From [Bacillus] enclensis (GTDB taxonomy: Bacteria > Bacillota > Bacilli > Bacillales > Bacillaceae_B): a stretch of 64,000 nt of DNA. Location of the stretch: contig NZ_KQ758482.1 of assembly GCF_001456935.1 (NCBI RefSeq), forward strand, positions 248,001-312,000, written 5' to 3'. Under the pieces are notes generated by a model, which did not search any database, was not told the origin of the DNA, and worked only from the letters and a program-made list of their open reading frames with translations. Positions 1 to 64,000 of the stretch are shown here, piece after piece (the stretch's first letter is position 1; every line of letters begins with the position of its first letter). Both the position numbers and the translations under genes were made by a program.

Positions 1-385
1 TATACCGCGCCATCCCCGTCTTCACCTTTCTGAAACCGCACTTCTTATAAAACTCCTCATTCCCGCTCGTGGAAATCAAATGGACGCAGGAAACTCCCTC
101 GAGTCTTTCCAATAACCTCCTCATGATCTTACAGGCGATGCCTTGATTTTGAAACTCCCGGTGAACGACGATATCATAGATGGCGGCATTGAACACACCG
201 TCAGACAGGGCCCTTCCAAAACCGACAACCTGTTCCTCTGCTTTGACAATCACAATGACATTGCTGGATTCAAAGACCTGCTTAATCACCTCAGGAGAAT
301 GCTTCATCCATCCCACAGATTGATAGACTGCTTTCATTTCCTCAAGATCATCGGTGTGAAATTCTTCTTTTATGTCGAGTTTCAT
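1..385 (-). CDS. GNAT family N-acetyltransferase (3' end outside window)
   Basis: The reading frame opens with ATG at 385 behind a GGGGGGAG ribosome binding site and stays open to the window edge, giving 128 codons with no stop, so the C-terminus is missing. The translation has the GNAT fold pattern: strands around residues 45-60, a short VGFGRA turn, and acetyl-CoA motif A near residues 87-97 (REFQNQGIACK), followed by a FYKKCGF-type motif B near the end. Such enzymes move an acetyl group from acetyl-CoA to an amine; the substrate cannot be read from sequence. It faces the same way as the next two small genes but is followed upstream by an independent exported protein, so operon membership is uncertain. 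Confidence 0.85.
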   Translation of the reverse strand, partial: MKLDIKEEFHTDDLEEMKAVYQSVGWMKHSPEVIKQVFESSNVIVIVKAEEQVVGFGRALSDGVFNAAIYDIVVHREFQNQGIACKIMRRLLERLEGVSCVHLISTSGNEEFYKKCGFRKVKTGMARY

Positions 386-408
386 TTACTCCCCCCTTTA
401 AGCTAGGT

Positions 409-717
409 TCACCCTTCACCATAATACTCAGCGAAATGCAGAAAACCGATTTTCTTTACGCGATAATTCCTCAACTGCCCCTGGGTGGCTTCTTCTACCG
501 GCGGCTCTGTGAGGGTGTATACTTTTTCATTTGATCCGCTTAAATCGTCTGTATCCACATATTTTTGAAATACATCGTCTGCAATGCCTGATTTCAATGC
601 TGCGGCAGGATATCCCATGACAAAAACGCTGGTCCTTACTGCCAGATGCGGTGTGCTGTGCAAAATAAGAAACATCAGAATGAGTGTGCTTATAATCCCG
701 ATCCATTTTTTCATCAT
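409..717 (-). CDS. Small exported or membrane-anchored hypothetical protein
   Basis: I do not recognise this protein. From ATG at 717 it has 102 residues: a short Lys-containing N-terminus, one hydrophobic segment (about residues 4-24) that could be a signal peptide or anchor, then a polar 75-residue domain ending in a Tyr-Gly-Glu-Gly tail. The ATG at 717 is preferred over a TTG 15 bases upstream because an AGGGGAT ribosome binding site sits 5 bases before it and the TTG has none. It lies 24 bases upstream of the acetyltransferase gene and may be cotranscribed. No catalytic motif is visible. Confidence 0.65.
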   Translation of the reverse strand: MMKKWIGIISTLILMFLILHSTPHLAVRTSVFVMGYPAAALKSGIADDVFQKYVDTDDLSGSNEKVYTLTEPPVEEATQGQLRNYRVKKIGFLHFAEYYGEG

Positions 718-738
718 ACAATCCCCTATCAAGAATAG

Positions 739-939
739 TTATGCAGGACCCCCGCCCCGGTTATTGTTATTCCTAAGCTGAGGGGCATGCTGTGCAGATT
801 TTTCATATGCTTCATCTCTGGAATTGCGAGATTGATTTTTCAAGCTGTTCCCATAAAAAACCATCTTTCTGGAGCCGATCCAAATCCTGATTCCAAAATA
901 AAGAACGATGACTCCGATGAAAATAAAAAAATACATCAT
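739..939 (-). CDS. Small single-pass membrane protein
   Basis: A 66-residue protein starting at ATG 939 (a second ATG follows directly), with AAAGGAGAG 8 bases upstream. A longer open frame exists but its N-terminal part has no ribosome binding site. The first 22 residues are a strongly hydrophobic membrane helix (YFFIFIGVIVLYFGIRIWIG); the rest is basic and Asn/Gln-rich and ends in a Gly-Gly-Gly-Pro-Ala tail. It is separated by 21 bases from the next exported protein gene. Function unknown; small amphipathic proteins like this are common in Bacillaceae. Confidence 0.6.
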   Translation of the reverse strand: MMYFFIFIGVIVLYFGIRIWIGSRKMVFYGNSLKNQSRNSRDEAYEKSAQHAPQLRNNNNRGGGPA

Positions 940-1088
940 GTTGGACTCTCCTTTACATTTTTCAAAAAATTCCCTTGCTCTGAAACGCGTTTCATACTTT
1001 AAGCTAAAGACAGGATGATAACCCGCATCCTGCCGCCACGATCGGCGTAACGCGAACCAGGGCGGCGTGACGATCATGGTCAGGCTGA

Positions 1089-1117
1089 AGTGTTCATGAT
1101 GTCATGAACACTTTTTT
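1089..1117. terminator. Perfect 11-bp inverted repeat with T run
   Basis: AGTGTTCATGA and its exact reverse complement are separated by 2 bases and followed by a run of six T on the plus strand. It lies at the 3' end of the minus-strand Nudix gene, but the T run is on the wrong side for that gene, so it is either a terminator acting against plus-strand transcription or a protein-binding palindrome. Confidence 0.4.
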
Positions 1118-1119
1118 CA

Positions 1120-1554
1120 TTATGAGCAGCCGGCACCCTGAAGCTTCGTCTCTGCAAGCGAGACATTCGTTTTTAAATAATCCGGGATTTCCTCATTTGA
1201 CAATATTTCAGACGTCGTCATCCACAACACCTCACCGACTTCATCCGGACTCTTCGGGTAAGGCTCGCCGGATTGAAGCTGACAAAGGAACACGATATCA
1301 ACCACGTTTACCCCCGTATCCGTTACAAAGGAAGAACTGTTCACATAGACAAGCCCGCCTATCACCGCTCCCACTTCTTCCTCCACTTCCCGGATCAGGG
1401 TCCGTTCGAGTATGTCACTCGACACCCCTTCAGGATCACATTTCCCTCCGACGAGTGAAAGTTCCCCCGCCGCATGCTCCTCTTTTTCACTTCTTCTTAT
1501 TAAGAGCCACTTTCCATCACGATGGATAGCTGCTTCAACGTTGACGATGAACAT
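1120..1554 (-). CDS. Nudix hydrolase
   Basis: A 144-residue protein from ATG 1554, chosen because AAAGGGGGAAG lies just upstream; a longer frame exists but lacks a site. It opens with a strand typical of Nudix enzymes (FIVNVEAAIHRDGKWLLIRR) and carries a Nudix box near residues 35-65, with the REVEEEVG core that binds divalent metal. The spacing between the first Gly-Gly and the REx2EE core is a few residues longer than the canonical box. These enzymes hydrolyse nucleoside diphosphates linked to another moiety. The substrate is not predictable here. It is divergent from the SDR gene at 1766, so the palindrome between them could affect both. Confidence 0.8.
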   Translation of the reverse strand: MFIVNVEAAIHRDGKWLLIRRSEKEEHAAGELSLVGGKCDPEGVSSDILERTLIREVEEEVGAVIGGLVYVNSSSFVTDTGVNVVDIVFLCQLQSGEPYPKSPDEVGEVLWMTTSEILSNEEIPDYLKTNVSLAETKLQGAGCS

Positions 1555-1696
1555 GAATCTTCCCCCTTTTCCCCGGCCGGTAAAACCGGCGTCTCCTCTA
1601 CTAGTTCCACTCCAAGACAAAGATTTCCTCCTCAAACAACTGCTTGTTTGGATATAACATCCAGCACTCAATTTGTAGCCTCCTGCTTTAAAAGAT

Positions 1697-1739
1697 GTTA
1701 TTATTTAGTTGTCTAATAGTTAGACGACTAAATAATAAC
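1697..1739. promoter_or_regulatory. 43-bp palindromic operator, probable MarR-type binding site
   Basis: Two 20-base arms (1697-1716 and 1720-1739) surround a TAG spacer and match except for one T/C position. The right arm carries TTAGAC and the centre carries TTGTCT with TAATAA 18 bases later, so the core promoter of the SDR gene probably lies inside the palindrome. A regulator bound here would block RNA polymerase. The MarR gene two positions downstream is the obvious candidate, because MarR proteins usually bind AT-rich palindromes next to their own operon. Confidence 0.75.
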
Positions 1740-1765
1740 TGATACAATTTGGGGAGGAATAGAAA

Positions 1766-2500
1766 ATGGGAAGACTCGAGAATAAAGTGGCGATCATCAC
1801 AGGCGGAGCCTCAGGCATCGGGGAGAACATGGTTGACCTTTTTGCAAGAGAAGGGGCGATCGTCATTGCCGCCGACATCAATGAAACAGCGTTAAGGAAA
1901 GCAAGTAAAAAGAAAAACGTCTACGGGATGAAACTAAATGTAAGTTCGGATGAAGACTGGGCTGCTTTGGCAGAAGAGGTGAAGGAACGGTTCGGAAAAA
2001 TCGATATCCTTGTCAACAATGCCGGAATTTCTTCAGAAAAGCCTTTCCAGGAAATCGGTCTGGAGGATTGGGATAAGATGCTGTCGATCAACGGCTACGG
2101 CCCATTCGCAGGAATCAAACACATCGCTCCCATCATGGCAGAGCAGAAAAAAGGATCCATCATCAATATCTCTTCCTACACCGCCCAAATCGGACAAGGG
2201 TTCAATCATTATTCAGCCTCGAAAGGAGCAGTCCGGGCTCTGTCAAAGGCAGCGGCCACGACGTTTGGACGCCAGGGAGTACGTGTGAACACCCTCTTTC
2301 CGGGCATCATCGAGACCCCGATGACCCAGGGCCTTCAGACTTCGAAGGAGCTTCTGGGACAGCTCATCATGGCCACACCCCTGCAGCGTTTAGGGAAACC
2401 CGGGGATATCGCTAACGCCGCCTTATATTTTGCCTCTGATGAGTCTTCTTACATCACCGGAGCCGAGCTCGTGATCGATGGAGGATTCTCCGCTCAATAA
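1766..2500 (+). CDS. SDR family oxidoreductase (FabG-like)
   Basis: A 244-residue classical short-chain dehydrogenase/reductase. The cofactor glycine motif TGGASGIG is at residues 12-19, NNAG at 84-87, a catalytic serine in the INISS strand, and the YSASK catalytic Tyr/Lys pair follows about 14 residues later. The C-terminus ends with the usual TGAELVIDGG strand. An acidic residue after strand 2 (AADIN) suggests NAD rather than NADP, which is inference. Ribosome binding site GGGGAGG is 8 bases upstream. It is followed by a hairpin and a MarR gene, and preceded by a long palindrome, so it is likely an inducible oxidoreductase whose substrate or a related compound is sensed by that regulator. 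Confidence 0.9.
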   Translation: MGRLENKVAIITGGASGIGENMVDLFAREGAIVIAADINETALRKASKKKNVYGMKLNVSSDEDWAALAEEVKERFGKIDILVNNAGISSEKPFQEIGLEDWDKMLSINGYGPFAGIKHIAPIMAEQKKGSIINISSYTAQIGQGFNHYSASKGAVRALSKAAATTFGRQGVRVNTLFPGIIETPMTQGLQTSKELLGQLIMATPLQRLGKPGDIANAALYFASDESSYITGAELVIDGGFSAQ

Positions 2501-2523
2501 TGTGATATGATAGAATCAGCTGT

Positions 2524-2556
2524 GAAGCCCCATTGGTATGATGAGGGCTTCTTATT
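2524..2556 (+). terminator. Hairpin between SDR and MarR genes
   Basis: GAAGCCC (2524-2530) pairs with GGGCTTC (2545-2551) and is followed by a T-rich stretch. It may partly terminate transcription after the SDR gene and lower MarR expression. Confidence 0.5.
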
Positions 2557-2581
2557 CTTAAAAAAAGGCAGGATATCCGCT

Positions 2582-3001
2582 ATGAAAGATCAATCGATAT
2601 TTGAATTGCTTCACACAATGGATCAAGTCACAAATAAACTCCTCATACAGTGGAACAAGTCGTTCAAGGAAAGCCTCGGCATCTCTCACATCTTGGTCCT
2701 CAGCCATTTGCAGGTGAACGGGAAAAGCCGTCCATCCGATATCGCCAAAAACCTGGGCATCACCCCTCCCTCCCTAACCAATCTGGCTAATAAACTTGTA
2801 TCGAAGGATCTAATCGTACGATTATTCGATGAGAAGGACCGGAGAAACAGCTATCTGGAAATAACGGATGCAGGGATCGAAATGGTCAACAAAGCAGCCG
2901 ACGAAGGTCAGAATCTGCGCAGGAATCTTTTTGAAAAGCTGTCAAAAGACGAGCGCCGTCAGCTGACCTCCATTTATGAGAAGTTAAATCATTTTTTATA
3001 A
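2582..3001 (+). CDS. MarR family transcriptional regulator
   Basis: From ATG 2582 (preceded by CAGGAT 8 bases away) the protein has 139 residues; the frame stays open further upstream but that part overlaps the hairpin after the SDR gene. It shows a MarR winged helix-turn-helix: recognition region RPSDIAKNLGITPPSLTNLANKL near residues 47-70, then the wing with the signature DEKDRRNSYLEIT (Asp-x-Arg) and a C-terminal dimerisation helix. Such proteins usually repress neighbouring genes until a small phenolic, oxidant or lipid ligand releases them. The 43-bp palindrome at 1697 is the likely operator. Confidence 0.88.
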   Translation: MKDQSIFELLHTMDQVTNKLLIQWNKSFKESLGISHILVLSHLQVNGKSRPSDIAKNLGITPPSLTNLANKLVSKDLIVRLFDEKDRRNSYLEITDAGIEMVNKAADEGQNLRRNLFEKLSKDERRQLTSIYEKLNHFL

Positions 3002-3007
3002 CAGATG

Positions 3008-3047
3008 AAAAAGCCCGTCCCTCTGATAATGGAGGGACGGGCTTTCT
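3008..3047. terminator. Bidirectional rho-independent terminator
   Basis: AAAGCCCGTCCCTC pairs with GAGGGACGGGCTTT around a 7-base loop, with T tracts on both strands. It separates the plus-strand MarR gene from the convergent permease gene. Confidence 0.9.
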
Positions 3048-3058
3048 ATTGAAACACA

Positions 3059-4171
3059 CTATTCTTTTTTCAACTCACTCAAGTTATACCGGCGCATTCT
3101 GATGAACTTCACGACATTCACGACGATGGTCTTCGCCACTGCATACGTCGGGATCGCAAGGATCATGCCGAGGATTCCGGCAAGATTACCTGCCACAAGG
3201 AGCAGGATGATGATCGTTGCAGGGTGTGTGTCGAGGCTCTTCCCGAGGATGAGCGGCGACAGCACGTTCCCTTCGATCTGCTGGGCGATCAGGATGACGA
3301 CCACGACGAGAATGGCTTTCGTCGGTGAATCGAACAATGCGATGATGACGGCCGGAGCTGCCCCAAGGAACGGCCCCAGGTACGGGATGATGTTCGTGAC
3401 CGCTCCGATGAGGGCCATCACCAGCGCGTACGGAAGCCCGATGATCAGATAGCCGATGAAGGTCAGTGTCCCGACGAACAGGCCGACGAGAAGCTGCCCC
3501 TGGATGTATGCGGCCAGTGTATCATTCGTGTCGTGCAATGTTTTCAATCCTTCTTCGCGATACGCATCCGGCATGAATTTTGCAATCGCATTCGGAAGCT
3601 TATGTCCGTCCTTGAACATGAAGAACAACAGGAATGGAACCGTGACGATCGTGATCGCTATGCTTGTCAGGATGCCGAAAAATCCAGTGATGGCGGTGGT
3701 GATATTGTCAGGAAGGGTATTGGCATACTCACCCAGACGTTTCTCGATATCCTCAAGCGGAACATAATCCTGATTCATCATCCACTTGAACTGTTCACTC
3801 TCGGATAAATGGATGATATAATCACGGGTCTGCCTTACATAGTCAGGCATATCGTTAATCAGTCCGGTCACCTGTTTTGAAATGATCGGTGCGATATTTC
3901 CGATAATCAGGCTGATCGCCCCGATGATCAATGCATAAAGGACAAGGATGGCGACCGACCTCGGCAGCTTCAGTTTTTCAAGCAGATTCACCAGGGGATT
4001 CAACAGGAAATAAAGGAATCCGGCAATGATGATCGGGAAAAAGATTGTGGAGAACAGGACCCCGATCGGCTGAAATAAAAACTGGACTTTCGTTGCGACA
4101 TAAATGATGGTCAAGATGATGAGAATCTGGATGCTCCATCGATACAGTTTGCTTTTTGCCAATTGAATCAC
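3059..4171 (-). CDS. AI-2E family transporter (TqsA/YdbI/YueF type)
   Basis: A 370-residue multi-pass membrane protein of the AI-2E family. Hydrophobic segments near residues 10-70 are followed by a long soluble stretch rich in charged residues (about 105-165), then a helical hairpin and a cluster of membrane helices in the C-terminal half with the family's conserved ALIGAVTNIIPYLGPFLG motif near residue 258. Members export small molecules or act as Na+/H+ antiporters; the name does not establish autoinducer export. GTG at 4171 overlaps the GGTAGG site, so a TTG three codons later (4162) is an equally likely start. A terminator lies on its 3' side. Confidence 0.88.
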   Translation of the reverse strand: MIQLAKSKLYRWSIQILIILTIIYVATKVQFLFQPIGVLFSTIFFPIIIAGFLYFLLNPLVNLLEKLKLPRSVAILVLYALIIGAISLIIGNIAPIISKQVTGLINDMPDYVRQTRDYIIHLSESEQFKWMMNQDYVPLEDIEKRLGEYANTLPDNITTAITGFFGILTSIAITIVTVPFLLFFMFKDGHKLPNAIAKFMPDAYREEGLKTLHDTNDTLAAYIQGQLLVGLFVGTLTFIGYLIIGLPYALVMALIGAVTNIIPYLGPFLGAAPAVIIALFDSPTKAILVVVVILIAQQIEGNVLSPLILGKSLDTHPATIIILLLVAGNLAGILGMILAIPTYAVAKTIVVNVVKFIRMRRYNLSELKKE

Positions 4172-4204
4172 CTACCTTAAAAGAATGTTCATAAGTATGA
4201 AAAG

Positions 4205-4238
4205 AAGCAACCGGTCTACCAAACCAGTTGCTTTTCTT
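4205..4238 (-). terminator. Rho-independent terminator
   Basis: On the minus strand AGCAACTGGT pairs with ACCGGTTGCT and is followed by CTTTTC. It ends transcription of the CNNM/CorC gene just upstream of the permease gene. Confidence 0.8.
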
Positions 4239-4242
4239 GCAT

Positions 4243-5547
4243 TTAAAGCTTCGTCACTTCAAGGTAACGGAGCTGGATGCCGTCTTTTTCAATGATCTTG
4301 AAGCGGTATCCCTCTTCTTCGATGACACTGCCGATTTTGGAATTGATGTTATGCGTCATGAACCAGCCTCCGATCGTGTCGATGTCAAGTTCCCCAACGT
4401 CGATCGAAATGCCCAGAAGAGCGTTCACCTCATTGATCAGCACCTTCGAATCAAGCAGGTAATGTCCTTCCTTCAGCTTTCTGACCTCGGCGACCTCATC
4501 CTCATCAAATTCATCACGGATCTCACCGACGATTTCTTCAAGGATGTCCTCAACCGTCACAATCCCGGCCGTTCCGCCGTATTCATCGATCAGCACTGCG
4601 ATATGCACGCGTTCCTTCTGCATCTTCACAAGCAGGTCATGGATCGCAATCGTCTCGATGACGGTAATGATCGGATTAAGGAACGAATGAACCCTGAAAT
4701 GGTCCTCTTCAAGATTCCTTGTCACCGTCTCCGTCAGAAGCTCCTTCATATTGACGAACCCTTTGATGTTATCCTTATCACCATCGATAACCGGATAACG
4801 GGTGAAATTCTCTTTTCTCAGTGTCTCCACCACGTCGGCGAATGTATCGTCGATCGAAAGCGAGACGATTTCTTTTCGCGGCACCATGATTTCCTTGGCG
4901 ATCCGCTCATCGAATTCAAAGATGTTGTTCACATACTTCAATTCATTCTTATTGATTTCCCCGCTTTGATAGCTTTCCGAAAGAAGGATCCGCAGCTCTT
5001 CTTCAGTATGGACCTCGTCATGCTCAGAAGCAGTCTTTAGTCCAAATATACCCACAAACACCCTGGCTGAACCGTTCAAAAGCCAAATAAACGGATACAT
5101 GACCCGGTAGAACCAGATGATCGGGCCAGCGAACAGCAATGTCACAGCCTCGGCTTTCTGGATCGCCACTGTTTTCGGTGCCAGTTCGCCGACCACGACG
5201 TGAAGGAAGGTCACAAGCGCAAATGCGATACCGAATGACAGCAGATGCGTGAGTGTCTCATTCAGCTCCATATAAGCGAACAATGGATGCAGGATTTTCT
5301 CAACGGTAGGCTCACCAAGCCACCCCAGTCCAAGGGCTGTGATGGTGATCCCGAGCTGACAGGCAGACAGATACTCGTCGAGATGCGTCACGACTTTCTT
5401 CGCCGCCATCGACCCCTTTCTGCCCTCGGCAACAAGCTGGTCGATTTTCGACCCCCGCACCTTCACAATCGCGAACTCAGTCGCCACGAAAAATGCGGTC
5501 AAAGCAATCAATAAAGCAATCAAAAGTAAATTTATAGACGTTGTCAA
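4243..5547 (-). CDS. CNNM/CorC-HlyC family transporter-like protein
   Basis: A 434-residue protein with the usual three-part layout: N-terminal DUF21/CNNM membrane domain (about residues 1-195, four hydrophobic segments), a CBS pair (about 210-335, including the [10 protein letters not shown] and [20 protein letters not shown] signatures) and a C-terminal CorC/HlyC domain (about 345-430). The family is linked to Mg2+ or Co2+ efflux and to membrane stress; older names call it hemolysin. The start is TTG at 5547 because GAGG sits 7 bases before it. That site is buried in a palindrome, so translation may be controlled by structure. Confidence 0.9.
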
Positions 5548-5553
5548 TTAGCA

Positions 5554-5573
5554 GCCTCATCCATGGACGAGGC
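5554..5573 (-). promoter_or_regulatory. Hairpin covering the ribosome binding site of the CNNM/CorC gene
   Basis: GCCTCaTCCA and TGGAcGAGGC form a 20-bp palindrome with one mismatch. On the minus strand its 3' arm holds the GAGG site used by the TTG start at 5547, so folding would hide the site. Confidence 0.45.
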
Positions 5574-5642
5574 TTACACCTCCATTATTTTTAAAAATAC
5601 ATTCACAAAGTAAATGATGACGGGAGATGAAAGCTTATGAAT

Positions 5643-5795
5643 CTACTTATCTAATGAAGGGATAGCATAGAACCTGTCATGAGAAGCAGACCTTCCGGCT
5701 TTCAGCAGCCCGCGCTGATACGTACCAACATATATTCCTGCGCGTCCCGCAAGCAATCTTAGCTTCTCTGTCCCATTTCCATCCCCCCAGCCGTT
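5643..5795 (-). other. Coding-like remnant, 50 codons without a start
   Basis: This gap of about 800 bases between the CNNM/CorC gene and treP holds an open stretch of 50 codons with balanced amino acid composition and a terminal sequence YAIPSLDK before TAG. It is closed by an in-frame TGA just upstream and has no in-frame ATG, GTG start with a binding site. It could be a decayed gene end. I do not recognise the protein. Confidence 0.3.
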
Positions 5796-6113
5796 TCAAA
5801 AAAATGAATATAAAAAGATTTTACCTAATTCCGGGTTTTTAATCAAACAATCTATTACTATTTATTTTTTACCATCCCTGGGGTCTTTAAAGCTTGTGAA
5901 AACGTTGTTCCCCCTCTTGCGTTAGCTTGGATCATCGTGGATAGACCGTAAAAGATGAGGTTAGTTGGGGACGGTTCACACCTTACTTTTTGGATAAGTA
6001 TCTTGGCGGGAGGCGTATATCAGGGACGATGTTGGACTGCGTGTATGGTAAGAGGGGGCCGGTCTGGGGCTCTGGGTGCATTTCTGCCTCAGAACTCTCA
6101 ACGATACACCACC

Positions 6114-6262
6114 ACGTATTAAAAGCGATGATTACAAGTTTTTGATAATATATTTCTATTTTTGATAATAAATGGGTCGGTTTTGATAATATATTGGGAT
6201 TTTTGATAATAAGTCGGCCGGTTTTGATAATAAACACAATTCATGACCCGATAATACCCCCC
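6114..6262 (+). repeat. Family A array, copy A1
   Basis: Five copies of TTTTGATAATA with the G at 6144, 6164, 6185, 6205 and 6226, so spacing alternates 20 and 21 bp. Spacers alternate between an AT-rich type (TATATT...ATTTTT) and a GC-rich type (AAxxxGxCGGTTTT). The array is bordered by GTATTA on the left and AATACCCCCC on the right, which are inverted copies of each other. Three relatives occur at 38478, 45349 and 51326. Confidence 0.9.
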
Positions 6263-6343
6263 GATAACAAGCATGAGCCCCCCCTCTCGACCCTATACAA
6301 CCAAAAAAACGAGGCCCCATCACTGGGTACCCCGTAAAAATCA

Positions 6344-7825
6344 TCAAACCGATACATTTTCCGCTTTCAACTTCTTCTCACCAGCACCACTCTTAGCACC
6401 AGCTTTTCCATCAGCCGTCTTCTTAAAGAAATTACTCTTAAAGAACCCGAACGTCAATCCAACCGTGATGATAAACGTAATGGCCATGCCCGTAAAGTAG
6501 AATGTCCAGTGTTCCGGATAAACGGACAGGAATGATAACACGCCGCCCACTCCTACGGATGTCGCCTTCACTCCCTGTGCGGCCAAGTAAGCACTTCCGA
6601 CCGCGCTTCCGATCATCACAGCGATGAACGGATAGCGGAATCGGAGGTTGATACCGTAGATGGCCGGTTCCGTTACCCCTAGCCATGCAGACAGTGTTGC
6701 CGTTAAAGAAACACCTTTCAATTTCTTGTTCTGCTTAATGATGAAGAACATCGTCAATGCTGCAGCACCTTGGGCAAGTGTAACCGTTTCCCCGATCGGC
6801 CACAGTGTAACGTAGCCAAGCGTTCCGGCCATTTGCAAGTTGACACCCAGGAAGATGTGATGCATCCCTGTGATCACAAGCGGACCGGAGATGAATCCAT
6901 ACACGGCGCCGGCAATGACAGGCGATACTTCAAACAGATACAGGATGCCGTCTGTGATCCAGTTCGAACCTGTCATCGTGATCGGTCCGATGACTCCAAA
7001 CGTCAGCAACCCCGCGAATACCAATGCAAGCGGTGCCACAAAAATCATCTGTAAATTATCCGTGATGACCCTCTTCAATTGCTTTTCAGACCAGGTCAAG
7101 ATCCATGTCGCAAAAATGACCGGCAGGACCTGACCCTGATACCCGATCTTCGCAATGTCCCATCCGAACAGGCTCCAGTATTCAACGTCCCCCGGATTCT
7201 CCGCATATGCATAAGCGGACATAAGCGATGGGTGAACTAGTAACAAACCAAGTACGATCCCAAGCAGCGGGCTTCCACCGAACTTCTTCGCAGCCGACCA
7301 GGCGATGAGCACCGGAAGGAATGTAAACGCTGTATTCGCAATCACATTGATGAATTCGGCAAAGCCTGTCCAGCCGGTGTGAACGTCAAGCAGTGATTTT
7401 TCATCATAGAAGATGCCTGGATTGGCGAGCATATTATTCAGCCCGAGCAATAGACCGGCCGCAACGATCGCCGGCAGGATCGGTATGAAGATATCCGCGA
7501 GCACCCGGACGCCCTTCTGGATGACATTCCCCTTCTCGGCCACTTCCTTCTTCATATCATCCTTCGTCACGGCCTCCGCACCGGTTTGCGTGACAAATTC
7601 GCTGTAAACCCTTTCAATCATGCCCGGACCGATGATCACCTGGAATTGACCGCTCGCCGTGAACGTCCCTTTCACCAGTTCATTTTCTTCAAGGGCATCT
7701 TTATCTACTAAACTTTCATCCACCAGCACCAGGCGCAGTCTTGTCACACAATGCGACGCACTGCTGACGTTCCCGGAGCCGCCTATATTTTTTATGATAT
7801 CAGCAACATTTTCCTTAAAGCTCAT
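6344..7825 (-). CDS. treP: Trehalose-type PTS permease, EIIBC
   Basis: A 493-residue PTS permease. The IIB domain (about residues 1-85) carries the phosphorylated cysteine in HCVTRLRL (Cys26); the IIC domain (about 105-470) has the family stretches FIPILPAIVAAGLLLG, a TFLPVLIAWSAAKKFGG segment and GMHHIFLGVNLQ. Sequence features match B. subtilis TreP closely, and no IIA domain is fused, so IIA must come from elsewhere, as for TreP. It takes up the disaccharide and phosphorylates it. ATG at 7825 is preferred because AAGGAGGT lies 7 bases upstream; the upstream TTG overlaps that site. It is divergent from a glycosidase and shares its control region. Confidence 0.82.
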   Translation of the reverse strand: MSFKENVADIIKNIGGSGNVSSASHCVTRLRLVLVDESLVDKDALEENELVKGTFTASGQFQVIIGPGMIERVYSEFVTQTGAEAVTKDDMKKEVAEKGNVIQKGVRVLADIFIPILPAIVAAGLLLGLNNMLANPGIFYDEKSLLDVHTGWTGFAEFINVIANTAFTFLPVLIAWSAAKKFGGSPLLGIVLGLLLVHPSLMSAYAYAENPGDVEYWSLFGWDIAKIGYQGQVLPVIFATWILTWSEKQLKRVITDNLQMIFVAPLALVFAGLLTFGVIGPITMTGSNWITDGILYLFEVSPVIAGAVYGFISGPLVITGMHHIFLGVNLQMAGTLGYVTLWPIGETVTLAQGAAALTMFFIIKQNKKLKGVSLTATLSAWLGVTEPAIYGINLRFRYPFIAVMIGSAVGSAYLAAQGVKATSVGVGGVLSFLSVYPEHWTFYFTGMAITFIITVGLTFGFFKSNFFKKTADGKAGAKSGAGEKKLKAENVSV

Positions 7826-7844
7826 CCTCGTGACCTCCTTCAAT

Positions 7845-7923
7845 AAATCGCTTTCATAAAATTTTCAACTTGTTTAAACAAGTTCGTTATAGTACAGTAT
7901 AAATTGTTATCAATTAATGTCAA
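7845..7923. promoter_or_regulatory. treP promoter with palindromic TreR-like operator and possible cre site
   Basis: On the minus strand TTGACA (7923-7918) is followed after 16 bases by TATACT (7901-7896), a good sigma-A promoter for treP. Just downstream lies the perfect 18-bp palindrome AACTTGTTTAAACAAGTT (7867-7884), whose core TTGTTTAAACAA has the same layout as the known TreR box TTGTATATACAA. A TGAAAGCGATTTAT sequence (7858-7845) resembles a CcpA cre site with mismatches at its end. Repression by TreR and by glucose is therefore likely, as inference. Confidence 0.7.
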
Positions 7924-7950
7924 GACAATTTTGAAAAAGGAGTGTTCAAT

Positions 7951-9678
7951 ATGGATATTAGCATTACACCGATGAGCCACTTCGGTTCCTATATGGCCCT
8001 CACTTACCAGAAAAGAGAAACGCCAGAAAAAACAGGCTTGTACCTGAACTCGGTTAGGGGGAAATCCAAGCAGCACCAAAATGCCCTAAAGGTCATCCCG
8101 GCCGTGAACGGAAGCCCCGTTCCTTACACATATGAAGCAGACGAATTCCAGATCTCACTTTCCTTCGACGAAGGGGAACTTCACCTCTGCTTCGAGGATT
8201 CCGAGCGTATTTTTGTAAAAGGAACCGGAGACAATGTCGGGCTCATCCTCGACACCCAGCCAGTATTCAACTTCGAATACAACTATCTATTAGGGAATCC
8301 CGGCGAAGAATTCTGCCTGATCAACAGCTACAAGAATCTCACCAAGTACATGATCTTTGCCCCGGACGGCAACGTCTCCCTTCAGCAGAATGTTTTCATG
8401 GACACAACCGGGAGCACGGTCGAGGCGGATAATCTGTCTTCTATTCATATTTCCCAACTTGAAGGTGCCGGGGACTTCCTATGTGTTATCGAAGACGTGC
8501 CGACCAATGGGGGTTTCCCTGAAGAACGGGACTACTCATTCGAGGCCGCACTCGATAAAAGCACGAATCATTTTCTATCATTCTTGGAAAAACAGCCGGC
8601 TGTCCCTGCAGGATATGAACAAACACTGAGAGAAGCCGCGTATTTGAACTGGACCTGCATCGTCAATGAGCAAGGCCTGCTGAAACGAAAAGCGATGTAT
8701 ATGTCGAATGCAAACTTCCCTGGTGTATGGAGCTGGGACAACGCCTTCAACGGACTGGCCCTTGCCGGTGTCGACGATGAACTCGCATGGGATCAGATCC
8801 AGCTTCTATTCGACCACCAGGACGACAAAGGCCAGATCCCGGGTTCCGTCAGCGACTCGACCATCCGCTGGAACTTCTCCAAGCCGCCGGTGCAAGGTTT
8901 GTTCGTCTTGAAGATGATGGAAAAGATGACCCTCTCCACCGAACAGCTGGAGACCATTTTTTCACAGATCAAGAGACACGTAGAATTCTACCTTCAATAC
9001 AAGGACTTCAACCGCGACGGTATCTGCGAATACCATCACGGAAATGACTCCGGCCAGGACAACAGCACCGTGTTCAGGGATGCCGACATCATCGATTCAC
9101 CCGACCTGACAGCCTTCCTGATCAAATCGATGGACATGCTCGCAGTCGTGGCTGGAAAACTCAACAGGACAGAAGACCAAGCCCACTGGGAAAAAGAAGC
9201 GGACAGATACACAGAGAAATTCTGCGAATACTTCCTAGTTGACGACCTGCCCGTCGCCCGCTTCACAAGGGACAGAAAAGAGATCGAAAGCGAAGGCTAT
9301 CTGCCACTGGTTTCCATCATACTTGGGGAAAAACTGCCGGAATCTGCCCGCAGAAAAATGATCGAGACACTGAAGAGCGACCGCTACCTGACCAAATGGG
9401 GAATCGCCTCTGAAGCAATCGACAGCCCTCTTTATGAAGAAGATGCCTACTGGCGCGGCCCGATCTGGGCGCCGACCACCCTTCTGTTCGTGGAAGCATT
9501 TGAAGAATGCGGGGAACATGAACTGGCGAAGGACGTAGCCTGGAAATTCCTTGACCTTTGCAAGCACGGAGGATTCGCGGAGAACTTCCATGCTGAGACC
9601 GGTGAGGGATTGAGGGATCTTGCGCATACATGGACGTCGAGTGTGTTTATTCATTTGGCTGGGAGACTGGCTGGATAA
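7951..9678 (+). CDS. Six-hairpin glycoside hydrolase (GH63/MGH1-like), probable phospho-disaccharide hydrolase
   Basis: A 575-residue cytosolic protein with no signal peptide. An N-terminal beta-rich domain (about 1-195) precedes an alpha/alpha barrel (about 210-575). Visible signatures are GVWSWDNAFNG near residue 255, DNSTVFRDADIIDSPDL in the middle and YWRGPIWAPTTLLF near residue 505, typical of GH63, MGH1-like and trehalase-like (GH37) enzymes. ATG at 7951 is used because AAAGGAG lies 8 bases upstream; the GTG at 7942 overlaps that site. It is divergent from treP, where many bacilli carry the unrelated GH13 enzyme TreA, so it may hydrolyse trehalose 6-phosphate or a related phosphorylated sugar. 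Exact substrate unproven. Confidence 0.78.
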   Translation: MDISITPMSHFGSYMALTYQKRETPEKTGLYLNSVRGKSKQHQNALKVIPAVNGSPVPYTYEADEFQISLSFDEGELHLCFEDSERIFVKGTGDNVGLILDTQPVFNFEYNYLLGNPGEEFCLINSYKNLTKYMIFAPDGNVSLQQNVFMDTTGSTVEADNLSSIHISQLEGAGDFLCVIEDVPTNGGFPEERDYSFEAALDKSTNHFLSFLEKQPAVPAGYEQTLREAAYLNWTCIVNEQGLLKRKAMYMSNANFPGVWSWDNAFNGLALAGVDDELAWDQIQLLFDHQDDKGQIPGSVSDSTIRWNFSKPPVQGLFVLKMMEKMTLSTEQLETIFSQIKRHVEFYLQYKDFNRDGICEYHHGNDSGQDNSTVFRDADIIDSPDLTAFLIKSMDMLAVVAGKLNRTEDQAHWEKEADRYTEKFCEYFLVDDLPVARFTRDRKEIESEGYLPLVSIILGEKLPESARRKMIETLKSDRYLTKWGIASEAIDSPLYEEDAYWRGPIWAPTTLLFVEAFEECGEHELAKDVAWKFLDLCKHGGFAENFHAETGEGLRDLAHTWTSSVFIHLAGRLAG

Positions 9679-9709
9679 TACAAGACGTATTCTGAAAAAC
9701 AATTAGACA

Positions 9710-9744
9710 GTAAAACACCCAGGCTTTAAGATCCTGGGTGTTTC
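9710..9744. terminator. Bidirectional terminator
   Basis: AACACCCAGG pairs with CCTGGGTGTT around a 10-base loop, followed by TTTCT on the plus strand and preceded by an A-rich tract. It ends the glycosidase gene. Confidence 0.85.
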
Positions 9745-9793
9745 TACTTACCTATTTTGTTTCTTTCAAAAAAAGCCCTAGATAAAAAGCCAT

Positions 9794-10186
9794 TCATCCT
9801 GAAATTTTCTTCAATAAATCATCAAGTGTCCCGAAACACTTTTCCACTTCAGGTAAGTGATAAAACGTACTCGTCGTTTCCACGTTCTCTATCTCTCTGT
9901 CCGGCGAATAAAGAAAGATCCGCTTTCCCTGGCCGAGGGCAATACCCAATTCAATATGTGTCCCTTTCCCGCCGGGTAATAAAACAACAATAAAATCAGA
10001 CTCCATGACAGCCTTTTTCTCATTCTCTCCGATTGTTTTTAGATCATCCAATGTTAATGAGCCTTTTGACTTTTCACTGGTGGTCCAATCGTATGTATGA
10101 AAATAACCGTTATCTACTAATTTACTGGTGACATAGCGGACAGCATCGAGGTTACGAAAGCTGGATGCTACGTAAAATTTCTCCAT
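9794..10186 (-). CDS. Nucleoside 2-deoxyribosyltransferase-like protein
   Basis: A 130-residue protein with a Rossmann-like alpha/beta pattern. It opens with KFYVASSFRN, carries a central SDFIVVLLPGGKGTHIELGIALG stretch (residues about 65-90) and ends with a charged helix. The early Tyr-Val-Ala-Ser and the later GTHxELG glutamate match the active-site layout of the deoxyribosyltransferase/TIR-like superfamily, in which the Glu is the nucleophile. Members exchange bases on deoxynucleosides or act on nucleotide-like ligands. GGGAGAAGGG lies upstream of the ATG. It appears to be a single gene. Confidence 0.75.
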   Translation of the reverse strand: MEKFYVASSFRNLDAVRYVTSKLVDNGYFHTYDWTTSEKSKGSLTLDDLKTIGENEKKAVMESDFIVVLLPGGKGTHIELGIALGQGKRIFLYSPDREIENVETTSTFYHLPEVEKCFGTLDDLLKKISG

Positions 10187-10279
10187 GTACCCTTCTCCCT
10201 TTATGTTGTTAAATTTTTGTGATTCTTAGCCAACCTCATCTGCAATAGAATCCATGATCGCGGTCGATTTCCGTCTGAA

Positions 10280-11080
10280 CTAAAACTTATCCTTCGCCGT
10301 ATCCTTCACCTCTGAAGGAATGGTAATGGCCTCAATTTCGTCTATCTTCGTGTAAGTCTCTTTAATGGTTTGGGTGGTGGCCATCTCGTTACCATCCAGT
10401 TCATTCATCATCTCGATATCCATGTTGATATCAGACTTGGCGGGCAGAAAGCTTTCCCGATTGATGTAAATACTGTAAGTCAGGTCGTTTGTTTTAATAT
10501 CTTCCAAGTATTTGGAGTGATAAAGAGCCGGTTTGGAAAGATCCAGTATGAATTCAGTGAAGCGATTGAATTTGTCACCTTCACCGGTGAAGGTAAGAAC
10601 CCATTGTTCCTCCTCTTCCTTTACTTCCATTTCTTCTGAATGAGTTTTTAACCATTCCAGTCTCTTATCCAGGTCCACCATCTTCCTGACCGTATCCAGA
10701 GACGGCTGATAACCATCCTCCTTCCCTTTGTACCAGTGATCCCATCTCGAAGAAGTCGTATACACTTCGCTTTCTGCAAGATACATTTCTGCATCAACCT
10801 TTGCACCGGCCACGTTCATTTGAGTGTTGAGATGCAATCCTTCTGGTTCCTTGACGTAATCTGTCACAATCTTAGCTGTCTGTTTGTCAAGTTCGCCTCT
10901 TGGAGGTCCGTATATGAGATCCTGGTCAATATTCATGTCTATCTGAAAACTATTCGTTTCTTCCATTGCCTTGATGGAAGCATCCAAAATCTCTTCCGGT
11001 GTATCCGGTTTTGGCGAACACGCTGATAATCCGAGAGTCAAAGTACTTATTGCAAGTGATGTTAAAAATAATTTCTTCAT
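10280..11080 (-). CDS. Lipoprotein, DUF6612/LppX-like
   Basis: A 266-residue lipoprotein from ATG 11080, which has GGGGGTAAA directly upstream; a longer open frame has no start signal. Signal peptide residues 1-20 end in the lipobox LSAC, so Cys21 would be lipidated and the protein held on the outer face of the membrane. The mature part begins with TPEEILDASIKAMEETNSFQI, a pattern shared by LolA/LppX-like lipoproteins in Firmicutes, and continues as a beta-rich domain with a charged C-terminus. It lies between the glycosidase locus and treR in the same direction as treR, 139 bases downstream of it. Role unknown. Confidence 0.75.
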   Translation of the reverse strand: MKKLFLTSLAISTLTLGLSACSPKPDTPEEILDASIKAMEETNSFQIDMNIDQDLIYGPPRGELDKQTAKIVTDYVKEPEGLHLNTQMNVAGAKVDAEMYLAESEVYTTSSRWDHWYKGKEDGYQPSLDTVRKMVDLDKRLEWLKTHSEEMEVKEEEEQWVLTFTGEGDKFNRFTEFILDLSKPALYHSKYLEDIKTNDLTYSIYINRESFLPAKSDINMDIEMMNELDGNEMATTQTIKETYTKIDEIEAITIPSEVKDTAKDKF

Positions 11081-11219
11081 TTTACCCCCTGTATGTCTAA
11101 TAAAAGTAAAAGGAGAACCACCCTCATATTGAGAGAGTCCTCCTCCTGACAAATTCCAGCTGCTGAATCTATCCGGTATGACCGGCCGATCTCCCGCGGT
11201 GAGCAATCCGCCTCAGTTC

Positions 11220-11939
11220 CTACTTCCTCCGTGTCTGATCAAAAAACACAAAATTCCCCGGCGTATGCCGCGACTGGGTATGCTCAAACATGACACCATC
11301 CGAATTGAAGATATGGCTCGTCACGACGACGACGCTGTTGAATCCGTCGAGATTTAAATAAGTCTCATCCTCTTCCGTCGTACGTTCCACCACCATCTTC
11401 CGCTTCGCGGTGACCGCACGCTGATCGAGCTCCCTGTCGAGATATTGATAAATGGAATCCTCCGCGATCTCGGCCGTCAGCCCCTTCACGACATCCTTCC
11501 TGAAATAGTTGTGGTCCATGATGACAGGTTTTCCTTCAAGGTAGCGGACCCGCTTCAGATGATACACCTCGACCCCGACCGGGATCAGCGTGTGCGCATG
11601 AATCTCCTCATCCACCGTCAGTTCCTCAAACAAAATCACCTTCGTCTCATGCTGCTTATGATTTCGCCGGGCAAACTCCTTGAACGACTCCGTCTCCCCG
11701 AACATATATTCATTCTGCTTGAAATCCTGATAAATGACACGTACGCCCTGCCCGTGCTTCGTCTGAACATACCCGTCGTTCACCAGATTCCCGATCGCAC
11801 GACGCACCGTATTCCGCGAGCACTCATACTCCTTCACCAGTGTGTTCTCCGAAGGCAGCAGCTGCTGGTACTCATAAATATTCTGTTCAATCTTATGTTT
11901 CAGGTCTTCATAAATCTCAATGTATTTCGTTTTTGGCAT
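11220..11939 (-). CDS. treR: GntR/HutC-family repressor, trehalose operon type
   Basis: A 239-residue regulator. N-terminal GntR winged helix (about residues 8-75, with LPSENTLVKEYECSRNTVRRAI) is followed by a UTRA ligand domain (about 95-235). It resembles TreR: the run RYLEGKPVIMDHNYFRK, the SIYQYLDREL helix and the terminal TQSRHTPGNFVF segment match the trehalose repressor pattern. ATG at 11939 has AGGAGG 6 bases upstream. TreR binds trehalose 6-phosphate and represses treP-treA operons; the palindrome at 7867 fits its operator. It is separated from treP by about 3.4 kb, which is unusual because treR commonly adjoins the operon. Confidence 0.82.
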   Translation of the reverse strand: MPKTKYIEIYEDLKHKIEQNIYEYQQLLPSENTLVKEYECSRNTVRRAIGNLVNDGYVQTKHGQGVRVIYQDFKQNEYMFGETESFKEFARRNHKQHETKVILFEELTVDEEIHAHTLIPVGVEVYHLKRVRYLEGKPVIMDHNYFRKDVVKGLTAEIAEDSIYQYLDRELDQRAVTAKRKMVVERTTEEDETYLNLDGFNSVVVVTSHIFNSDGVMFEHTQSRHTPGNFVFFDQTRRK

Positions 11940-12069
11940 GGCTGCCTCCTGTATTCCGCTTGTGCTTCTTATTGAGATAGTACCATAAAATTCATGTGGA
12001 CAGGTACCCCGGTTCATTAATATCACTGCCGTTGACCGGTGGTTACGGCTACTACCGCAGTCTGAAATT

Positions 12070-12430
12070 ATGGATTATCTTGGTAATTGATGGAATTATA
12101 GGCAGAATTGAAAGAATAATCGTCTAAATTAGAAGATTTAAGGTGGAAATTAAAAGATTTTCGAATTCATTTCGAAGATTAACGACCAGAATCGAAAGAA
12201 TAACCAACTTTTTTCCAATTCCATCTGCAACATTCCCCTTTCAAACTCTATCAAGAGTCCTCTAACGAAGTCTCAAAACCAAATGTGCCTGAATTAACCA
12301 CGGAGTATAGCTTCAAACCTCCATTCCTGACAAAAAACGGTGTTCTATTATCCAGCCTCAACCTCCATTTAATCTAATCCAGCCCTCCGAAGCTTCAATT
12401 TCACACTCAATTCGAAATTTATATGTACTG
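12070..12430 (+). repeat. Family C element, copy C1
   Basis: This 660-base gap contains five tandem units with the AAAG/GAAG core at 12111, 12132, 12153, 12174 and 12195, an exact 21-bp period. After the array comes a longer tail with TTTCCAATTCCA, ATTATCC...AACCTCCATTTAA and CTTCAATT-CAC-AATTC blocks that also occur in the same order in copy C2. No open reading frame or promoter is evident. Confidence 0.8.
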
Positions 12431-12558
12431 CCCTGATTTCTCCCGCTTCTTTTCTTATTAAAGAACATTCGCCAGGCAGCGGGGAAGGATTTTACCATGT
12501 GAAATATCGTTCCCCCACTACCCTGAACAGCATGGGGATTATCAAACTGATACGACTA

Positions 12559-12600
12559 AAAAAGTGAAGCCCTCCCATAATCAGAAAGGCTTCACTTTAT
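12559..12600 (-). terminator. Rho-independent terminator
   Basis: AAAGTGAAGCC pairs with GGCTTCACTTT around a 17-base loop, with a T tract on the minus strand. It ends the metallo-hydrolase gene. Confidence 0.85.
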
Positions 12601-12602
12601 TT

Positions 12603-13379
12603 CTAATCCAAATCCCCGACACTCTTATTCAACTCCTCCACATTCATCGGCTTCCCATGACCGCTGAGCAGAAGATGCGGCTTCATACTCAGGATCACCT
12701 TGATTGATCGGAAGGCTAAATCCTGATTTTGCGTCAGATAATCCGGGGGACTATCAAGCTCCTTCTGCTGAGTGAGTACGTGGGATAAGGATTCCTGTTT
12801 AACGGTAATTAATGCGTCACCTGCGATCAGGATCCTGCTATCGTGATGATAAAACGAGACATGTCCCGGTGTATGCCCCGGCGTGTGAATCCATTGCCAG
12901 CCCGGCAGGTGGGGCAGCTGATGATCATCTGAATAGGGGTGAATGTTTCCGCTTATATCGATCCCCTCATTCGGGAAGAGCTTTGGAGACAGTTTCACCA
13001 CCATGCCTTTACCTGCATTCGGGTCAGGCTTAGGATAATCAAGCTCCCCGGTTAAATAAGGGAACTCCTCCTTATGGGCATATACCGGCACGTCCCAAAC
13101 ACTGATTAGCTTTTCAAGACTGCCGATATGATCAAAGTGACCGTGTGTCAGGTAGATGGCTTCCGGACGCGCACCCTTTCCGTAAAGCTTTTCCGCCTGT
13201 TCCATTATTTCGTCAGCGGACTTTGGCATCCCGGCATCAATCAGCACCCAGCGATTTGAATCACCTTCAATATCAATGAAAAAAAGATTGACTACCTGAT
13301 TGGTGTATTGATGAATACCCGGTGCCGGTTCAATCAGATGGCCGGATTTTACAGACGTGACAGGGATTTTCTTGTTCAT
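12603..13379 (-). CDS. MBL-fold metallo-hydrolase
   Basis: A 258-residue metallo-beta-lactamase-fold protein from ATG 13379 (AAAAGGAGG 9 bases upstream). Metal ligands are visible in THGHFDHIG (HxHxDH, about residues 84-90), the GHTPGHVS histidine motif and IAGDAL aspartate, with a final SGHGKP histidine. Members of this glyoxalase-II-like group hydrolyse thioesters, lactones or related bonds; the substrate cannot be named. It is followed by a strong terminator and preceded by a small hydrophilic gene. Confidence 0.88.
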   Translation of the reverse strand: MNKKIPVTSVKSGHLIEPAPGIHQYTNQVVNLFFIDIEGDSNRWVLIDAGMPKSADEIMEQAEKLYGKGARPEAIYLTHGHFDHIGSLEKLISVWDVPVYAHKEEFPYLTGELDYPKPDPNAGKGMVVKLSPKLFPNEGIDISGNIHPYSDDHQLPHLPGWQWIHTPGHTPGHVSFYHHDSRILIAGDALITVKQESLSHVLTQQKELDSPPDYLTQNQDLAFRSIKVILSMKPHLLLSGHGKPMNVEELNKSVGDLD

Positions 13380-13464
13380 TGTGCATTCCTCCTTTTTTAA
13401 GGATTCTCCTATATAAGAAACCCTCCCAGTCAATGGATGATGACTGTAAGCAGGGATTTTATAA

Positions 13465-13590
13465 TTATTTGTCGGTCTTTTCATTCCTGCTGTGTGCAGG
13501 CTTGGCCGTATCACGCTGGGGATCTATGTCCTGGCCTCCTTCCTTCTTTTTCTGCTGTTCAATGGAGTCCTTGTCTTTTTCTTCATTCAT
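13465..13590 (-). CDS. Small hydrophilic protein (41 aa)
   Basis: A short gene with a good GGAGGTTATCTA ribosome binding site directly before ATG at 13590. The 41-residue product is almost entirely polar (Glu, Lys, Asp, Gln and Asn dominate), with an EQQKKKEGGQD stretch, and has no hydrophobic segment, so it is probably disordered. It lies 85 bases upstream of the metallo-hydrolase gene in the same direction. A similar short hydrophilic gene occurs at 57273. I do not recognise a family. Confidence 0.65.
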   Translation of the reverse strand: MNEEKDKDSIEQQKKKEGGQDIDPQRDTAKPAHSRNEKTDK

Positions 13591-13924
13591 TAGATAACCT
13601 CCTTTTCAACAGTCTTATAACTAAATTCAGAATACTTCCAGTAAAGATCTGGTATCTAGTCTGCGTTTTCCCTTCAGAACAGTAGAAAAAACAAAAACTG
13701 GGACACGGATATAAAAGAGTATAAATGTACTACTGATTTCTCATCGTGGTAAAAGAGGGACATTGTGCTTTTTAATGTAATTATGTATGAATTTATGATA
13801 CAGAACGCGCAAAAAATAGGTTGGGAACTTTCCCCGCTCTGTGGATATACCTGATCCCAAGGTGACGCCTGTCTTCTTGACCTTCCACAGACATGCTATG
13901 TAAGCAGTTGAATTAAATTTATTT

Positions 13925-14290
13925 GGTATATGGTTGAATTAATCGCAGAATCGAAAGAATAATCCGCTAAATTCGAAGATTATAGGTGAAAATTAAAAGA
14001 TTATCGACCCAATTTCGAAGATTACCACCGGAAATTAAAAGAATAACCAATTAATTTCCAATTCCAGCTGTCACAACCCCCATTATTAGATATTCAAGTG
14101 CCATCTAATCTTAAATATGACTGGATTCATCACGCAAAATCGCTTTAATACCACAATAGAATCTTAATCCGGGTAATCCGGGCGTCTATTATCCTCCCCC
14201 AACCTACATTTAACCTATTTCACCATCATATACTTCAATTCCCCACATAATTCAATATTAATAGTAAACTAACCGGATTAATTCAGCTTA
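13925..14290 (+). repeat. Family C element, copy C2
   Basis: Five units with the AAAG/GAAG core at 13954, 13975, 13996, 14017 and 14038, an exact 21-bp period. The downstream tail repeats the blocks seen in C1 (TTTCCAATTCCAGCTG, ATTATCC...AACCTACATTTAA, CTTCAATTCCCCACATAATTC). It fills most of the gap between the small hydrophilic gene and the bacteriocin operon. The rest of that gap shows no gene. Confidence 0.8.
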
Positions 14291-14321
14291 AGAAGTGTGA
14301 TAAATACGGCCAGGATTTTCT

Positions 14322-14358
14322 ATATAAAAAAGTAGACCGGGAACCGTTCCCGATCTAC
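14322..14358 (-). terminator. Terminator of the bacteriocin maturation operon
   Basis: On the minus strand GTAGATCGGGAAC pairs with GGTTCCCGGTCTAC and is followed by TTTTTTATA. It lies about 70 bases after the SagB-type gene. Confidence 0.9.
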
Positions 14359-14427
14359 AAGAAACCACAATCAAACCTGCAGCGATCAGTACCAAAAAGC
14401 GGCTCCCCCGATCCCCACGGCACTGCA

Positions 14428-16062
14428 CTAACTCAATAAGCTCCCTTTCATCCATCCCCGCTCCCGAAATGGCCCGATTGGTATTTGGATCAGGGTGGTT
14501 CTGCCACCGTAATCTGTCGTGCGGCCACCCGAATCGGCAGTTCGATCCCCAGAATCAGTCCTTCCACCCTCAAATTCCAATCCATAAATCCGATCCGTCA
14601 GCGTCGTATCAAACCCAAGCAGCGGGTGTCCGCCAAATCCCAAAGCGGAAGCAGTCAAAAGCAGTCGCTGGACAAGCATGCCGGCTTCCATCTGCATGAT
14701 CCTGTAGCCTCGGTATCCGAGGGTGTTTTTATAATGTTCTTTGTTAGCGACGATGTGAAGGCACAGCGGCACCTGAAGCAGATTGACGTTATCCATTGAC
14801 AAACCTGATTGCAGCTGCAGGCGGTAATCCCCTGTATCGATCTGCCGCAATGAATGACGGCCGCTGTCATAGTGGTAGGCGCCATCAGGTATGCCTTCTA
14901 CATTATAGAAACACCCGTATATCGAAACACGGGGTTCCACGTCGAAAGTCATTTCATCTATGTCGTTTCGGAAAGAGTGATGTGCACTTTTCAATAAAAC
15001 CGACAGCTGCTCCTGGCTCACCTTCCCCATCGCAAAATCCATCTCAGGTGAATAACGGTTTTTGCACGCCGAAACAAAATCATACTCGAGCGCCCCGGCC
15101 TCAGGCAAATGGATTTCTTTTTCCCAGCCGTCAACACGCGGCAGTCTGCCCAGCCTGCTAAAATACCCGGTACAATCCAGCTTGGAAGCTTCGTTCACCG
15201 CGAGTAACATCGGAAACTCCCTGACCTTTTCCGACCATTCGAAATGTTCAGTAGTAATAGAAGGCATCTTCCGGCATAATTCTGCACTCGTGAATTCGCC
15301 TCCCATTCCCCTCCTGGTTCCGGCCCAATTCGTTACAGCCGCCGAAAGCGGGATCACAGAATAGACGTTTTCTTCTTCCTCGTTCAGTCCAAGCAGGTGG
15401 TTGACGGCTGTATCAAGAAACTGAGTATACACCCCTGACTCAAACCCAAACCGTTTGCCTGTTTCAATCAGCTGTCCAACCGCAACGCCGGCATCCAGCC
15501 CCTGCAGCCGGTAAGAAAAGTTATTATATTTGAAAAAGTTTTTCCAGAATCGGGTGGAGACAAATACCGTGCCGAAACAGGATGAGATGTCACAGCGATT
15601 GCCGAGTGCCCGTTCCACATACGAATCAAAATTCCCTTCCCTGAGTAAGTCGAGGCGATGACGGGCGGCATCATAATGGTAGATTCCCTCCGGCAGATCA
15701 TCCAATTTTAAATAAAGATAAAGTTCATTCGGATACAGCGCCCCTCCGGAGGGAGCAAACCGCCGGTACGAGTGGACGGGGTAAGGCGCCTCTTCCCCGG
15801 GATCATCCCCATACACCGACTGGGTTACCGCGGTGATCCCGTAGACATACCAGAGAAAATGGCCGAGTCTTTCTAAATCAGGTTCAGACGGCGGCCGGAT
15901 CCCGGTGAGGGACAGCGGTACTTCTGCAGACAATGCCACCCCCGGCAATTTCCGGTACAGCTTATAGGGGAGTGGCGCATCATCCCAGTCCGCTTCCCAG
16001 TTCGGCTGATTGGCGCGCTCGATATCAAATTGCAGATTGTGCAGAAACTCTTCCAGATTCAT
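14428..16062 (-). CDS. SagB-type FMN dehydrogenase with two nitroreductase-like domains
   Basis: A 544-residue protein, about twice a single SagB domain. The N-terminal half holds a nitroreductase-type domain with RRFAPSGGALYPNELYLY near residue 105, typical of FMN-binding SagB dehydrogenases that oxidise azolines to azoles. A second, similar half starts near residue 345 (VSQEQLSVLLKSAHHSF, then YHYDSGRHSLRQ) but lacks the GGALYP motif. Close to the C-terminus is a Gly-Arg-Thr-rich imperfect repeat (about 505-530) absent from ordinary members. Ribosome binding site GGAGGTTAGGAGG precedes the ATG. It is the last gene of the maturation operon, 21 bases after the YcaO gene. Confidence 0.85.
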   Translation of the reverse strand: MNLEEFLHNLQFDIERANQPNWEADWDDAPLPYKLYRKLPGVALSAEVPLSLTGIRPPSEPDLERLGHFLWYVYGITAVTQSVYGDDPGEEAPYPVHSYRRFAPSGGALYPNELYLYLKLDDLPEGIYHYDAARHRLDLLREGNFDSYVERALGNRCDISSCFGTVFVSTRFWKNFFKYNNFSYRLQGLDAGVAVGQLIETGKRFGFESGVYTQFLDTAVNHLLGLNEEEENVYSVIPLSAAVTNWAGTRRGMGGEFTSAELCRKMPSITTEHFEWSEKVREFPMLLAVNEASKLDCTGYFSRLGRLPRVDGWEKEIHLPEAGALEYDFVSACKNRYSPEMDFAMGKVSQEQLSVLLKSAHHSFRNDIDEMTFDVEPRVSIYGCFYNVEGIPDGAYHYDSGRHSLRQIDTGDYRLQLQSGLSMDNVNLLQVPLCLHIVANKEHYKNTLGYRGYRIMQMEAGMLVQRLLLTASALGFGGHPLLGFDTTLTDRIYGLEFEGGRTDSGDRTADSGGRTTDYGGRTTLIQIPIGPFRERGWMKGSLLS

Positions 16063-16083
16063 CCTCCTAACCTCCCGAGTATC

Positions 16084-18030
16084 CTAAGGAAACGGATGCG
16101 GTTTTTGATTGAGCTGTTCGAATGATAACGGCCGGTCGGCATAGCCGAGTTCCGCCGGGACGTTCAGTACCCGTTCGAGTCCTGTCAGACGGGTAAGATG
16201 ATGCCCGAATGTCATCGGCAGCATGCCCGGGATCAGGACTTTCACACAGTGCAGGCCGTTCTTTTCCAGTTCCGGCGCGGTCTGGTCAACGACAATGACA
16301 TCCAGGTCCCGGCTGCCCAATGCGGCAAGGAGATCCTTCAGGTCATCCGTAAGATCACCGTGGACGGACGTCCATTTGAATTCCCCCTCGAAACTCCGCA
16401 ATGGCCGGCTGTCGTTCAGTAAAAATCCCAGCCGTTCTTCCGCCTGCGGCAGCCCATACAGCATGCCGTGATCATCCATCTGCCTCACCAGCGAGTCATC
16501 GTTCAGCATTTTTTCATATTTCCCCTTGTTCTTCTCCAGCTTTTCATCAAGATTCAGCATCATCCCGGCAAGCTCCTGGATCGCGCTCTTGGCCGCCCTG
16601 ACAGGATCCAGATGCGCGCCAGCCGCAAGGATCAGATTCAATCCTGCATCCTTCCTGTTCTTTGCTATCGCAAAGATACTCGGGATCCCATGCTCCATCG
16701 TGGCGTTATACAAATAAAGATCATACCCCGCGACCGCCCGCATCCGCTCAATCATCAACTCCAGTTCCTCATCCCCGGCAGACAGCGGATCAAGACGCGG
16801 CAGATTGAGCTCTGCATACCAGGTCAACAGGAATGAATCCCGTTCGACGACCTCCATGATTCCGTAAAAAATTGCTTCCTCCCGGCTTCCGCCTAATGCA
16901 CAGCCATTGGACGTCTCATAGACAAAACCGGCTGAGCCGCACCCTAGACTGTAATAGCTCAACAGTTCAGGGACGAGGATCGGCCGCTCTTCGATGAGAG
17001 AGTAGCCCCACACCCAGTCAATCGCCCTGTCCGGATCGAACTTCGCAAATGGAAATCCTGGCATGGCATATTGTTCATCGGTGTGCACGCCGACCTTCAA
17101 AGGATCGAGTGCCTGCCCCTTCACATTCCGGTAGCTGTCATGGACGACGGTCCGCTTGCCGCGCGGCTCCAGTCCGCAGTGGCGCTCCAGTCCTTCAAGG
17201 ATGGCGGTCAGCTCGCTGTCCGAGTATACTTGAGTCCGGCCGGCCGTCCCTTCATCCCCGTCGAACATCGGCATATTGACACTCGCATCCGCAAACGGCG
17301 TCACCAGGTCATACATCTTACTGTTAAAAAGTCCCGTCCTATTATCGAGATAATCTTTTACAAGAACGTCTTTCAACCCACCCAGCGGTTTACAGCGAAA
17401 ACTGCCCCTGTTGATTTTCGGGCTGGGCTGAAGGGACACACGGGCGAGTTCCGGTGTATCGTCCGGAATCCGGCTGCAGACCCCGCATAAAGAGTCGGGA
17501 ACGAAGGAGTGCCACGAGCTGTTCAATGATTTCAGTTCGGTCAGACATACCCTGCCTGCCGAATGCGGCCTTTCGCCCTCAATCACCCGGCGCGCTTCTG
17601 CTGCAATGATGTGAGCCATATGCACGAGACCGGTATTTGACGCCCACGGGTCCCTCGTCATTCCGCCGGCTTCAGCCAGTTTCCCCTGCACTTCCCGCAT
17701 CTCATGGCGTTCCTTCCCGCCGAGGAGACGCCGCAGATCGGCACATTGCGAGCATCCCGGTCTGTCTGGACGGACGAGCGGCCCGATGACTCCCTCCCCG
17801 AACGAAATAAATCCCCTCAGCCACGGGACTTGGGCCCCCCTCGTCACTTCTTCTGCCTGCTGATGAACGGCAGGATTCCACATATCATCCAGTGCCAGCA
17901 CCAAATCCGCACGCACAGGAAATCTTTTTTTAAAATTGCTTTGCCTGAACACGGGATACCAGGCGGAAATCTGCGCACAAACCCGGTCCGCAAGCATCCC
18001 GTCCCCGACAATCACCACGAAAGAATTCAT
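16084..18030 (-). CDS. TOMM leader-peptide-binding protein fused to YcaO cyclodehydratase
   Basis: A 648-residue fusion. The first 215 residues resemble the ThiF/ocin-type leader-binding module and contain two CxxC pairs (CSQC near 94, CGVC near 182) that probably bind zinc. Residues about 225-648 form a YcaO domain with the ATP-site glutamates in NGCALGGSREEAIFYGIMEVVERD and the later AAKSAIQEL stretch. The protein ends in KPHPFP, the Pro-rich C-terminus that YcaO enzymes need for catalysis. It would form thiazoline or oxazoline rings on the precursor using ATP. Its start overlaps the end of the preceding gene by 4 bases, showing translational coupling. Confidence 0.9.
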   Translation of the reverse strand: MNSFVVIVGDGMLADRVCAQISAWYPVFRQSNFKKRFPVRADLVLALDDMWNPAVHQQAEEVTRGAQVPWLRGFISFGEGVIGPLVRPDRPGCSQCADLRRLLGGKERHEMREVQGKLAEAGGMTRDPWASNTGLVHMAHIIAAEARRVIEGERPHSAGRVCLTELKSLNSSWHSFVPDSLCGVCSRIPDDTPELARVSLQPSPKINRGSFRCKPLGGLKDVLVKDYLDNRTGLFNSKMYDLVTPFADASVNMPMFDGDEGTAGRTQVYSDSELTAILEGLERHCGLEPRGKRTVVHDSYRNVKGQALDPLKVGVHTDEQYAMPGFPFAKFDPDRAIDWVWGYSLIEERPILVPELLSYYSLGCGSAGFVYETSNGCALGGSREEAIFYGIMEVVERDSFLLTWYAELNLPRLDPLSAGDEELELMIERMRAVAGYDLYLYNATMEHGIPSIFAIAKNRKDAGLNLILAAGAHLDPVRAAKSAIQELAGMMLNLDEKLEKNKGKYEKMLNDDSLVRQMDDHGMLYGLPQAEERLGFLLNDSRPLRSFEGEFKWTSVHGDLTDDLKDLLAALGSRDLDVIVVDQTAPELEKNGLHCVKVLIPGMLPMTFGHHLTRLTGLERVLNVPAELGYADRPLSFEQLNQKPHPFP

Positions 18031-19937
18031 TGGGCTTCCTCCTCTCGCAGCAGCACAGCAAACACGCCTTGGAGCTCTTTTTTAAAAACGGGTTCCATCT
18101 CCAGTTCATACACCGCTGCCCGCATCCCATTCCTCTTCAAGGTTTCAATGGCTTCTTTCAAGGAATCAGGCTGGATCCCATCTTCATCGCTAGAAATCGC
18201 GATTCTCCCTGCACTTCCTTCTGCAAATACAGCAGCAACAGGTTTGGCATCAAAAGCATCGGTACCGTTCTGGGCTTGAAAAATCGCATGCTGCAGCGAT
18301 TTCCTAAGTGCGGAGGTGCGCGTGAAATCTGCATTTCCATACCAGCCGTTTTTCCCGCGTACATAGACGACAGGAAATCCGGCCACGTCCTCACCCACCC
18401 CGATTTCCGGGTCTCCCTGCATCGTGGTCAGTGCCTTTAGATAAAACCTGCACCTTTCATCCTCGACCTCATCCAACTCAAGCCGGGAAATGGCACATGG
18501 TTGAACACTTTCCCTTTTTCTCAGCTCATCCGTCAGACATTTCCGGATCCCGCGTCCCACGCTTTCCGCAAACGTCGTCCCTGTGCAGGCCGCCATGTAT
18601 TCACCTTTACGATAAGGAACAATCGAACGGGCCAGCCTTGAAGCGTATGCCTCTATTCCTTGCAGCCCTGCTTCCCGCCGTGCCTCTTCATGGGTCAAGC
18701 CGCTGCAGACCATCTCATCCAGCAGTTCTGCCGGGCCCCCGGACAATACATCAACCGGCCTGACACGGCACTGCGCAAGCGGCAGCTGCTTTGTATCTCC
18801 TTCCTCCCATACATGGAAAACCCCTGTCTCCTTTGACGTCAGCAGACTGAAGAAATACAGTATTTTTTCAGTATCGCTTCTTTCTGATCCCTGCTCCAGC
18901 CGGGTTTCCAGGTTCCGGACAGCTTCAGCCGCTTTATTCCCGGTCTCCAGCGGATGCGGCAAAAAGGAATGCCAGCTTCCTTCAAGCGTTTCTGTGTCCA
19001 GCAGGAAGATCCGATTTCTCTGGGTCGGTTTCGTCACTCCCGTTATCTCTTTAAACGCTTCAAAGACAATCATGTTCGCGAGCATCGCGGCCGGGATCGC
19101 CGATGGGGCAGGGCACTGTTCTTTTTTTCTAAATGCAGTGGTGTGTATGCGTCTCCATGCAAAGTTCCAGCCAGCCTCTGAATCAGGATGGATGATCGGC
19201 CCGGCGATACCTTTCTGCTGGTGGCAGATTGCCGGGACAAACAGCTTTTTATCCTCCCTGCAAATGGCCTGGAGCCGGTCCAATTCCTCAAGGTTTTCGT
19301 TTTGCGTCACATATAAAATTAAATCGAACGGCTTCAAAGTCTCCCGCCACCCGTCTTCACTGAACGCGACTCCATGCAGCTCCAGCTCCGGATCAGTTTG
19401 ACGGGCATGGTCCACATGCTCGAGAATCCGTCCTCTATTCGTCGGCGCTTCATCTGTGATCAGAACCTGCAGCTTTGCCGTCCCGGATTCGATCAGAGAA
19501 GAAACGAGTGAGGTCAAAAAAGGACCGGAACCCACTGCCAGCACATTGGAATGGCGGTAGGTCTCAAATCTTGATGCACCCGAATCTGCCAAACTATCTA
19601 CAAACTCGATCTGTGATGCGAACTTTTCCACGGCATGCCGGGGCAGCCCGTGCGGCAGATCCCTGCTCACATCGCGGACAAATCCATTGGAGTGCAGGAC
19701 CTCCGCAATTTCCATGACCCTGTTTTTATAAGCATCCGGCAGTCCGTTCGTCATATACTCAAGCGAGTATTCCCCATTGAACATCGGCAGCAGCTTCTCT
19801 ACCCACTGATCGATCCCGCTGCCTTCCATCCGGAAAGAGCACTGGTTATTCCTGAAATAAACACCCCTGTCTGGTTCAGGGAGGTAAAACGTATCTCTCT
19901 TCACTTTCAAGCGCATAGAAGGGTCCAACTTTTCCAT
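18027..19937 (-). CDS. Putative thiazole-containing bacteriocin maturation protein (ThiF-like)
   Basis: A 636-residue protein from ATG 19937, where GGAAGGAGG lies 8 bases upstream; the longer frame to 19985 lacks a site. It resembles the maturation protein of heterocycloanthracin-type clusters, a divergent E1/ThiF-like protein. The N-terminal third could be a winged-helix leader-recognition region, followed by a Rossmann-like core (NVLAVGSGPFLTSLVSSLIESG near residue 130). It probably works with the YcaO protein as the cyclodehydratase complex. Its gene is the first of the three-gene maturation operon and lies about 240 bases downstream of the precursor, with a terminator in between. Confidence 0.87.
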   Translation of the reverse strand: MEKLDPSMRLKVKRDTFYLPEPDRGVYFRNNQCSFRMEGSGIDQWVEKLLPMFNGEYSLEYMTNGLPDAYKNRVMEIAEVLHSNGFVRDVSRDLPHGLPRHAVEKFASQIEFVDSLADSGASRFETYRHSNVLAVGSGPFLTSLVSSLIESGTAKLQVLITDEAPTNRGRILEHVDHARQTDPELELHGVAFSEDGWRETLKPFDLILYVTQNENLEELDRLQAICREDKKLFVPAICHQQKGIAGPIIHPDSEAGWNFAWRRIHTTAFRKKEQCPAPSAIPAAMLANMIVFEAFKEITGVTKPTQRNRIFLLDTETLEGSWHSFLPHPLETGNKAAEAVRNLETRLEQGSERSDTEKILYFFSLLTSKETGVFHVWEEGDTKQLPLAQCRVRPVDVLSGGPAELLDEMVCSGLTHEEARREAGLQGIEAYASRLARSIVPYRKGEYMAACTGTTFAESVGRGIRKCLTDELRKRESVQPCAISRLELDEVEDERCRFYLKALTTMQGDPEIGVGEDVAGFPVVYVRGKNGWYGNADFTRTSALRKSLQHAIFQAQNGTDAFDAKPVAAVFAEGSAGRIAISSDEDGIQPDSLKEAIETLKRNGMRAAVYELEMEPVFKKELQGVFAVLLREEEAQ

Positions 19938-20097
19938 AACGCTCCTCCTTCCCCCGCTGCTTTCAATTGTTGTAGTGACCGTCATTACTATCGTATGAAA
20001 CTCAATTTGTCCCTTATGTAAAGAAAATCAGAAGCGGCTGGTTCAGTTTCTGGGAACGCTTTAGGGGGCCGGATTTCATGCGGGGATCGTGCTCTCA

Positions 20098-20139
20098 TAA
20101 AAAAGAAAGACCCCTGCGCTGATTCATGCAGGGATCCTT
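20098..20139 (-). terminator. Terminator after the precursor gene
   Basis: On the minus strand CCCTGC (20133-20128) pairs with GCAGGG (20117-20112) and is followed by a T-rich tract (TCTTTCTTTTTT). Precursor message would mostly stop here, giving more precursor than maturation enzymes. Confidence 0.75.
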
Positions 20140-20173
20140 TTGAACACTATATTCTACATGCTGATTAACGTCC

Positions 20174-20428
20174 TCAGCGACCGCATCTGCCGCAGCCACC
20201 GCAACGGCCACACCCTCCGCAGCGTCCGCATCCGCCGCAGCGGAAGCATCCTCCGCAGCCAAAACAACTGAAGAAGCAAGAGAAGCCAAACCCGAAACAG
20301 CCCCCAAATCCAAGGAAAAGCCTTTCGTCATTTGGATCATACATATGCTGATCCCAGGAAACAGGCTGTGTTACCTGGAAATCCCCTACATTTAGACCTT
20401 GAAGTTCATGGTGAAAATTATTCATCAT
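20174..20428 (-). CDS. Heterocycloanthracin/sonorensin-family bacteriocin precursor
   Basis: An 84-residue peptide from ATG 20428, the codon 8 bases after GGGAGGT; ATG 20425 is also possible, and an upstream ATG at 20434 sits too near the site. The leader (residues about 1-37) has the family pattern NNFHHELQGL...WDQ. The core holds 12 cysteines, of which the last nine fall every third residue (CGGCFRCGGCGRC...), and it begins with a Phe/Gly/Ser-rich stretch (FGGCFGFGFSCFFSC). The neighbouring YcaO and SagB-type enzymes would turn cysteines (and perhaps serine) into azoles. No exporter or immunity gene is adjacent. Confidence 0.93.
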   Translation of the reverse strand: MMNNFHHELQGLNVGDFQVTQPVSWDQHMYDPNDERLFLGFGGCFGFGFSCFFSCFGCGGCFRCGGCGRCGGCGRCGGCGRCGR

Positions 20429-20618
20429 CTTCATTACCTCCCAAATAAAATAGCCAGTGGCCCTCATCCAAGAAACATCTTTTAAGAAAAAGTTCTGTCA
20501 TTAGGTGTATTCACTAGTCATATGAACACTCCCAAACAATTTATGTGATTTAGGGAGGTGTTGTTACTGATGTAAAAGCCTAATTTGGAAATTGGAGGGA
20601 GATGAAGGGCAATAAAAA

Positions 20619-20650
20619 GAAGCATGGACCGGATTCGCGCATGCTTCGAA
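20619..20650 (-). terminator. Hairpin with T tract upstream of the precursor gene
   Basis: GAAGCATG pairs with CATGCTTC, with TTTTTATT on the minus strand. It may insulate the precursor gene from the upstream DinB gene. Confidence 0.5.
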
Positions 20651-20679
20651 ATGGGATGGGTACTGCGGTTGGTGGTAAT

Positions 20680-20708
20680 GGGGGTTGGGGTTGGGGTTGG
20701 GGTTGGGG
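20680..20708 (+). repeat. (TTGGGG)n G-quadruplex-type repeat
   Basis: Five G runs of at least four bases separated by TT give a telomere-like sequence. It sits about 250 bases upstream of the bacteriocin precursor on the opposite strand. The rest of the 20.43-20.86 kb gap shows only the hairpin at 20619 and a short CCCGATAATACCC like the right end of family A. Confidence 0.9.
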
Positions 20709-20864
20709 CTGGAGGCTGAAGTCTCGTATACCCGATAATACCCTGCTGATCACTTGAACCCTTCACGACTAGGAAGGTAAAGAAAGATTCCCGCCTCTAA
20801 AACATTAATAAACACCGGAATATATAGGATCCTCTCCCTTATTGGCTGCCAGAGAAAGCACAAA

Positions 20865-21401
20865 TCATCCCCGCTCTTCCGGCCAGGACCCTTGTTGTTT
20901 ACGGATCAGCACAATTTGCCCGATATGGTAGGCGTTGTGCAACATTTGCCGGGCAAGCCTGCCAATCCGTTCCTCATCGAGCTGACTATCACTCCCCCGT
21001 GCCAATGTTTTTCGTAATTCCCCACAAATCTGGCGTGTTTCTTCGAGGACAGCGTCCCATTTCTCAGTATTCTCAGCTTCCCCGCTGCCTCCAAAAGTGT
21101 CCTCTGCCAAAACCGACTCCCATTCAAGACCTGCCGGTTCTCCGATGTCTCCAAAAGCAGCCTTGCCGCTGGATTCCTTTTTCCGTAATATTGGATCATT
21201 GAGTTGTTTAATGAGGACCGCATTGTAATAATTGAGGTGGTTCACAATTTGCCAGATCGTATTTCCTCCCCCGGGAGGCTGCCAGCTTGCATGAGTAGAA
21301 TCCAAATCCTTAAGCGCAGATTCCAAAGGTAAAAACCAGGCCTCCTTGTTCCAGCAAAAATCAAATTCCATGCGAAAGATATCCATCAGTTCGAAGTTCA
21401 T
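20865..21401 (-). CDS. DinB/YfiT-like family protein
   Basis: A 178-residue four-helix-bundle protein of the DinB superfamily. The metal-ligand histidines are visible in QIVNHLNYYN near residue 50 and in QMLHNAYHIGQIVLIRK near residue 155, the spacing expected for a DinB metal site. Such proteins are often thiol transferases or bacillithiol S-transferases in Bacillus, though many have no known substrate. GGGGGAGC lies before the ATG. It is a single gene, with a gap on both sides. Confidence 0.85.
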   Translation of the reverse strand: MNFELMDIFRMEFDFCWNKEAWFLPLESALKDLDSTHASWQPPGGGNTIWQIVNHLNYYNAVLIKQLNDPILRKKESSGKAAFGDIGEPAGLEWESVLAEDTFGGSGEAENTEKWDAVLEETRQICGELRKTLARGSDSQLDEERIGRLARQMLHNAYHIGQIVLIRKQQGSWPEERG

Positions 21402-21500
21402 TTGCCAGCTCCCCCTTATTTAAAATTCACAATCAAAAAGACTTGGACAGGCCTCATAGCTAACCCGAAGCCTTGGGCCAGTGTACCCGTCCCCCCGGCT

Positions 21501-22535
21501 TTATCGTTTTTTCATAGAGTGATAGACCTCACCAATCAACCCTTTCATCTGGTGTAGACCTGTATCTGTATTGGTCATGATGATGAGGCCTTTTCCCAGA
21601 TGAGGGTATGCAGCCACCATGGATTGGCAGCCGATTCCCCATCCCAGGGAAGAAATCTCAAGCTCTTCTTCTGCCCCATCCAAAAACACTCCCAGTCCGG
21701 CCCATTCCTTACAACCTTGAGAACGGATCATTTCGTCAGCTTTCACATCAGTTAGGCCGATCTTGCTTTGCCCCTTTAATGAACCGGTTAACTCAATGAC
21801 CAATCTGGCTAAATCCTCAGGGGTTGTCCATAGTCCTGAAGCTGCCGGGTAGGGGTAGATGGAGTACCCGCCATCAATCAATTGACCATCCTTGTTGTGC
21901 CCGAAGGAAAAGTTTGTCATGCTCTCTTTAAAAATATCCGTCGGGAATGAGCTATGTTTCATCTTTAACGGGTTGAAAATCAGCTCGCTTGCTAATGTTG
22001 CAAAAGGCTTGCCCGTTACATCTTCGATAACCTGCTGTATGATGCAATAACCTGCATCTGAATAGTGAAATTCACTCCCCGGCTCGACGTTCACTTCTAT
22101 CGGAGTTTTACAATAGGAGGTCTTCCCTTCCAATACCTCCACCATGGAAGGGACTGAATCTGTCAGCTTACGTTCTGGAAAACTGCCATCCGGATCCATG
22201 ATCCCTGATTGATGGGAGAGTAATCGGCGCAGCGTCACTTTGGCAGAAAACCTGTGATGGGGTACCTTCCATGTCAAAAGCTGGTCATTGACATCCGCGT
22301 CCAAATCAAGAACCCCCTGATCAGCCAGGATCATAACAAGCATCCCTGTTACGAACTTACTTATCGAACAGGCATTAAACATAGTGTCAGTGTCCACAAA
22401 TTTTTGGGTTCCCGTTTCACGTACACCATGAGATTCATTTGCACTCATCTGCCCGTCTTTAATGGTTGCCAAGCTTAATCCGCTGATGTGATAATGTTGC
22501 ATTCGTTCTTCTATATTAATCTTGCTTAGTTTCAT
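21501..22535 (-). CDS. Serine hydrolase, class C beta-lactamase-like
   Basis: A 344-residue protein of the beta-lactamase/penicillin-binding fold. The catalytic SxxK is SISK at residues 57-60, and the second motif is YSD (in the YSDAGY stretch). There is no signal peptide, so it is probably cytosolic. Members include esterases, D-aminopeptidases and resistance-like proteins, and the substrate cannot be inferred here. Starts at ATG 22535 with AGGGGTG upstream. Confidence 0.85.
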   Translation of the reverse strand: MKLSKINIEERMQHYHISGLSLATIKDGQMSANESHGVRETGTQKFVDTDTMFNACSISKFVTGMLVMILADQGVLDLDADVNDQLLTWKVPHHRFSAKVTLRRLLSHQSGIMDPDGSFPERKLTDSVPSMVEVLEGKTSYCKTPIEVNVEPGSEFHYSDAGYCIIQQVIEDVTGKPFATLASELIFNPLKMKHSSFPTDIFKESMTNFSFGHNKDGQLIDGGYSIYPYPAASGLWTTPEDLARLVIELTGSLKGQSKIGLTDVKADEMIRSQGCKEWAGLGVFLDGAEEELEISSLGWGIGCQSMVAAYPHLGKGLIIMTNTDTGLHQMKGLIGEVYHSMKKR

Positions 22536-22646
22536 ACAGCACCCCTATATTTCACGAATTTCAGTACCTCGTTTTAAGGAAAGCCGTTAGAAGAAAATAC
22601 CGTGGCGGCCCCTTTGGCAAGCACAATTCCGCTCTGTTCTACTATT

Positions 22647-23483
22647 CTACAGATTCCATTCCTTTTTGGGGTTATGAACGTCCAGCCATTTATCAGCTTC
22701 ATTGATCATCCAGCTTCCCATCCCCTCCAGGAATGCCAGTATCTCATCCCGGCTTTCCACCGGATTGACCGCATAATGAAGAGCTTGTTTCATCTCAGTT
22801 TCTTTCCCTGGATAATGCTTCGCGAACAGTGTATAAGCCGGGTACAAATCCCTTGTATACTTGGATTCTTTATCAATGACAAGGGCAAGGCCCGCCCGCA
22901 CGATGATTTTCATGATCCATCTGCAGCAATCGACAATATCCTCCTCATCGTCATTACCGACGAGGTCCTCTTTCGCCTGGTCGATTTGTCTCTTCAGATT
23001 CACAAGATGTGCATTTCCAAGTGTGATATCGGCTTTAAATTCAGGCAGGTGTACACGTACATCTTCGCCATACACACATACACTGTGAGTCTTGATCATG
23101 AACGGTATGATAGAGAAGTGATTCGTGTTTAAAACCTCCTCAACGGAATAGAAACTAAATTCCACCCCATCTACACATCTATACTCCTCGTTTAAATAGT
23201 GTTCAGACTTCTCCACCCATCCAAGGTCCAAGTCATGAATGTTCCTTTTCGTAAGAGTGATCGTATCCAGATCTGAAACACCTTCTATCCCCAACCCGCG
23301 TGGGATAGAGCCCCTTATGTATATGCTGTGCAAGTCTTCTTTTAAATGAGTCTTGTAATGTTGGATCGTCTCTTCTATTACCTTCATAAACCCTGGATTG
23401 ATGTTCTGCAGGCTGGCATCATTTAAGATGTTTCCGTTATGATCCGTCGGGCAAAAACGCCCTATTTCTTTAATGGTTGTCAA
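22647..23483 (-). CDS. Nucleotidyltransferase-domain protein
   Basis: A 278-residue protein of the DNA polymerase beta/nucleotidyltransferase superfamily. The N-terminal domain has the signature GSIPRGLG followed by SDLD near residues 58-75, giving the two aspartates that bind Mg-ATP. The C-terminal part is helical (a DUF4111-like or KNTase-C-like region). Antibiotic adenylyltransferases share this layout, but nothing shows that this one inactivates a drug. The start is a TTG at 23483 with GGAGAGG upstream. Confidence 0.75.
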   Translation of the reverse strand: MTTIKEIGRFCPTDHNGNILNDASLQNINPGFMKVIEETIQHYKTHLKEDLHSIYIRGSIPRGLGIEGVSDLDTITLTKRNIHDLDLGWVEKSEHYLNEEYRCVDGVEFSFYSVEEVLNTNHFSIIPFMIKTHSVCVYGEDVRVHLPEFKADITLGNAHLVNLKRQIDQAKEDLVGNDDEEDIVDCCRWIMKIIVRAGLALVIDKESKYTRDLYPAYTLFAKHYPGKETEMKQALHYAVNPVESRDEILAFLEGMGSWMINEADKWLDVHNPKKEWNL

Positions 23484-23522
23484 AGTACCTCTCCACCTTG
23501 CTTATTCTAAAAATCTTTCTAG

Positions 23523-24284
23523 TTAGAGTAGAGACCTACTCTTCATTTCCCATTTCAACACGTCCCCAAGAAAATCCACCCTCGGCCGTTCATCCTGTTC
23601 AAAGAATCGGGAAATTGACTCAGGTTCTGCCGGCAAGAGTTGAATCGACGAAAACTCCGGCGTCTCCTTTCTATCTCGCAAACTAGTTTCAAATTGTTCG
23701 TAATGAGCCAGAAATTCAGCTGAATCAATGTTCATTTTAATCAGATAGATAAGCGCAATATTACCCCAGTGTACGACATACCGGGGTTCGATATTCAATA
23801 CCAGGTTTTGGTCATTCAGATCGAGCCCGACTTCTTCACTTGTTTCACGAAAGAGGCAGCCCATGATGTCGACTGTATTTTCTTTTACATCGCTGCCGTC
23901 TATCCCGCCTGCAATGAACTGTACACGTCCGGGATTGGCAGTGCGGCTGTTCATCTGGCCCAGAACAAAATGGTTGTCCCTTGTTAAGATGAGCGCGTTC
24001 GCTACAATCACACGACACTTGAATTCATCAGGCAAATCGAAATGTTTACCGTAAATAAAATGGGCAAAATCAGTCCTTTGCAAGGTCACGCGTAATTCCT
24101 TCTCCGTTTCTGTCATTTCTTTTATGGAAAATACGTCTCCTCTTTGAAATGGCCTGCATTTTTCCAGAAGGGAATTCCAATATGTGTTGATGGATTCTTT
24201 CAGAGAGTCCGGCAAAATCATGCCATCTTCTGAGACCGTGATGGCCACGTCGGCCGGTATCTTATTGAGTGTCACCTTGTTCAT
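23523..24284 (-). CDS. Nudix-domain hydrolase, 253 aa
   Basis: A 253-residue protein from ATG 24284 with GGGGGATC upstream. A central Nudix box (GGIDGSDVKEN...FRETSEEVG, about residues 135-165) is embedded in a longer fold, with a 100-residue N-terminal region that does not look like ordinary MutT proteins. The substrate is unknown. It overlaps the end of the frameshifted GrpB-family gene by 23 bases, so the two probably belong to one operon. Confidence 0.75.
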   Translation of the reverse strand: MNKVTLNKIPADVAITVSEDGMILPDSLKESINTYWNSLLEKCRPFQRGDVFSIKEMTETEKELRVTLQRTDFAHFIYGKHFDLPDEFKCRVIVANALILTRDNHFVLGQMNSRTANPGRVQFIAGGIDGSDVKENTVDIMGCLFRETSEEVGLDLNDQNLVLNIEPRYVVHWGNIALIYLIKMNIDSAEFLAHYEQFETSLRDRKETPEFSSIQLLPAEPESISRFFEQDERPRVDFLGDVLKWEMKSRSLL

Positions 24285-24844
24285 TGTGATCCCCCTTGAA
24301 GGTAGAGCTTTCACTCAACACCTTATCTATAAATTCCTTCTTCGCTTCTGTATATCCTTCTCGATCATCTTGAAATTCCTGCGCCAGCTTGTATTTGATA
24401 GTCGCGTATTCTTCTACAAGGTGTCGATTCTCTCTTAGTTTATCCCGAAAGATAAGATGCTTCTCCCACCGCTCTTCCCCTTCCAGCATGAGTTGAAGGT
24501 GGGCCGTCCGTTTGTCATTCTCCACCTTGACGAAAAATCTTCTCCAAGGCTGTTTATCCAATTCAGGGGGCGTAATGCCACTGGTGCAGGCGTTCTGCTA
24601 TTTGGTCCACCTCTTCAAATGATGAAAAGGAAGCCATTAAGTCGATGATGGGTTTTGCGGGAAGATGAGGGATGGCTGTACTGCCGATATGCTCCACCTG
24701 CTTCACACCGAATCGTGATAGTAGATGGAACAGCTCTTCTTTTTCTTGATTTCCTTTGTCCATCCACTGAGGATCAGGGTTTTTAAGCTCTATTTTTTCG
24801 TATGCCCATACTGGAATGTCCTGTTGGTCGTCACTTTTGGCCAT
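24262..24844 (-). pseudogene. GrpB family protein, frameshifted
   Basis: Two open segments, 24844-24563 and 24561-24262, join to a 193-residue GrpB/DUF-type nucleotidyltransferase relative. The first ends in HQWHYAP and TGA; the second continues in the +1 frame with PELDKQPW, as expected for the family. The shift lies in a run of five C (GCCCCCTGA near 24568). Removing one C restores the frame. It may be a true mutation, a sequencing error or a programmed +1 frameshift, since CCC-TGA is a plausible slip site. The N-terminal half has the conserved QVEHIGSTAIPHLPAKPIID motif. AAAGGAGG precedes ATG 24844. Confidence 0.85.
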
Positions 24845-24928
24845 TGTAATTTCCTCCTTTGATTAATCTTGCTTAGTTGGAAGACCGAATCTTAAAATTG
24901 CCCCCGCCCCTGAACAACAAGTGCCTGC

Positions 24929-25516
24929 TTAGCGTTTTTTCTTCCACTCTGACTTACTCAATATGTAGTGATGATAACGTTCGTTTTCGATCATCTGTTT
25001 ACCTCGACAGGTAAACCCGCACTTCTCAATCACCTTGTTTGATGGGACGTTGTTGATTAAAGCCACTGCGTTTAGGGTTTCTACATTTGTATGCGAAAAC
25101 AGATAGTCAATCAATCCCATAGCGGCTTTCGTTGCGTACCCCTTCCCCTGGTATTCACTTGAAATGGCATACATGATTTCTCTATTCGGTTCAGGCAGCT
25201 CTTCTTTGATGCCTGTACAGCACCAACCGATCAGTTCATCCGTTTCCTTAATAAATACACCCAGTTTTAAAAAATGGTCTCCGATGTCGGTCATGTTTGC
25301 AGCTGCATCAAGGAATGCTTTGTTTGCCGGTATTTCGTAATTTGTTACCCATTCAAGTCTCTGTTCCTTGGTGGATTTCCAGTCAGGGAGGAAATGATAG
25401 ATTTCAGGTTGATTTGATATTTTGTAAATATTGATTGCATCTTCGATTGAAAACTCTTGAAGATAAAGATCTTGGCAATCGATTCTGAATAACCCTTGTG
25501 GTGTTTTCTGTTTCAT
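24929..25516 (-). CDS. GNAT acetyltransferase, RimJ/RimL type
   Basis: A 195-residue acetyltransferase with the RimJ/RimL pattern: an FSIEDAINIYKISNQ N-terminus, an acetyl-CoA loop SSEYQGKGYATKAA near residue 130 and a terminal VIEKCGFTCRGK motif. It could acetylate a protein N-terminus or an unknown small molecule. Start at ATG 25516 with AAGGGG upstream. Confidence 0.88.
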   Translation of the reverse strand: MKQKTPQGLFRIDCQDLYLQEFSIEDAINIYKISNQPEIYHFLPDWKSTKEQRLEWVTNYEIPANKAFLDAAANMTDIGDHFLKLGVFIKETDELIGWCCTGIKEELPEPNREIMYAISSEYQGKGYATKAAMGLIDYLFSHTNVETLNAVALINNVPSNKVIEKCGFTCRGKQMIENERYHHYILSKSEWKKKR

Positions 25517-25614
25517 TGCTTTCCCCTTATAAATATTATTTTATTACCCCCTAAAATAGCATCCAGAGCAGGGGAGTGGTAACCGTCATTCAGCTCCGGT
25601 CAGTCATCCGTAAA

Positions 25615-26145
25615 TCATTCATACTTATCAATCATAACCCCATTTTCATCGTAATAGGTGTAGTTCCGATACTCATATCCACCATCTCTTGATTCAGGCA
25701 GATCAACCCAGGTTACGCTCGGCTCGTAAGGAGGGAACGTTTGTTCCAGGGTTTCCCCGTTAATATCCACCGTCATTTTTGCAATGTCATTTTCACCATT
25801 AGTTACGAACATAATCTTTTCAAGTTCCCTGCCAGGTAAAAACATTGCAAATGCCTCTTCCTGATTGGATTCAATATGCTTCCACTCATAATTACCTTTT
25901 TCATTTTTGGCAAACTGTATATAGGATGGCTGTTGATTGGCTAGAAACCCTGCAATCCTTACATCATCAAAATCATTGATTTGTACAAGTTGAATGTCTT
26001 TTTCTTCATAACCTTCAACTGACTTGATCACTTCAATGATGGATTGCTTATCATTACCATATACCCTCGTGGATTGATACCAGGCAAAAAAAGCGGAGAG
26101 AACCACGAGTGAAGTGATCAGGATTGCTATTTTTTTCTTTTTCAT
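25615..26145 (-). CDS. Membrane-anchored or exported hypothetical protein
   Basis: From ATG 26145 (GGGGGATC upstream) the 176-residue product begins MKKKKIAIL and has one hydrophobic segment (about 5-20), then a polar domain with an YKLVQ-like early helix and a C-terminal YYDENG stretch. The frame to 26217 overlaps the upstream gene and has no site. I do not recognise the family; a small anchored extracytoplasmic protein is most likely. Confidence 0.6.
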   Translation of the reverse strand: MKKKKIAILITSLVVLSAFFAWYQSTRVYGNDKQSIIEVIKSVEGYEEKDIQLVQINDFDDVRIAGFLANQQPSYIQFAKNEKGNYEWKHIESNQEEAFAMFLPGRELEKIMFVTNGENDIAKMTVDINGETLEQTFPPYEPSVTWVDLPESRDGGYEYRNYTYYDENGVMIDKYE

Positions 26146-26174
26146 ATAATGATCCCCCTGTACTTGGATGGATT

Positions 26175-26528
26175 TCACCAACGTAAAACAGTCCACACTT
26201 TTTGTTTCAAGCAGCAATACTGCTCTGCATTCGTATCAGAAAAGGCTTCCTCTCTGTTTGAAGGGACATACGTATAGGTGATGTTTTCACTAAATTGAGA
26301 AGCGGTGAAGTCGTATCGTTTCCCACTTATGAAATTATAAAAATGCCAACCCTCGGCCAGTTTGGTCTTTTTTATTTCCCCGCCTAAAAGGTCATTGACC
26401 ACCAATGCGGTCACACCACACTGTCCTTTCGCAGGGTTTTCCCTGCTCCATTTAGAACTTGACTTAACAGACCAGGATTCTGCCATAGCCTTCTTTAACT
26501 CTTCTGGTTGTATCGTCTCCTTTTTCAT
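26175..26528 (-). CDS. YunG-like hypothetical protein
   Basis: A 117-residue soluble protein. The ENPAKGQCGVTALVVNDLLGGEI stretch (about residues 30-53) and the WHFYNFISGKRYDFT stretch resemble B. subtilis YunG, a conserved protein of unknown function. The Cys in GQCGVTA followed by a His in WHFY suggests a papain-like arrangement, which is inference. It is upstream of the anchored protein and overlaps only the unused longer frame of it. Confidence 0.6.
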   Translation of the reverse strand: MKKETIQPEELKKAMAESWSVKSSSKWSRENPAKGQCGVTALVVNDLLGGEIKKTKLAEGWHFYNFISGKRYDFTASQFSENITYTYVPSNREEAFSDTNAEQYCCLKQKVWTVLRW

Positions 26529-26633
26529 ACACCGCCTGCTTTCTCAGCTGAATAACTAAATCCAGCTTTTGGTTTCGCCTGCAATTGATGGTCCCCCTTC
26601 TATTTATAAAAACACAAATCTGCATCATTACTT

Positions 26634-27086
26634 TCATGAAAATTTCTGTCTATACTCATCAATGATTGGTGAGTCAGTGGGATTAATGTTAGAAGGGATT
26701 TCATTCACATTAAAAAACTGCAATTTTTCAACTTCATTTTCTCCCTTTTTTAACACTCCCTCATACGAGTCACATATAAACGCTGTCACCACATTAAATA
26801 CTTCATCCCCGTGAGGATACTTGTAGTAAAAGTCTTGTCCTGAATAGACATTGAACAACTTCAGTTTAGATGCTGTCAGGCCCGTCTCTTCAAATAACTC
26901 CCTTTTGGCCGCTTCTTCCAAGGATTCTCCCAACTCAAGGGAACCGCCAGCCAGCCCCCAGCAATGATTGTCAGTGCGGCGTTGCAGCAATAATTCATTC
27001 CTGCTGTTAACCAATATGACGCATGCCCCTGCCATAATCAGCGGGCGGCTTCCCACTATTTTTCTTAAATTCATTATGTATCCCAT
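26634..27086 (-). CDS. Nudix hydrolase
   Basis: A 150-residue hydrolase with a textbook Nudix box, GGSLELGESLEEAAKRELFEETG, at about residues 47-69. The N-terminal AGACVILVNSRNELLLQRR strand is typical of MutT-like enzymes. Ribosome binding site GGAGGGACC lies 6 bases before the ATG. Substrate unknown. Its 5' end overlaps a truncated reading frame that looks like the start of an acetyltransferase. Confidence 0.9.
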   Translation of the reverse strand: MGYIMNLRKIVGSRPLIMAGACVILVNSRNELLLQRRTDNHCWGLAGGSLELGESLEEAAKRELFEETGLTASKLKLFNVYSGQDFYYKYPHGDEVFNVVTAFICDSYEGVLKKGENEVEKLQFFNVNEIPSNINPTDSPIIDEYRQKFS

Positions 27087-27174
27087 AAGGTCCCTCCAAT
27101 ACTGTGTCTATGTCGAACTGACGGATCATTTTATAGTCATTTTCATCCTTATATCCTCTATGAATTACAGCCAT
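27007..27174 (-). pseudogene. Possible truncated acetyltransferase N-terminus
   Basis: A 55-codon frame from ATG 27174 begins MAVIHRGYKDENDYKMIRQF, a typical GNAT opening, but leaves that pattern after about 25 codons and runs on in the wrong frame through the Nudix gene start. It looks like the stub of a gene removed by deletion. The gap to 27572 holds no other gene. Confidence 0.35.
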
Positions 27175-27394
27175 CTTCTTTCGCCAGCTTTATTATCTTA
27201 AAAGAATTCCTAATCTTACCATCTTCAATTATTTCAAAATATTCAAAACAAAACAATGTAAAAAAAATTAGGATGACCAAATATAGTAGGCAGTCCCGTT
27301 TTCGTGGCGGCATAAGAATCAGTATACCTTGTAGCACTGTAAACCGCAGGGTTGTTATCGTTGATTTATAAACCTTTAGATAGTAACGTTAAAT

Positions 27395-27447
27395 CCCCCC
27401 GCACAACGACTTAACAATGAATATTGTCATCGTGCGAGTCAGGGGGG
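27395..27447. other. Hairpin with C6/G6 outer stem
   Basis: CCCCCCGCACAACGAC can pair imperfectly with GTCATCGTGCGAGTCAGGGGGG. No T run follows, so it is not a clear terminator. It may be a decayed mobile element end. Confidence 0.3.
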
Positions 27448-27571
27448 CCATTTTACGTGTTATTTGATTTTATAATCTTCCAAGAAAACTCAAGGATTTA
27501 TAACATTATATGTTAAAATACACTTAAAGATTTCACCGTGGAAGGTTAGCCTAAAAAATCTATATTATATA

Positions 27572-28309
27572 ATGTTGGATTTGAAGTCGGCGTTGATAAA
27601 AACGTTCTTTATAGACAAAAAGCAGGGTGATAAGTCAATAATCGGAATAAGTATAGCGACGAAGTGGGAATATGAAGCGACATTAGAATACTTCAGCATA
27701 AAAGATGACGAACGTTTCGGTTATCCTTATGGCGAGTATTTCATGAGAACAATGAATGATACTGAGCTTGTTTTTTATAGTACCGGTGTAAGAAAAGTAA
27801 ATGGTGTTGGCGGTAATCAGTATATGATTTCTAAGTTTAATTTAACGAAAGTCATCGTTGCCGGCACATGTGCAGGAATAGATGACAGGTTCAGTAATTT
27901 GGATATTTTTGTACCCAATAAAGCCGTTCAATATGATTGCACAGTAAAAGAAATCGAGCCTTTTATTAAACAATCTTTCATTGTCGATATTGAACTATCA
28001 AAATATGGTTCTAATTTTCATACCGGAACAATTGGCACCGCTGATAAAGCAGTCGTGATGTGGAAGGACTATTTAGAGCTAAAAGAAAATAAAATAATAA
28101 TTGCCGATACAGAAGCGGGTGCAATTGCTTATATCTGTAAGAAGAATGATGTTGAGTGTATCATTATTAAAGGAATATCCGATTTTCCTACAGAAGAAAG
28201 TAACTCTGCTACATTCGAATCGAATATTGAACAAATGAATGTTTATGTAGAAAACACGCCTAAAGTGATGAACAAAATATTTGGGGAGTATTTAGAGAGA
28301 TTTATTTGA
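27572..28309 (+). CDS. Nucleoside phosphorylase / MTA-SAH nucleosidase-like protein
   Basis: A 245-residue protein with the phosphorylase superfamily layout: GISIATKWEYEAT near the N-terminus, a VIVAGTCAGIDDR strand-loop near residue 95 and a DTEAGAIAYICKKNDVECIIIKGISD stretch near residue 188, which holds the base-binding glutamate and purine-binding aspartate. It is markedly AT-richer than its neighbours and has no good ribosome binding site at the ATG, which points to recent acquisition or decay. It could cleave nucleosides in a defence or salvage setting; that is inference. Confidence 0.75.
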   Translation: MLDLKSALIKTFFIDKKQGDKSIIGISIATKWEYEATLEYFSIKDDERFGYPYGEYFMRTMNDTELVFYSTGVRKVNGVGGNQYMISKFNLTKVIVAGTCAGIDDRFSNLDIFVPNKAVQYDCTVKEIEPFIKQSFIVDIELSKYGSNFHTGTIGTADKAVVMWKDYLELKENKIIIADTEAGAIAYICKKNDVECIIIKGISDFPTEESNSATFESNIEQMNVYVENTPKVMNKIFGEYLERFI

Positions 28310-28440
28310 ATCATTTTATTTAATATGCCTACATATTTAATAACGAAAGCTTGGTAATCTCCCAAACTTCAGGCCTTAGACAAACCCCACCCTCGTTGTA
28401 AGCGAAAGTGGGTTTTACTGTTATCTTAAAGATTTTCCTT

Positions 28441-28620
28441 CTATTTCTTGGAGGGACATGGCCCTCGCCAAGTCCAGTTTGCCAATTTCTTAAGATCCAT
28501 GGCAGCGAATGTAAGCAGCCTGCATTGAAACTTTTTTAAGACCTCTTAAGGTCAACCAACGCATGCCTTGCTTTTCTTTTGCGTCCGCAAAGAGACTCGT
28601 TCACCTCACTCGTTCTTTAA
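28441..28620 (-). pseudogene. IS1182-family transposase, C-terminal remnant
   Basis: Minus-strand frames give FADAKEKQGMRWLTLRGLKKV and then, after a one-base shift, FAAMDLKKLANWTWRGP, which together match the C-terminal end of IS1182-family DDE transposases. An in-frame stop upstream, the frameshift and the lack of the rest of the gene show that it is inactive. It lies between the phosphorylase-like gene and a VOC gene and may mark how the AT-rich gene arrived. Confidence 0.7.
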
Positions 28621-28635
28621 GGGCTTTGTTTTACA

Positions 28636-29055
28636 TCATGCCTTCTTAAAATGCTTCTCCTTGAACGCTATGCTCAACTCACTCCAAACATCAAACATAT
28701 TCCCGTCAATATCCTCAAAAACAAAGTTCCTTCCTGCATGACCTCTGTCTTCAATCTCCCCTACTTTCATACCTTTCCGTATAAAGTCATAATGAAATTT
28801 TTCAAGAGCATCCATTCCATTCACTTCAAACGTCAGGGAAAAACGTTCATTCCCATAACTATCGATGAAGTTTAAACTTTGGTTCTCTGCTGCCTTTACA
28901 AGAAATATACTCTGATCTGCGAGATTTACTATCGCCTTATCTTTATCTATAAAACCAAGCTCGGCACCAAGCTTCTCTACATACCAATCTGCCGATTGAT
29001 CGACGTTGGTTACAGGTATATAAGTTGTTCCAACTCTCCATAATTTTTCATTCAT
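28636..29055 (-). CDS. VOC family protein (glyoxalase/bleomycin-resistance fold)
   Basis: A 139-residue protein starting at ATG 29055 (GGGGGATG 10 bases upstream). It has two beta-alpha-beta-beta-beta modules with a VGTTYIPVTNVDQSADWYVEKLG opening and an NFVFEDIDGNMFDVWS closing strand, standard for VOC proteins. It probably binds a metal and a small ligand. It follows the GyrI-like gene by 19 bases and is likely cotranscribed with it. Confidence 0.82.
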   Translation of the reverse strand: MNEKLWRVGTTYIPVTNVDQSADWYVEKLGAELGFIDKDKAIVNLADQSIFLVKAAENQSLNFIDSYGNERFSLTFEVNGMDALEKFHYDFIRKGMKVGEIEDRGHAGRNFVFEDIDGNMFDVWSELSIAFKEKHFKKA

Positions 29056-29074
29056 ACCTAAACATCCCCCTTCC

Positions 29075-29509
29075 CTATTGAATGGCATCGAATAATTCTA
29101 CTATCAGTTGATCGGGATTCTGCCAGGATTGAAAAATCTCGACATTCCATTTATCAGTTGATCGCTGATAACCCTGTTCTGATTCCCATTTATGCAGTTG
29201 ATCATAAGCATCGAAAATCCTTTTGTTTGAACCTCTGTATATTGCTCTTGCATACTTTTGCGCAGGAATCGTGAGAGTAACCATATCTTTTGGGATATCC
29301 TCGAACTCTTCCACTTCGATGGCCACCCAGTACCCATCTTCGTCTTTATTTCTCACCTTTTTTATTTCTTTCAGACGATTCCCTATTAATCGAGATGTTT
29401 TAGGAATCTCTTCTGCATACTCTTCTCCAGCACACCAAACCCTGTATCCTACCAATTTCATCTCTTGAAGTGTTATGACTTTTTCGTCCTGTATCACTTT
29501 CACTGGCAT
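29075..29509 (-). CDS. GyrI-like / AraC-type effector-binding domain protein
   Basis: A 144-residue stand-alone effector-binding domain (SOUL/GyrI-like). It begins VITLQEMKLVGYRVWC and ends QLIVELFDAIQ, and binds small hydrophobic or cationic ligands in related regulators. It lacks a DNA-binding domain. GGGAGGTACC lies before the ATG. It lies 21 bases after the BtrH-like gene. Confidence 0.78.
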   Translation of the reverse strand: MPVKVIQDEKVITLQEMKLVGYRVWCAGEEYAEEIPKTSRLIGNRLKEIKKVRNKDEDGYWVAIEVEEFEDIPKDMVTLTIPAQKYARAIYRGSNKRIFDAYDQLHKWESEQGYQRSTDKWNVEIFQSWQNPDQLIVELFDAIQ

Positions 29510-29530
29510 TATGGTACCTCCCTGAAATAA

Positions 29531-30541
29531 TTAATGAACCCATTTTTCCGCATAATAATTATTCATGAAATCCGATAAGGTTTGCAGACATTTCAATCCT
29601 TCCTCCTCGGCTTCCTTTGCTTTTTTTAATAATTGAACGGCCTTTTCTTTATTTCCTTTCTCAGCTGGTTCACCACCATGTGGGAAAGGAAACAACTCCC
29701 GAAGTTCAACCAAAGCCTTTGCTGCGGTCGTATAATGTTTCACAGCATCTGATGCGAATTTTCTTACACCCCTTTCCACAATATTCGTACCAACCCACTT
29801 GATGGTAAGGTCATGTAAGAATTTCACCGCAAATTCCCTTGCATCGGAAACAACAAGAGCATTAAATGCATTGCCATGGGGATCTGCATTTCCTTTTTCC
29901 AACACATCCACCCATGTATCATACGCTTTTAACCCAATGACATACTTATCTTCAAAGGGACCCTGCCATTCCCTTCCGTGAGCGTGATCCAGTATAGTAT
30001 CCAATGCCATTCGCAGCATCTCATATTTAGAGTGTGGAAGGCTTTCTTCTATAGTGGTGGAGTACAATACACCTCTGATATCCGAGTATTCCTCATAAGT
30101 CACTTCTCCATCTCTAGAACAATCCTTAGCGAAAAATACCTTTTTAGTATCGTCATACCCGTAGATCAAACCGAATTCCGGAATGAATAAATCAAATCCG
30201 ATTGCGGGTATCCCGCGATCGATGGAATCTTGAATCAATTCTAGAGTCTGTTCAACTTTATCTGGTTTTGCTGGGGCCTCTGAATCTGCCAGATTACTTG
30301 TGAAACCAAGGTTCGTTAAACTTTTCCTCATCAAATATCCACCAGGAATCGCGGTAGGGCCTGCGACATTGATCTCTTTCGAATCAATGTTTATTCGGAA
30401 GGCATGACTGGTAAGTCCCATCACATCTATGAGGTTCAAATATTTTTTATCCGTATATTTAATTGCGCCATGGATGGCTGATGCAGCAGAAGTCTTTGTT
30501 CTCAGCCAATGATTTTCATTAACTAGTTGTTTTCTTTCCAA
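29531..30541 (-). CDS. BtrH N-terminal-domain-like protein next to an ECF sigma gene
   Basis: A roughly 336-residue protein with a cysteine-peptidase/acyltransferase-like N-terminal domain similar to the BtrH family (AASAIHGAIKYTDKK... and PTAIPGGYLMRKSL) and a C-terminal helical region ending in the AKEAEEEGLKCLQTLSDF segment. GGGGGAA favours TTG 30541; an ATG at 30556 follows the sigma stop codon directly and is the alternative start. It lies in the same operon as the sigma factor, so it may modulate or be controlled by it, which is inference. Function unknown. Confidence 0.7.
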   Translation of the reverse strand: MERKQLVNENHWLRTKTSAASAIHGAIKYTDKKYLNLIDVMGLTSHAFRINIDSKEINVAGPTAIPGGYLMRKSLTNLGFTSNLADSEAPAKPDKVEQTLELIQDSIDRGIPAIGFDLFIPEFGLIYGYDDTKKVFFAKDCSRDGEVTYEEYSDIRGVLYSTTIEESLPHSKYEMLRMALDTILDHAHGREWQGPFEDKYVIGLKAYDTWVDVLEKGNADPHGNAFNALVVSDAREFAVKFLHDLTIKWVGTNIVERGVRKFASDAVKHYTTAAKALVELRELFPFPHGGEPAEKGNKEKAVQLLKKAKEAEEEGLKCLQTLSDFMNNYYAEKWVH

Positions 30542-30556
30542 TTTTAATTCCCCCAT

Positions 30557-31327
30557 TTAGATCTCAGGTATGGACAAAATCTTTTGTTTTCTTGCTCCCC
30601 GTTCCGCTTTTTTCTCTACGTAATCATGAATACATATACGGATCCTCTCCTTTTGGACTTTGACTTTTGCCCGGGAGATGGTATTGTACACATTGGCTTT
30701 CGAAGTATTGAAGAGCTCTGCAATTTTACGTGGAGGTAGATCGTCGAAAAAATATGCTTCAAAAAAAGCTTTTTCTCTTTTGCTCAGACACTTCAATAAA
30801 GAACAAATACCATCCACCACACTTAACCTCATCATGTACTCTTCTGGATTGTTCTCTCTGGACTTTTCTGATGCTTTGTATGAAAGAAATGATAAAACCT
30901 GATCGATATCTCCCCAATCGACGGTGGGCTCTTTGTGTTGTGTCGGTTGAGAAGACAGCGAACTCTCCATTTTGTAACTCGCAATTCTCATCTTCATATA
31001 AGCTTCATTTCTAACAATCTGCTTTAACCAGGGAGTGAACTTATTTGTATCCAGAAGGGTCCCGAGTTTAATAAATGCCCTGAATAAAGCTTCCTGGACG
31101 ATATCTTCCGCCAAGAATGTATCTTTTGCTACCGAATAAGCCCAGCCATGCGCTTTGGCCCTATGCATTCTTACCAATTCATTGAATGCTTCCTGATCTC
31201 CTTTCCTTGCCTGTTCAACAAGTTTCCCTTTTTCTAATTGTTTGAAATTTTCAATATCCAAACCCTTTAATTCTCCCTCAATTAAACGGCTTTCACCCAA
31301 TTCAACTAAAGTACCAGTACCTGACAT
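30557..31327 (-). CDS. ECF-type RNA polymerase sigma factor
   Basis: A 256-residue sigma-70 family factor of the ECF kind. Region 2 is visible as FNELVRMHRAKAHGWAYSVAKDTFLAEDIVQEALFRAF (about residues 48-85) and region 4 as LPPRKIAELFNTSKANVYNTISRAKVKV (about 198-228). An extra N-terminal stretch and a middle linker make it longer than minimal ECF factors. It directs RNA polymerase to a specific promoter set, unknown here. The downstream BtrH-like gene starts directly after its stop codon. Confidence 0.87.
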   Translation of the reverse strand: MSGTGTLVELGESRLIEGELKGLDIENFKQLEKGKLVEQARKGDQEAFNELVRMHRAKAHGWAYSVAKDTFLAEDIVQEALFRAFIKLGTLLDTNKFTPWLKQIVRNEAYMKMRIASYKMESSLSSQPTQHKEPTVDWGDIDQVLSFLSYKASEKSRENNPEEYMMRLSVVDGICSLLKCLSKREKAFFEAYFFDDLPPRKIAELFNTSKANVYNTISRAKVKVQKERIRICIHDYVEKKAERGARKQKILSIPEI

Positions 31328-31501
31328 ATAGATTGGACTCCTTTCAACACCTCCATATATAGAGATGCATCTGAAACGGGAAATCTAACAAAATAGCATT
31401 AAATTTTTCTTCATCTTCCACTTATACCAATTATTTCAAATTCACTTTAGTTGTACAATCAATTAATAAATTTATGATGAAGGTGGGTCAATTTTTGCAC
31501 T

Positions 31502-32335
31502 TCACCATCTATATCTAATTTCCCTAATCACCACCCCGGGATCATCCCAATGCAGCATATGAGACGTGTTCGGAATCAGTTTCACCGTTGCACCGGTTTT
31601 TTGTTCAAAAATGCCGGCGGTCAGGTTCCTGTATGGAGTTCGTGATTCAGGCAGCGCTGCCCGAAGCAGGCAAATGTCCAGGTGGCGGGGGAGTTTTTCA
31701 TAAATATCCTCCGTTTCATTCTTGTGCATGCCTCTAATGATGTTACCGCCCGTTTCTCCCCTTGCGTGCCAATAATACTTCCCATCCTTTTGAAGGGCTA
31801 GATCCTTGGCTGCAGTCAACAATAACGGCGTTCTTCGGGAGTCGCCAAACACTGCTACATCCAAAAATTCTTCCCAGGTTACTGCGTATTCTTCAAAATC
31901 TTTTTCTTGAAGTGCCACCTCCTCTTCCATTGAAATGGACAATCGTCTTTTTGTTTGATACCCGCCGTCAATCAGGATTGCCCCCAGTACCTTCTCCGAG
32001 AAGTTCAATATGTAGAATAACGAAACAAAACTTCCCCACGAATGCGATAAAAAATAGAATGTATCGATTTTCAGCAAGTCTAGTATTTTATCCAGCCAAC
32101 CAGCCAGCGCAGGCATTTCATAGCATTCGGCACGGGTGAATGGATCGCTTTTACCGTGACCTGGAGCATCTATGCTGATGATCCTGTACTCACCCTTCAG
32201 TTCTTCAGCTATTTCTATAAAACTGAGACCTGTACTCCCCAGCCCATGCAGGCAAAAAATCACCGGTTTATCCTCACCCCCCCATTCTGTGATCCTTACA
32301 TCGATTTCTCCATCATGAATAACATACCGTTTCAT
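31502..32335 (-). CDS. Alpha/beta hydrolase
   Basis: A 277-residue alpha/beta hydrolase starting at ATG 32335 (TGGAG 8 bases upstream). Signatures are CLHGLGSTG (oxyanion loop) near residue 30, SHSWGS as the nucleophile elbow near residue 97 and a NTSHMLHW histidine near the C-terminus. A substrate is not apparent; related enzymes hydrolyse esters, lactones or haloalkanes. It is a single gene. Confidence 0.88.
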   Translation of the reverse strand: MKRYVIHDGEIDVRITEWGGEDKPVIFCLHGLGSTGLSFIEIAEELKGEYRIISIDAPGHGKSDPFTRAECYEMPALAGWLDKILDLLKIDTFYFLSHSWGSFVSLFYILNFSEKVLGAILIDGGYQTKRRLSISMEEEVALQEKDFEEYAVTWEEFLDVAVFGDSRRTPLLLTAAKDLALQKDGKYYWHARGETGGNIIRGMHKNETEDIYEKLPRHLDICLLRAALPESRTPYRNLTAGIFEQKTGATVKLIPNTSHMLHWDDPGVVIREIRYRW

Positions 32336-32363
32336 AAAAACCACTCCATTCTAATTTTTCAAA

Positions 32364-32400
32364 CACAAAAAAACCACAGAGATTACTCTGCGGTTTTAAA
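32364..32400. terminator. Bidirectional terminator
   Basis: AACCACAGAG pairs with CTCTGCGGTT around 4 bases with T tracts on both sides. It lies in the gap between the hydrolase and the signal peptidase, just upstream of the hydrolase start, and would stop any transcript coming from the gap. Confidence 0.8.
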
Positions 32401-32673
32401 AAGGAAAGAAGTCCGTAGAGTAAAAAATCAATCGGCATACTAAATAAGCATAAGAACATGCTTTCATCAGCTTGCTTCAAATTGATTTTCCACTCGTTCC
32501 CAATCATAAATCAGCCTTGTGTACCAGGCCGCTTCTATGTCGGACTTCTTCACCTGCTTTTGATGTTTTTATCAATATACCACACTGTGATATGCATAAC
32601 TACCAATAATTAACGGTAAACAACCACCAGCAACCCAATCGATGCCTGCAAAGCAGAGAGCGTCTCCTTTTTC

Positions 32674-32714
32674 TAAAAAAAGCTGAAGACCCATCACCAA
32701 TCTTCAGCTTTTCT
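32674..32714 (-). terminator. Terminator of the signal peptidase gene
   Basis: AAGCTGAAGA pairs with TCTTCAGCTT, with a run of T on the minus strand. It ends the gene at 32724. Confidence 0.85.
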
Positions 32715-32723
32715 CCTACAAAT

Positions 32724-33269
32724 CTATTTATTTTTAATAATCTTCATATCCTTTAACGGATAAAAAACAACATTCGTCGTCCCTACAACCTGATCCATAG
32801 GGACCGCCCCGATTATCCGGCTGTCCGTGCTGTTCCTTCTGTTATCCCCCATGACGAATAAATGCCCCTCGGGTACAGTGGCCTGTCCGACAGCGGTATC
32901 CTCCAGCCTAAATGACCTCGTTAACTCGCCATCTATTTGTGCTTTCTGCTCATCGAGGTATGGCTCCTTATACGCTTTTCCATTTACATACAAGGTGTCG
33001 TCCCTGTACTCGATTTTATCTCCAGGCAAACCGATCACACGCTTGATATAATCCTGTTTCTCATTTGCGTGGAACACTACAATATCGAATCTTTCCGGTT
33101 CCCCTATCTTGGATACAATCATCCGGTCCTGATCGTGTAATGTCGTATTCATCGAAGCCCCGTCAACAAGGATGGGTGTAAACAAGAAAGCCCGGACAAC
33201 TAACACGATGACCAGCGCAACACCCAAAGATTTAATCCATTCAAACGTTTCATTTTTCTTTTTTGCCAT
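32724..33269 (-). CDS. lepB: Type I signal peptidase
   Basis: A 181-residue signal peptidase I. An N-terminal membrane helix (about residues 13-32) is followed by the catalytic serine in DGASMNTTL, the catalytic lysine in DYIKRVIGLPGD and the C-terminal VMGDNRRNSTDSR box. It cleaves signal peptides from exported proteins on the outer membrane face. Start at ATG 33269 is favoured by GAGAGG; another ATG three codons upstream (33278) is possible. Size and motifs are complete. Confidence 0.93.
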   Translation of the reverse strand: MAKKKNETFEWIKSLGVALVIVLVVRAFLFTPILVDGASMNTTLHDQDRMIVSKIGEPERFDIVVFHANEKQDYIKRVIGLPGDKIEYRDDTLYVNGKAYKEPYLDEQKAQIDGELTRSFRLEDTAVGQATVPEGHLFVMGDNRRNSTDSRIIGAVPMDQVVGTTNVVFYPLKDMKIIKNK

Positions 33270-33326
33270 TTGGTTCATCCTCTCGCCTGCAAAATCTCTA
33301 AGAAACATGGGGACAGGTCCCTCAGT

Positions 33327-33785
33327 TCACTCCCAATAATGCTTCATTATATCATGTGTCCACTCGGGCTGGGTAATCGGCTCTTTCGGAAGAAATTCCT
33401 TCATGACAGGCTTTATATCCAATATCGGCGTTTCGTTGATACAGTCCAGACCCGCTAAAAATAAGGTTCTTCCCTCTCGTTTTATAACCCTTGCCGTCGT
33501 CAACCCAAGTTGATTGGGCCTGTTTTTGCCACGCTGGCTGAATATCCCTGCCTTTGGGAGATTCACATCGTTCCGGGGATGGCGGGCACCTGTTATGATT
33601 TTGGCCTGATCGACTTTATGGAAATGAAAAATAATCTCCACATGAGAAAAAGATTCGATTCCACTCAGCGAATCTTCCGGAAGGGAATCATCCAGAATGA
33701 TCTTCGAAACCACCTTCCCCCAGTAATCATCTTCAATCTCATTCCGTTCATTATAAGCAACACCGATTGGATTCAACGTAATCAT
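33327..33785 (-). CDS. trmO: tRNA (N6-threonylcarbamoyladenosine37-N6)-methyltransferase TrmO
   Basis: A 152-residue TsaA/VirR-like beta-barrel protein. The SFSHVEIIFHFH strand, the ARHPRNDVNLPKAGIFSQRGKNRPNQLGL stretch and the GLDCINETPILDIKP end are the family hallmarks. TrmO uses SAM to methylate t6A37 in some tRNAs. ATG at 33785 has GGAAGGG upstream. A plus-strand hairpin just outside (about 33808-33845) is not clearly related. Confidence 0.88.
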   Translation of the reverse strand: MITLNPIGVAYNERNEIEDDYWGKVVSKIILDDSLPEDSLSGIESFSHVEIIFHFHKVDQAKIITGARHPRNDVNLPKAGIFSQRGKNRPNQLGLTTARVIKREGRTLFLAGLDCINETPILDIKPVMKEFLPKEPITQPEWTHDIMKHYWE

Positions 33786-34036
33786 TTTATCATATCCCTT
33801 CCTTTTGGCTGCCTGTCAAACTCCTGGAGGACAGCCTTTTTAGGCAGAGTACACCTAACCAGTACAATTCCCGCAGCAGCACATGCTTCTTTACACGAGT
33901 TTTCTTTAATCCAATTATTCCAAATTTTACAACAAAGGGCAATAATCTCTTACGCCCTAGCCAAAAATAATAAACCGGGGCCTATGGATGCCCGGGTATT
34001 CTCCCCACACCACTCTTGTTCTCAAAACGCTAATTT

Positions 34037-34063
34037 GGGTCATGGTACCTGTCCCCACGACCC
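34037..34063 (+). repeat. REP-like 27-bp element, copy 1
   Basis: GGGTC-N17-GACCC with internal GGTACCTGTCCCC. The 470-base gap (33786-34266) also holds a GC-rich hairpin near 33976-33999 and the put promoter. No small gene was convincing in this gap. Confidence 0.75.
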
Positions 34064-34148
34064 ACCTGCGACCCGCCGTCCCCACTACCCCTCCCCCTTT
34101 TGTGTCTAAACCATAAATCATCACCGAATTTATTGTGGTTGGAACACG

Positions 34149-34178
34149 TTGTTTAAAACAGGTATTTATCGTTATAAT
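34149..34178 (+). promoter_or_regulatory. Candidate sigma-A promoter of the put operon
   Basis: TTGTTT (34149-34154) and TATAAT (34173-34178) are 18 bases apart. An inverted repeat ATCGTTA/TAACGAT (34168-34174 and 34201-34207) overlaps and follows it and may bind PutR. Confidence 0.55.
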
Positions 34179-34266
34179 TTTCTTAACAGAGGAAATAGTT
34201 TAACGATTTTCAGTTTATTCACCCTGTACTGAAGGGAAACAGTCAATACAAGGAGGTGTGGCGATC

Positions 34267-35184
34267 TTGGAAGCCATAAGTAAACGCTTTTTCTTGTATC
34301 TGTCCTACAATAAGGCATTGGACCGAATGGCCAAGCGATGGGGATCTAAATTTGGGGCCAACAAGATCATTGGGGGCCAAACCTTTTCACAGGCCATTCC
34401 ATTGATTACTCAATTGAACCAGGAAGGATTCCAGGTTACAGTCGATCACCTAGGTGAATTTGTTGATTCCGTGGATGATGCACGGGAACATGTCAGGGAG
34501 TGTATCGAGAGTTTAATGGCAATCGCTCATCATCAGCTGGACACTGAAATGTCTGTGAAACTGACATCGCTGGGATTGGATATCAGCCGCGATCTTGTGC
34601 TGGAACATATGGAATTGATTTTATCCAAGGCGAAACAGTATGGAATCACAGTCACCCTCGATATGGAGGATTCGTCCAGGTGCCCAGCCATCCTTGATAT
34701 TTACAAAACACTCCGGCAGAAGTACGACAACGTGGGAACAGTCATCCAGTCCTATCTTTATCGATCAGATGAAGATGTCGAGGCCCTCCAGCAGTTCTCT
34801 CCATATTTGAGGCTGGTGAAGGGTGCATATAAAGAATCAGGTAAAGTTGCTTTCCCGGAAAAGCAAAAGGTGGATGAGAACCTGAAACATCTCATCAAAA
34901 AGCAGCTTTTAAACGGTCATTATACAGCCGTGGCAAGCCATGATGAGGCAATCATCGATTACACCATCGGGTTAGTGAAAGAACACAACATCCCGAACGA
35001 CCGCTTTGAATTCCAGATGCTTTATGGAATGAGGAATCAATTGCAGGCCGATCTAGTGAAAAAAGGGTATACCGTCCGTATTTACCTGCCTTACGGTGAG
35101 GATTGGTACGGATACTTCATGAGAAGGCTGGCGGAAAGACCGGCAAACATCGCGTTTGCTTTGAAGGGAATTTTCAGTAAATAG
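34267..35184 (+). CDS. putB: Proline dehydrogenase
   Basis: A 305-residue FAD-dependent proline dehydrogenase of the monofunctional Bacillus type. Key stretches: DHLGEFVDS near residue 65, the VTLDMEDS strand, LRLVKGAYKES and the C-terminal GEDWYGYFMRRLAERP motif holding the conserved substrate-binding arginines. It oxidises proline to pyrroline-5-carboxylate and passes electrons to the membrane. TTG at 34267 is preferred over GTG 34258 because the latter abuts the GGAGG site. It is followed by putC after 44 bases. Confidence 0.93.
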   Translation: MEAISKRFFLYLSYNKALDRMAKRWGSKFGANKIIGGQTFSQAIPLITQLNQEGFQVTVDHLGEFVDSVDDAREHVRECIESLMAIAHHQLDTEMSVKLTSLGLDISRDLVLEHMELILSKAKQYGITVTLDMEDSSRCPAILDIYKTLRQKYDNVGTVIQSYLYRSDEDVEALQQFSPYLRLVKGAYKESGKVAFPEKQKVDENLKHLIKKQLLNGHYTAVASHDEAIIDYTIGLVKEHNIPNDRFEFQMLYGMRNQLQADLVKKGYTVRIYLPYGEDWYGYFMRRLAERPANIAFALKGIFSK

Positions 35185-35228
35185 TTTTTAAATCATAACA
35201 ATCAATTTAAGGAAGGAACGTGAAAAAT

Positions 35229-36860
35229 ATGAGTAACGGAGTTTTCAATATTCCAACACCTAAAAATGAGCCTGGCAATACATATGCCCCAGGTACAAAA
35301 GAAAGAGAAACATTAAAGGCAGAATTAAAGCGCCAATCAGAGACAGTAGTCGATATCCCTGTGATCATCAATGGAGAAAACATCAAGACGGATTCAGTGA
35401 AGCAAGTCGTCATGCCGCATGATCATCAACATGTCCTTGCAAACTTTTCGCTTGCTGGTGAAAAAGAGCTGCGTGATGCTGTAGATGCTGCAATGGCTGC
35501 AAAAGAATCTTGGGCCAACATGCCGTGGCAGCACCGTGCATCCATTTTCCTGAAAGCGGCGGATTTGATTTCCGGACCTTACCGTGACGTCATCAATTCA
35601 GCTACGATGCTGGGTCAATCGAAAACAGCTTATCAAACTGAAATTGATGCTGCACAAGAATTAGCAGACTTCCTGCGCTTCGGTGTCGATTATGCAAATC
35701 AAATCTATCAAATGCAGCCGGACAGCATGAAAAATATCTGGAACCGTTTGGAATACCGTCCATTGGATGGTTTCGTACTGGCGATCTCCCCATTCAACTT
35801 CACGGCAATCGGCGGGAACCTGCCATCAGCACCTGCCATCATGGGGAACGTAGTCGTTTGGAAACCGGCGTCAACTTCTGTACTATCAAACTACTACTTC
35901 ATGCGTATTTTAGAAGAAGCAGGATTGCCTAAAGGGGTCATCAACTTCGTCCCTTCCCGCGGTTCGCAGGTATCAGAGGTAGTCTTGACGGACCCTCGCA
36001 TGTCCGGATTCCACTTTACCGGATCAACAAGCACATTCCAGACCATCTGGAAAAACGTCGGAGAAAACATCATGAACTACAAATCATACCCTCGTCTCGT
36101 CGGGGAAACAGGCGGAAAAGACTTTGTATTCGCCCACGAAACAGCACAGGCAGACAAAGTGGTCGCTGCACTTGTCCGCGGAGCATTTGAATACCAAGGT
36201 CAAAAATGTTCAGCAGCCTCCCGTGCCTACATCCCTGCAAGCATGTGGGAAGAAGTGAAGGCTGGTGTGCTGGAAGAAACCGCTAAGCTTAAAGTCGGCG
36301 ATGTACGTGACTTCAGGAACTTCATGGGTGCGGTCATCGATAAACCGGCTTTCGATTCCATCACAAGCTACATCGACTATGCGGCAGATTCCGAGGAAGC
36401 AGAAATCATTGCCGGCGGCACGTATGATGATTCTAAAGGCTACTTCGTTCAACCGACAGTCATCGTGACAACGAATCCAAACTTCAAAACGATGACAGAA
36501 GAAATCTTCGGACCAGTCTTGACGATTTATGTATATGAAAATGACCAATTGGAAGACACATTGACTGCAGTCGATACGGCATCCATGTATGCATTGACAG
36601 GCGCGATCTTCGCACAGGACCGTGAAGCGATCATGCACCTTGAGCGCCGCCTATCCGGTGCAGCCGGAAACTTCTATATCAATGACAAACCAACAGGCGC
36701 CGTGATCAACCAGCAGCCATTCGGCGGTTCACGCGGTTCCGGTACAAACGATAAAGCAGGCTCTGTCTTCAACATGATCCGCTGGACCAGCCCGCGTATC
36801 ATCAAGGAAAACTTTGCACCGACAACAGACATTTCTTATCCTTTCATGGATGAAGAATAA
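35229..36860 (+). CDS. putC: L-glutamate gamma-semialdehyde dehydrogenase
   Basis: A 543-residue ALDH family protein, second step of proline breakdown, giving glutamate. The active-site cysteine is in GQKCSAASRAYI, the general base glutamate in RLVGETGGKD, and the FHFTGSTSTF NAD loop is present. The PWQHR and EYRPLDGFVLAISPFNFTA segments are typical of the P5CDH subfamily. ATG 35229 is preferred because GGAAGGA lies 10 bases upstream and the GTG at 35220 is too near it. Confidence 0.94.
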   Translation: MSNGVFNIPTPKNEPGNTYAPGTKERETLKAELKRQSETVVDIPVIINGENIKTDSVKQVVMPHDHQHVLANFSLAGEKELRDAVDAAMAAKESWANMPWQHRASIFLKAADLISGPYRDVINSATMLGQSKTAYQTEIDAAQELADFLRFGVDYANQIYQMQPDSMKNIWNRLEYRPLDGFVLAISPFNFTAIGGNLPSAPAIMGNVVVWKPASTSVLSNYYFMRILEEAGLPKGVINFVPSRGSQVSEVVLTDPRMSGFHFTGSTSTFQTIWKNVGENIMNYKSYPRLVGETGGKDFVFAHETAQADKVVAALVRGAFEYQGQKCSAASRAYIPASMWEEVKAGVLEETAKLKVGDVRDFRNFMGAVIDKPAFDSITSYIDYAADSEEAEIIAGGTYDDSKGYFVQPTVIVTTNPNFKTMTEEIFGPVLTIYVYENDQLEDTLTAVDTASMYALTGAIFAQDREAIMHLERRLSGAAGNFYINDKPTGAVINQQPFGGSRGSGTNDKAGSVFNMIRWTSPRIIKENFAPTTDISYPFMDEE

Positions 36861-36873
36861 GATTGAATTTGGC

Positions 36874-36923
36874 GGTCTGAACGTCCGGTCCTGATGCAAA
36901 ATCAGGGCGTCCGGATACAGACC
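36874..36923 (+). other. Long hairpin after putC without a T run
   Basis: GGTCTG, GTCCGG and CCTGAT pair with ATCAGG, TCCGGA and CAGACC in nested order, forming a stem of about 20 pairs with small bulges. It has no following T tract, unlike the terminator 30 bases further on, so it may protect the 3' end of the mRNA. Confidence 0.55.
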
Positions 36924-36949
36924 ATCTCAAAAACGAATAAGCTTCCAAT

Positions 36950-36985
36950 GACAAAAGCTCCCCTGCCAACGGGGGGCTTTTTCTT
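36950..36985 (+). terminator. Rho-independent terminator of putBC
   Basis: AAAAGCTCCCC pairs with GGGGGGCTTTTT around a loop of GCCAAC type, followed by TTCTTTT. It lies 60 bases before putR. Confidence 0.85.
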
Positions 36986-37046
36986 TTCATTCAAAAATTA
37001 AACGCTATAATAGGGGTAATAACTCTCGTGGAAAGGTAAGATCCCT

Positions 37047-38318
37047 ATGGAAGCAAAAGATTTAATCCTCCAGGCAGAAGACATCCATAAAGCGACGGAA
37101 TTGATCAGTTCAAAACTAGGCAACCCCGTCATTATTGAAAACAAAAATTTCGAATTGATTTCCTACAGTTCCTCTTTCGATAAATTCGATCAAACACAGC
37201 AAAAGACAATCCTTACAAAAAAATGTCCGATCTTCATCATCGACCGGCTGAAAAAAGAAGGCATCGTACACCGGCTTGAAAGTCAATCCAGTCCGATCCG
37301 GGTCCAGCCGATGGAAGAACTGGGGTTCCACCAGCGTGTCGTCATTGCCGCAAAGTATCTCGGGAATACGATCGGGTATATCTGGGTCCAGGAATCAGGT
37401 CGGCTTCTCCAAACGGAAGAGCTTGCCTTCCTTGAAGAGATCTCTCCTTACCTCGGAAATCTGATCAATGATATTTACGCGAAGGCAAATTTTAAAAAAG
37501 ACAAAAAAGAAGAAGTATTATGGCGTCTCCTTCAGCATGAATATGGAAGCGAAAGCCAGCTGCGCCATGATGCTTCTCTCGTCAAACTGACCTTGCCGGA
37601 ACGGTTCACCGTGGCCGTTTATTCAATTACATCGCCACAATATAAACCGATGCTCCACCATCTGGAGAGGATCGTCCAAGAATCCGCCTTCAGCACAACG
37701 ATCTACGCGTTGAAAACGGAATACCAGGTGATCCTCGTACTTTACGGCAAAGCAGATAAACCATTTTCATCACTGGAATTAGCCAGGGATCTGGCCGGAA
37801 AGGTCAAGGAACAAACAGGTGAAGAATTCTACAACTTCCTGATCGGGATCGGAAAAGAATACACCTCCCTCTATCAAATGAGAAAGAGCTTCCTGGAAGC
37901 GTCTGAGGTCATCGAAACCGCCAACTTTATCAGCCCGCGCCCAGAATCGATGCCGCGGGAATTCGCACAACTGGGCATTTACCGGTACCTGCCTGCCCTT
38001 TACGAAAAAAACACATCAAAGGATTATTACAGCGATGACCTGCTGTCACTGATCAGAAATGATGTCAAAAAACAGACAGACCTGCTCCGGACACTCGAAG
38101 TCTATCTGAAGAACGACGGAAAGGGTAAACAGACCGCCAATGAACTGTTCATCCATCCCAACACCTTGAATTACCGTATCAAAAAAATTCAAGAGCTGAC
38201 CACCATCGATTTCAACAACTTTAATATGAAAGTTTATCTGTATACTGAATTACTGCTGTTGAATAATGTTGAGGCTTATTATCAGCGTTATAAGGAGGCT
38301 TTGAAGGGGATTGGTTGA
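37047..38318 (+). CDS. putR: PucR-family regulator, PutR type
   Basis: A 423-residue regulator. The N-terminal half has a PucR/CdaR-like sensing region (VIIENKNFELISYSS at the start), the middle a GGDEF-like fold remnant, and the C-terminus a HTH_30 domain (ELFIHPNTLNYRIKKIQELT, about residues 370-390). In B. subtilis PutR is the proline-responsive activator of putBCP. Its position right after putBC, with its own terminator in between, fits the same role. Start at ATG 37047 with AAAGGTAAG upstream. Confidence 0.85.
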   Translation: MEAKDLILQAEDIHKATELISSKLGNPVIIENKNFELISYSSSFDKFDQTQQKTILTKKCPIFIIDRLKKEGIVHRLESQSSPIRVQPMEELGFHQRVVIAAKYLGNTIGYIWVQESGRLLQTEELAFLEEISPYLGNLINDIYAKANFKKDKKEEVLWRLLQHEYGSESQLRHDASLVKLTLPERFTVAVYSITSPQYKPMLHHLERIVQESAFSTTIYALKTEYQVILVLYGKADKPFSSLELARDLAGKVKEQTGEEFYNFLIGIGKEYTSLYQMRKSFLEASEVIETANFISPRPESMPREFAQLGIYRYLPALYEKNTSKDYYSDDLLSLIRNDVKKQTDLLRTLEVYLKNDGKGKQTANELFIHPNTLNYRIKKIQELTTIDFNNFNMKVYLYTELLLLNNVEAYYQRYKEALKGIG

Positions 38319-38477
38319 TTGGTTGATCGGTGGTTAGCCGATTGATGTTTGACCGGAGGAGGTTCTTATCCCGCTTATTGGGATGGGGGGATCTGAAGTT
38401 GACCGGGGACGGTTCTCATCGTGCTAATTTGGGTGGGGTGAGCCGTCCCCTGTTGGCTACTGAACATATACACATAA

Positions 38478-38647
38478 GGGTATTTAGAGCGACACAAACA
38501 TGGTTTTGATAATATATTGGGAATTTTTGATAATAAATCTTTGATTTTTGATAATATAATTGGATTTTTGATAATATAATTGGATTTTTCGATAATAAAT
38601 TAATCATTTTTGATAATAAATTCGATCACACACCCCATAATACCCCC
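38478..38647 (+). repeat. Family A array, copy A2
   Basis: Six TTTTGATAATA units with G at 38508, 38529, 38550, 38570, 38591 and 38612, spaced 20-21 bp; one unit reads TTTTTCGATAATA. The left border is GGGTATTTAGAGCG and the right border CATAATACCCCC. It lies in the gap (38319-38916) between putR and a VOC gene. Two REP-like elements follow. Confidence 0.9.
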
Positions 38648-38767
38648 GCCGACACTACAAAAACCTGCACCAGCGTGCCATCCTAAACGTATCTTGACTA
38701 AAACAAAGGGAAATTCGGCCAAAAAGGTGGATTTCCCTGTCAAATTACTATATTTTGACCACTATTT

Positions 38768-38836
38768 GGGTCATAATATCTGTCTCCATGATCCACTCTA
38801 TACTTTTTCGGGTCGAGGTACCTGTCCCCATGACCC
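38768..38836 (+). repeat. Two REP-like 27-bp elements, copies 2 and 3
   Basis: 38810-38836 is a clean copy (GGGTC...GGTACCTGTCCCC...GACCC). 38768-38794 is a degenerate neighbour of the same length (GGGTC...GATCC). A related GGGGACGGTTCTCATC occurs at 38405-38420. Confidence 0.7.
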
Positions 38837-38916
38837 ACTGCACACATTTTGATGCCGCGTTACCAGCCCCCACGCCCCGCGGACACACGACACTACCCTA
38901 CTCACCACACTCAAAC

Positions 38917-39315
38917 TCACCCTGGAAAATTCAACTGCCACGATACCCCAAACCTATCATTCAACCAGCCAAACTTCTTGCTGAACCCATAATTCCCCAC
39001 CGGCATAAGCTCCTGCCCGCCTTCATTCAGCTTCTCATAAAGATGATCGAGTTCCTCTTCAGTATCACATGTCACATATATCGAGAAAGAAGGGGTGAAG
39101 GTAAACTGGTGGTTAATATTGCTGTCGATGCACATGAACTCCTGTCCCTTTAAGGTGAAGGCTGCCTGCATCACAGTCCCTTCGTCCCCGTTTTCATTAG
39201 CGCCGTATCGAACAATATCCGTGATTTCGGAGTCCTCCACAAGAGAGGTGTAGAAATTCATCGCTTCCTCTGCCTTTCCGTCTTGAAACATCAAAAATGG
39301 GGTGACCTTTTGCAT
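38917..39315 (-). CDS. VOC family protein, PhnB/YdcM-like
   Basis: A 132-residue PhnB-like VOC protein. MQKVTPFLMFQDGKAEEAMNFYTSL is the usual opening of the 3-demethylubiquinone-9 methyltransferase-like group (a historical name), and the GFSKKFGWLNDRFGVSWQLNFPG end is the closing strand. Function unknown, probably small-ligand binding. AAAGGAGTAG lies before the ATG. Confidence 0.85.
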   Translation of the reverse strand: MQKVTPFLMFQDGKAEEAMNFYTSLVEDSEITDIVRYGANENGDEGTVMQAAFTLKGQEFMCIDSNINHQFTFTPSFSIYVTCDTEEELDHLYEKLNEGGQELMPVGNYGFSKKFGWLNDRFGVSWQLNFPG

Positions 39316-39432
39316 AATAAATCTACTCCTTTTGGTTTTAAATAACCTTACAAAAATTGGATAGTGCGTTATACTTAAATAGCGGCTGCTCCGAACACAA
39401 AAGGCAGCCTGCTAAAAAAGGGGGCAGTATCA

Positions 39433-39624
39433 TTGGTTAAGAAAAGCATCCGGTACCCTATCATCTATCTCTTGGCACTGACAATCTGGCAAGGTATCAC
39501 AAATGGCCCCATCAAGTGGACAACCAATCTCAGCATTTGTTTTTTTATATTCCTGGCTATGTTGCTTGTGAATTGGGCTAACAAGCCTTATAACTGGAAA
39601 AAGGATAAGGGAAAAACGCATTAA
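39433..39624 (+). CDS. Small membrane protein, two helices
   Basis: A 63-residue protein starting at TTG 39433 with GGGGGC upstream. Two hydrophobic segments (about residues 10-25 and 32-48) are separated by a short polar loop, and the tail is Lys-rich. Ends before the convergent SnoaL-like gene. No family recognised. Confidence 0.55.
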   Translation: MVKKSIRYPIIYLLALTIWQGITNGPIKWTTNLSICFFIFLAMLLVNWANKPYNWKKDKGKTH

Positions 39625-39688
39625 AAACAGCCTTGAATTCCCTATCCGTGGCTGTGGTCGGGATTGGGACCGCCGCCAGCCGTCACAC

Positions 39689-40132
39689 TCACCTCAAATC
39701 AAACATACCCTTCCCATCCTCCATATTAATCGGCAATGATGAGTGTTCGTGGGTAATCAGCCAGGAGCCGTTCACCCGTTTCAGACCAAATGTAAACCGG
39801 TTGGTCATCTGGCGGAGTTTCTCATCAGATCCTTCTTTGTAAGCAGCATACGTAATCGCACAATGGACGAATGCGAGATTCGTATTTTCTTCAATCACAA
39901 TATCCTCCACACTCACTTTCAGCACGTCGCCGTTTTCCTTCAAATCATTAAACCAGCCACAAACGTTATCCCTCCAAGCATCGATCCCTTTGCACTCCCA
40001 GCTCCCCCAGCAGTCATAAATATGAACGTCAGATGCATACATTTTTAAAAATCTTCCGCTGTCCCTCTCATTTACTGCCTTCTTGTAAGTTTCAAGCACT
40101 TCCTGGACGGTACCGATTTTTTCAGACATCAT
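39689..40132 (-). CDS. SnoaL/NTF2-like fold protein (YybH type)
   Basis: A 147-residue protein from ATG 40132 (GGGAGAG upstream; a second ATG follows at once). It opens with VQEVLETYKKAVNERDSGRFLKMYASDVHIYD, the helix-turn pattern of the SnoaL-like NTF2 fold, and later has RFTFGLKRVNGSWLITHEHSS. Such proteins bind small ligands or catalyse simple isomerisations. Role unknown. Confidence 0.8.
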   Translation of the reverse strand: MMSEKIGTVQEVLETYKKAVNERDSGRFLKMYASDVHIYDCWGSWECKGIDAWRDNVCGWFNDLKENGDVLKVSVEDIVIEENTNLAFVHCAITYAAYKEGSDEKLRQMTNRFTFGLKRVNGSWLITHEHSSLPINMEDGKGMFDLR

Positions 40133-40312
40133 GTTCTCTCCCTTGCCGTGATTATTATACTTCAATTACTTCTTCCATACTGAATACACGAAATCCTCCG
40201 TAACTCGGCAGCATTCCCGTGAATCGGCCCATGTAAGCGTCACCCATTAGAGGGATTTTAGAGTTTTATGTTGAATAGTAATTGGAAAAAAGAAGAAAAA
40301 TCGAGGTGCATT

Positions 40313-41188
40313 ATGGTGGGTACATACAATGACTCATTGATCCATTTAAAAGATGAACGGAAATTATCGTATAGAGAGTACGGGGATACGAATGAGAATA
40401 CCGTTCTCTTCTTTCACGGCTTTGGTTCGTCGGCGGGCGCCATCCACCCTGATCCAAACATATTGGATGCAAATAATATCCGTTTCTTTGCGGTCAACCG
40501 CCCGGGTTACGGGGCATCAGACCTTGCGGCGAACTATTCCCCCGAGGATTTTGCTGATACAGTAAATGATTTTCTAATGGCAAAAAATATCGATAAGGCT
40601 TCGATTATAGGTTGGTCAGCCGGAGGATTGTACAGTCAGGTCTTCGCAGAGAAATATCCTGAAAGGGTCTCTTCACTGAACTTAGTCAGCAGCGCCATCC
40701 CTCTGAACAGCAAGGAAACCAGGAACATCCTGCCCTCAAATTGGAAGATGATCAGCAGCATGAACAGATACCTACCTATTTTGACAAAATACTTTTTTAA
40801 AAGTTTTAGTAAGAAACTAACCAAAGACTTGGATTCTGCCATCCAAGAGTCCATCAACCAAATGGTGGAAGAGGATAAAAAAGTGGCAAATGACCCAATA
40901 ATGAAACCGGCCATCATCAGGGGCGCTGTGGAAAGTTATCACAATCGCGGACTCGGGGTATATTCCGATGCCCGCGCACTTTGCAAAAATATCAGCACCA
41001 AAGCGCAGCCTCTCCTCGATACGAAAGTGAATATATGGCAGGGCAGCGAAGATAATGTATGGACCCCCGCTGCATCTGAATACCTTCGTCAACGGTATCC
41101 AGCGTCCACATATTCCTTTATCGAAAAAGAAGGACACTTACTTTATTTATCCCATTGGAATGAAATTCTTAAGAAGGCTGTGGAGTGA
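40313..41188 (+). CDS. Alpha/beta hydrolase
   Basis: A 291-residue hydrolase. FFHGFGSSAG near residue 38 (oxyanion loop), GWSAGGLYSQ near residue 105 (nucleophile) and a C-terminal EKEGHLLYL histidine are clear. ATG 40313 is preferred because GAGGTG lies 5 bases upstream; an earlier ATG at 40268 has no convincing site. Substrate unknown. A GC-rich hairpin (41204-41232) may be its terminator. Confidence 0.86.
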   Translation: MVGTYNDSLIHLKDERKLSYREYGDTNENTVLFFHGFGSSAGAIHPDPNILDANNIRFFAVNRPGYGASDLAANYSPEDFADTVNDFLMAKNIDKASIIGWSAGGLYSQVFAEKYPERVSSLNLVSSAIPLNSKETRNILPSNWKMISSMNRYLPILTKYFFKSFSKKLTKDLDSAIQESINQMVEEDKKVANDPIMKPAIIRGAVESYHNRGLGVYSDARALCKNISTKAQPLLDTKVNIWQGSEDNVWTPAASEYLRQRYPASTYSFIEKEGHLLYLSHWNEILKKAVE

Positions 41189-41241
41189 CTGCTTCACGTG
41201 TGAAAGGGGCCGTTTTTTGAACCAGCCCCCTTCCATTTTAA

Positions 41242-41508
41242 AGATTTTTCGACAAGTTGGTTGATAAACACAGAAAGTGGAATGTATTTTGGAAAATTGG
41301 AATGGAAATTTGGAATGGGGCACGTATTTTTCGAAAGTGGCACGTAAATTGGGAAAGTGGAATGTATTTTAATCAGGGGAGGAAATAAGCGCGTATTTGA
41401 CCTTCAGAACGGCGACCCACTCCCGAGTCTGGTCCCCTTTAGAAGAGAATTTACAAAAAAATAGTCTCCAGAAAATCGCAAAGGATGGAATGCTATCCAT
41501 CCTTTGCA
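41242..41508 (+). repeat. Family B element, copy B1, with terminal hairpin
   Basis: Left end AGATTTTTCGACAAGTTGG, then units of exactly 20 bp, each ending in TGG or GGG and starting AATGTATTTT, CACGTATTTT or a close variant. The tail GAGAATTTACAAAAAAATAGTC leads into a perfect hairpin GCAAAGGATGG/CCATCCTTTGC (41479-41507), the terminator of the permease gene on the minus strand. The gap 41189-41561 holds nothing else. Confidence 0.85.
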
Positions 41509-41561
41509 AACTCGTATATTACTAAAATCAGTGCGGGAGCTGTCCCGTCCTCTCACTCAAT

Positions 41562-42575
41562 TCAACCACTCACCCGCTTCAAATCTTCAACGTTGACCAC
41601 TCTCTTATTATTCTTTATTTGACTCGCCTTTTCTTCCCTCCCCTTTTTCACATCAACTTGGACATTGGAATCTAACAAAGCTTCTACTCCCCTGGCAATC
41701 CCATTCAAAGAAAGGATCGTCAAAGAGAAAAATATCATGGGTACCATGAAGATCCACCAGGCATTGAAGAGTTCATCGAAATTCAGGGCCATGAGTCCTG
41801 CCCATTCCTGGACGATTGGTTTGGGTGGATCACAGAAAGGTCCATAACATACGTCTGTCCCGCCAAAGAACAACTGGAAATAACCAAGATGAGCAATAAT
41901 CAATAATACCTGAATAACGATTTTTGGATAAATGATGAAGAGTCTTAGCTTCAAGTGTGGCATGACATGTTTTTTGAATAGGAAGAACCTGCTGCCTCCG
42001 AGCACCTTTGCACTTGATATGAATTCTTTTTTCAGTATCTCCCTGGTCTCATTCGAGATTAATACGGCTGTGGTCGGAATAGTAATTATGGCAAGGGTGA
42101 TACCGGTCAGAATTACCCTTTCCGTAAAAGTTGTGTCAAAACCTCCCTGCGGTTCCCAAAGTAACGGGAATAGTATGTTGTAAGCAATGATGGATTGAGG
42201 GATGAAATATAGGGAAGATAATATTGTTTGAGAAATGAATTGATTGGCAGAGTTCCTAAATCCCCAAACGACCCCTGCGATAAAAGAGACCCCAAAGCTC
42301 AAAAGTGAGATGACGACTGCCGCACCAAGAGTATATTGTGCTCCCTGCAGTACTTTAGCGAACATATCGTATCCGTTCCGGTCTGTTCCAAAGGGATGTT
42401 CGATGGAAGGACCAAAGGGTGCTTTCCCAATGACCTTTCCATCCTGGCTGTAAGCAAGCAGGGTTTGCGGGATATTCCCTTCATACATATAGTTAAATGT
42501 CAGGCTGCTAGCGAGCAACAGGAGCATAAAACTAATGCACAGTATAATTAAAATCAATGCTTTCCCCCGCGTCAT
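41562..42575 (-). CDS. ABC transporter permease, OppC-like
   Basis: A 337-residue permease with an N-terminal hydrophobic helix and an extracytoplasmic stretch containing HPFGTDRNGYDMFAKV, a feature of OppC/DppC-type permeases. The EAA-like loop near residue 195 (AKVLGGSRFFLFKKHVMPHLK) would contact an ATPase. It ends in a charged tail. Its start overlaps the end of the preceding permease by 4 bases. No ATPase or solute-binding gene is adjacent. Confidence 0.86.
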   Translation of the reverse strand: MTRGKALILIILCISFMLLLLASSLTFNYMYEGNIPQTLLAYSQDGKVIGKAPFGPSIEHPFGTDRNGYDMFAKVLQGAQYTLGAAVVISLLSFGVSFIAGVVWGFRNSANQFISQTILSSLYFIPQSIIAYNILFPLLWEPQGGFDTTFTERVILTGITLAIITIPTTAVLISNETREILKKEFISSAKVLGGSRFFLFKKHVMPHLKLRLFIIYPKIVIQVLLIIAHLGYFQLFFGGTDVCYGPFCDPPKPIVQEWAGLMALNFDELFNAWWIFMVPMIFFSLTILSLNGIARGVEALLDSNVQVDVKKGREEKASQIKNNKRVVNVEDLKRVSG

Positions 42576-43444
42576 AAACTCATCTCCTTTCCAATCCTTC
42601 TCTTAATGAACACCTGAAGGCCCTTAAGAAAAATGTAGATGGGGATGAATAACAGGATGGCAGTGATTGCAAAGATAGAAGGAGAATTATAGGAAAATAG
42701 AAAAGAAGTAACACCAAATACATTAAAAAGATATTCCAGAATCAATAAATTGGACAGCATCATCCACACAATCTGCTTCCCGTGATACGTGACACTGATC
42801 AAGATATTCCGGATCATATGTATAAACAAAATGTGATACTTATTCAATCCCTTGCTCTTCGCCAGCTCAACATATGATAAATGTTCTTCTTCTTTTAAAA
42901 AGGAAACCAGCAATCCCAAAAAGAAAAAAGTGGGTAAAATACTCAATATCACAGCAGGAAACAAGATCACTTGATTTTCCCCGGTTGCTGCAACATCAAT
43001 TAACAAGACACCAGTGCTCTTAAAGAAGACGACAACGCCGAGTTGAAGGACGGCAATAATGAAGATATCAGGGAGTGAGCTCACAACGACTGAACAAGCC
43101 TTGATAATTTTTTTAAAAAATCCACTTGCAAAAAAATAAAATACGAGCAGCAGAACTGAAGTGAGAAGGGCAATCCCCAAAGCAAGAAACACAATCCTGG
43201 CGCTGCTAAAAAAGGCGATGAATAGGATGGGAAAAACATTCCGTTCAATTTCAGAAACAGGATTGACATAAACAAGCTCGTTCGGCCTGACGATGTCTTG
43301 AAAAACGGACAGCAGACTATCGATATAGGAAGTTCCTGCATCAAATACTGCAGATGTCGAACTAACCAGCACAATCCCAAAAATGATCAACAATGGCTCC
43401 ATAACAGGTTTAATCACAGATTTCACTACGCTCACTCCAATCAT
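42572..43444 (-). CDS. ABC transporter permease, OppB-like
   Basis: A 290-residue permease with several membrane helices and an EAA-like loop VELAKSKGLNKYHILFIHMIRNI near residue 195. ATG 43444 has AGGAAT upstream; a GTG 18 bases later with GGAGTG is the alternative start. With the OppC-like partner it forms a heterodimer pore. It lies 34 bases after the anti-sigma gene and probably belongs to that operon. Confidence 0.84.
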   Translation of the reverse strand: MIGVSVVKSVIKPVMEPLLIIFGIVLVSSTSAVFDAGTSYIDSLLSVFQDIVRPNELVYVNPVSEIERNVFPILFIAFFSSARIVFLALGIALLTSVLLLVFYFFASGFFKKIIKACSVVVSSLPDIFIIAVLQLGVVVFFKSTGVLLIDVAATGENQVILFPAVILSILPTFFFLGLLVSFLKEEEHLSYVELAKSKGLNKYHILFIHMIRNILISVTYHGKQIVWMMLSNLLILEYLFNVFGVTSFLFSYNSPSIFAITAILLFIPIYIFLKGLQVFIKRRIGKEMSL

Positions 43445-43478
43445 CTTTATTCCTGCGTTTTTAGACCATCACCACACC

Positions 43479-44195
43479 TTACTCTTCGATGGCTTCAATT
43501 TCCCTCAGATGGTTCGGCATTAGATGGTACTCAGTCGTGTCGACTCGATACACCACTCCCATCAACTTCAGTCCGTAGTAATCGTTGCCGTTGAATCGAT
43601 ATTTAAAGGAGCCTTTCGTATTCTTTACATCTTTTAACTCTTCTCCCCGCTCCCCCAATATGTTTTTCACACGCTGTGTCTGAAGATGAGGATAGATGAT
43701 GACGTTAAGAAGAAATTCCTCATCCCTCTTCACGCGTTCAGTCACAAACTGAAACGCCCCATCACGATCGACTTTCACTTCATCTTCAAGTACAAAAGAG
43801 TTTTCTTCCTCACCCGATTTTTCGACCGTAATGATTGTACCTTCAGGAAAATTGCTTAATCCTTTAATGACAACTAATTTGGGAAGATTGTATACATTTC
43901 CTGAGAATTGAAAGGATTCAGTCTTGCCTGCATTGTTTGTAGTGAATTGATCAAAAGGAGCGACAAACGACATGATCATCACTAATACAGCTATTCCCGC
44001 AAGACTCAGTAAGAGAGGCTGCAGCTTGTTTCGAAAGAACTTTTTCTTTTCCTGTTTTTTGGAGACATCCATTAAATTTTTATGTATTTTCTCCTGGACA
44101 GATCGATTAAAATGCTGGTCATAATCCGGTTTCGGCATTGCTTTGATTTCATTTACCAGTTGATCAATCTGCTGATTGTCATATTCCTTTCTCAC
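43479..44195 (-). CDS. Putative anti-sigma factor, membrane-anchored
   Basis: A 238-residue protein: a cytoplasmic N-terminal part (about residues 1-58) with a helical zinc-less anti-sigma look, one membrane helix (about 62-82) and an extracytoplasmic beta-rich domain. Its start overlaps the sigma gene stop by 4 bases. Such pairs hold the sigma factor at the membrane until a cell-envelope signal arrives. Function inferred from position and topology. Confidence 0.75.
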   Translation of the reverse strand: MRKEYDNQQIDQLVNEIKAMPKPDYDQHFNRSVQEKIHKNLMDVSKKQEKKKFFRNKLQPLLLSLAGIAVLVMIMSFVAPFDQFTTNNAGKTESFQFSGNVYNLPKLVVIKGLSNFPEGTIITVEKSGEEENSFVLEDEVKVDRDGAFQFVTERVKRDEEFLLNVIIYPHLQTQRVKNILGERGEELKDVKNTKGSFKYRFNGNDYYGLKLMGVVYRVDTTEYHLMPNHLREIEAIEE

Positions 44196-44692
44196 TGCAG
44201 CCCCTCCTTCTTGTTTTGTAGAGCTTTTAACGCCCGGTGATATGTAATTCTTACTTTGTTTTCATTCCAATTTAATACGTTCGCCGTTTCCGATACCGTA
44301 AACTCTTTTATACCTCTCAAGATGATGACATCCCGATAATTCCTTTTTAGAGAGTGGATTGCCTCATAAAGAATTTTGTTTTGTTCATTAAACTGCAGTA
44401 TGTTCTCAGGATTATTATCATTGAGATCCTCGATTTCTCTGCCCGCCAATATGTTAATGATTCTTGAACGTTTATTCTTTCTAATTTCATCTAACCCCAC
44501 ATTCCTGGCGATACCAAACAACCATGTCTTAGGGCTGGATTTCTCTTGAAAGTGGTCAATCCCTTTAAGCGCACGGTAAAACACTTCCTGAACCAAGTCC
44601 TCAATATCCGCAGAACCTGTATAGTAAATCAGGAAATGATAAATATCCTTATTATATTGGTAAAACCAGTCAGAAATCCTGTTGCCTGACAT
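44192..44692 (-). CDS. ECF RNA polymerase sigma factor (SigX/SigM/SigW-like)
   Basis: A 166-residue ECF sigma factor. Region 2 has DIYHFLIYYTGSADIEDLVQEVFYRALKGI and region 4 has RDVIILRGIKEFTVSETANVLNWNENKVRITYHRALKAL. It is the first gene of the operon sigma, anti-sigma, permease B, permease C. A perfect 14-bp palindrome lies 27 bases upstream of the start. The likely role is to control its own operon in response to an envelope or peptide signal, as inference. Confidence 0.88.
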   Translation of the reverse strand: MSGNRISDWFYQYNKDIYHFLIYYTGSADIEDLVQEVFYRALKGIDHFQEKSSPKTWLFGIARNVGLDEIRKNKRSRIINILAGREIEDLNDNNPENILQFNEQNKILYEAIHSLKRNYRDVIILRGIKEFTVSETANVLNWNENKVRITYHRALKALQNKKEGLQ

Positions 44693-44718
44693 CGAACGTA
44701 ACCCCCACCCATGTGCAC

Positions 44719-44732
44719 ACTTATTAATAAGT
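44719..44732. promoter_or_regulatory. Palindrome ACTTATTAATAAGT upstream of the ECF operon
   Basis: A perfect 14-bp palindrome upstream of the ECF sigma gene start (44692). It could be a repressor site. Confidence 0.4.
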
Positions 44733-44779
44733 CGATTTAAATTTCTTTTTATTTCACTTTTTTAGAAATTTTTTCAGAA

Positions 44780-44817
44780 AATAAAAAACGCATTCCTGTT
44801 AAGTGAATACGTTTTGG
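44780..44817 (-). terminator. Rho-independent terminator
   Basis: AAAACGTATTC pairs with GAATGCGTTTT with one mismatch, followed by TTTTATTTTC on the minus strand. It would stop a transcript coming from 44841 and above, so it insulates the ECF operon. Confidence 0.75.
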
Positions 44818-44840
44818 CCATCCCCTTACTACCAATCATT

Positions 44841-44933
44841 TCAAAATACCCTTTCATTCTCAATAATTAATTTCTTATAGTCCGACCAATTTACCCATAA
44901 ATTCGGAAGCGCTTCTTGAAGCGAATTATTCAT
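44841..44933 (-). CDS. Possible 30-codon gene or gene fragment
   Basis: A natural-looking C-terminal peptide begins MNNSLQEALPNLWVNW and ends NERVF just before a terminator. No ribosome binding site is visible, and the frame continues upstream into repeat family B, so it may be the end of an old gene cut by the repeat. Confidence 0.3.
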   Translation of the reverse strand: MNNSLQEALPNLWVNWSDYKKLIIENERVF

Positions 44934-44986
44934 TCTTTGCTGATTTGTTGGTCTTTGATTCTTATGAAGTGTTACAAGGGCCAAAT

Positions 44987-45250
44987 GATTTTTCGACAAG
45001 TTGGTTGATAAACACAGAAAGTGGAATGTATTTTTGAAATGTGGAATGGAAATTTGGAATGTGGAATGTATTTTCCGAAAGTGGCACGTAAATTTGGAAA
45101 ATGGAATGTATTTTCTATAGCGGGGTGAAAAATGAAGCTGTTTAGCTGAACACAGGTTGCTTCCGACCCGCCCTGACGCATTTTTCAAAGAGATTTTGTA
45201 AAAAAGCTTTTCAGACAAGCAAAATGGATGGAATTTTATATCGGAAATGT
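44987..45250 (+). repeat. Family B element, copy B2, decayed hairpin
   Basis: Almost the same as B1 over the first 60 bases, with 20-bp units and the tail GAGATTTTGTAAAAAAGCTTTTCAGACAAGCAAAATGG (45188 onward). The final hairpin found in B1 and B3 is only half present. It lies in a 1-kb gap (44693-45711) with copy A3 and a REP-like element. Confidence 0.85.
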
Positions 45251-45348
45251 TTTTACATCTGCTCTCATAGGCATGCTTTTTATCGGTAAAAAAGCGCAGG
45301 TACCTTCCTATCTCTCCACTGGAACACCACCGATTTTATACGCCACCA

Positions 45349-45495
45349 GGTATTACAAACGGACAAAACCCAGTTTTGATAATATATTTCTATTTTTGAT
45401 AATAAATGGTTGGTTTTTGATAATATATTGTGATTTTTGATAATAAGCAGGCCGTTTTTGATAATAAAAATAAGCCAGCGCCCATTAATACCCCC
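45349..45495 (+). repeat. Family A array, copy A3
   Basis: Five TTTTGATAATA units with G at 45378, 45398, 45419, 45439 and 45460, spacing alternating 20 and 21 bp. Left border AGGTATTACAAACG and right border TTAATACCCCC. Spacers match the alternating pattern of A1. Confidence 0.9.
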
Positions 45496-45630
45496 GATGA
45501 CAACTGGAACGCCACCCTAAAATGGACACTCACAATCGTTGATACCGGATATTAACGAAACGTGACTGAAATTCGAACAAAAAGGTGAATATCCAACCCA
45601 AAATCTCACTTCCGACCAACTATTCCGGCT

Positions 45631-45657
45631 GGGTCAAGGTACCTGTCCCCCCGACCC
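45631..45657 (+). repeat. REP-like 27-bp element, copy 4
   Basis: GGGTC and GACCC ends with GGTACCTGTCCCC in the centre, the same length as the other copies. It lies just downstream of the carotenoid glycosyltransferase gene. Confidence 0.75.
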
Positions 45658-45711
45658 GCCGCAAACATCCGCCAAACCACGCCAACGACCGTAGCACCCA
45701 GCACCCACTAA

Positions 45712-46818
45712 TCAAACCTTGATCTTCCGCCCCTTCCAATTCACCGAATGAAATACATTCACCCTGATGAAGGAGTACAGATAGACCCCTGCAAAAAACA
45801 CAAACAGTATCGGATAAAATGGGAAAACCGCCCATCTGAAGTTGCCGACCCTGCGGGCAAACCATGCTGTTTGAAGCATATAGAGGATATACATCACTCC
45901 GCTAAATATCAATGCTGGAACGTCCCATTCAATGATGGAAGTGAGCAATGCCCCGGATGTGATGAAACTGCCGGCAATCCAGAAGATGACCATCAGCATG
46001 ACGGCTGGATGGGTGGATTTGGAGCCGACTGCAAAGCTTTTGCACCAGCCTTCGATCAGGCTGCCGAGGCCTTCCGGGTACATGCGCAGCGAAATGATTC
46101 CTTTGCCGCCGAGGCAGCGGACCGGGAGATTTTTTTCAAGAAATGCCTCCCCCAGGGCGAGGTCATCCATGATGGCCCCCTCGATTCCCAAGTGCCCTCC
46201 AGACAAAAAATAATCGTCCCGGTTACATAGTATGCAGGGACCGAACGAGCCGGCGGTTTTAAACCGTGATCCCCAGATCGTAAACAGATTCATCCCCACC
46301 ACAACGATGATGTTAAAGACAATGGAGAGATGTTCATACCACCGTTCCACTGTATGAAAGGGCTGCAACGCAACGATGCCCCGGGCTCCTTTTGACTGGT
46401 AGAACTGCATCAGACTACGGATGCCATCCACACTGGTGAACCGCGTATCTGCATCCAAAAACAACAGCCAGCTCCCTTTTGCCTTTTCGGCACCGATCCA
46501 GCAGGCCGAAGACTTCCCTGCCCCTGTGTTCTTCAGGACCGTAGCACCGTATCTTTCCGCAACTTCCGACGTTTTGTCAGTTGAATCGTCATCCACCACC
46601 AGTATTTCAAATTGCTTGAACCGCTGCTCCTGCAAGGATTGCAGTAACGGCGGGATCCTGCCCTCTTCATTCCTGGCAGGGATGATAATGGACAGAAACG
46701 GGAGGCCGGCCGAGTTTCTGTTGGAGAACCCGGGAACCGGCAAGGACCAGAACATGGGGATGCCGATCAACACGGCCAGAAACCCAATCGCTAGACTAAT
46801 CACTTCCGATGTTGTCAT
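45712..46818 (-). CDS. crtQ: Glycosyltransferase family 2, diaponeurosporenoate glucosyltransferase type
   Basis: A 368-residue membrane-bound GT-A glycosyltransferase. It opens with a membrane helix, then LSIIIPARNEE (about residue 43), the DDDST and DADT motifs for nucleotide-sugar and metal binding, and terminal membrane helices (about 280-345). It matches staphylococcal CrtQ along its length, including the RGIVALQPFHTVERWYEHLS stretch. It would add glucose to a C30 carotenoid carboxylate. ATG 46818 is used because AAAGGAGG lies 9 bases upstream. It follows crtN by 48 bases. Confidence 0.85.
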   Translation of the reverse strand: MTTSEVISLAIGFLAVLIGIPMFWSLPVPGFSNRNSAGLPFLSIIIPARNEEGRIPPLLQSLQEQRFKQFEILVVDDDSTDKTSEVAERYGATVLKNTGAGKSSACWIGAEKAKGSWLLFLDADTRFTSVDGIRSLMQFYQSKGARGIVALQPFHTVERWYEHLSIVFNIIVVVGMNLFTIWGSRFKTAGSFGPCILCNRDDYFLSGGHLGIEGAIMDDLALGEAFLEKNLPVRCLGGKGIISLRMYPEGLGSLIEGWCKSFAVGSKSTHPAVMLMVIFWIAGSFITSGALLTSIIEWDVPALIFSGVMYILYMLQTAWFARRVGNFRWAVFPFYPILFVFFAGVYLYSFIRVNVFHSVNWKGRKIKV

Positions 46819-46866
46819 AAAACCCGCCTCCTTTCTGCGTGAGAGCATACCCTCAACACTAAACCT

Positions 46867-48393
46867 CTATTTCACTGAGTAATCATACATCTCCCCGGTA
46901 TCGTCCTGGATCAGTTCCTGCGCCGTGATCCTTGCCGATAACAGCACGATCGGGACACCGGCGCCGGGGTGGGTGCTGCTTCCTGTAAAATATAAATTCT
47001 CACAGTGGCTGGCCTTGCTTTGCGGACGATAGTGGTTGCTCTGATCCAGCGTTGGCTGCAGCCCAAACGTCGCACCGTTATAAGCATTGAATTTCGATTG
47101 GAAGTCGAGTGGTGTGGTGCACGTTTCTGTTACAATCTCATTTTCGATGTTTTCAAACCCGCGGATCTTCTTCAGTTCATTTAAAATATAGCTTCGATAA
47201 TACGAGATGGTCTCCTCGTCCCATTGATAGTCTGCGGCCGCTACATTGGAGACGGGCATCAGGATATACAAACCGTCTTTCCCCTCGGGTGCAAGGGAAG
47301 GGTCCAATTTTGAAGCGATATAGACATAAAAGGAGGCATTGGTCAGTTTCTTGCCGTCAAAAATATCCTCCAGATTCTGATTGAGGTTTTCATTGAAAAT
47401 AAAATTATGTACATGCTCGATTTCTTCATATTTACGGTCCATTCCGAGATATAAGAGAAAACAGGAACAGGAATATTTCATACTGTCGATTTTTTTATCG
47501 GTGAACTTCCCTTTCGCCCTTTTATCTTTGACCAAGTGTTTCATGGCGTAAGGGAAGTCTGCATTACAGACGACATAATCCGAAGGGATTTTCTGGCCCT
47601 CAACGATGATCCCGTCCGCCCTGCGATTCCCAATGCTAATTTCATCAACAGCTTTCCCGTAATGAATGGTCCCGCCAAGTTCCTTGAAGAGCCTCTCCAT
47701 CGCAAGGGCCATCGTAAACATCCCGCCCTTGATGAACCAAACTCCATATAAAAACTGAATCATTGGGATCATCGTATAAAAAGACGGGCTCTTCAACGGA
47801 GAAATGCCTATGTATAATGTCTGAAAGCTGATTAGCTGCTTCAGCCGTTCATTTTTGATGAATTTTCCGATAAAAGAATCGGCCGTGTCGTACGGTTTCA
47901 GTTTCAGCGCTTTCTTCAGCATCGGAAGGTTGTAAAAATCAGACCTCTTGCGGAATGGCCGATGGAGGATGTGATTCTTTGCAATGACGAACCGTTTGTA
48001 AATTTCATGCAGGTAGTTAAAAAAACCTGCCGTGTCCTCTTCGCTGATCGATTCAATCGTCTTGGTGAGTTCGGTAAGGTCCGAGGAAATGTCAAAGGGT
48101 TTGTCGGGAATGTCACTGAAATACGCGCGGTAAATCGGATCTAATTTTTGCATCGGAATATAATCGTCTGGATCGCGTCCGCATAATTCGAACAGTTCGC
48201 GGTACAGCTCAGGCATCATGACGATGCTCGGACCGAGATCGAATGTGTAGCCATCCAGCTCAATCCGGTTCATCTTGCCGCCGGGTGTGGATCCTTTCTC
48301 ATACAGCTCCACCTGATACCCCGCGTGCTGCAGTCTGATGGCACTGGCAAGCCCCGCGACACCTGCACCGACGATAATCACCTTTTTACTCAT
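46867..48393 (-). CDS. crtN: 4,4'-diapophytoene desaturase
   Basis: A 508-residue FAD-dependent desaturase. The N-terminal Rossmann motif IVGAGVAGLASA, then GGKMNRIELDGYTFDLGPSIVMMP, and the C-terminal LYFTGSSTHPGAGVPIVLLSA match staphylococcal CrtN along its length. It would introduce double bonds into 4,4'-diapophytoene. ATG 48393 is preferred over the ATG two codons earlier because GGAGG is 8 bases upstream of it. Confidence 0.9.
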   Translation of the reverse strand: MSKKVIIVGAGVAGLASAIRLQHAGYQVELYEKGSTPGGKMNRIELDGYTFDLGPSIVMMPELYRELFELCGRDPDDYIPMQKLDPIYRAYFSDIPDKPFDISSDLTELTKTIESISEEDTAGFFNYLHEIYKRFVIAKNHILHRPFRKRSDFYNLPMLKKALKLKPYDTADSFIGKFIKNERLKQLISFQTLYIGISPLKSPSFYTMIPMIQFLYGVWFIKGGMFTMALAMERLFKELGGTIHYGKAVDEISIGNRRADGIIVEGQKIPSDYVVCNADFPYAMKHLVKDKRAKGKFTDKKIDSMKYSCSCFLLYLGMDRKYEEIEHVHNFIFNENLNQNLEDIFDGKKLTNASFYVYIASKLDPSLAPEGKDGLYILMPVSNVAAADYQWDEETISYYRSYILNELKKIRGFENIENEIVTETCTTPLDFQSKFNAYNGATFGLQPTLDQSNHYRPQSKASHCENLYFTGSSTHPGAGVPIVLLSARITAQELIQDDTGEMYDYSVK

Positions 48394-48588
48394 GTGCATT
48401 CCCTCCTCTCCAAAAACCCCTCAACCTTTTCTCATACCATTGTTTCCAAATATCAGGTATTGCAACAACCGCTATGTCAATATGATCACATTTGCCCGGA
48501 AAAAGGCGGGAATTCCCCAACCCAAGTTCGCGGAGAACGCGCCGCTTCATCGATGATGCCGGGGCTTCCCCCCTCCCCTTTCCGGTCA

Positions 48589-50085
48589 TCAGGCAAGGGA
48601 TGAATCCCTCTCCACAATTTTCCTGCCTACCAGCTGGCCGCTCAACGTAACCATCGGCATTCCACCGCCAGGGTTCACTGTGCCGCCGACAAAATAGAGA
48701 TTGTTATAGCGTTCACTCTGTTTCGGATGCTTGAATCCTTTATTCTTCTTTTTGTCCGACACGGTCCCGTAGATCGCGCCGCGGTCGGAGCCGTATGTCC
48801 TCCTGATATCTTCCGGGGTCCACATATCCCTGGTGACAATATTCTCGCGTAAGCCTTCGAGGCCCATTTTTTCCAATTTGATCAGAGTCCGCTCAGCGAA
48901 TTGTTCATAGTCCTGTTGCGTAAACGGGTTCTCGTCCCGGATAAAAGGAATATGCGGCAGCACTTTTATATTTTCATGACCCGGAGGAGCCTGCGTCGGA
49001 TCGGTCTTATTGACGTTGACCAGATAAATGACCGGATCCTTTGGCAGCTCGCGGCGATGGAAGATCGATTGCATCTGCTCCTTCATGTTTTCAGCAAAAA
49101 AGAAATTATGATGGCGCAGCTGCGGATAGCTTTTCTTCACGCCGAGATGCATGACGAGTCCGGAGCTCGCCGGCTCGAATTTCTTTTTCAATTTTTTAAT
49201 ATAATGGCTGTCTTCCTCCAGCAGTCTCTCGTAAACCGGAATGACTTCCATATTGGAAACGAAATAATCCGCCGTCAGCATGGTCCCGTCTTCCAATACG
49301 GCCCCCGTGATCTCGCCGTCCTTTTTTTCAAGTTTGACGATCGGCTTTCCGAGATGGAAGTTGACGCCCACTTCTTCCGCCAGCTTCACGAGTCCGTCTG
49401 CGAGCTTGTTCAAACCGCCGGGCACATACCACACACCCTGGTCATGCTGCATGTAGATCATCATATTCAGCACGGCGGGAGCATCATAAGGCGACGAACC
49501 GACGTACTTGATGAAATAGGAAAGCATATCGCGAAATTGCTCATTGCTGATCCGTTTATCAATGGCGCCGTGGACCGTCGAAAACAGATCAAAGTTCTTG
49601 ATTGCACTGAACAGGCCCGTATGCTTCATGATTTCCCTCGTCCGGTCGACACCATGCTGGAAATAGGTCTTATCCGTCATGTCATAAAGCGTTTTCGAAT
49701 AGTCCAGCAGATCCTGATATTCAGAGATATCCTTTTCAGTCAGGGACGGATTCTTCTCCAGCATGTCGGTCAAATTTTCATATAAGTCTATGACATTTCC
49801 ATCTGGAAAAAAGGAGCGCCACTGATGATCCAGCTTCTCGATCCGGACGTAGTCCTTCATCGATTTTCCGCTCGCTGCAAATAAACGCTCAAAAATCTGC
49901 GGCATCGTCAGGATGGACGGTCCGAGATCAAAGCCGAAACCATCCTGATCCAGCCGGTTCAGCTTCCCGCCGATGTGATTGTTTTTTTCATATAAGGAGA
50001 CATCGTATCCGGCCTGTGCCAGTGAAATCGCAGCCGACAATCCGCCGAGTCCGCCTCCGATGACGAGAACAGTTTTATTTTTCAT
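48589..50085 (-). CDS. crtP: 4,4'-diaponeurosporene oxygenase
   Basis: A 498-residue FAD enzyme closely matching staphylococcal CrtP: LVIGGGLGGLSAAISLAQ at the start, GFGFDLGPSILTMPQIF near residue 50, and the C-terminal YFVGGTVNPGGGMPMVTLSG end. It would oxidise the terminal methyl of the C30 carotenoid chain. ATG 50085 has GGAGG 11 bases upstream; upstream in-frame ATGs lack sites. The 195-base gap to crtN has no gene. The head gene for the C30 chain (crtM) is not in the window. Confidence 0.9.
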   Translation of the reverse strand: MKNKTVLVIGGGLGGLSAAISLAQAGYDVSLYEKNNHIGGKLNRLDQDGFGFDLGPSILTMPQIFERLFAASGKSMKDYVRIEKLDHQWRSFFPDGNVIDLYENLTDMLEKNPSLTEKDISEYQDLLDYSKTLYDMTDKTYFQHGVDRTREIMKHTGLFSAIKNFDLFSTVHGAIDKRISNEQFRDMLSYFIKYVGSSPYDAPAVLNMMIYMQHDQGVWYVPGGLNKLADGLVKLAEEVGVNFHLGKPIVKLEKKDGEITGAVLEDGTMLTADYFVSNMEVIPVYERLLEEDSHYIKKLKKKFEPASSGLVMHLGVKKSYPQLRHHNFFFAENMKEQMQSIFHRRELPKDPVIYLVNVNKTDPTQAPPGHENIKVLPHIPFIRDENPFTQQDYEQFAERTLIKLEKMGLEGLRENIVTRDMWTPEDIRRTYGSDRGAIYGTVSDKKKNKGFKHPKQSERYNNLYFVGGTVNPGGGMPMVTLSGQLVGRKIVERDSSLA

Positions 50086-50335
50086 CCGTAAACGCACCTC
50101 CATTTCCATTGATACTGCCTTTATGTAAATCCTTGTACCCGCCGCTTTTTCCCTCATGAAATGTAAAAACCGCTTGCCCATGCACTGTGTCCATATCGGT
50201 CTCCTCCTGATCCCTCTCCGGATCGTTAAAATCTGATAAAACGGCTTGGTTCAGCCTTTTTGTGATGCTATCAAGTCTGTATCCTCAGCCCTTATTTTAT
50301 ACCCTTGTTCTCCTTCAAAAAACTTTGGGTGTGTT

Positions 50336-51223
50336 TCAACTTTCCTGTGTGCCGGCCGCCGCTTTGATTTTCCCCGTGATCAACCGCCATGCCTCTTCCG
50401 CCTTTTCTTTCGGCCCCATATGGGTGAATGCATGGGCACACTCCGTGAACAGCTCATCCTGAACGCTCACCCCTGCCGTTTTTAATTTCTCCACATAACA
50501 TTCGGCTTCCGGCCTGAAGGCATCGTATTCGGCTATGAGAATGAGGGCCGGAGCCAAATGCCCTTTCACCTCCGCACGGACAGGCGACGCGAGGGGATGT
50601 GCGGCCAGCTCCTTATCCGGCACGTAACACATGTTGATGAACTGAGCCACCTGAGGATAGCGGGCACGCCACTTATCCGGTTCCGGCTTATCCGCATGCG
50701 GTGTGACAAAATCCAGCATCGGGCAGGACAGCACCTGCAGCAGCGGCTGGTCGTCCCCTTTTTCTTCAAGGTAGAGACAGAGGGCTGCGGCGATATTCGC
50801 ACCGGAACTCTGTCCGCCCACCATGATTTTTCTTCTATCAATCTTCAATTCATCAGCGTTCTCCTTCACCCACTGAAGAATGTCATAGCCCTGATGGATC
50901 GGTTTCGGAAAAGGGAACTCCGGCGCCTTCCCGTACTCAACATTGATCACCACGCACTCTGCCTCGTTGGCCAGAAAGCGGCAATAAGGATCATCGAGTT
51001 CCTTGTTATTCATGATGAACGCCCCGCCATGGAAATTGAAATAAACAGGATACCTTTCCTTCCGTGCCCCGAGGGGATAATAGATGGAAATGGGAGTGGG
51101 TGCAACGGACGTTTCAACCACCATATCCTTTTTCATCTCAACATCCTGACGGGGAATCATCGGGTTTTTCAGCGCTTTATCTGGGAGGAGACGCAGAAAT
51201 TTTGTAATAACAGCATGGAACAT
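50336..51223 (-). CDS. Alpha/beta hydrolase, acetyl esterase/HSL family
   Basis: A 295-residue hydrolase of the hormone-sensitive-lipase family. The oxyanion motif is HGGAF near residue 63, the nucleophile elbow GGQSSGAN near residue 136, and a C-terminal FTECAHAF histidine. It probably hydrolyses short-chain esters. It is upstream of crtP in the same direction with 250 bases between, so cotranscription is uncertain. A role in carotenoid ester chemistry is only a guess. Confidence 0.87.
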   Translation of the reverse strand: MFHAVITKFLRLLPDKALKNPMIPRQDVEMKKDMVVETSVAPTPISIYYPLGARKERYPVYFNFHGGAFIMNNKELDDPYCRFLANEAECVVINVEYGKAPEFPFPKPIHQGYDILQWVKENADELKIDRRKIMVGGQSSGANIAAALCLYLEEKGDDQPLLQVLSCPMLDFVTPHADKPEPDKWRARYPQVAQFINMCYVPDKELAAHPLASPVRAEVKGHLAPALILIAEYDAFRPEAECYVEKLKTAGVSVQDELFTECAHAFTHMGPKEKAEEAWRLITGKIKAAAGTQES

Positions 51224-51325
51224 AGGCTGACCTCACTTTTTAAAATACTTTTAGTATGTATTCAACGGGGATGGGGTGGAAACCTGCTTTGGGGTTGGCT
51301 GGGGTTAGAATTGGTATACGGTACC

Positions 51326-51432
51326 GGGTACTAAAAGGGGCTTCGAAGAGGATTTGATAATATAATAGGATTTTTGATAATAAGAGGGCCTTTTTTAATA
51401 ATAAACATCACCCCTGGAGCGAAAATACCCCC
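51326..51432 (+). repeat. Family A array, copy A4, shorter and degenerate
   Basis: Three units with cores at 51356, 51376 and 51397, the last reading TTTTTTAATAATA. Left border GGGTACTAAAAGGGG, right border AAAATACCCCC. It is preceded by G-rich DNA with TTGGGGTTGGCTGGGG. The 400-base gap holds nothing else but a terminator. Confidence 0.8.
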
Positions 51433-51555
51433 GGTGTGACCGGCCGTATCGCCTGCTCACAAGATTTTGAACGTTATAGTTTTAAAAAAACGTCGATCGA
51501 GCCCCATATTTTCAGAAAAGCACTGATCCAATTAAATGTTTTAGGCCGTTTCCAT

Positions 51556-51586
51556 TTAAAAAAGAAGCCCCCGTTCCACCGGGGAC
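51556..51586 (-). terminator. Rho-independent terminator
   Basis: CCCCGGTGGAACGGGG forms a hairpin on the minus strand, followed by GCTTCTTTTTTAAA. It ends the DUF4396 gene. Confidence 0.75.
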
Positions 51587-51640
51587 CTCAACACCTGGGG
51601 CTGGCCCAAACTTTCTAAAAAGAGCCTTCCGTTCCCCCCA

Positions 51641-52297
51641 TCACATCGCTTCCTTCAGCCCTTTCTTGATCAACAGTTTATTGGCTGGATAGCTGGTTAG
51701 AAAACCTAGTATCATAGCAATTTGCATCATGAACCAATAGGCGGGTTCTGATGGTTTCGGAGGCTGAGTGAATAATACATATTCGACGATGGCCATCCAT
51801 CCGAACATCCCGATTTCGAACGCAATCAGGGAAAGAGAATCGGCCTTCACCGCCTGCTTGAGGGCGTTGAGCTTACCGTCTTCTTTGTTCATTGGATAAA
51901 TCGCATAGAATTGAAAGATGATGCCAAATACATAGGCGAGGATAAATTCAACCGTATAATGTGCGAATAGAGTCGAACCGGCAACCATGATACCCGTCAC
52001 TGCGACAATCGGAACCCCGATGGCATCCCCGAAGGAACAGCCTGCCGAGCAGTGACTCGTAGACACGAACACTTTGGCTGCATGCCTCCGGTCATCTTCC
52101 TTCTCTATATTTTTCGCCTTCACCCTCCCCCATTTGAAGTATGTCCACAGGGCAATCGGTCCGAAAAACCAGCCGTTGATCGGCCACACTACATTCATGA
52201 TCGTCATCTTCTGGGGATGCTTGGACACATCCACTAAAATGATCAGGGATGACAGCAATCCCATCCCCAAGAAAATCCAAGAAATGGTTGTAAGCAC
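51641..52297 (-). CDS. DUF4396 membrane protein
   Basis: A 218-residue membrane protein with the conserved motif VSTSHCSAGCSFGDA near residue 80, which is the diagnostic of DUF4396. About six membrane helices. The function is unknown; related genes often lie near copper or redox genes, but none does here. GTG start with AAAGGATG upstream. Confidence 0.85.
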   Translation of the reverse strand: MLTTISWIFLGMGLLSSLIILVDVSKHPQKMTIMNVVWPINGWFFGPIALWTYFKWGRVKAKNIEKEDDRRHAAKVFVSTSHCSAGCSFGDAIGVPIVAVTGIMVAGSTLFAHYTVEFILAYVFGIIFQFYAIYPMNKEDGKLNALKQAVKADSLSLIAFEIGMFGWMAIVEYVLFTQPPKPSEPAYWFMMQIAMILGFLTSYPANKLLIKKGLKEAM

Positions 52298-52449
52298 GGT
52301 ATCATCCTTTCTAATTTTGTCGTCTTTGGGTAAATATACCCGTTGGCGGATGGGGATAATCTTCTTATGGAGAAATCGATTGTCGGGGTTGTTGTTTAAA
52401 TGAAACTTTGGAAAAGCTGGATTCAGCCTGTATGAAAATCACGCAGCAA

Positions 52450-52718
52450 AGATTTTTTGACAAGTGGCTTAAAAAAAAGGAGAAGTGGCTTTACTTTGAG
52501 AAAGTGGCTCGTAAATATGGAATGTGGACCGTATCATCCTAACATGGCTTGAAATACACGGAAAGTGGCTTGTATTCATCATACACAGTGGCAGAAGGAC
52601 CTGTTTGGCTGACACATCGGTGTCTTTTATCAGGTACAGCCAATTTCCAGCACAGATTTTATAAAAAAGACTTCAGGAAAGCAAAAAAAGAATGGAATTT
52701 AATCCATTCTTTTTAAAG
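52450..52718 (+). repeat. Family B element, copy B3, with terminal hairpin
   Basis: Starts AGATTTTTTGACAAGTGGCTT, then AAAGTGGCT-type units, then a tail CAGATTTTATAAAAAAGACTTCAGGAAAGC and a hairpin AAAGAATGGA/TCCATTCTTT (52687-52714), the terminator of the CBO0543 gene on the minus strand. It fills most of the gap 52298-52745. Confidence 0.8.
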
Positions 52719-52745
52719 TTATGTGCAAGTTCCATTCCCACGCTT

Positions 52746-53336
52746 CTAATCCGCCTTCCCAGTCTTTTTCGCCTGGTTCTCAAAATAAAGAAAGACCTTC
52801 GTAATGATGATTGCCATAATTAAGATGCCAAGATAATTGAGGAATAGATAAAAGAAATTCATCCCATTCCCCAGCTGGATGAAATCCCATGCGTTCATGA
52901 CTGGCTTGAATAAGAAAGCAAAAAATATACTGGTCAATACACCGTAAAGAAGTACATTTTTATTGTTATTGATACACCACTGATAAACAAGCATGTAGGT
53001 GACTGGGACAAGTGAAGCATCCAGGGCAAAGTTAACGGGCAAAATGGGTATCGCCTGAAACGGGTAATATACGTAGCCCGTCCTCATGGCGATCGCATCA
53101 GAATATGTAAACCACGTATGGATATTGAATCCGTAAAAACCTATTTGTAAAGCCTTTGTCCGGTCAATTTTAAAATAAATAATGACCAGAGGCACCACCA
53201 GCATCGAAATAATGACCCAGAATGGGACAGTATCAACAGCAGAGAATTCTTTCCAATAATCCATCCACATGGAAACAACCTTCTCTTGTTGATCCAGAAT
53301 CACATCCAGCCTCTTTCCCTGATCCTTCGTAATCAA
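52746..53336 (-). CDS. CBO0543-family membrane protein
   Basis: A 196-residue multi-pass membrane protein typical of a family found in Bacillus and Clostridium. Membrane helices lie near residues 38-58 and in four further segments. The start is TTG 53336 (GGAG upstream), with another TTG 18 bases upstream as alternative. Function unknown. It lies 104 bases downstream of a small exported gene. Confidence 0.75.
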   Translation of the reverse strand: MITKDQGKRLDVILDQQEKVVSMWMDYWKEFSAVDTVPFWVIISMLVVPLVIIYFKIDRTKALQIGFYGFNIHTWFTYSDAIAMRTGYVYYPFQAIPILPVNFALDASLVPVTYMLVYQWCINNNKNVLLYGVLTSIFFAFLFKPVMNAWDFIQLGNGMNFFYLFLNYLGILIMAIIITKVFLYFENQAKKTGKAD

Positions 53337-53440
53337 CGTTAACCACTCCAGCAAAGTATTTGATGCTAGTATTGGTTAAAAACATTAATCATATCAATGA
53401 AATTTCAAAATAGGCGGCCATTTGAGACGGCTTTCCTATT

Positions 53441-53623
53441 TTATTTGCAGGAAACCGACCAATTAAATGCAAGTAAACCCGTTTCAACCATCGGGGTCTT
53501 ATTGTTGTCGGTACAAGCTTTTTTCGCAAAAGCAAACGAGCCATAATTTAGTGCCGCTGATACGGTGATAAAAGCTAAGACTATTAGAATCAGACCTATT
53601 AACTTAGACTTATTTGTCATCAT
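53441..53623 (-). CDS. Small exported cysteine-containing protein, paralogue 1
   Basis: A 60-residue protein with a basic N-terminus, one hydrophobic segment (about residues 8-27) and a conserved extracytoplasmic part ALNYGSFAFAKKACTDNNKTP...LLAFNWSVSC. Two cysteines, about 23 residues apart, could form a disulphide. AAGGAATG precedes the ATG. A paralogue is at 60761. Function unknown. Confidence 0.75.
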   Translation of the reverse strand: MMTNKSKLIGLILIVLAFITVSAALNYGSFAFAKKACTDNNKTPMVETGLLAFNWSVSCK

Positions 53624-53665
53624 TTGCTCATTCCTTATTAACGTTTTTTCAAAAAGTGCCCACCT

Positions 53666-54067
53666 CTAGTCCCGTGAGATTTCTATCACATCCTGTTCCG
53701 GGGTAAGAAACTCAACACCACCAATCGAAAAATCAGCCCCCTGACGATCTATTTCTGCATATTGCACAACCTCTCCACCGTGCAGAAAGACCAATAAATA
53801 GATATCATCCCTGCTCCTGAGATTGCTGGGATCTTCAAACTCAACACCCAGTTCCTTTTCCATCTGCTCATCCGGAGTATAAGGTTCGAATAAGAATGCC
53901 TGATCCCACTTGAAATCTGTCAGGGCTCCGACCGATATCTCACTATTATTTTCGTCATCAACAATGGTGAAAATAGACTCTTCCAAATCCTTATTATGCT
54001 TGATGCTCTTCTGGTTACAACCTGCCACTAACACGATAAACAGGAAGGATATTATTAATTTCTTCAA
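53666..54067 (-). CDS. Lipoprotein
   Basis: A 133-residue lipoprotein with the lipobox LVAGC at residues 13-17, Cys17 being the lipidated residue. The mature part is acidic. Starts at TTG 54067 with GAGGGGG upstream. It lies upstream of the small exported gene. No family recognised. Confidence 0.72.
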   Translation of the reverse strand: MKKLIISFLFIVLVAGCNQKSIKHNKDLEESIFTIVDDENNSEISVGALTDFKWDQAFLFEPYTPDEQMEKELGVEFEDPSNLRSRDDIYLLVFLHGGEVVQYAEIDRQGADFSIGGVEFLTPEQDVIEISRD

Positions 54068-54084
54068 ATAAAACCCCCTCTTCC

Positions 54085-54561
54085 TTACTTCAAATCAATC
54101 CCCATCAACCTCGTCTTCGTCTCTAATTTCATAGATTCATAGAATTTTATCGCATCGTCATTGAACTCCCACACGCCCAGTTCCAATGAGTCTGCTTCCA
54201 TCCTTTTGGCGAACTCTACGATTTTACCAAAGAAAAGTTTCCCCATTCCTTTCCCCCTGTAAGCCTGGTCGACACCGAAATCGTCCATATAGACAACTTT
54301 CCTTGGAATGAGAATGGGTCTTTCCGCTGTATTCTTGATCGTGAGGATTGAATACGCGATCGGCTGCTCATCTTCGAGCAAAAACACCCTGGTGTATTCC
54401 CCATCAATCAAGCTGTTGAAATACTCTCTGTCCAGCGTCGTATCCGCCATCTTATAATGGTCCGGCCGCTCCTTTGTGTGCAGTTCATGCACTTGTTTTT
54501 GTATGTGATGAATGATGTCGTAATCATTCTTTGTGGCTTCTCTGATATGTAGATCCATCAT
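54085..54561 (-). CDS. GNAT family N-acetyltransferase
   Basis: A 158-residue GNAT enzyme from ATG 54561 (GGGGGAG upstream; another ATG follows at 54558). The acetyl-CoA loop is YRGKGMGKLFFGK near residue 110, and the C-terminal EFNDDAIKFYESMK is motif B. The substrate is unknown. It overlaps no other gene. Confidence 0.86.
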   Translation of the reverse strand: MMDLHIREATKNDYDIIHHIQKQVHELHTKERPDHYKMADTTLDREYFNSLIDGEYTRVFLLEDEQPIAYSILTIKNTAERPILIPRKVVYMDDFGVDQAYRGKGMGKLFFGKIVEFAKRMEADSLELGVWEFNDDAIKFYESMKLETKTRLMGIDLK

Positions 54562-54711
54562 ACTCCCCCTAGTTGGCACGAAGTAAAAACTTCCATTATT
54601 TACAATAGTATCATATATGTCTTCGAGGAGGTCATGCGCCTTCATGAAAAACAGGTCCTCTTATAAAAGACTTGAGGGTAATCGCCGGGCACCGCAGCGG
54701 CTGCCTGAATA

Positions 54712-54838
54712 GTTTTCGACAAGTTGGTTGATAAATGGGAAAAGTGGAATGTATTTTTAAAATATTGCACGCAAAGGTGGAAAGTGGATCGTATATTCTA
54801 AAAGCGGCACGGTAACTGCTGAAAAGGGAATGTATTTG
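54712..54838 (+). repeat. Family B element, copy B4
   Basis: Starts AGTTTTCGACAAGTTGGTTGATAAA and continues with AAAGTGG units ending in GTATTTTT or GTATATTCT, more diverged than B1 and B2. The gap 54562-54995 also holds a terminator at its right side. Confidence 0.75.
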
Positions 54839-54950
54839 TTAAGAGTGAGGATATTGGGTCTAACCCGGACCGTTCTTACCCTGGTTTTCTTCGTTGTTTC
54901 ACACCAATCTTGAAGCTTTTACGACAAGGTTCGTTTTATCTTCATGAAAA

Positions 54951-54987
54951 GAAAAAACAGAACGGGAAACGTCCCCCGCTCTGTTTT
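54951..54987 (-). terminator. Rho-independent terminator
   Basis: On the minus strand AACAGAGCGGGGGACG pairs with CGTTTCCCGTTCTGTT nearly perfectly, followed by TTTTCTTTTC. It ends the small membrane protein and KtrB-like operon. Confidence 0.85.
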
Positions 54988-54995
54988 TCCACGAA

Positions 54996-55205
54996 TCAAT
55001 AACTTTTCTTCTTATCCATCCGCCAAATCACGAAACCATAAAGTCCAAATATCAGAGCAACGCTGTTAATCGTCAAAAGATGATGTTGTTCTATCCAATG
55101 AAGCTCATTGATGTTTGATTCCACTAAATAAAATAATGTTTTCCCTACCAATAATCCAATGAACATCCAACAAAAGACCTGAACCCAGCAGCTCTGATTG
55201 ATCAT
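54996..55205 (-). CDS. Small membrane protein in the KtrB-like operon
   Basis: A 69-residue protein with two membrane helices (about residues 8-27 and 43-60) and a Lys-rich C-terminus. Its ATG overlaps the TrkH-type gene stop by 4 bases, which suggests translational coupling and a role as an accessory subunit, by inference. No family recognised. Confidence 0.7.
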   Translation of the reverse strand: MINQSCWVQVFCWMFIGLLVGKTLFYLVESNINELHWIEQHHLLTINSVALIFGLYGFVIWRMDKKKSY

Positions 55206-56563
55206 CCGATGATCACTCTCTCCTTCGGATAATGGAATTTTTCATTTATTGTTTTTCCTCTTATTAAGAATAAGAACGAAAAGATCCCGATCCTTCCTAT
55301 GAACATGAGCGCAATGATGATCACTTTTCCGATCGTACTGAGGTCAGCGGTAATGCCCATGGAAAGTCCGGTCGTTCCGAATGCGGACATGACTTCGAAT
55401 ATGATTTCCATGATACTGAATTCAGGCTCGAAATAAATCATTGCCAGGATAGCAGAGAAACATATGAAAAAAGCTGTCGCGATGACAATGAAGGATCTGA
55501 GAATATCTTCAGGATGCACTTCCCGTCCAAATACCTTGATGGTGCTTCTCCCTTTTGCGAAAAAGTAAATACTCAGGATCATGATCGCAAAGGTGGTTGT
55601 CCGAATCCCTCCGCCCACACTGCTCGGCGAGGCTCCGATGAACATGAGTCCGCTCATGAACATTAATGTAGGATTCGTAAATTCACTGACATCCATGGTC
55701 GCAAGTCCCCCATTCCTTGTAGAAACGGACTGAAACAATGAGTAGAAAAGGGACTCATGCCAGGATTTATCACTGAAATAATGATTCTTTTCAAAAAGCA
55801 GGATGAACAATGTTCCAAGTACGATTAAGAGAAAGAATGTGAGCGTCGTAAGCTTGGTGAACAAGGTAAACCGATAAGGCGTTTCTCCCTTATGGGAAAT
55901 CCATTCCTTCAATTCGATCAGTACAGGAAACCCGATCGCCCCCAGAATGAGCAGGATAATATTGATCGTCTGCACAAAGTAATCATTTGCAAACGGAATG
56001 AGGGAAGTACCCGTAATATCAAATCCGGCATTTGTCGTGGCACTGACCGAAGCGAAAAAACCTTGGATGAACGCTTCTTCCCAAGTCGGATAATAGCCTA
56101 TAAAATAGACACCAAGTATAAGGGCCCCGATGAGCTCAATGGCCAGCACAATGATAAGGATCTGCCTCATCAGCTTGACCAGCCCTGAAAAAGACGATCT
56201 GTTTTGATCCGTCATGATCAGCTGCCGGTCCTTCAGGCCAATCCGTTTACCAAACAGGATCCATATAAACGTTCCAAGCGTCATAATCCCGATTCCGCCG
56301 AATTGCAGAATGAAAGCCAGAATAAAGTATCCGGTCACACTAAATGTCTCGGAAGTAGGCACAACGGTCAAACCAGTCACACTTATGGCACTCACAGCCG
56401 TAAATAAAGCATCAATGAAAGACCAATGCATGTCCGGCTTATGGGCAATAGGCAGGCTCAATAAAGTAGTAGAGATAATGGCAGCGACCGTATAAAATAA
56501 CACAATCAGTTGAACAGAAGTAAGTCTGTTAATAAATCTTCCATAGCTATTTTTAAGTTCCAA
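55202..56563 (-). CDS. TrkH/KtrB-type potassium uptake protein
   Basis: A 453-residue K+ channel subunit of the SKT superfamily. Four pore loops are visible, each with the conserved glycine: VSAISVTGLTVV near residue 60, VSATTNAGFDI, SVSTRNGGLATM and MSAFGTTGLSMG. It matches the length of KtrB (about 445 aa). TTG 56563 is chosen to fit the family length; the frame opens at 56614. The regulatory KtrA/KtrC subunit is not nearby. Confidence 0.87.
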   Translation of the reverse strand: MELKNSYGRFINRLTSVQLIVLFYTVAAIISTTLLSLPIAHKPDMHWSFIDALFTAVSAISVTGLTVVPTSETFSVTGYFILAFILQFGGIGIMTLGTFIWILFGKRIGLKDRQLIMTDQNRSSFSGLVKLMRQILIIVLAIELIGALILGVYFIGYYPTWEEAFIQGFFASVSATTNAGFDITGTSLIPFANDYFVQTINIILLILGAIGFPVLIELKEWISHKGETPYRFTLFTKLTTLTFFLLIVLGTLFILLFEKNHYFSDKSWHESLFYSLFQSVSTRNGGLATMDVSEFTNPTLMFMSGLMFIGASPSSVGGGIRTTTFAIMILSIYFFAKGRSTIKVFGREVHPEDILRSFIVIATAFFICFSAILAMIYFEPEFSIMEIIFEVMSAFGTTGLSMGITADLSTIGKVIIIALMFIGRIGIFSFLFLIRGKTINEKFHYPKERVIIG

Positions 56564-56749
56564 TGTTTCACACAACCTTGTTTCCAGATGGATTAAGTAT
56601 ACCAAATCGAACAACTCAGGAACACTTTACATGATAAGATATTATTTTAAGCACTTCAGTGTTGGGCATGTCCGTCTTTGGAGACATGATAATGCCCAAA
56701 AAGCTCCGAGCTAATTAAACGACCAAAGTTTAAGCTTACCCCAAATTAA

Positions 56750-56786
56750 AAAACAGGCCCTCTTTAAAAGAAAGCCCGTCCTGCCC
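56750..56786 (-). terminator. Weak terminator
   Basis: An imperfect hairpin (CAGGAC-GGGCTTT / AAAGAGGGCCTG) is followed by a T tract on the minus strand, next to the end of the gene at 56787. Confidence 0.5.
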
Positions 56787-57134
56787 TCAATTCAATTTAA
56801 TCGGTGAATCCATATTTACGCCATCCCGATAAGATCGATGGGAAACGAATTTCTTCCCGTTTGAATACCCGTCCAGTTGTAAAATACGTTCACCCCTGGT
56901 TTCCAAATAGAGCTGATAATTTTCCGTATCCAGTTTATAAAAGGTATAGTCGCTTCCAAGTAAATTCTTTCTGATCTCCCGGGTATCAGGGTGCTGCTGA
57001 ATAAACTCAGCCAATTCCGGCACAGTAGAATTTGGAATATCAGCGATGGAATAGAACCTCTCCTTCACATTGTCTTTCAGCGTATGCATTGCATGCATCG
57101 CCCTGTCCTTCCACTCACTTCCGTGTAACTCCAT
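56787..57134 (-). CDS. Hypothetical soluble protein
   Basis: A 115-residue protein from ATG 57134 (GAGGAGGGG upstream). It has an N-terminal helix with several Met and His residues, then an alternating beta pattern (YTFYKLDTENYQLYLETRG). No family recognised. It is separated from its neighbours and is convergent with none of them. Confidence 0.6.
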   Translation of the reverse strand: MELHGSEWKDRAMHAMHTLKDNVKERFYSIADIPNSTVPELAEFIQQHPDTREIRKNLLGSDYTFYKLDTENYQLYLETRGERILQLDGYSNGKKFVSHRSYRDGVNMDSPIKLN

Positions 57135-57272
57135 AAGACCCCTCCTCATTTCTTGTTATTATGAAGAGTCTCCAATATTGCATAATAAATTCCCCGCTGA
57201 GGAAACCGGTCAGTGTTTCATTTTAATTTCTAAAGGGAAAATTGAGCATATTATCGATAGGAGGTGTTTTGG

Positions 57273-57401
57273 ATGGCTGACAAAAAGAAAGAAGATCGCA
57301 CATTAAAAAACGAAGAGAAAAATGATCGAAACAATGAGAATGCCAAGGCAGCGGCAACTCTTAAACAGGAGACCCCGAGGATTAATACGGAGAATCTTTA
57401 A
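57273..57401 (+). CDS. Small hydrophilic protein (42 aa)
   Basis: ATG 57273 has AGGAGG 9 bases upstream. The product is almost wholly polar (Lys, Glu, Asn, Asp) with no hydrophobic segment, so it is probably disordered. It resembles the gene at 13465 in size and composition, though not in sequence. No family recognised. Confidence 0.6.
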   Translation: MADKKKEDRTLKNEEKNDRNNENAKAAATLKQETPRINTENL

Positions 57402-57460
57402 TGGTGGTTGAATTTGCGATTGGGGACCTGCCTTCAGTGTGACTCTACCCTTTTGAATAG

Positions 57461-57593
57461 AGATTTTTCGACAAGTTGCTTGAAAAACGGGGAAAGTGGC
57501 TCGTATTTTTATAATGTGGCTCGTAAATGTTGAAAGTGGCTCGTATTTTTCAAAAGTGGACCGTAAATGCTGAAGAGTGGACCGTATTTTTGA
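57461..57593 (+). repeat. Family B element, copy B5
   Basis: Starts AGATTTTTCGACAAGTTGCTTGAAAAACGG, followed by units that alternate AAAGTGGCTCGTATTTTT and variants with TGGACCGTAAATGC. A hairpin follows at 57698. It lies between the convergent small gene and the symporter gene. Confidence 0.8.
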
Positions 57594-57697
57594 TTTCAGG
57601 GGACCTGGACAACTTGGGACGGCTTAAATTCTGCTTTATTACCCTGAACCCAGCAGAGCACATTCATTTTTTTAAAAAAGAGGTGGAACCACCCCCG

Positions 57698-57737
57698 AAA
57701 AAAGAGGGACGGATCCCTCAAGAGAGACCCGTCCCAA
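57698..57737 (-). terminator. Terminator of the symporter gene
   Basis: On the minus strand GGGACGG pairs with CCGTCCC around 16 bases and is followed by TCTTTTTTC. Confidence 0.75.
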
Positions 57738-57752
57738 TCCATATACATTTAT

Positions 57753-58991
57753 TTAAACCACCGAAGGCTCTACTTTCTCCTCTCCAGCTTCATCCACAAC
57801 AGCAGATCCGACGATATCGCCCATCACATTCGATGCCGTTCCGCCCATGCCGATGAGGGCATCGACTCCGGCAATAAGTGCGACAATCTCCAGCGGTAAA
57901 CCGAACATCGTCAAGACGGCTGATAATGTGACGAGCCCCGCAGCCGGGACTCCCGAAGTTCCGATTGAAAGAAGTGTCCCGACCAGAACGATCATCAACA
58001 GATCAGAGACTGAAAGCTGTAAGTTTGTCACGTTTGCCGCGAATACGATCGAGACACCCATGCGCAATGCCCCGCCGTCTGAATTGAAGATGGCGCCGAG
58101 CGGAAGGGCAAAGTTTGCCGCCTTATCGGAGACCCCTGCTTTTTTGGCTGACTGAATCGCAACCGGCAAAGACGCAATGCTGCTCGAGGTGAAAAAGGCT
58201 GTGCTATACGCTTCTTTCGTTCTCTTGAAGAATGAGAGAACCGGCTGCCCGGACCACTTCAAGAAGCCTGCATACACAACGATCCAAAGGAGGATGATCC
58301 CTGCGTAAAAGACCCCAACGAACCCGGCGAGAGATTGAATCGTTTCCCATCCCTGCTGGCCGAAAGTGGCTGCACTTATGGCAAAAACACCGAACGGCGC
58401 GTAAACAAGGACTCCTTTCAGGAGGATGTAGAACATCTCATTGAAGGCTGCAAACACCTTATCAAGGAGATTCCCGTACTCCTTCATACTCTTATCTGCA
58501 GAAAACTTCATCCACGAAATCGCAATCCCCATGATTACGGCCAAAAACATGATTGCAAGGGTGTCTCCCCCTGCAAAAGCCTGAAACAGATTATCCGGGA
58601 TGATCTGAAGCAGAACATCCGAGAAGTGAGGTGTTTTCGGCTCTTCCACCTGAGCGTCCGGCAGCGACAAATTCATCCCCGGATTGAACCAGAAGGCCAA
58701 CCCAAGACCGATGAACACAGCAGCAGCCGTCGTGGCTGTATAATAGAGGATCAGCTTCCAGCCCATCCTGCCAAGCTGGGTGACACTCATCTTGTTCACC
58801 GCCTGCACCACCGTAAGGAAGATGACCGGAATCGCAATCAAACTGAGTAGATGGATCAGCACGGTTCCGAACGGCTTCAGGACTTCAGCATCTGCCTTGA
58901 AAATCAGACCGGCGGCAATCCCGAGAAGGAATCCGGCAGACATCTTCAAAACAAACGGCACTTTCATATATTGCTCCCATATGTATTTCAT
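57753..58991 (-). CDS. Dicarboxylate/amino acid:cation symporter (DAACS family)
   Basis: A 412-residue DAACS carrier. Family elements: the serine-rich TSSSIASLP re-entrant loop, the NSDGGA motif in TM7, the GTSGVPAAG second re-entrant loop and the TM8 region DALIGMGGTASNVMGD. In the archaeal homologue GltPh the same TM8 region reads D-x3-D-x2-R-x3-N-x3-D; here the two residues that contact the acidic side chain (Asp394 and Arg397 there) are both Gly, while Asn401 and Asp405 are kept. Transport of a neutral amino acid, cystine or another substrate is therefore more likely than of glutamate, as inference. Confidence 0.86.
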   Translation of the reverse strand: MKYIWEQYMKVPFVLKMSAGFLLGIAAGLIFKADAEVLKPFGTVLIHLLSLIAIPVIFLTVVQAVNKMSVTQLGRMGWKLILYYTATTAAAVFIGLGLAFWFNPGMNLSLPDAQVEEPKTPHFSDVLLQIIPDNLFQAFAGGDTLAIMFLAVIMGIAISWMKFSADKSMKEYGNLLDKVFAAFNEMFYILLKGVLVYAPFGVFAISAATFGQQGWETIQSLAGFVGVFYAGIILLWIVVYAGFLKWSGQPVLSFFKRTKEAYSTAFFTSSSIASLPVAIQSAKKAGVSDKAANFALPLGAIFNSDGGALRMGVSIVFAANVTNLQLSVSDLLMIVLVGTLLSIGTSGVPAAGLVTLSAVLTMFGLPLEIVALIAGVDALIGMGGTASNVMGDIVGSAVVDEAGEEKVEPSVV

Positions 58992-59244
58992 TTTTATCTA
59001 CGCCCTTACAAGTTTTTTAGAGACTTATTATATCACTATTTGTGGGAGAGGGACGGGTTTGATTGTGCTTTGGGGTTAATTGGGGATGATTCACATCCAC
59101 TTTTTACGGTCGATCCAGAACTGCAGGTCCGATTTTTTAGGATTGGTCCTTTTTTTCTTGTTAGTGAATCGTCCCCATTCTCCAGAGTCGAGGGTTCGAC
59201 TCCAGCGCCAATCCAATATACCTGTCTCGATGAGCACGAACCAA

Positions 59245-59373
59245 AGATTTTTCGACAAGTTGCATGGAAAAAGGGAAAAATGGAATGTATTTTTAAAATG
59301 CTGCACGTAAATGTGGAAAGTGGTTCGTATTTTCTAAAAGTCGCACGAAAATCCGGAAAGTGGTTCGTATTCT
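59245..59373 (+). repeat. Family B element, copy B6
   Basis: AGATTTTTCGACAAGTTGCATGG start, then units TGGAATGTATTTTTAAAATGCTGCACGTAAATGTGGAAAG and TGGTTCGTATTTTC. The 525-base gap between the symporter and DUF2812 genes (58992-59516) holds no gene. Confidence 0.8.
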
Positions 59374-59516
59374 CTAATTACCTGGGTTCCACATAGCCGG
59401 AAAGGTTCATATGCTTACATTTTCAGATTGAATTTTACGGTTAACGGAAACTTTTAGAGGTTATCGTTGATTTTTTCTTATAAAATGAAAAAAGCAGAGC
59501 GGAAAAATGCCCAACC

Positions 59517-60083
59517 CTACTCTTCTCTTAACATCGAATACTTCCGATACGCTTTATAGAAGCTGCTGCCAAATAGCACAACAAAAAGTGCAGGTATCAA
59601 TTTCAACAGGACAAATGGAGTTTCGAATAAAAATGCCTTCCAAAACAATGAACCTTCCATATTCCATAGGCCGTCATGGTAGAATCCGGAATCCTTGTAA
59701 AGGATAAATGAATACGATAAAAAAAGCATACTTAACACAAATGAATAATCTTTCAGTCTTTTATAATAATACTTCTTTGATTGGCGGTCCGAGAAGATTT
59801 CAGTTTGACCATCAGCTTCTTTTTGCCAATACCGGATTCCACCAAGCCAGGGGCCTCTTAGATACTCCCAGCCGAAGTCTTCATAAATCTCTTTGTACTC
59901 TCTGAACTTTTTCTTTGATAAATAATCCTGGTAATCAAGCCGCATTACATATCTCTTGTCGCTTCGTTCAAAAGTGTAGAATCCCAGACCGCTAATCTCT
60001 GTACAGCGATAGCCTTTTTGTAATTGCTCATTCAGCCAGCGCTCCTCTTCTTCAATATCAAAGAACATTTTAAATTTCTTCAT
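59517..60083 (-). CDS. DUF2812 membrane protein
   Basis: A 188-residue protein with an N-terminal soluble region (KMFFDIEEEERWLNEQLQKGYRC, typical of DUF2812) and membrane helices in the C-terminal half (about residues 115-130 and 145-172). It starts inside the PadR gene, which ends 14 bases later, so they are cotranscribed. In many Firmicutes DUF2812 is the partner of a PadR regulator. Confidence 0.85.
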   Translation of the reverse strand: MKKFKMFFDIEEEERWLNEQLQKGYRCTEISGLGFYTFERSDKRYVMRLDYQDYLSKKKFREYKEIYEDFGWEYLRGPWLGGIRYWQKEADGQTEIFSDRQSKKYYYKRLKDYSFVLSMLFLSYSFILYKDSGFYHDGLWNMEGSLFWKAFLFETPFVLLKLIPALFVVLFGSSFYKAYRKYSMLREE

Positions 60084-60387
60084 TTATTTCACTTCCTTCG
60101 TACAGGGATAAAATATGCAATAGCCTTTTCTGTTCCATTTCCAATACAGCGCTGCCTTCTGAAGTGATCTTATAGATTTTTTTCCTGCCCGATTCTCCAA
60201 CAGACTCTATCCACCCGTGCTTATTCAAGTTATCAAGTGCACCGTATAATGTCCCGGCTGCTAAAATAACCGTTCCGTTACTCAACTTTTCGATCTTCTG
60301 CATGGCGGCATACCCATGGAGCGGCTCACGCAGAGCAAGTAAAATATAATGCATGGTTTCAGACAACGGTAATAATTTGTGTTTCAC
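60070..60387 (-). CDS. PadR family transcriptional regulator
   Basis: A 105-residue PadR protein. It begins MKHKLLPLSETMHYILLALREPLHGYAAMQKIE and has a winged helix (ILAAGTLYGALDNLNKHGWIES) then the C-terminal coil. It usually represses its own operon. Starts at GTG 60387 with GAGGG upstream. Overlaps the DUF2812 gene by 14 bases. Confidence 0.9.
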   Translation of the reverse strand: MKHKLLPLSETMHYILLALREPLHGYAAMQKIEKLSNGTVILAAGTLYGALDNLNKHGWIESVGESGRKKIYKITSEGSAVLEMEQKRLLHILSLYEGSEINEEI

Positions 60388-60398
60388 CTTTTCACCCT

Positions 60399-60458
60399 CT
60401 ATTCAGTTCGACTATATAGTTCAACTTAATAATAAGATAATACAGTTCAACTGAATAG
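60399..60458. promoter_or_regulatory. Inverted-repeat operator upstream of padR
   Basis: CTATTCAGTT (60399-60408) and AACTGAATAG (60449-60458) are perfect inverted repeats 40 bases apart, with further AGTTCAACT motifs between. Likely PadR binding region covering its own promoter. Confidence 0.6.
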
Positions 60459-60553
60459 TCAATGGTATTTACAGAATTAGTAAAAGAAAAGATCTAATAA
60501 CGGAAAGGCTGGGGCTGACGCATTCTAGGCTTGGCCTTTGTGCACGGGGGTTA

Positions 60554-60643
60554 AAGATTTATCGACAAGTGGCTTGTATTTTTCAAAAGCGGTCCGTAAA
60601 TTTGAAAAGTGGCTCTTATATACGGAATGTGGATTGTATAACG
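60554..60643 (+). repeat. Family B element, copy B7, short
   Basis: AGATTTATCGACAAGTGGCTTGTATTTTTC start, then CGGTCCGTAAATTTGAAAAGTGGC and TGGATTGTATAACG. It is shorter and more diverged than the others. The gap 60459-60760 holds nothing else but the terminator at its end. Confidence 0.7.
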
Positions 60644-60726
60644 ATTTGGCATACCTGGCAGATTCAATGCCTGCTTTTCACGGCAAAATCCAGCAGTAAA
60701 GTGAAGGTTTTCGGTTTTCGATAAAA

Positions 60727-60758
60727 AAAAAGAGCAGGCGCCCCCGCTCTTTTTTATT
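60727..60758 (-). terminator. Rho-independent terminator
   Basis: AAAAGAGC(GG...)GCTCTTTT hairpin with a T tract on the minus strand, after the small exported gene. Confidence 0.8.
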
Positions 60759-60760
60759 CA

Positions 60761-60937
60761 TTAACACGAAACCGACCAATTAATTGCTAGAAAACTCTTA
60801 TCTACGAATGGTGTCTTATTGTTCTCCACGCAGGCATTTTTTGCAAAATTGAAAGAACCATAATTCAGTGCCGCAGCCAAAGTAATGCATGCTGCACAAA
60901 CAAAAGAGAACCGATTGATCTTGTTTCGCACTGACAT
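60761..60937 (-). CDS. Small exported cysteine-containing protein, paralogue 2
   Basis: A 58-residue protein, too short for many gene finders. GGGGAGGG lies 6 bases before the ATG. A hydrophobic segment (about residues 10-23) is followed by ALNYGSFNFAKNACVENNKTP and the end LAINWSVSC. It shares this whole pattern with the protein at 53441, so the two form a paralogue pair 7 kb apart. Function unknown; a signalling peptide or cell-wall protein is possible. Confidence 0.75.
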   Translation of the reverse strand: MSVRNKINRFSFVCAACITLAAALNYGSFNFAKNACVENNKTPFVDKSFLAINWSVSC

Positions 60938-61071
60938 AGTTTGCCCTCCCCATTTATGTATATATTAGATTGGGTATGCTTCTGCACTCTTATGACCTCC
61001 GGCGTTGTCTATGATAAAATCCACCTTATCACTTGAAAGGAGCAGAGCGGGACCCGCCCCCACCCTACCCC

Positions 61072-61710
61072 TTATTTTCCTTTTTTACCACGAGAAAAAA
61101 TTTTATTAAGAAAGGAGAAAATGTGTGGACTTTCGGTGGGTGCAGGGTCAGCTTGAACCTCTATGACTTCCCACGACCCATCTTTTTCAGCAGGGTCGGT
61201 TAAAAGATCTATATTAAAATGAAGGCAGTATGCGTACATATCATTGTAGTCAAAAATGCGGGAATCGTCTTCTCCCGTCCCGGCCTCACTGCCCACCATG
61301 ATCTTCTCAAATGAAAGCGGCTCACCGTATTGATCTATACCTGCATACCCTTCACCAACATTGATCCTCCGTAAAAGATTCCCCTCCTGAAAGATGGTTA
61401 AATGATAGGTGTCAACCGTACTCTGCGCCAATGCATGAATAACCATTGTGTGGAAAAAAGAAGAAAGCCTGGACGTTAATTCCTCAAGCTGTTCATAGGA
61501 ATCATGTAAAACCGTTACCCATCCATCATGCATCTCACATAAGGAAAAGTGTGTCGGGATTTCATTATGAAAGAACGAAAACGAAGAATTCTGCTTTGAG
61601 TGAACGGCGGGTATTATTCCATATTTATCCTCCAGCCAATTCACCAAAAAAGCTTTTACTTCATCTATCTCTACTGATTTAATGTGAAGTTGAAATATGT
61701 TTACTGACAT
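61072..61710 (-). CDS. Hypothetical protein, 212 aa
   Basis: I do not recognise this protein. It has a mixed alpha/beta look with a conserved-looking GWVTVLHDS stretch, an acidic middle (SEAGTGEDDSRIFDYNDMYAYC) and a basic C-terminus. AGAGGGG lies before the ATG. SMI1/immunity-like folds share the WEVIEVQ-type pattern, but this is weak. Confidence 0.55.
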   Translation of the reverse strand: MSVNIFQLHIKSVEIDEVKAFLVNWLEDKYGIIPAVHSKQNSSFSFFHNEIPTHFSLCEMHDGWVTVLHDSYEQLEELTSRLSSFFHTMVIHALAQSTVDTYHLTIFQEGNLLRRINVGEGYAGIDQYGEPLSFEKIMVGSEAGTGEDDSRIFDYNDMYAYCLHFNIDLLTDPAEKDGSWEVIEVQADPAPTESPHIFSFLNKIFSRGKKGK

Positions 61711-61810
61711 AGGTTATCCCCTCTTTAAGCCATTCAGCTGTGGTCTGTATGTATGTCCTGCGCTGCTTTACTTGGTGCGCTTATCAAAGATTTGCTTTCA
61801 CTATTGATAC

Positions 61811-61852
61811 AAAAAAAGCTGAAAGCCTGCCCATCCAACCTTCAGCTAAAAC
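61811..61852 (-). terminator. Rho-independent terminator
   Basis: AGCTGAAAG pairs with CTTCAGCT with one bulge and has a T tract on the minus strand. It ends the gene at 61856. Confidence 0.8.
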
Positions 61853-61855
61853 CAT

Positions 61856-62284
61856 TTACTCACATTCGTTACGTTCAAAATGTTCCCCTTGATTAGGCAG
61901 TCTGCCTTCGGGCGGTGTCCAAACGCTTTGGCAGATATTCTTTTCATCTACTACTGAATACGTATATGTCCATCCTTTTTCGTTTTCGAACTCCACCATC
62001 AAATGATAAGGGTTGTACTGCCTCCCGATTCGGCGGCTGATTTTCCATTCTTGACCGGGGTACTTTCTCTCAAGATAATGATTGAGTTGTTCTGTCTTCC
62101 TGGATACATGATAATCGATCCAAAAGGGTCGAAGGGCAAAGAATAACAGTATTAGTACAGTGGCAGACGATGCAGCAATGATACTCAATCTCCTTATCTT
62201 TGCCGGCAATAAAAAGGCTGTCACAAAAAGAAGAAAGATAAGAGCAGCAGACATTAACATCTCTATTACGGTTATTGGATGCAC
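61856..62284 (-). CDS. Small membrane protein, DUF3139-like
   Basis: A 142-residue protein with two membrane helices (about residues 8-27 and 33-50), then a soluble domain with YLERKYPGQEW, GRQYNPYHLMVEFENEKGWTYTYSV, a pattern like DUF3139 proteins. Starts at GTG 62284 with GGGGGATT upstream. Function unknown. Confidence 0.62.
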   Translation of the reverse strand: MHPITVIEMLMSAALIFLLFVTAFLLPAKIRRLSIIAASSATVLILLFFALRPFWIDYHVSRKTEQLNHYLERKYPGQEWKISRRIGRQYNPYHLMVEFENEKGWTYTYSVVDEKNICQSVWTPPEGRLPNQGEHFERNECE

Positions 62285-62336
62285 TGAAATCCCCCTGCCT
62301 GTATCTTTATCATCTGATCACCGTTCAGCGGTCCAT

Positions 62337-62687
62337 CTAACACTGACAAACCATCAAATGATTCCCGTCCGGATCTCTAAAATTGAACCAGTTCCCTTCA
62401 ATGCCGGTTGTGAGTTCTACGTTTTTGCTTTTCATGTATTCATAGGCTTCTTCGATATCATTGGTGTTGAAATGGAAAGGCGGTGCTTTATAGATCGTTT
62501 CCTCTGAATGGATTTTGCTGTCGAGTACGATATCCGTTCCGTTCATAGGCAGTATGTACAGGTGACCGAATAAAATCTCTCCATCTGCCGGTAATCCCAA
62601 TATGTCACAATACCAGTCGCGTGCCCTTTCAATGTCACTCACAGGAATGAAGGCAGCTCCGATTTGATTCACGATTGGTTTTGACAT
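62337..62687 (-). CDS. VOC family protein
   Basis: A 116-residue glyoxalase-fold protein from ATG 62687 (GGGGGAAA upstream). It opens VNQIGAAFIPVSDIERARDWYCDILGLP and ends NWFNFRDPDGNHLMVCQ, the standard VOC pattern. Probable metal and small-ligand binding. Confidence 0.87.
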   Translation of the reverse strand: MSKPIVNQIGAAFIPVSDIERARDWYCDILGLPADGEILFGHLYILPMNGTDIVLDSKIHSEETIYKAPPFHFNTNDIEEAYEYMKSKNVELTTGIEGNWFNFRDPDGNHLMVCQC

Positions 62688-62795
62688 CAACATTTCCCCC
62701 TTTGTTTTCCCCTTAAATTTCATTGGACTCACTACCAATTATTTCAAAATCAGGCAGCTAACTCAAGATAAATTTTACCCTGTTAAGCGTCTATA

Positions 62796-62828
62796 AAAGA
62801 AAGACGATGCCCCCCTGAGTCATCGTCT
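62796..62828 (-). terminator. Rho-independent terminator
   Basis: GACGATG pairs with CATCGTC and is followed by TTTCTTTTA on the minus strand. It ends the DUF4179 gene. Confidence 0.8.
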
Positions 62829-62849
62829 CCCTATTACTCCTTCAGCTAT

Positions 62850-64000
62850 TTATTCATCCCCCGCCGCGACCTCAACCGTAAATGGTTTCAACTCCTCAGA
62901 AGAGGCAAACGACGAGAATTCAAACTGGAGGACCGTATCTTCCAGATTAAAGTCCTGTATTTTGTTATCCCCATTCAAGTCGAATGTGGATTGGTAATGA
63001 GCAGTCGCTTGATCGACCACTTTCACTTTATTTAAAGTAATCCCATGATTTTTAGGCGGAAACGGATTGTCCGGATCTATTTTTGATACGTAATCTTTAT
63101 CAACCAGCCAGAAGGCATATCCCAGATTATGCTTGGTGACTTCCTGTTTATGATCACTAATGTTCTCCGGTAGCCCGGTGAGTTGATAATCCACGACTAC
63201 TTGATCGCCCTTCTGTTCAACATCATTGACCTGAAGCCCTAAACCAAGGCGCTCGCTTTTTAATGTGAATGACTTCTTATCCAGCAGCTGTTCTTCTCTT
63301 GGAGCTGTTATACTAATCTCCGGATAAAACGTCAGGGAAGTGATGCCGGCCTTCAGCTTGGTCATTTCTGTCCGGACGGTATTATGGTATCCCTCTTCTT
63401 GTTCCGACTCCGAGAGTATCGTTTGGTTGCCAAACCGATACACATTCCCTTTCTCATCCACCGCTTTTGAAATCCTGATGTCATCATACTTATATTGCTG
63501 CGTGGTTTCATACACAAGGGAAGACGACTCTTTTGCGGTGAGAATCTCTTTGATCCTGATGCTGGTCCCCATGTCCGGATACTCCTGCCCTTGATCAATC
63601 GCAACCGTACGATTCACATCCTGCCTGACCGGTATATCGAAGTTCCATTCTCCCTGGATTCCGTTGATATTGTGGATTGTTACGGGAAGAGTGAAATTCT
63701 CATTGAATGTTTCATGAGGATAATTCATTTTCCATTGAAAGTGGTACCCGCTCTCTACTTTCCTTATGTCGTTTGACTTTCCGTTCAGCCAGGGATCATT
63801 GTCCCCTTTATTGTTTTCAAAATTCACGTCAAAGCTGACTTCGCCTTCTTCGTTCCGCCCATTCTCAACCCCGTCGTCCACAAATCCGGTGATGGACACG
63901 ATACTTCCATCAAAGTAAGCGCTTGTCAGTTTGACCGTCACGCCATTTTTCGTAACAGCCTGATTCAGTTCGGTCACGGCATCCTGACTGGCGAGATCCA
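62850..64000 (-). CDS. DUF4179-type anti-sigma-like protein (5' end outside window)
   Basis: The frame stays open to the window edge, giving 383 visible codons and no in-frame start with a site before it, so the N-terminus is missing. The visible part is extracytoplasmic and rich in beta strands. Sequence features match the DUF4179/DUF5643 proteins that act as anti-sigma or envelope-sensing factors in Bacillus, usually next to an ECF sigma gene. The partner would lie outside the window. The C-terminus ends in VEVAAGDE. Confidence 0.8.

Follow-up and report, generated by a model that had tools for sequence, protein, structure and literature searches.

The four-gene locus and its products

The window (the whole stretch of 64,000 nucleotides of [Bacillus] enclensis DNA that was analysed) contains a block of four co-directional genes, all on the minus strand, which encode a precursor peptide, an F protein, a fused cyclodehydratase and a dehydrogenase. 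ORFs and profile matches confirmed the coordinates given for them in an earlier note, whose family assignment and claim of a complete modification set were right; all four proteins match family profiles. The precursor gene (20174..20428) encodes 84 aa with a core containing 12 Cys and 2 Ser. The comparison with the heterocycloanthracin/sonorensin family that the earlier note had suggested gave a match to TIGR03601 above the cut-off of 35 (49.6 bits in the profile search, 46.2 bits in a whole-genome search).

The TOMM F protein (18027..19985; ocin-ThiF-like, leader-binding) matches TIGR03693 with 704.3 bits (cut-off 561.9). Its translation probably starts at 19937 (MEKLDPSMRL, the same in relatives), since a promoter-like element occupies 19988-20018. 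The cyclodehydratase (16084..18030), which ends with PHPFP, unites the partner and YcaO domains in a single protein (TIGR03882, 140.5 bits; TIGR03604, 406.8 bits). The SagB-type FMN dehydrogenase (14428..16062) is composed of two nitroreductase-like domains and matches TIGR03605 in two stretches (212.3 bits). The Lys-Tyr pair, which we take to be catalytic, is present only in domain 1, where Lys-Tyr occupies the aligned position in 51/51 proteins. The three enzymes look intact, because they retain the columns that are near-invariant (at least 96%) in relatives: 113/115 in the F protein, 198/198 in YcaO and 135/138 in SagB. The last two values give no sign of the loss of YcaO or SagB catalytic residues about which the earlier note had cautioned. 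As read from its genes, the locus has the minimal complete gene set for a heterocycloanthracin, a thiazole/oxazole-modified peptide whose azole rings are predicted.

A terminator-like hairpin (14332..14358, minus strand; 12 pairs and a T run) lies at the end of the operon; it is the longest of the 7 terminator-like sites found by the hairpin scan of the region, where 7.1 were expected. Another (20099..20136, minus strand), with a CCCTG...CAGGG stem and a T-rich tail, separates the precursor gene from the enzyme operon and is conserved in the genus, while the genome-region scan (loop limit 8) lists it for the plus strand only. According to a loose stem-and-T rule, applied without a chance control, a hairpin occurs in 35/51 intergenic regions. 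A plus-strand ORF (20602-20757, GWGWGW), considered as a second precursor, was judged spurious, as it overlaps a terminator-like hairpin (identified by eye) and a GGGGTT repeat. The hairpins, together with the two promoter-like elements described below, are additions to the earlier note. Taken as sequence, the cluster is an ordinary member of the heterocycloanthracin family; what appears new here is its control DNA.

Predicted control DNA of the precursor gene

The element upstream of the precursor gene reads as a GerE box followed by a sigma-K promoter, both predicted. The GerE-like box AATTAGGCTTTT (20574..20585, minus strand) matches RWWTRGGYNNYY, which we take to be the GerE consensus, and its TRGGY lies at a fixed distance 5' of the -35. 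The sigma-K-like -35 (AGTAACA, 20562..20568) and -10 (CATAAATTG, 20537..20545), both on the minus strand, belong to a pattern conserved in a set of 53 loci. According to the excerpt of PMC517825 consulted, sigma-K and sigma-E promoters share the same -10 and have C or T, respectively, at position 4 of the -35, with a sigma-K gap of 14-16. The letters of the window, placed from that text, fit the sigma-K rule (C at position 4, CATA-type -10); the spacing is 1 base longer than in the proven promoters of bclA and bclB, and the -10 ends in TG.

The set of 53 loci comprises the window and 52 named contigs, most with 10 kb per side and some cut by contig ends. The strict pattern AC-N17-CATA-NNN-T[AG] precedes the precursor gene in 48/53 loci and is absent in 5/53. 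The looser AC-N16-18-CATA was found in 49/53, but it is frequent elsewhere (101/686 other ORFs), so the weight rests on the composite TRGGY-N10-16-AC-N16-18-CATA. This composite is present in 41/53 loci (missing in 12), in 22/23 of the genus set (whose genomes are partly shared with the 53-locus set) and in 18/30 loci of the wider class set, 13 of which belong to one Paenibacillus-like family; it precedes 0/686 other mechanical ORFs. Shuffle means were about 0.1 and the opposite strand gave 1, 1 and 1 matches across the three sets; the relaxed spacings were chosen after the class alignment had been viewed. With a fixed distance, the strict composite occurs in 40/53 loci and in 5/30 class loci (shuffles 0 in both cases). 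The strict forms in the class loci number 6/30 for sigma-K, 5/30 with TRGGY added and 3/30 with the full GerE box. A first composite pattern, in which the spacing was wrong, failed to detect even the window and gave 9 matches against 23 in the control; it was discarded. Carriers of the composite include Rossellomorea, Mesobacillus, Cytobacillus, Oceanobacillus, Metabacillus, Sutcliffiella, Priestia, Paenibacillus and others. Conservation is centred on the element, from -22 to +35 of the -35, with a mean of 0.36 bits outside -22..+30.

Predicted control DNA of the enzyme operon

The enzyme operon is preceded by a different element (19988..20018, minus strand), a conserved sigma-E-like promoter (CATAAGG...CATACGATA), within which lies GGACAAAT (20005-20012, minus strand), similar to what we take to be the SpoIIID consensus. 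RRACAR-N9-11-CATA is present 5' of the operon in 45/53 loci and 23/27 class loci, against 8/692 other ORFs, and CATA-N2-5-GACAA-N7-10-CATA in 39/53, against a background of 0/689. ATA-N16-18-CATA was found in 42/53 loci, and strict sigma-E forms in 7, 6 and 1 of the 27 class loci. The sigma-K pattern precedes the F gene in only 5/53 loci, in two of which it is the precursor promoter itself.

Among the host genes, a stand-alone LuxR-type ORF of 74 aa was taken as GerE; the surrounding ORFs, named by eye, are murI-, MarR-, thioesterase- and sdhB-like. In 398 class genomes, a SpoIIID match accompanies the precursor (above cut-off) in 65/65 cases, compared with 201/333 of the others (Fisher p 4e-13, with related genomes counted as independent). 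Spore coat genes served as positive controls: TRGGY lies at -79 in 9/9 cotZ-like genes of one paralogue, AC-N16-18-CATA occurs in just 4/30 cotZ loci at scattered positions, and coding-strand TRGGY within 190 nt of the start was found in 0/21 loci of the second paralogue. The cotX gene, found in 2/21 genomes, was too rare for this purpose.

It could be argued that the elements only look like sporulation sites and are in fact those of a different regulator, as the consensus sequences used for GerE and SpoIIID are short and taken as background, and the cot controls are only partial. We consider this quite improbable: two distinct mother-cell-type elements stand at two transcription units, each with a CATA -10 and near the expected spacing, while the fixed GerE-box distance (40/53) and the composite's absence from the other ORFs (0/686) also speak against it.

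Neighbouring genes and the core peptide

The only families that recur widely across the 53 loci are those of the three enzymes and the precursor. No shared exporter or immunity gene was found among these loci: the next families occur in at most 11 of them (one consisting of out-of-frame shadows of the precursor), and an ABC-ATPase-like family, named by eye, in 7/53. A hidden exporter or immunity gene beside the cluster was thus rejected as a shared feature of the set, and the statement that none lies nearby was upheld and extended from the window to 53 loci. No loci of the founding B. cereus group were recognised in the locus sets; a scan of a plasmid collection for them yielded 8 records, none of the B. 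cereus group.

The Phe/Gly/Ser-rich start of the core, by which the earlier note set this peptide apart from published ones, turned out to be genus-wide (CF[FY]SCFGCGG in 22/23 precursors). Loci of Mesobacillus and Cytobacillus (e.g. L075 and L052) have comparable starts, and a unique core was rejected. The core is, judging from these comparisons, uncharacterised rather than unique. With a core pN/pS of about 0.07-0.08 in the genus, purifying selection acts on both core and leader, and the core is conserved, not diversified. The precursor scores above cut-off in 22/36 genus genomes, and the F protein does so in the same 22.

Interpretation

Taken together, these data suggest that a complete minimal heterocycloanthracin pathway is probably tied to the sporulation programme of the mother cell. 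To judge from the promoters, sigma-E would drive the enzyme genes early in the mother cell, and sigma-K, together with GerE, would turn on the precursor gene at a later stage. By analogy with the family, the F protein would hold the precursor leader, YcaO would use ATP to close the ladder Cys (perhaps also Ser) into azolines, and SagB would oxidise these to azoles, with a maximum of 12 thiazoles and 2 oxazoles. Because the promoters place the enzymes early and the precursor late, the product may accumulate shortly before mother-cell lysis and remain with or around the spore. Lysis would then release the product without the need for an exporter, and an immunity gene would be superfluous in a producer that dies and leaves a dormant spore.

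The more conventional view is that the peptide is an ordinary bacteriocin of stationary phase, which vegetative cells would produce and secrete through a housekeeping transporter or one encoded at a distance; its immunity gene would likewise lie elsewhere. The family was named as bacteriocins (PMC2674419), sonorensin is described as antimicrobial in the part of PMC4544038 consulted, and, since the excerpted text of PMC4603692 gives only cyclodehydratase, F and B proteins as present in all clusters, export, if any, would be encoded elsewhere. We nevertheless regard this view as unlikely. Sigma-70-type matches in the region are not in excess (5 against 5.2 expected, including a weak one that overlaps the start of the precursor), the mother-cell-type elements are conserved at both transcription units, the precursor is confined to genomes with SpoIIID (65/65), and the core is not diversified within the genus. 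In the earlier note, “bacteriocin” serves as a name and does not amount to evidence. The loci have neither an exporter nor an immunity gene in common, and their conserved promoter-like elements are indicative of the mother cell during sporulation. The membrane damage ascribed to sonorensin (excerpt of PMC4544038) and the increase of a family member in B. cereus biofilm cells (excerpt of PMC6962202) are compatible with either secretion or the mother-cell programme.

A refinement of the sporulation-timed pathway is that the peptide is not an antibiotic but a spore-envelope component, a Cys-rich azole peptide that would be added to the coat or exosporium during the GerE phase, where it might have a structural role, screen out ultraviolet light or act as a metal or redox buffer. 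Sigma-K/GerE control has been described for exosporium and coat genes (according to the portions of PMC4750369 and PMC517825 consulted), core and leader are alike under purifying selection, and no exporter or immunity gene is widely shared. On the other side stand the patchy presence of the peptide (22/36 genus genomes, which shows that spores as such do not depend on it), the killing activity of sonorensin reported in the text seen, and the conjectural placement of the product on the spore. We regard this refinement as a serious possibility, though short of an even chance, and hold a free antimicrobial and a spore-surface component to be about equally likely as the product of the sporulation-timed pathway.

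Heterocycloanthracin clusters have been known since 2009; the part of PMC4603692 consulted counts 254 of them, with no universal exporter or immunity gene, and the literature consulted has not settled on a function for them. A conserved promoter that is probably active late in the mother cell provides one testable reason for both, since the peptide would be produced shortly before lysis of the producer. In the literature searched, which covered few subscription journals, nothing was found that connects this family with sigma-K, with GerE or with expression in the mother cell, including in the portions of PMC6962202, PMC9586298, PMC10745906 and PMC4363619 consulted. If the proposed timing is true, the lysate and spores of late sporulation, not the medium of vegetative cultures, are where the product should be sought, and sporulation biology would gain a mother-cell peptide with azole modifications, either an antibiotic guarding the spore or part of its surface.

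Comparison with known systems

The closest known system is the heterocycloanthracin of B. anthracis/B. cereus (Haft 2009; TIGR03601), which has the same leader family, a CxxC ladder, the F protein, the fused YcaO and SagB, and no universal exporter. The B. anthracis precursor gene lies 1.27 Mb from the enzyme genes (PMC2674419), whereas that of the window adjoins them and has its own promoter-like element and hairpin; for B. cereus the comparison concerns gene layout, not regulation. The B. licheniformis member resembles the window in having the precursor beside the maturation genes and a repeated CxxC core, but its ladder is built of Cys-Trp-Ser triplets (PMC2674419), while that of the window consists of Cys-Gly-Arg/Cys-Gly-Gly after an FGFSCFFSC start. 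The excerpt of PMC4544038 assigns sonorensin to the same subfamily.

Thiocillin-type thiopeptide clusters belong to the same F-protein-dependent group of fused cyclodehydratases, according to the portion of PMC4603692 consulted, which also states that in the heterocycloanthracin-type enzyme about 100 aa of the C domain are missing; unlike those clusters, the heterocycloanthracin loci compared here have no further widely shared modification gene. The predicted promoter grammar (a sigma-K-type -35/-10 with a GerE site) resembles that of bclB, bxpB and cotB of the B. thuringiensis exosporium, as given in the text of PMC4750369 that was available. However, these genes encode structural proteins, whereas the window gene encodes a predicted modified peptide.

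It is quite possible, though less likely than not, that the heterocycloanthracin family as a whole serves endospore formers as an azole-peptide system of development, rather than consisting primarily of secreted bacteriocins, with enzymes under sigma-E/SpoIIID, a precursor under sigma-K/GerE, and a polythiazole peptide residing on the spore or released with it at lysis. SapB is a morphogenetic RiPP of Streptomyces. If true, a developmental azole peptide would be its endospore counterpart.

Gene content and distribution

The heterocycloanthracin genes form a block on the minus strand of the host genome (4.48 Mb, 18 contigs). In order of transcription it comprises the precursor (20174-20428), the F protein (18027-19985), the fused YcaO cyclodehydratase (16084-18030) and the SagB dehydrogenase (14428-16062), each above the curated cut-off of the NCBIfam heterocycloanthracin pathway. 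By F protein, the nearest named relatives mostly carry Rossellomorea labels (R. aquimaris is best at 81%; Bacillus haikouensis reaches 80%). All three enzymes look intact, since their near-invariant columns are retained (F 113 of 115, YcaO 198 of 198, SagB 135 of 138). F-protein-dependent cyclodehydration has been reconstituted in vitro, as stated in PMC4603692.

SagB contains two nitroreductase-like stretches. A Lys-Tyr pair is found in domain 1 of all 51 proteins (FKYNNFSYR in the window version) and in none at the matching place of domain 2, where 45 have Gly-Tyr, pointing to a single-chain pseudo-dimer that has only one active site. The window protein also carries, near its C-terminus (approximately 14506-14568, minus strand), a 21-residue repetitive insert (GGRTDSGDRTADSGGRTTDYG) absent from the other 50 aligned relatives. 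Elsewhere in the window, a glycosyltransferase-like and two phytoene-desaturase-like ORFs (45712-50181, minus strand) resemble, by eye, a carotenoid pigment cluster.

Of 36 genus genomes, the same 22 have both precursor and F protein above cut-off, at 23 places each. One of them, G029, has two copies of both; these (loci L008 and L023) lie about 2.5 Mb apart in genome coordinates and differ in their cores. All 53 loci gathered via the F protein (the window and 52 named contigs) contain a precursor-like ORF, directly before F in nearly every case; the weakest matches are those of L063, L065 and L069 (E 0.003-0.04). In locus L068 this ORF lies about 5.3 kb from F, a layout intermediate between adjacent and distant arrangements. 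Two class genomes belonging to one family, G216 (locus L097) and G227, have six precursor matches each, possibly an arrangement of one enzyme set with many precursors. YcaO is absent only from L025, and SagB only from L025 and L066, short contigs that, judged by their length, end within or before the absent gene. No B. cereus-group loci were found among the plasmids searched.

Beyond the enzymes and the precursor, the commonest families occur in at most 11 of the 53 loci, so this family count revealed no exporter, protease or immunity gene common to them; a transporter-like ATPase family (named by eye) is present in seven.

Promoter-like elements and hairpins

Alignment of the DNA upstream of the 23 genus precursors revealed a single strongly conserved block; in the window the element spans 20537-20585 on the minus strand. 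Of the 53 loci, 48 have AC-N17-CATA-NNN-T[AG]; 40 have it together with TRGGY at a constant distance, and 31 with the complete RWWTRGGYNNYY (means of 200 dinucleotide shuffles 0.36, 0 and 0). The consensus of the 48 loci, anchored on AC-N17-CATA (letters thus fixed by construction), is aaaaTaGGCtTtT..aTcaGTaACAAtacCca........aCATAa.TTG; information is concentrated between -22 and about +35, with a mean of 0.36 bits per position outside -22 to +30. In 30 class loci from other families (13 from one Paenibacillus-like family) these forms were found in 6, 5 and 3 (shuffles 0.36, 0 and 0). A relaxed composite (TRGGY-N10-16-AC-N16-18-CATA, read as a GerE box plus a sigma-K-like promoter), set only after the class alignment had revealed one-base spacing variants, matched 22 of 23 genus precursors, 41 of 53 loci and 18 of 30 class loci (shuffle means about 0.1), with one opposite-strand match per set. 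Of the 686 other mechanical ORFs in these loci, none has it upstream; AC-N16-18-CATA alone precedes 101. Just upstream of the GerE-like box lie about five GGGGTT copies (20681-20712), beside a hairpin that appears by eye to terminate a DinB-like gene.

Between precursor and F there is a terminator-like hairpin (20099-20136, minus strand), followed by a second conserved element, CATAAGGGACAAATTGAGTTTCATACGATA (19988-20018, minus strand). ATA-N16-18-CATA occurs here in 42 of 53 loci versus 34 of 689 other ORFs, and CATA-N2-5-GACAA-N7-10-CATA in 39 versus none of 689; in the class set they were found in 7 (shuffles 0.49) and 6 (shuffles 0) of 27 loci, and a third form in one. The looser RRACAR-N9-11-CATA, written after viewing the class result, matched 45 of 53 loci and 23 of 27 class loci versus 8 of 692 other ORFs. 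Its RRACAR resembles the SpoIIID site. According to PMC517825, sigma-E promoters are distinguished by a T at position 4 of the -35. The operon ends at a hairpin of 12 pairs plus a T run (14332-14358, minus strand), the longest of a loose kind present in chance number (7 versus 7.1 expected).

Sporulation regulators and controls

The host encodes SpoIIID and a 74-aa stand-alone LuxR-type protein amid murI-, MarR-, thioesterase-, sdhB- and sdhA-like ORFs (named by eye); B. cereus GerE has 74 aa and differs little from the B. subtilis protein (PMC5595907). Among 398 class genomes, SpoIIID (E 0.001 or better) was matched in 65 of 65 with a precursor above cut-off versus 201 of 333 others (Fisher p 4e-13, inflated by relatedness). 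A looser precursor limit gave 70 of 71, the sole exception (G089) having a 22-bit precursor match with five stops.

The cot controls were not fully in favour of a mother-cell promoter. All nine cotZ-like genes of one paralogue in the genus have TRGGY at -79, 30 nt by eye from a CGTATGATA -10-like element, nearly equal to the 32 nt of the precursor promoter. AC-N16-18-CATA occurs in just 4 of 30 cotZ loci, and its position varies among them; in all 21 second-paralogue loci the coding strand lacks TRGGY up to 190 nt from the start, and cotX is present in only 2 of 21 genomes.

Precursor core and proposed role

The earlier note took the FGGCFGFGFSCFFSC core start to be new, but it is shared: 22 of the 23 precursors from the genus carry CF[FY]SCFGCGG, and an FGFSCFFSCFG start is seen in loci of Mesobacillus and Cytobacillus (e.g. 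L075, L052). Core and leader are equally constrained in 22 genus precursors, given near-equal pN/pS values (leader 0.083, core start 0.082, ladder 0.070), although the high level of synonymous change (pS 0.4-0.6) and the potential for exchange between repeats call for caution. An arms-race bacteriocin would not predict such a conserved core. In Oceanobacillus salinisoli (L063, about 9529), a weakly matching precursor-like ORF (E 0.04) lacks the usual ladder and has instead a Cys/His core, built of HCHHCHTQYHCHA repeats, that looks metal-binding.

Judged from sequence, the most likely scheme is one of early enzymes, late precursor and release by lysis. What the sequences show is the gene content, the conserved promoter-like elements and hairpins, and the association with a spore regulator; expression, product and site of action are deduced. 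We infer that the mother cell would make the enzymes early (sigma-E, SpoIIID) and turn on the precursor late (sigma-K, GerE); the ladder would then be cyclised and oxidised, and mother-cell lysis would leave the product with the spore. PMC517825 reports that GerE in B. subtilis also activates the lytic enzyme genes cwlC and cwlH, which would synchronise the precursor with lysis. With the product freed by lysis and the spore dormant, neither exporter nor immunity genes would be needed. A literature search covering few subscription journals found no report placing this family in mother-cell regulons.

The gene set is a member of the known heterocycloanthracin family. The content of the 53 loci agrees with Haft 2009 (PMC2674419) and with PMC4603692, in which only cyclodehydratase, F and B proteins are present in all such clusters. 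The spacing of the precursor promoter is one base longer than in the B. thuringiensis promoters described in PMC4750369. The cores differ from one another chiefly by CGG/CGR-type tripeptide indels, resembling in this the B. cereus precursors described by Haft.
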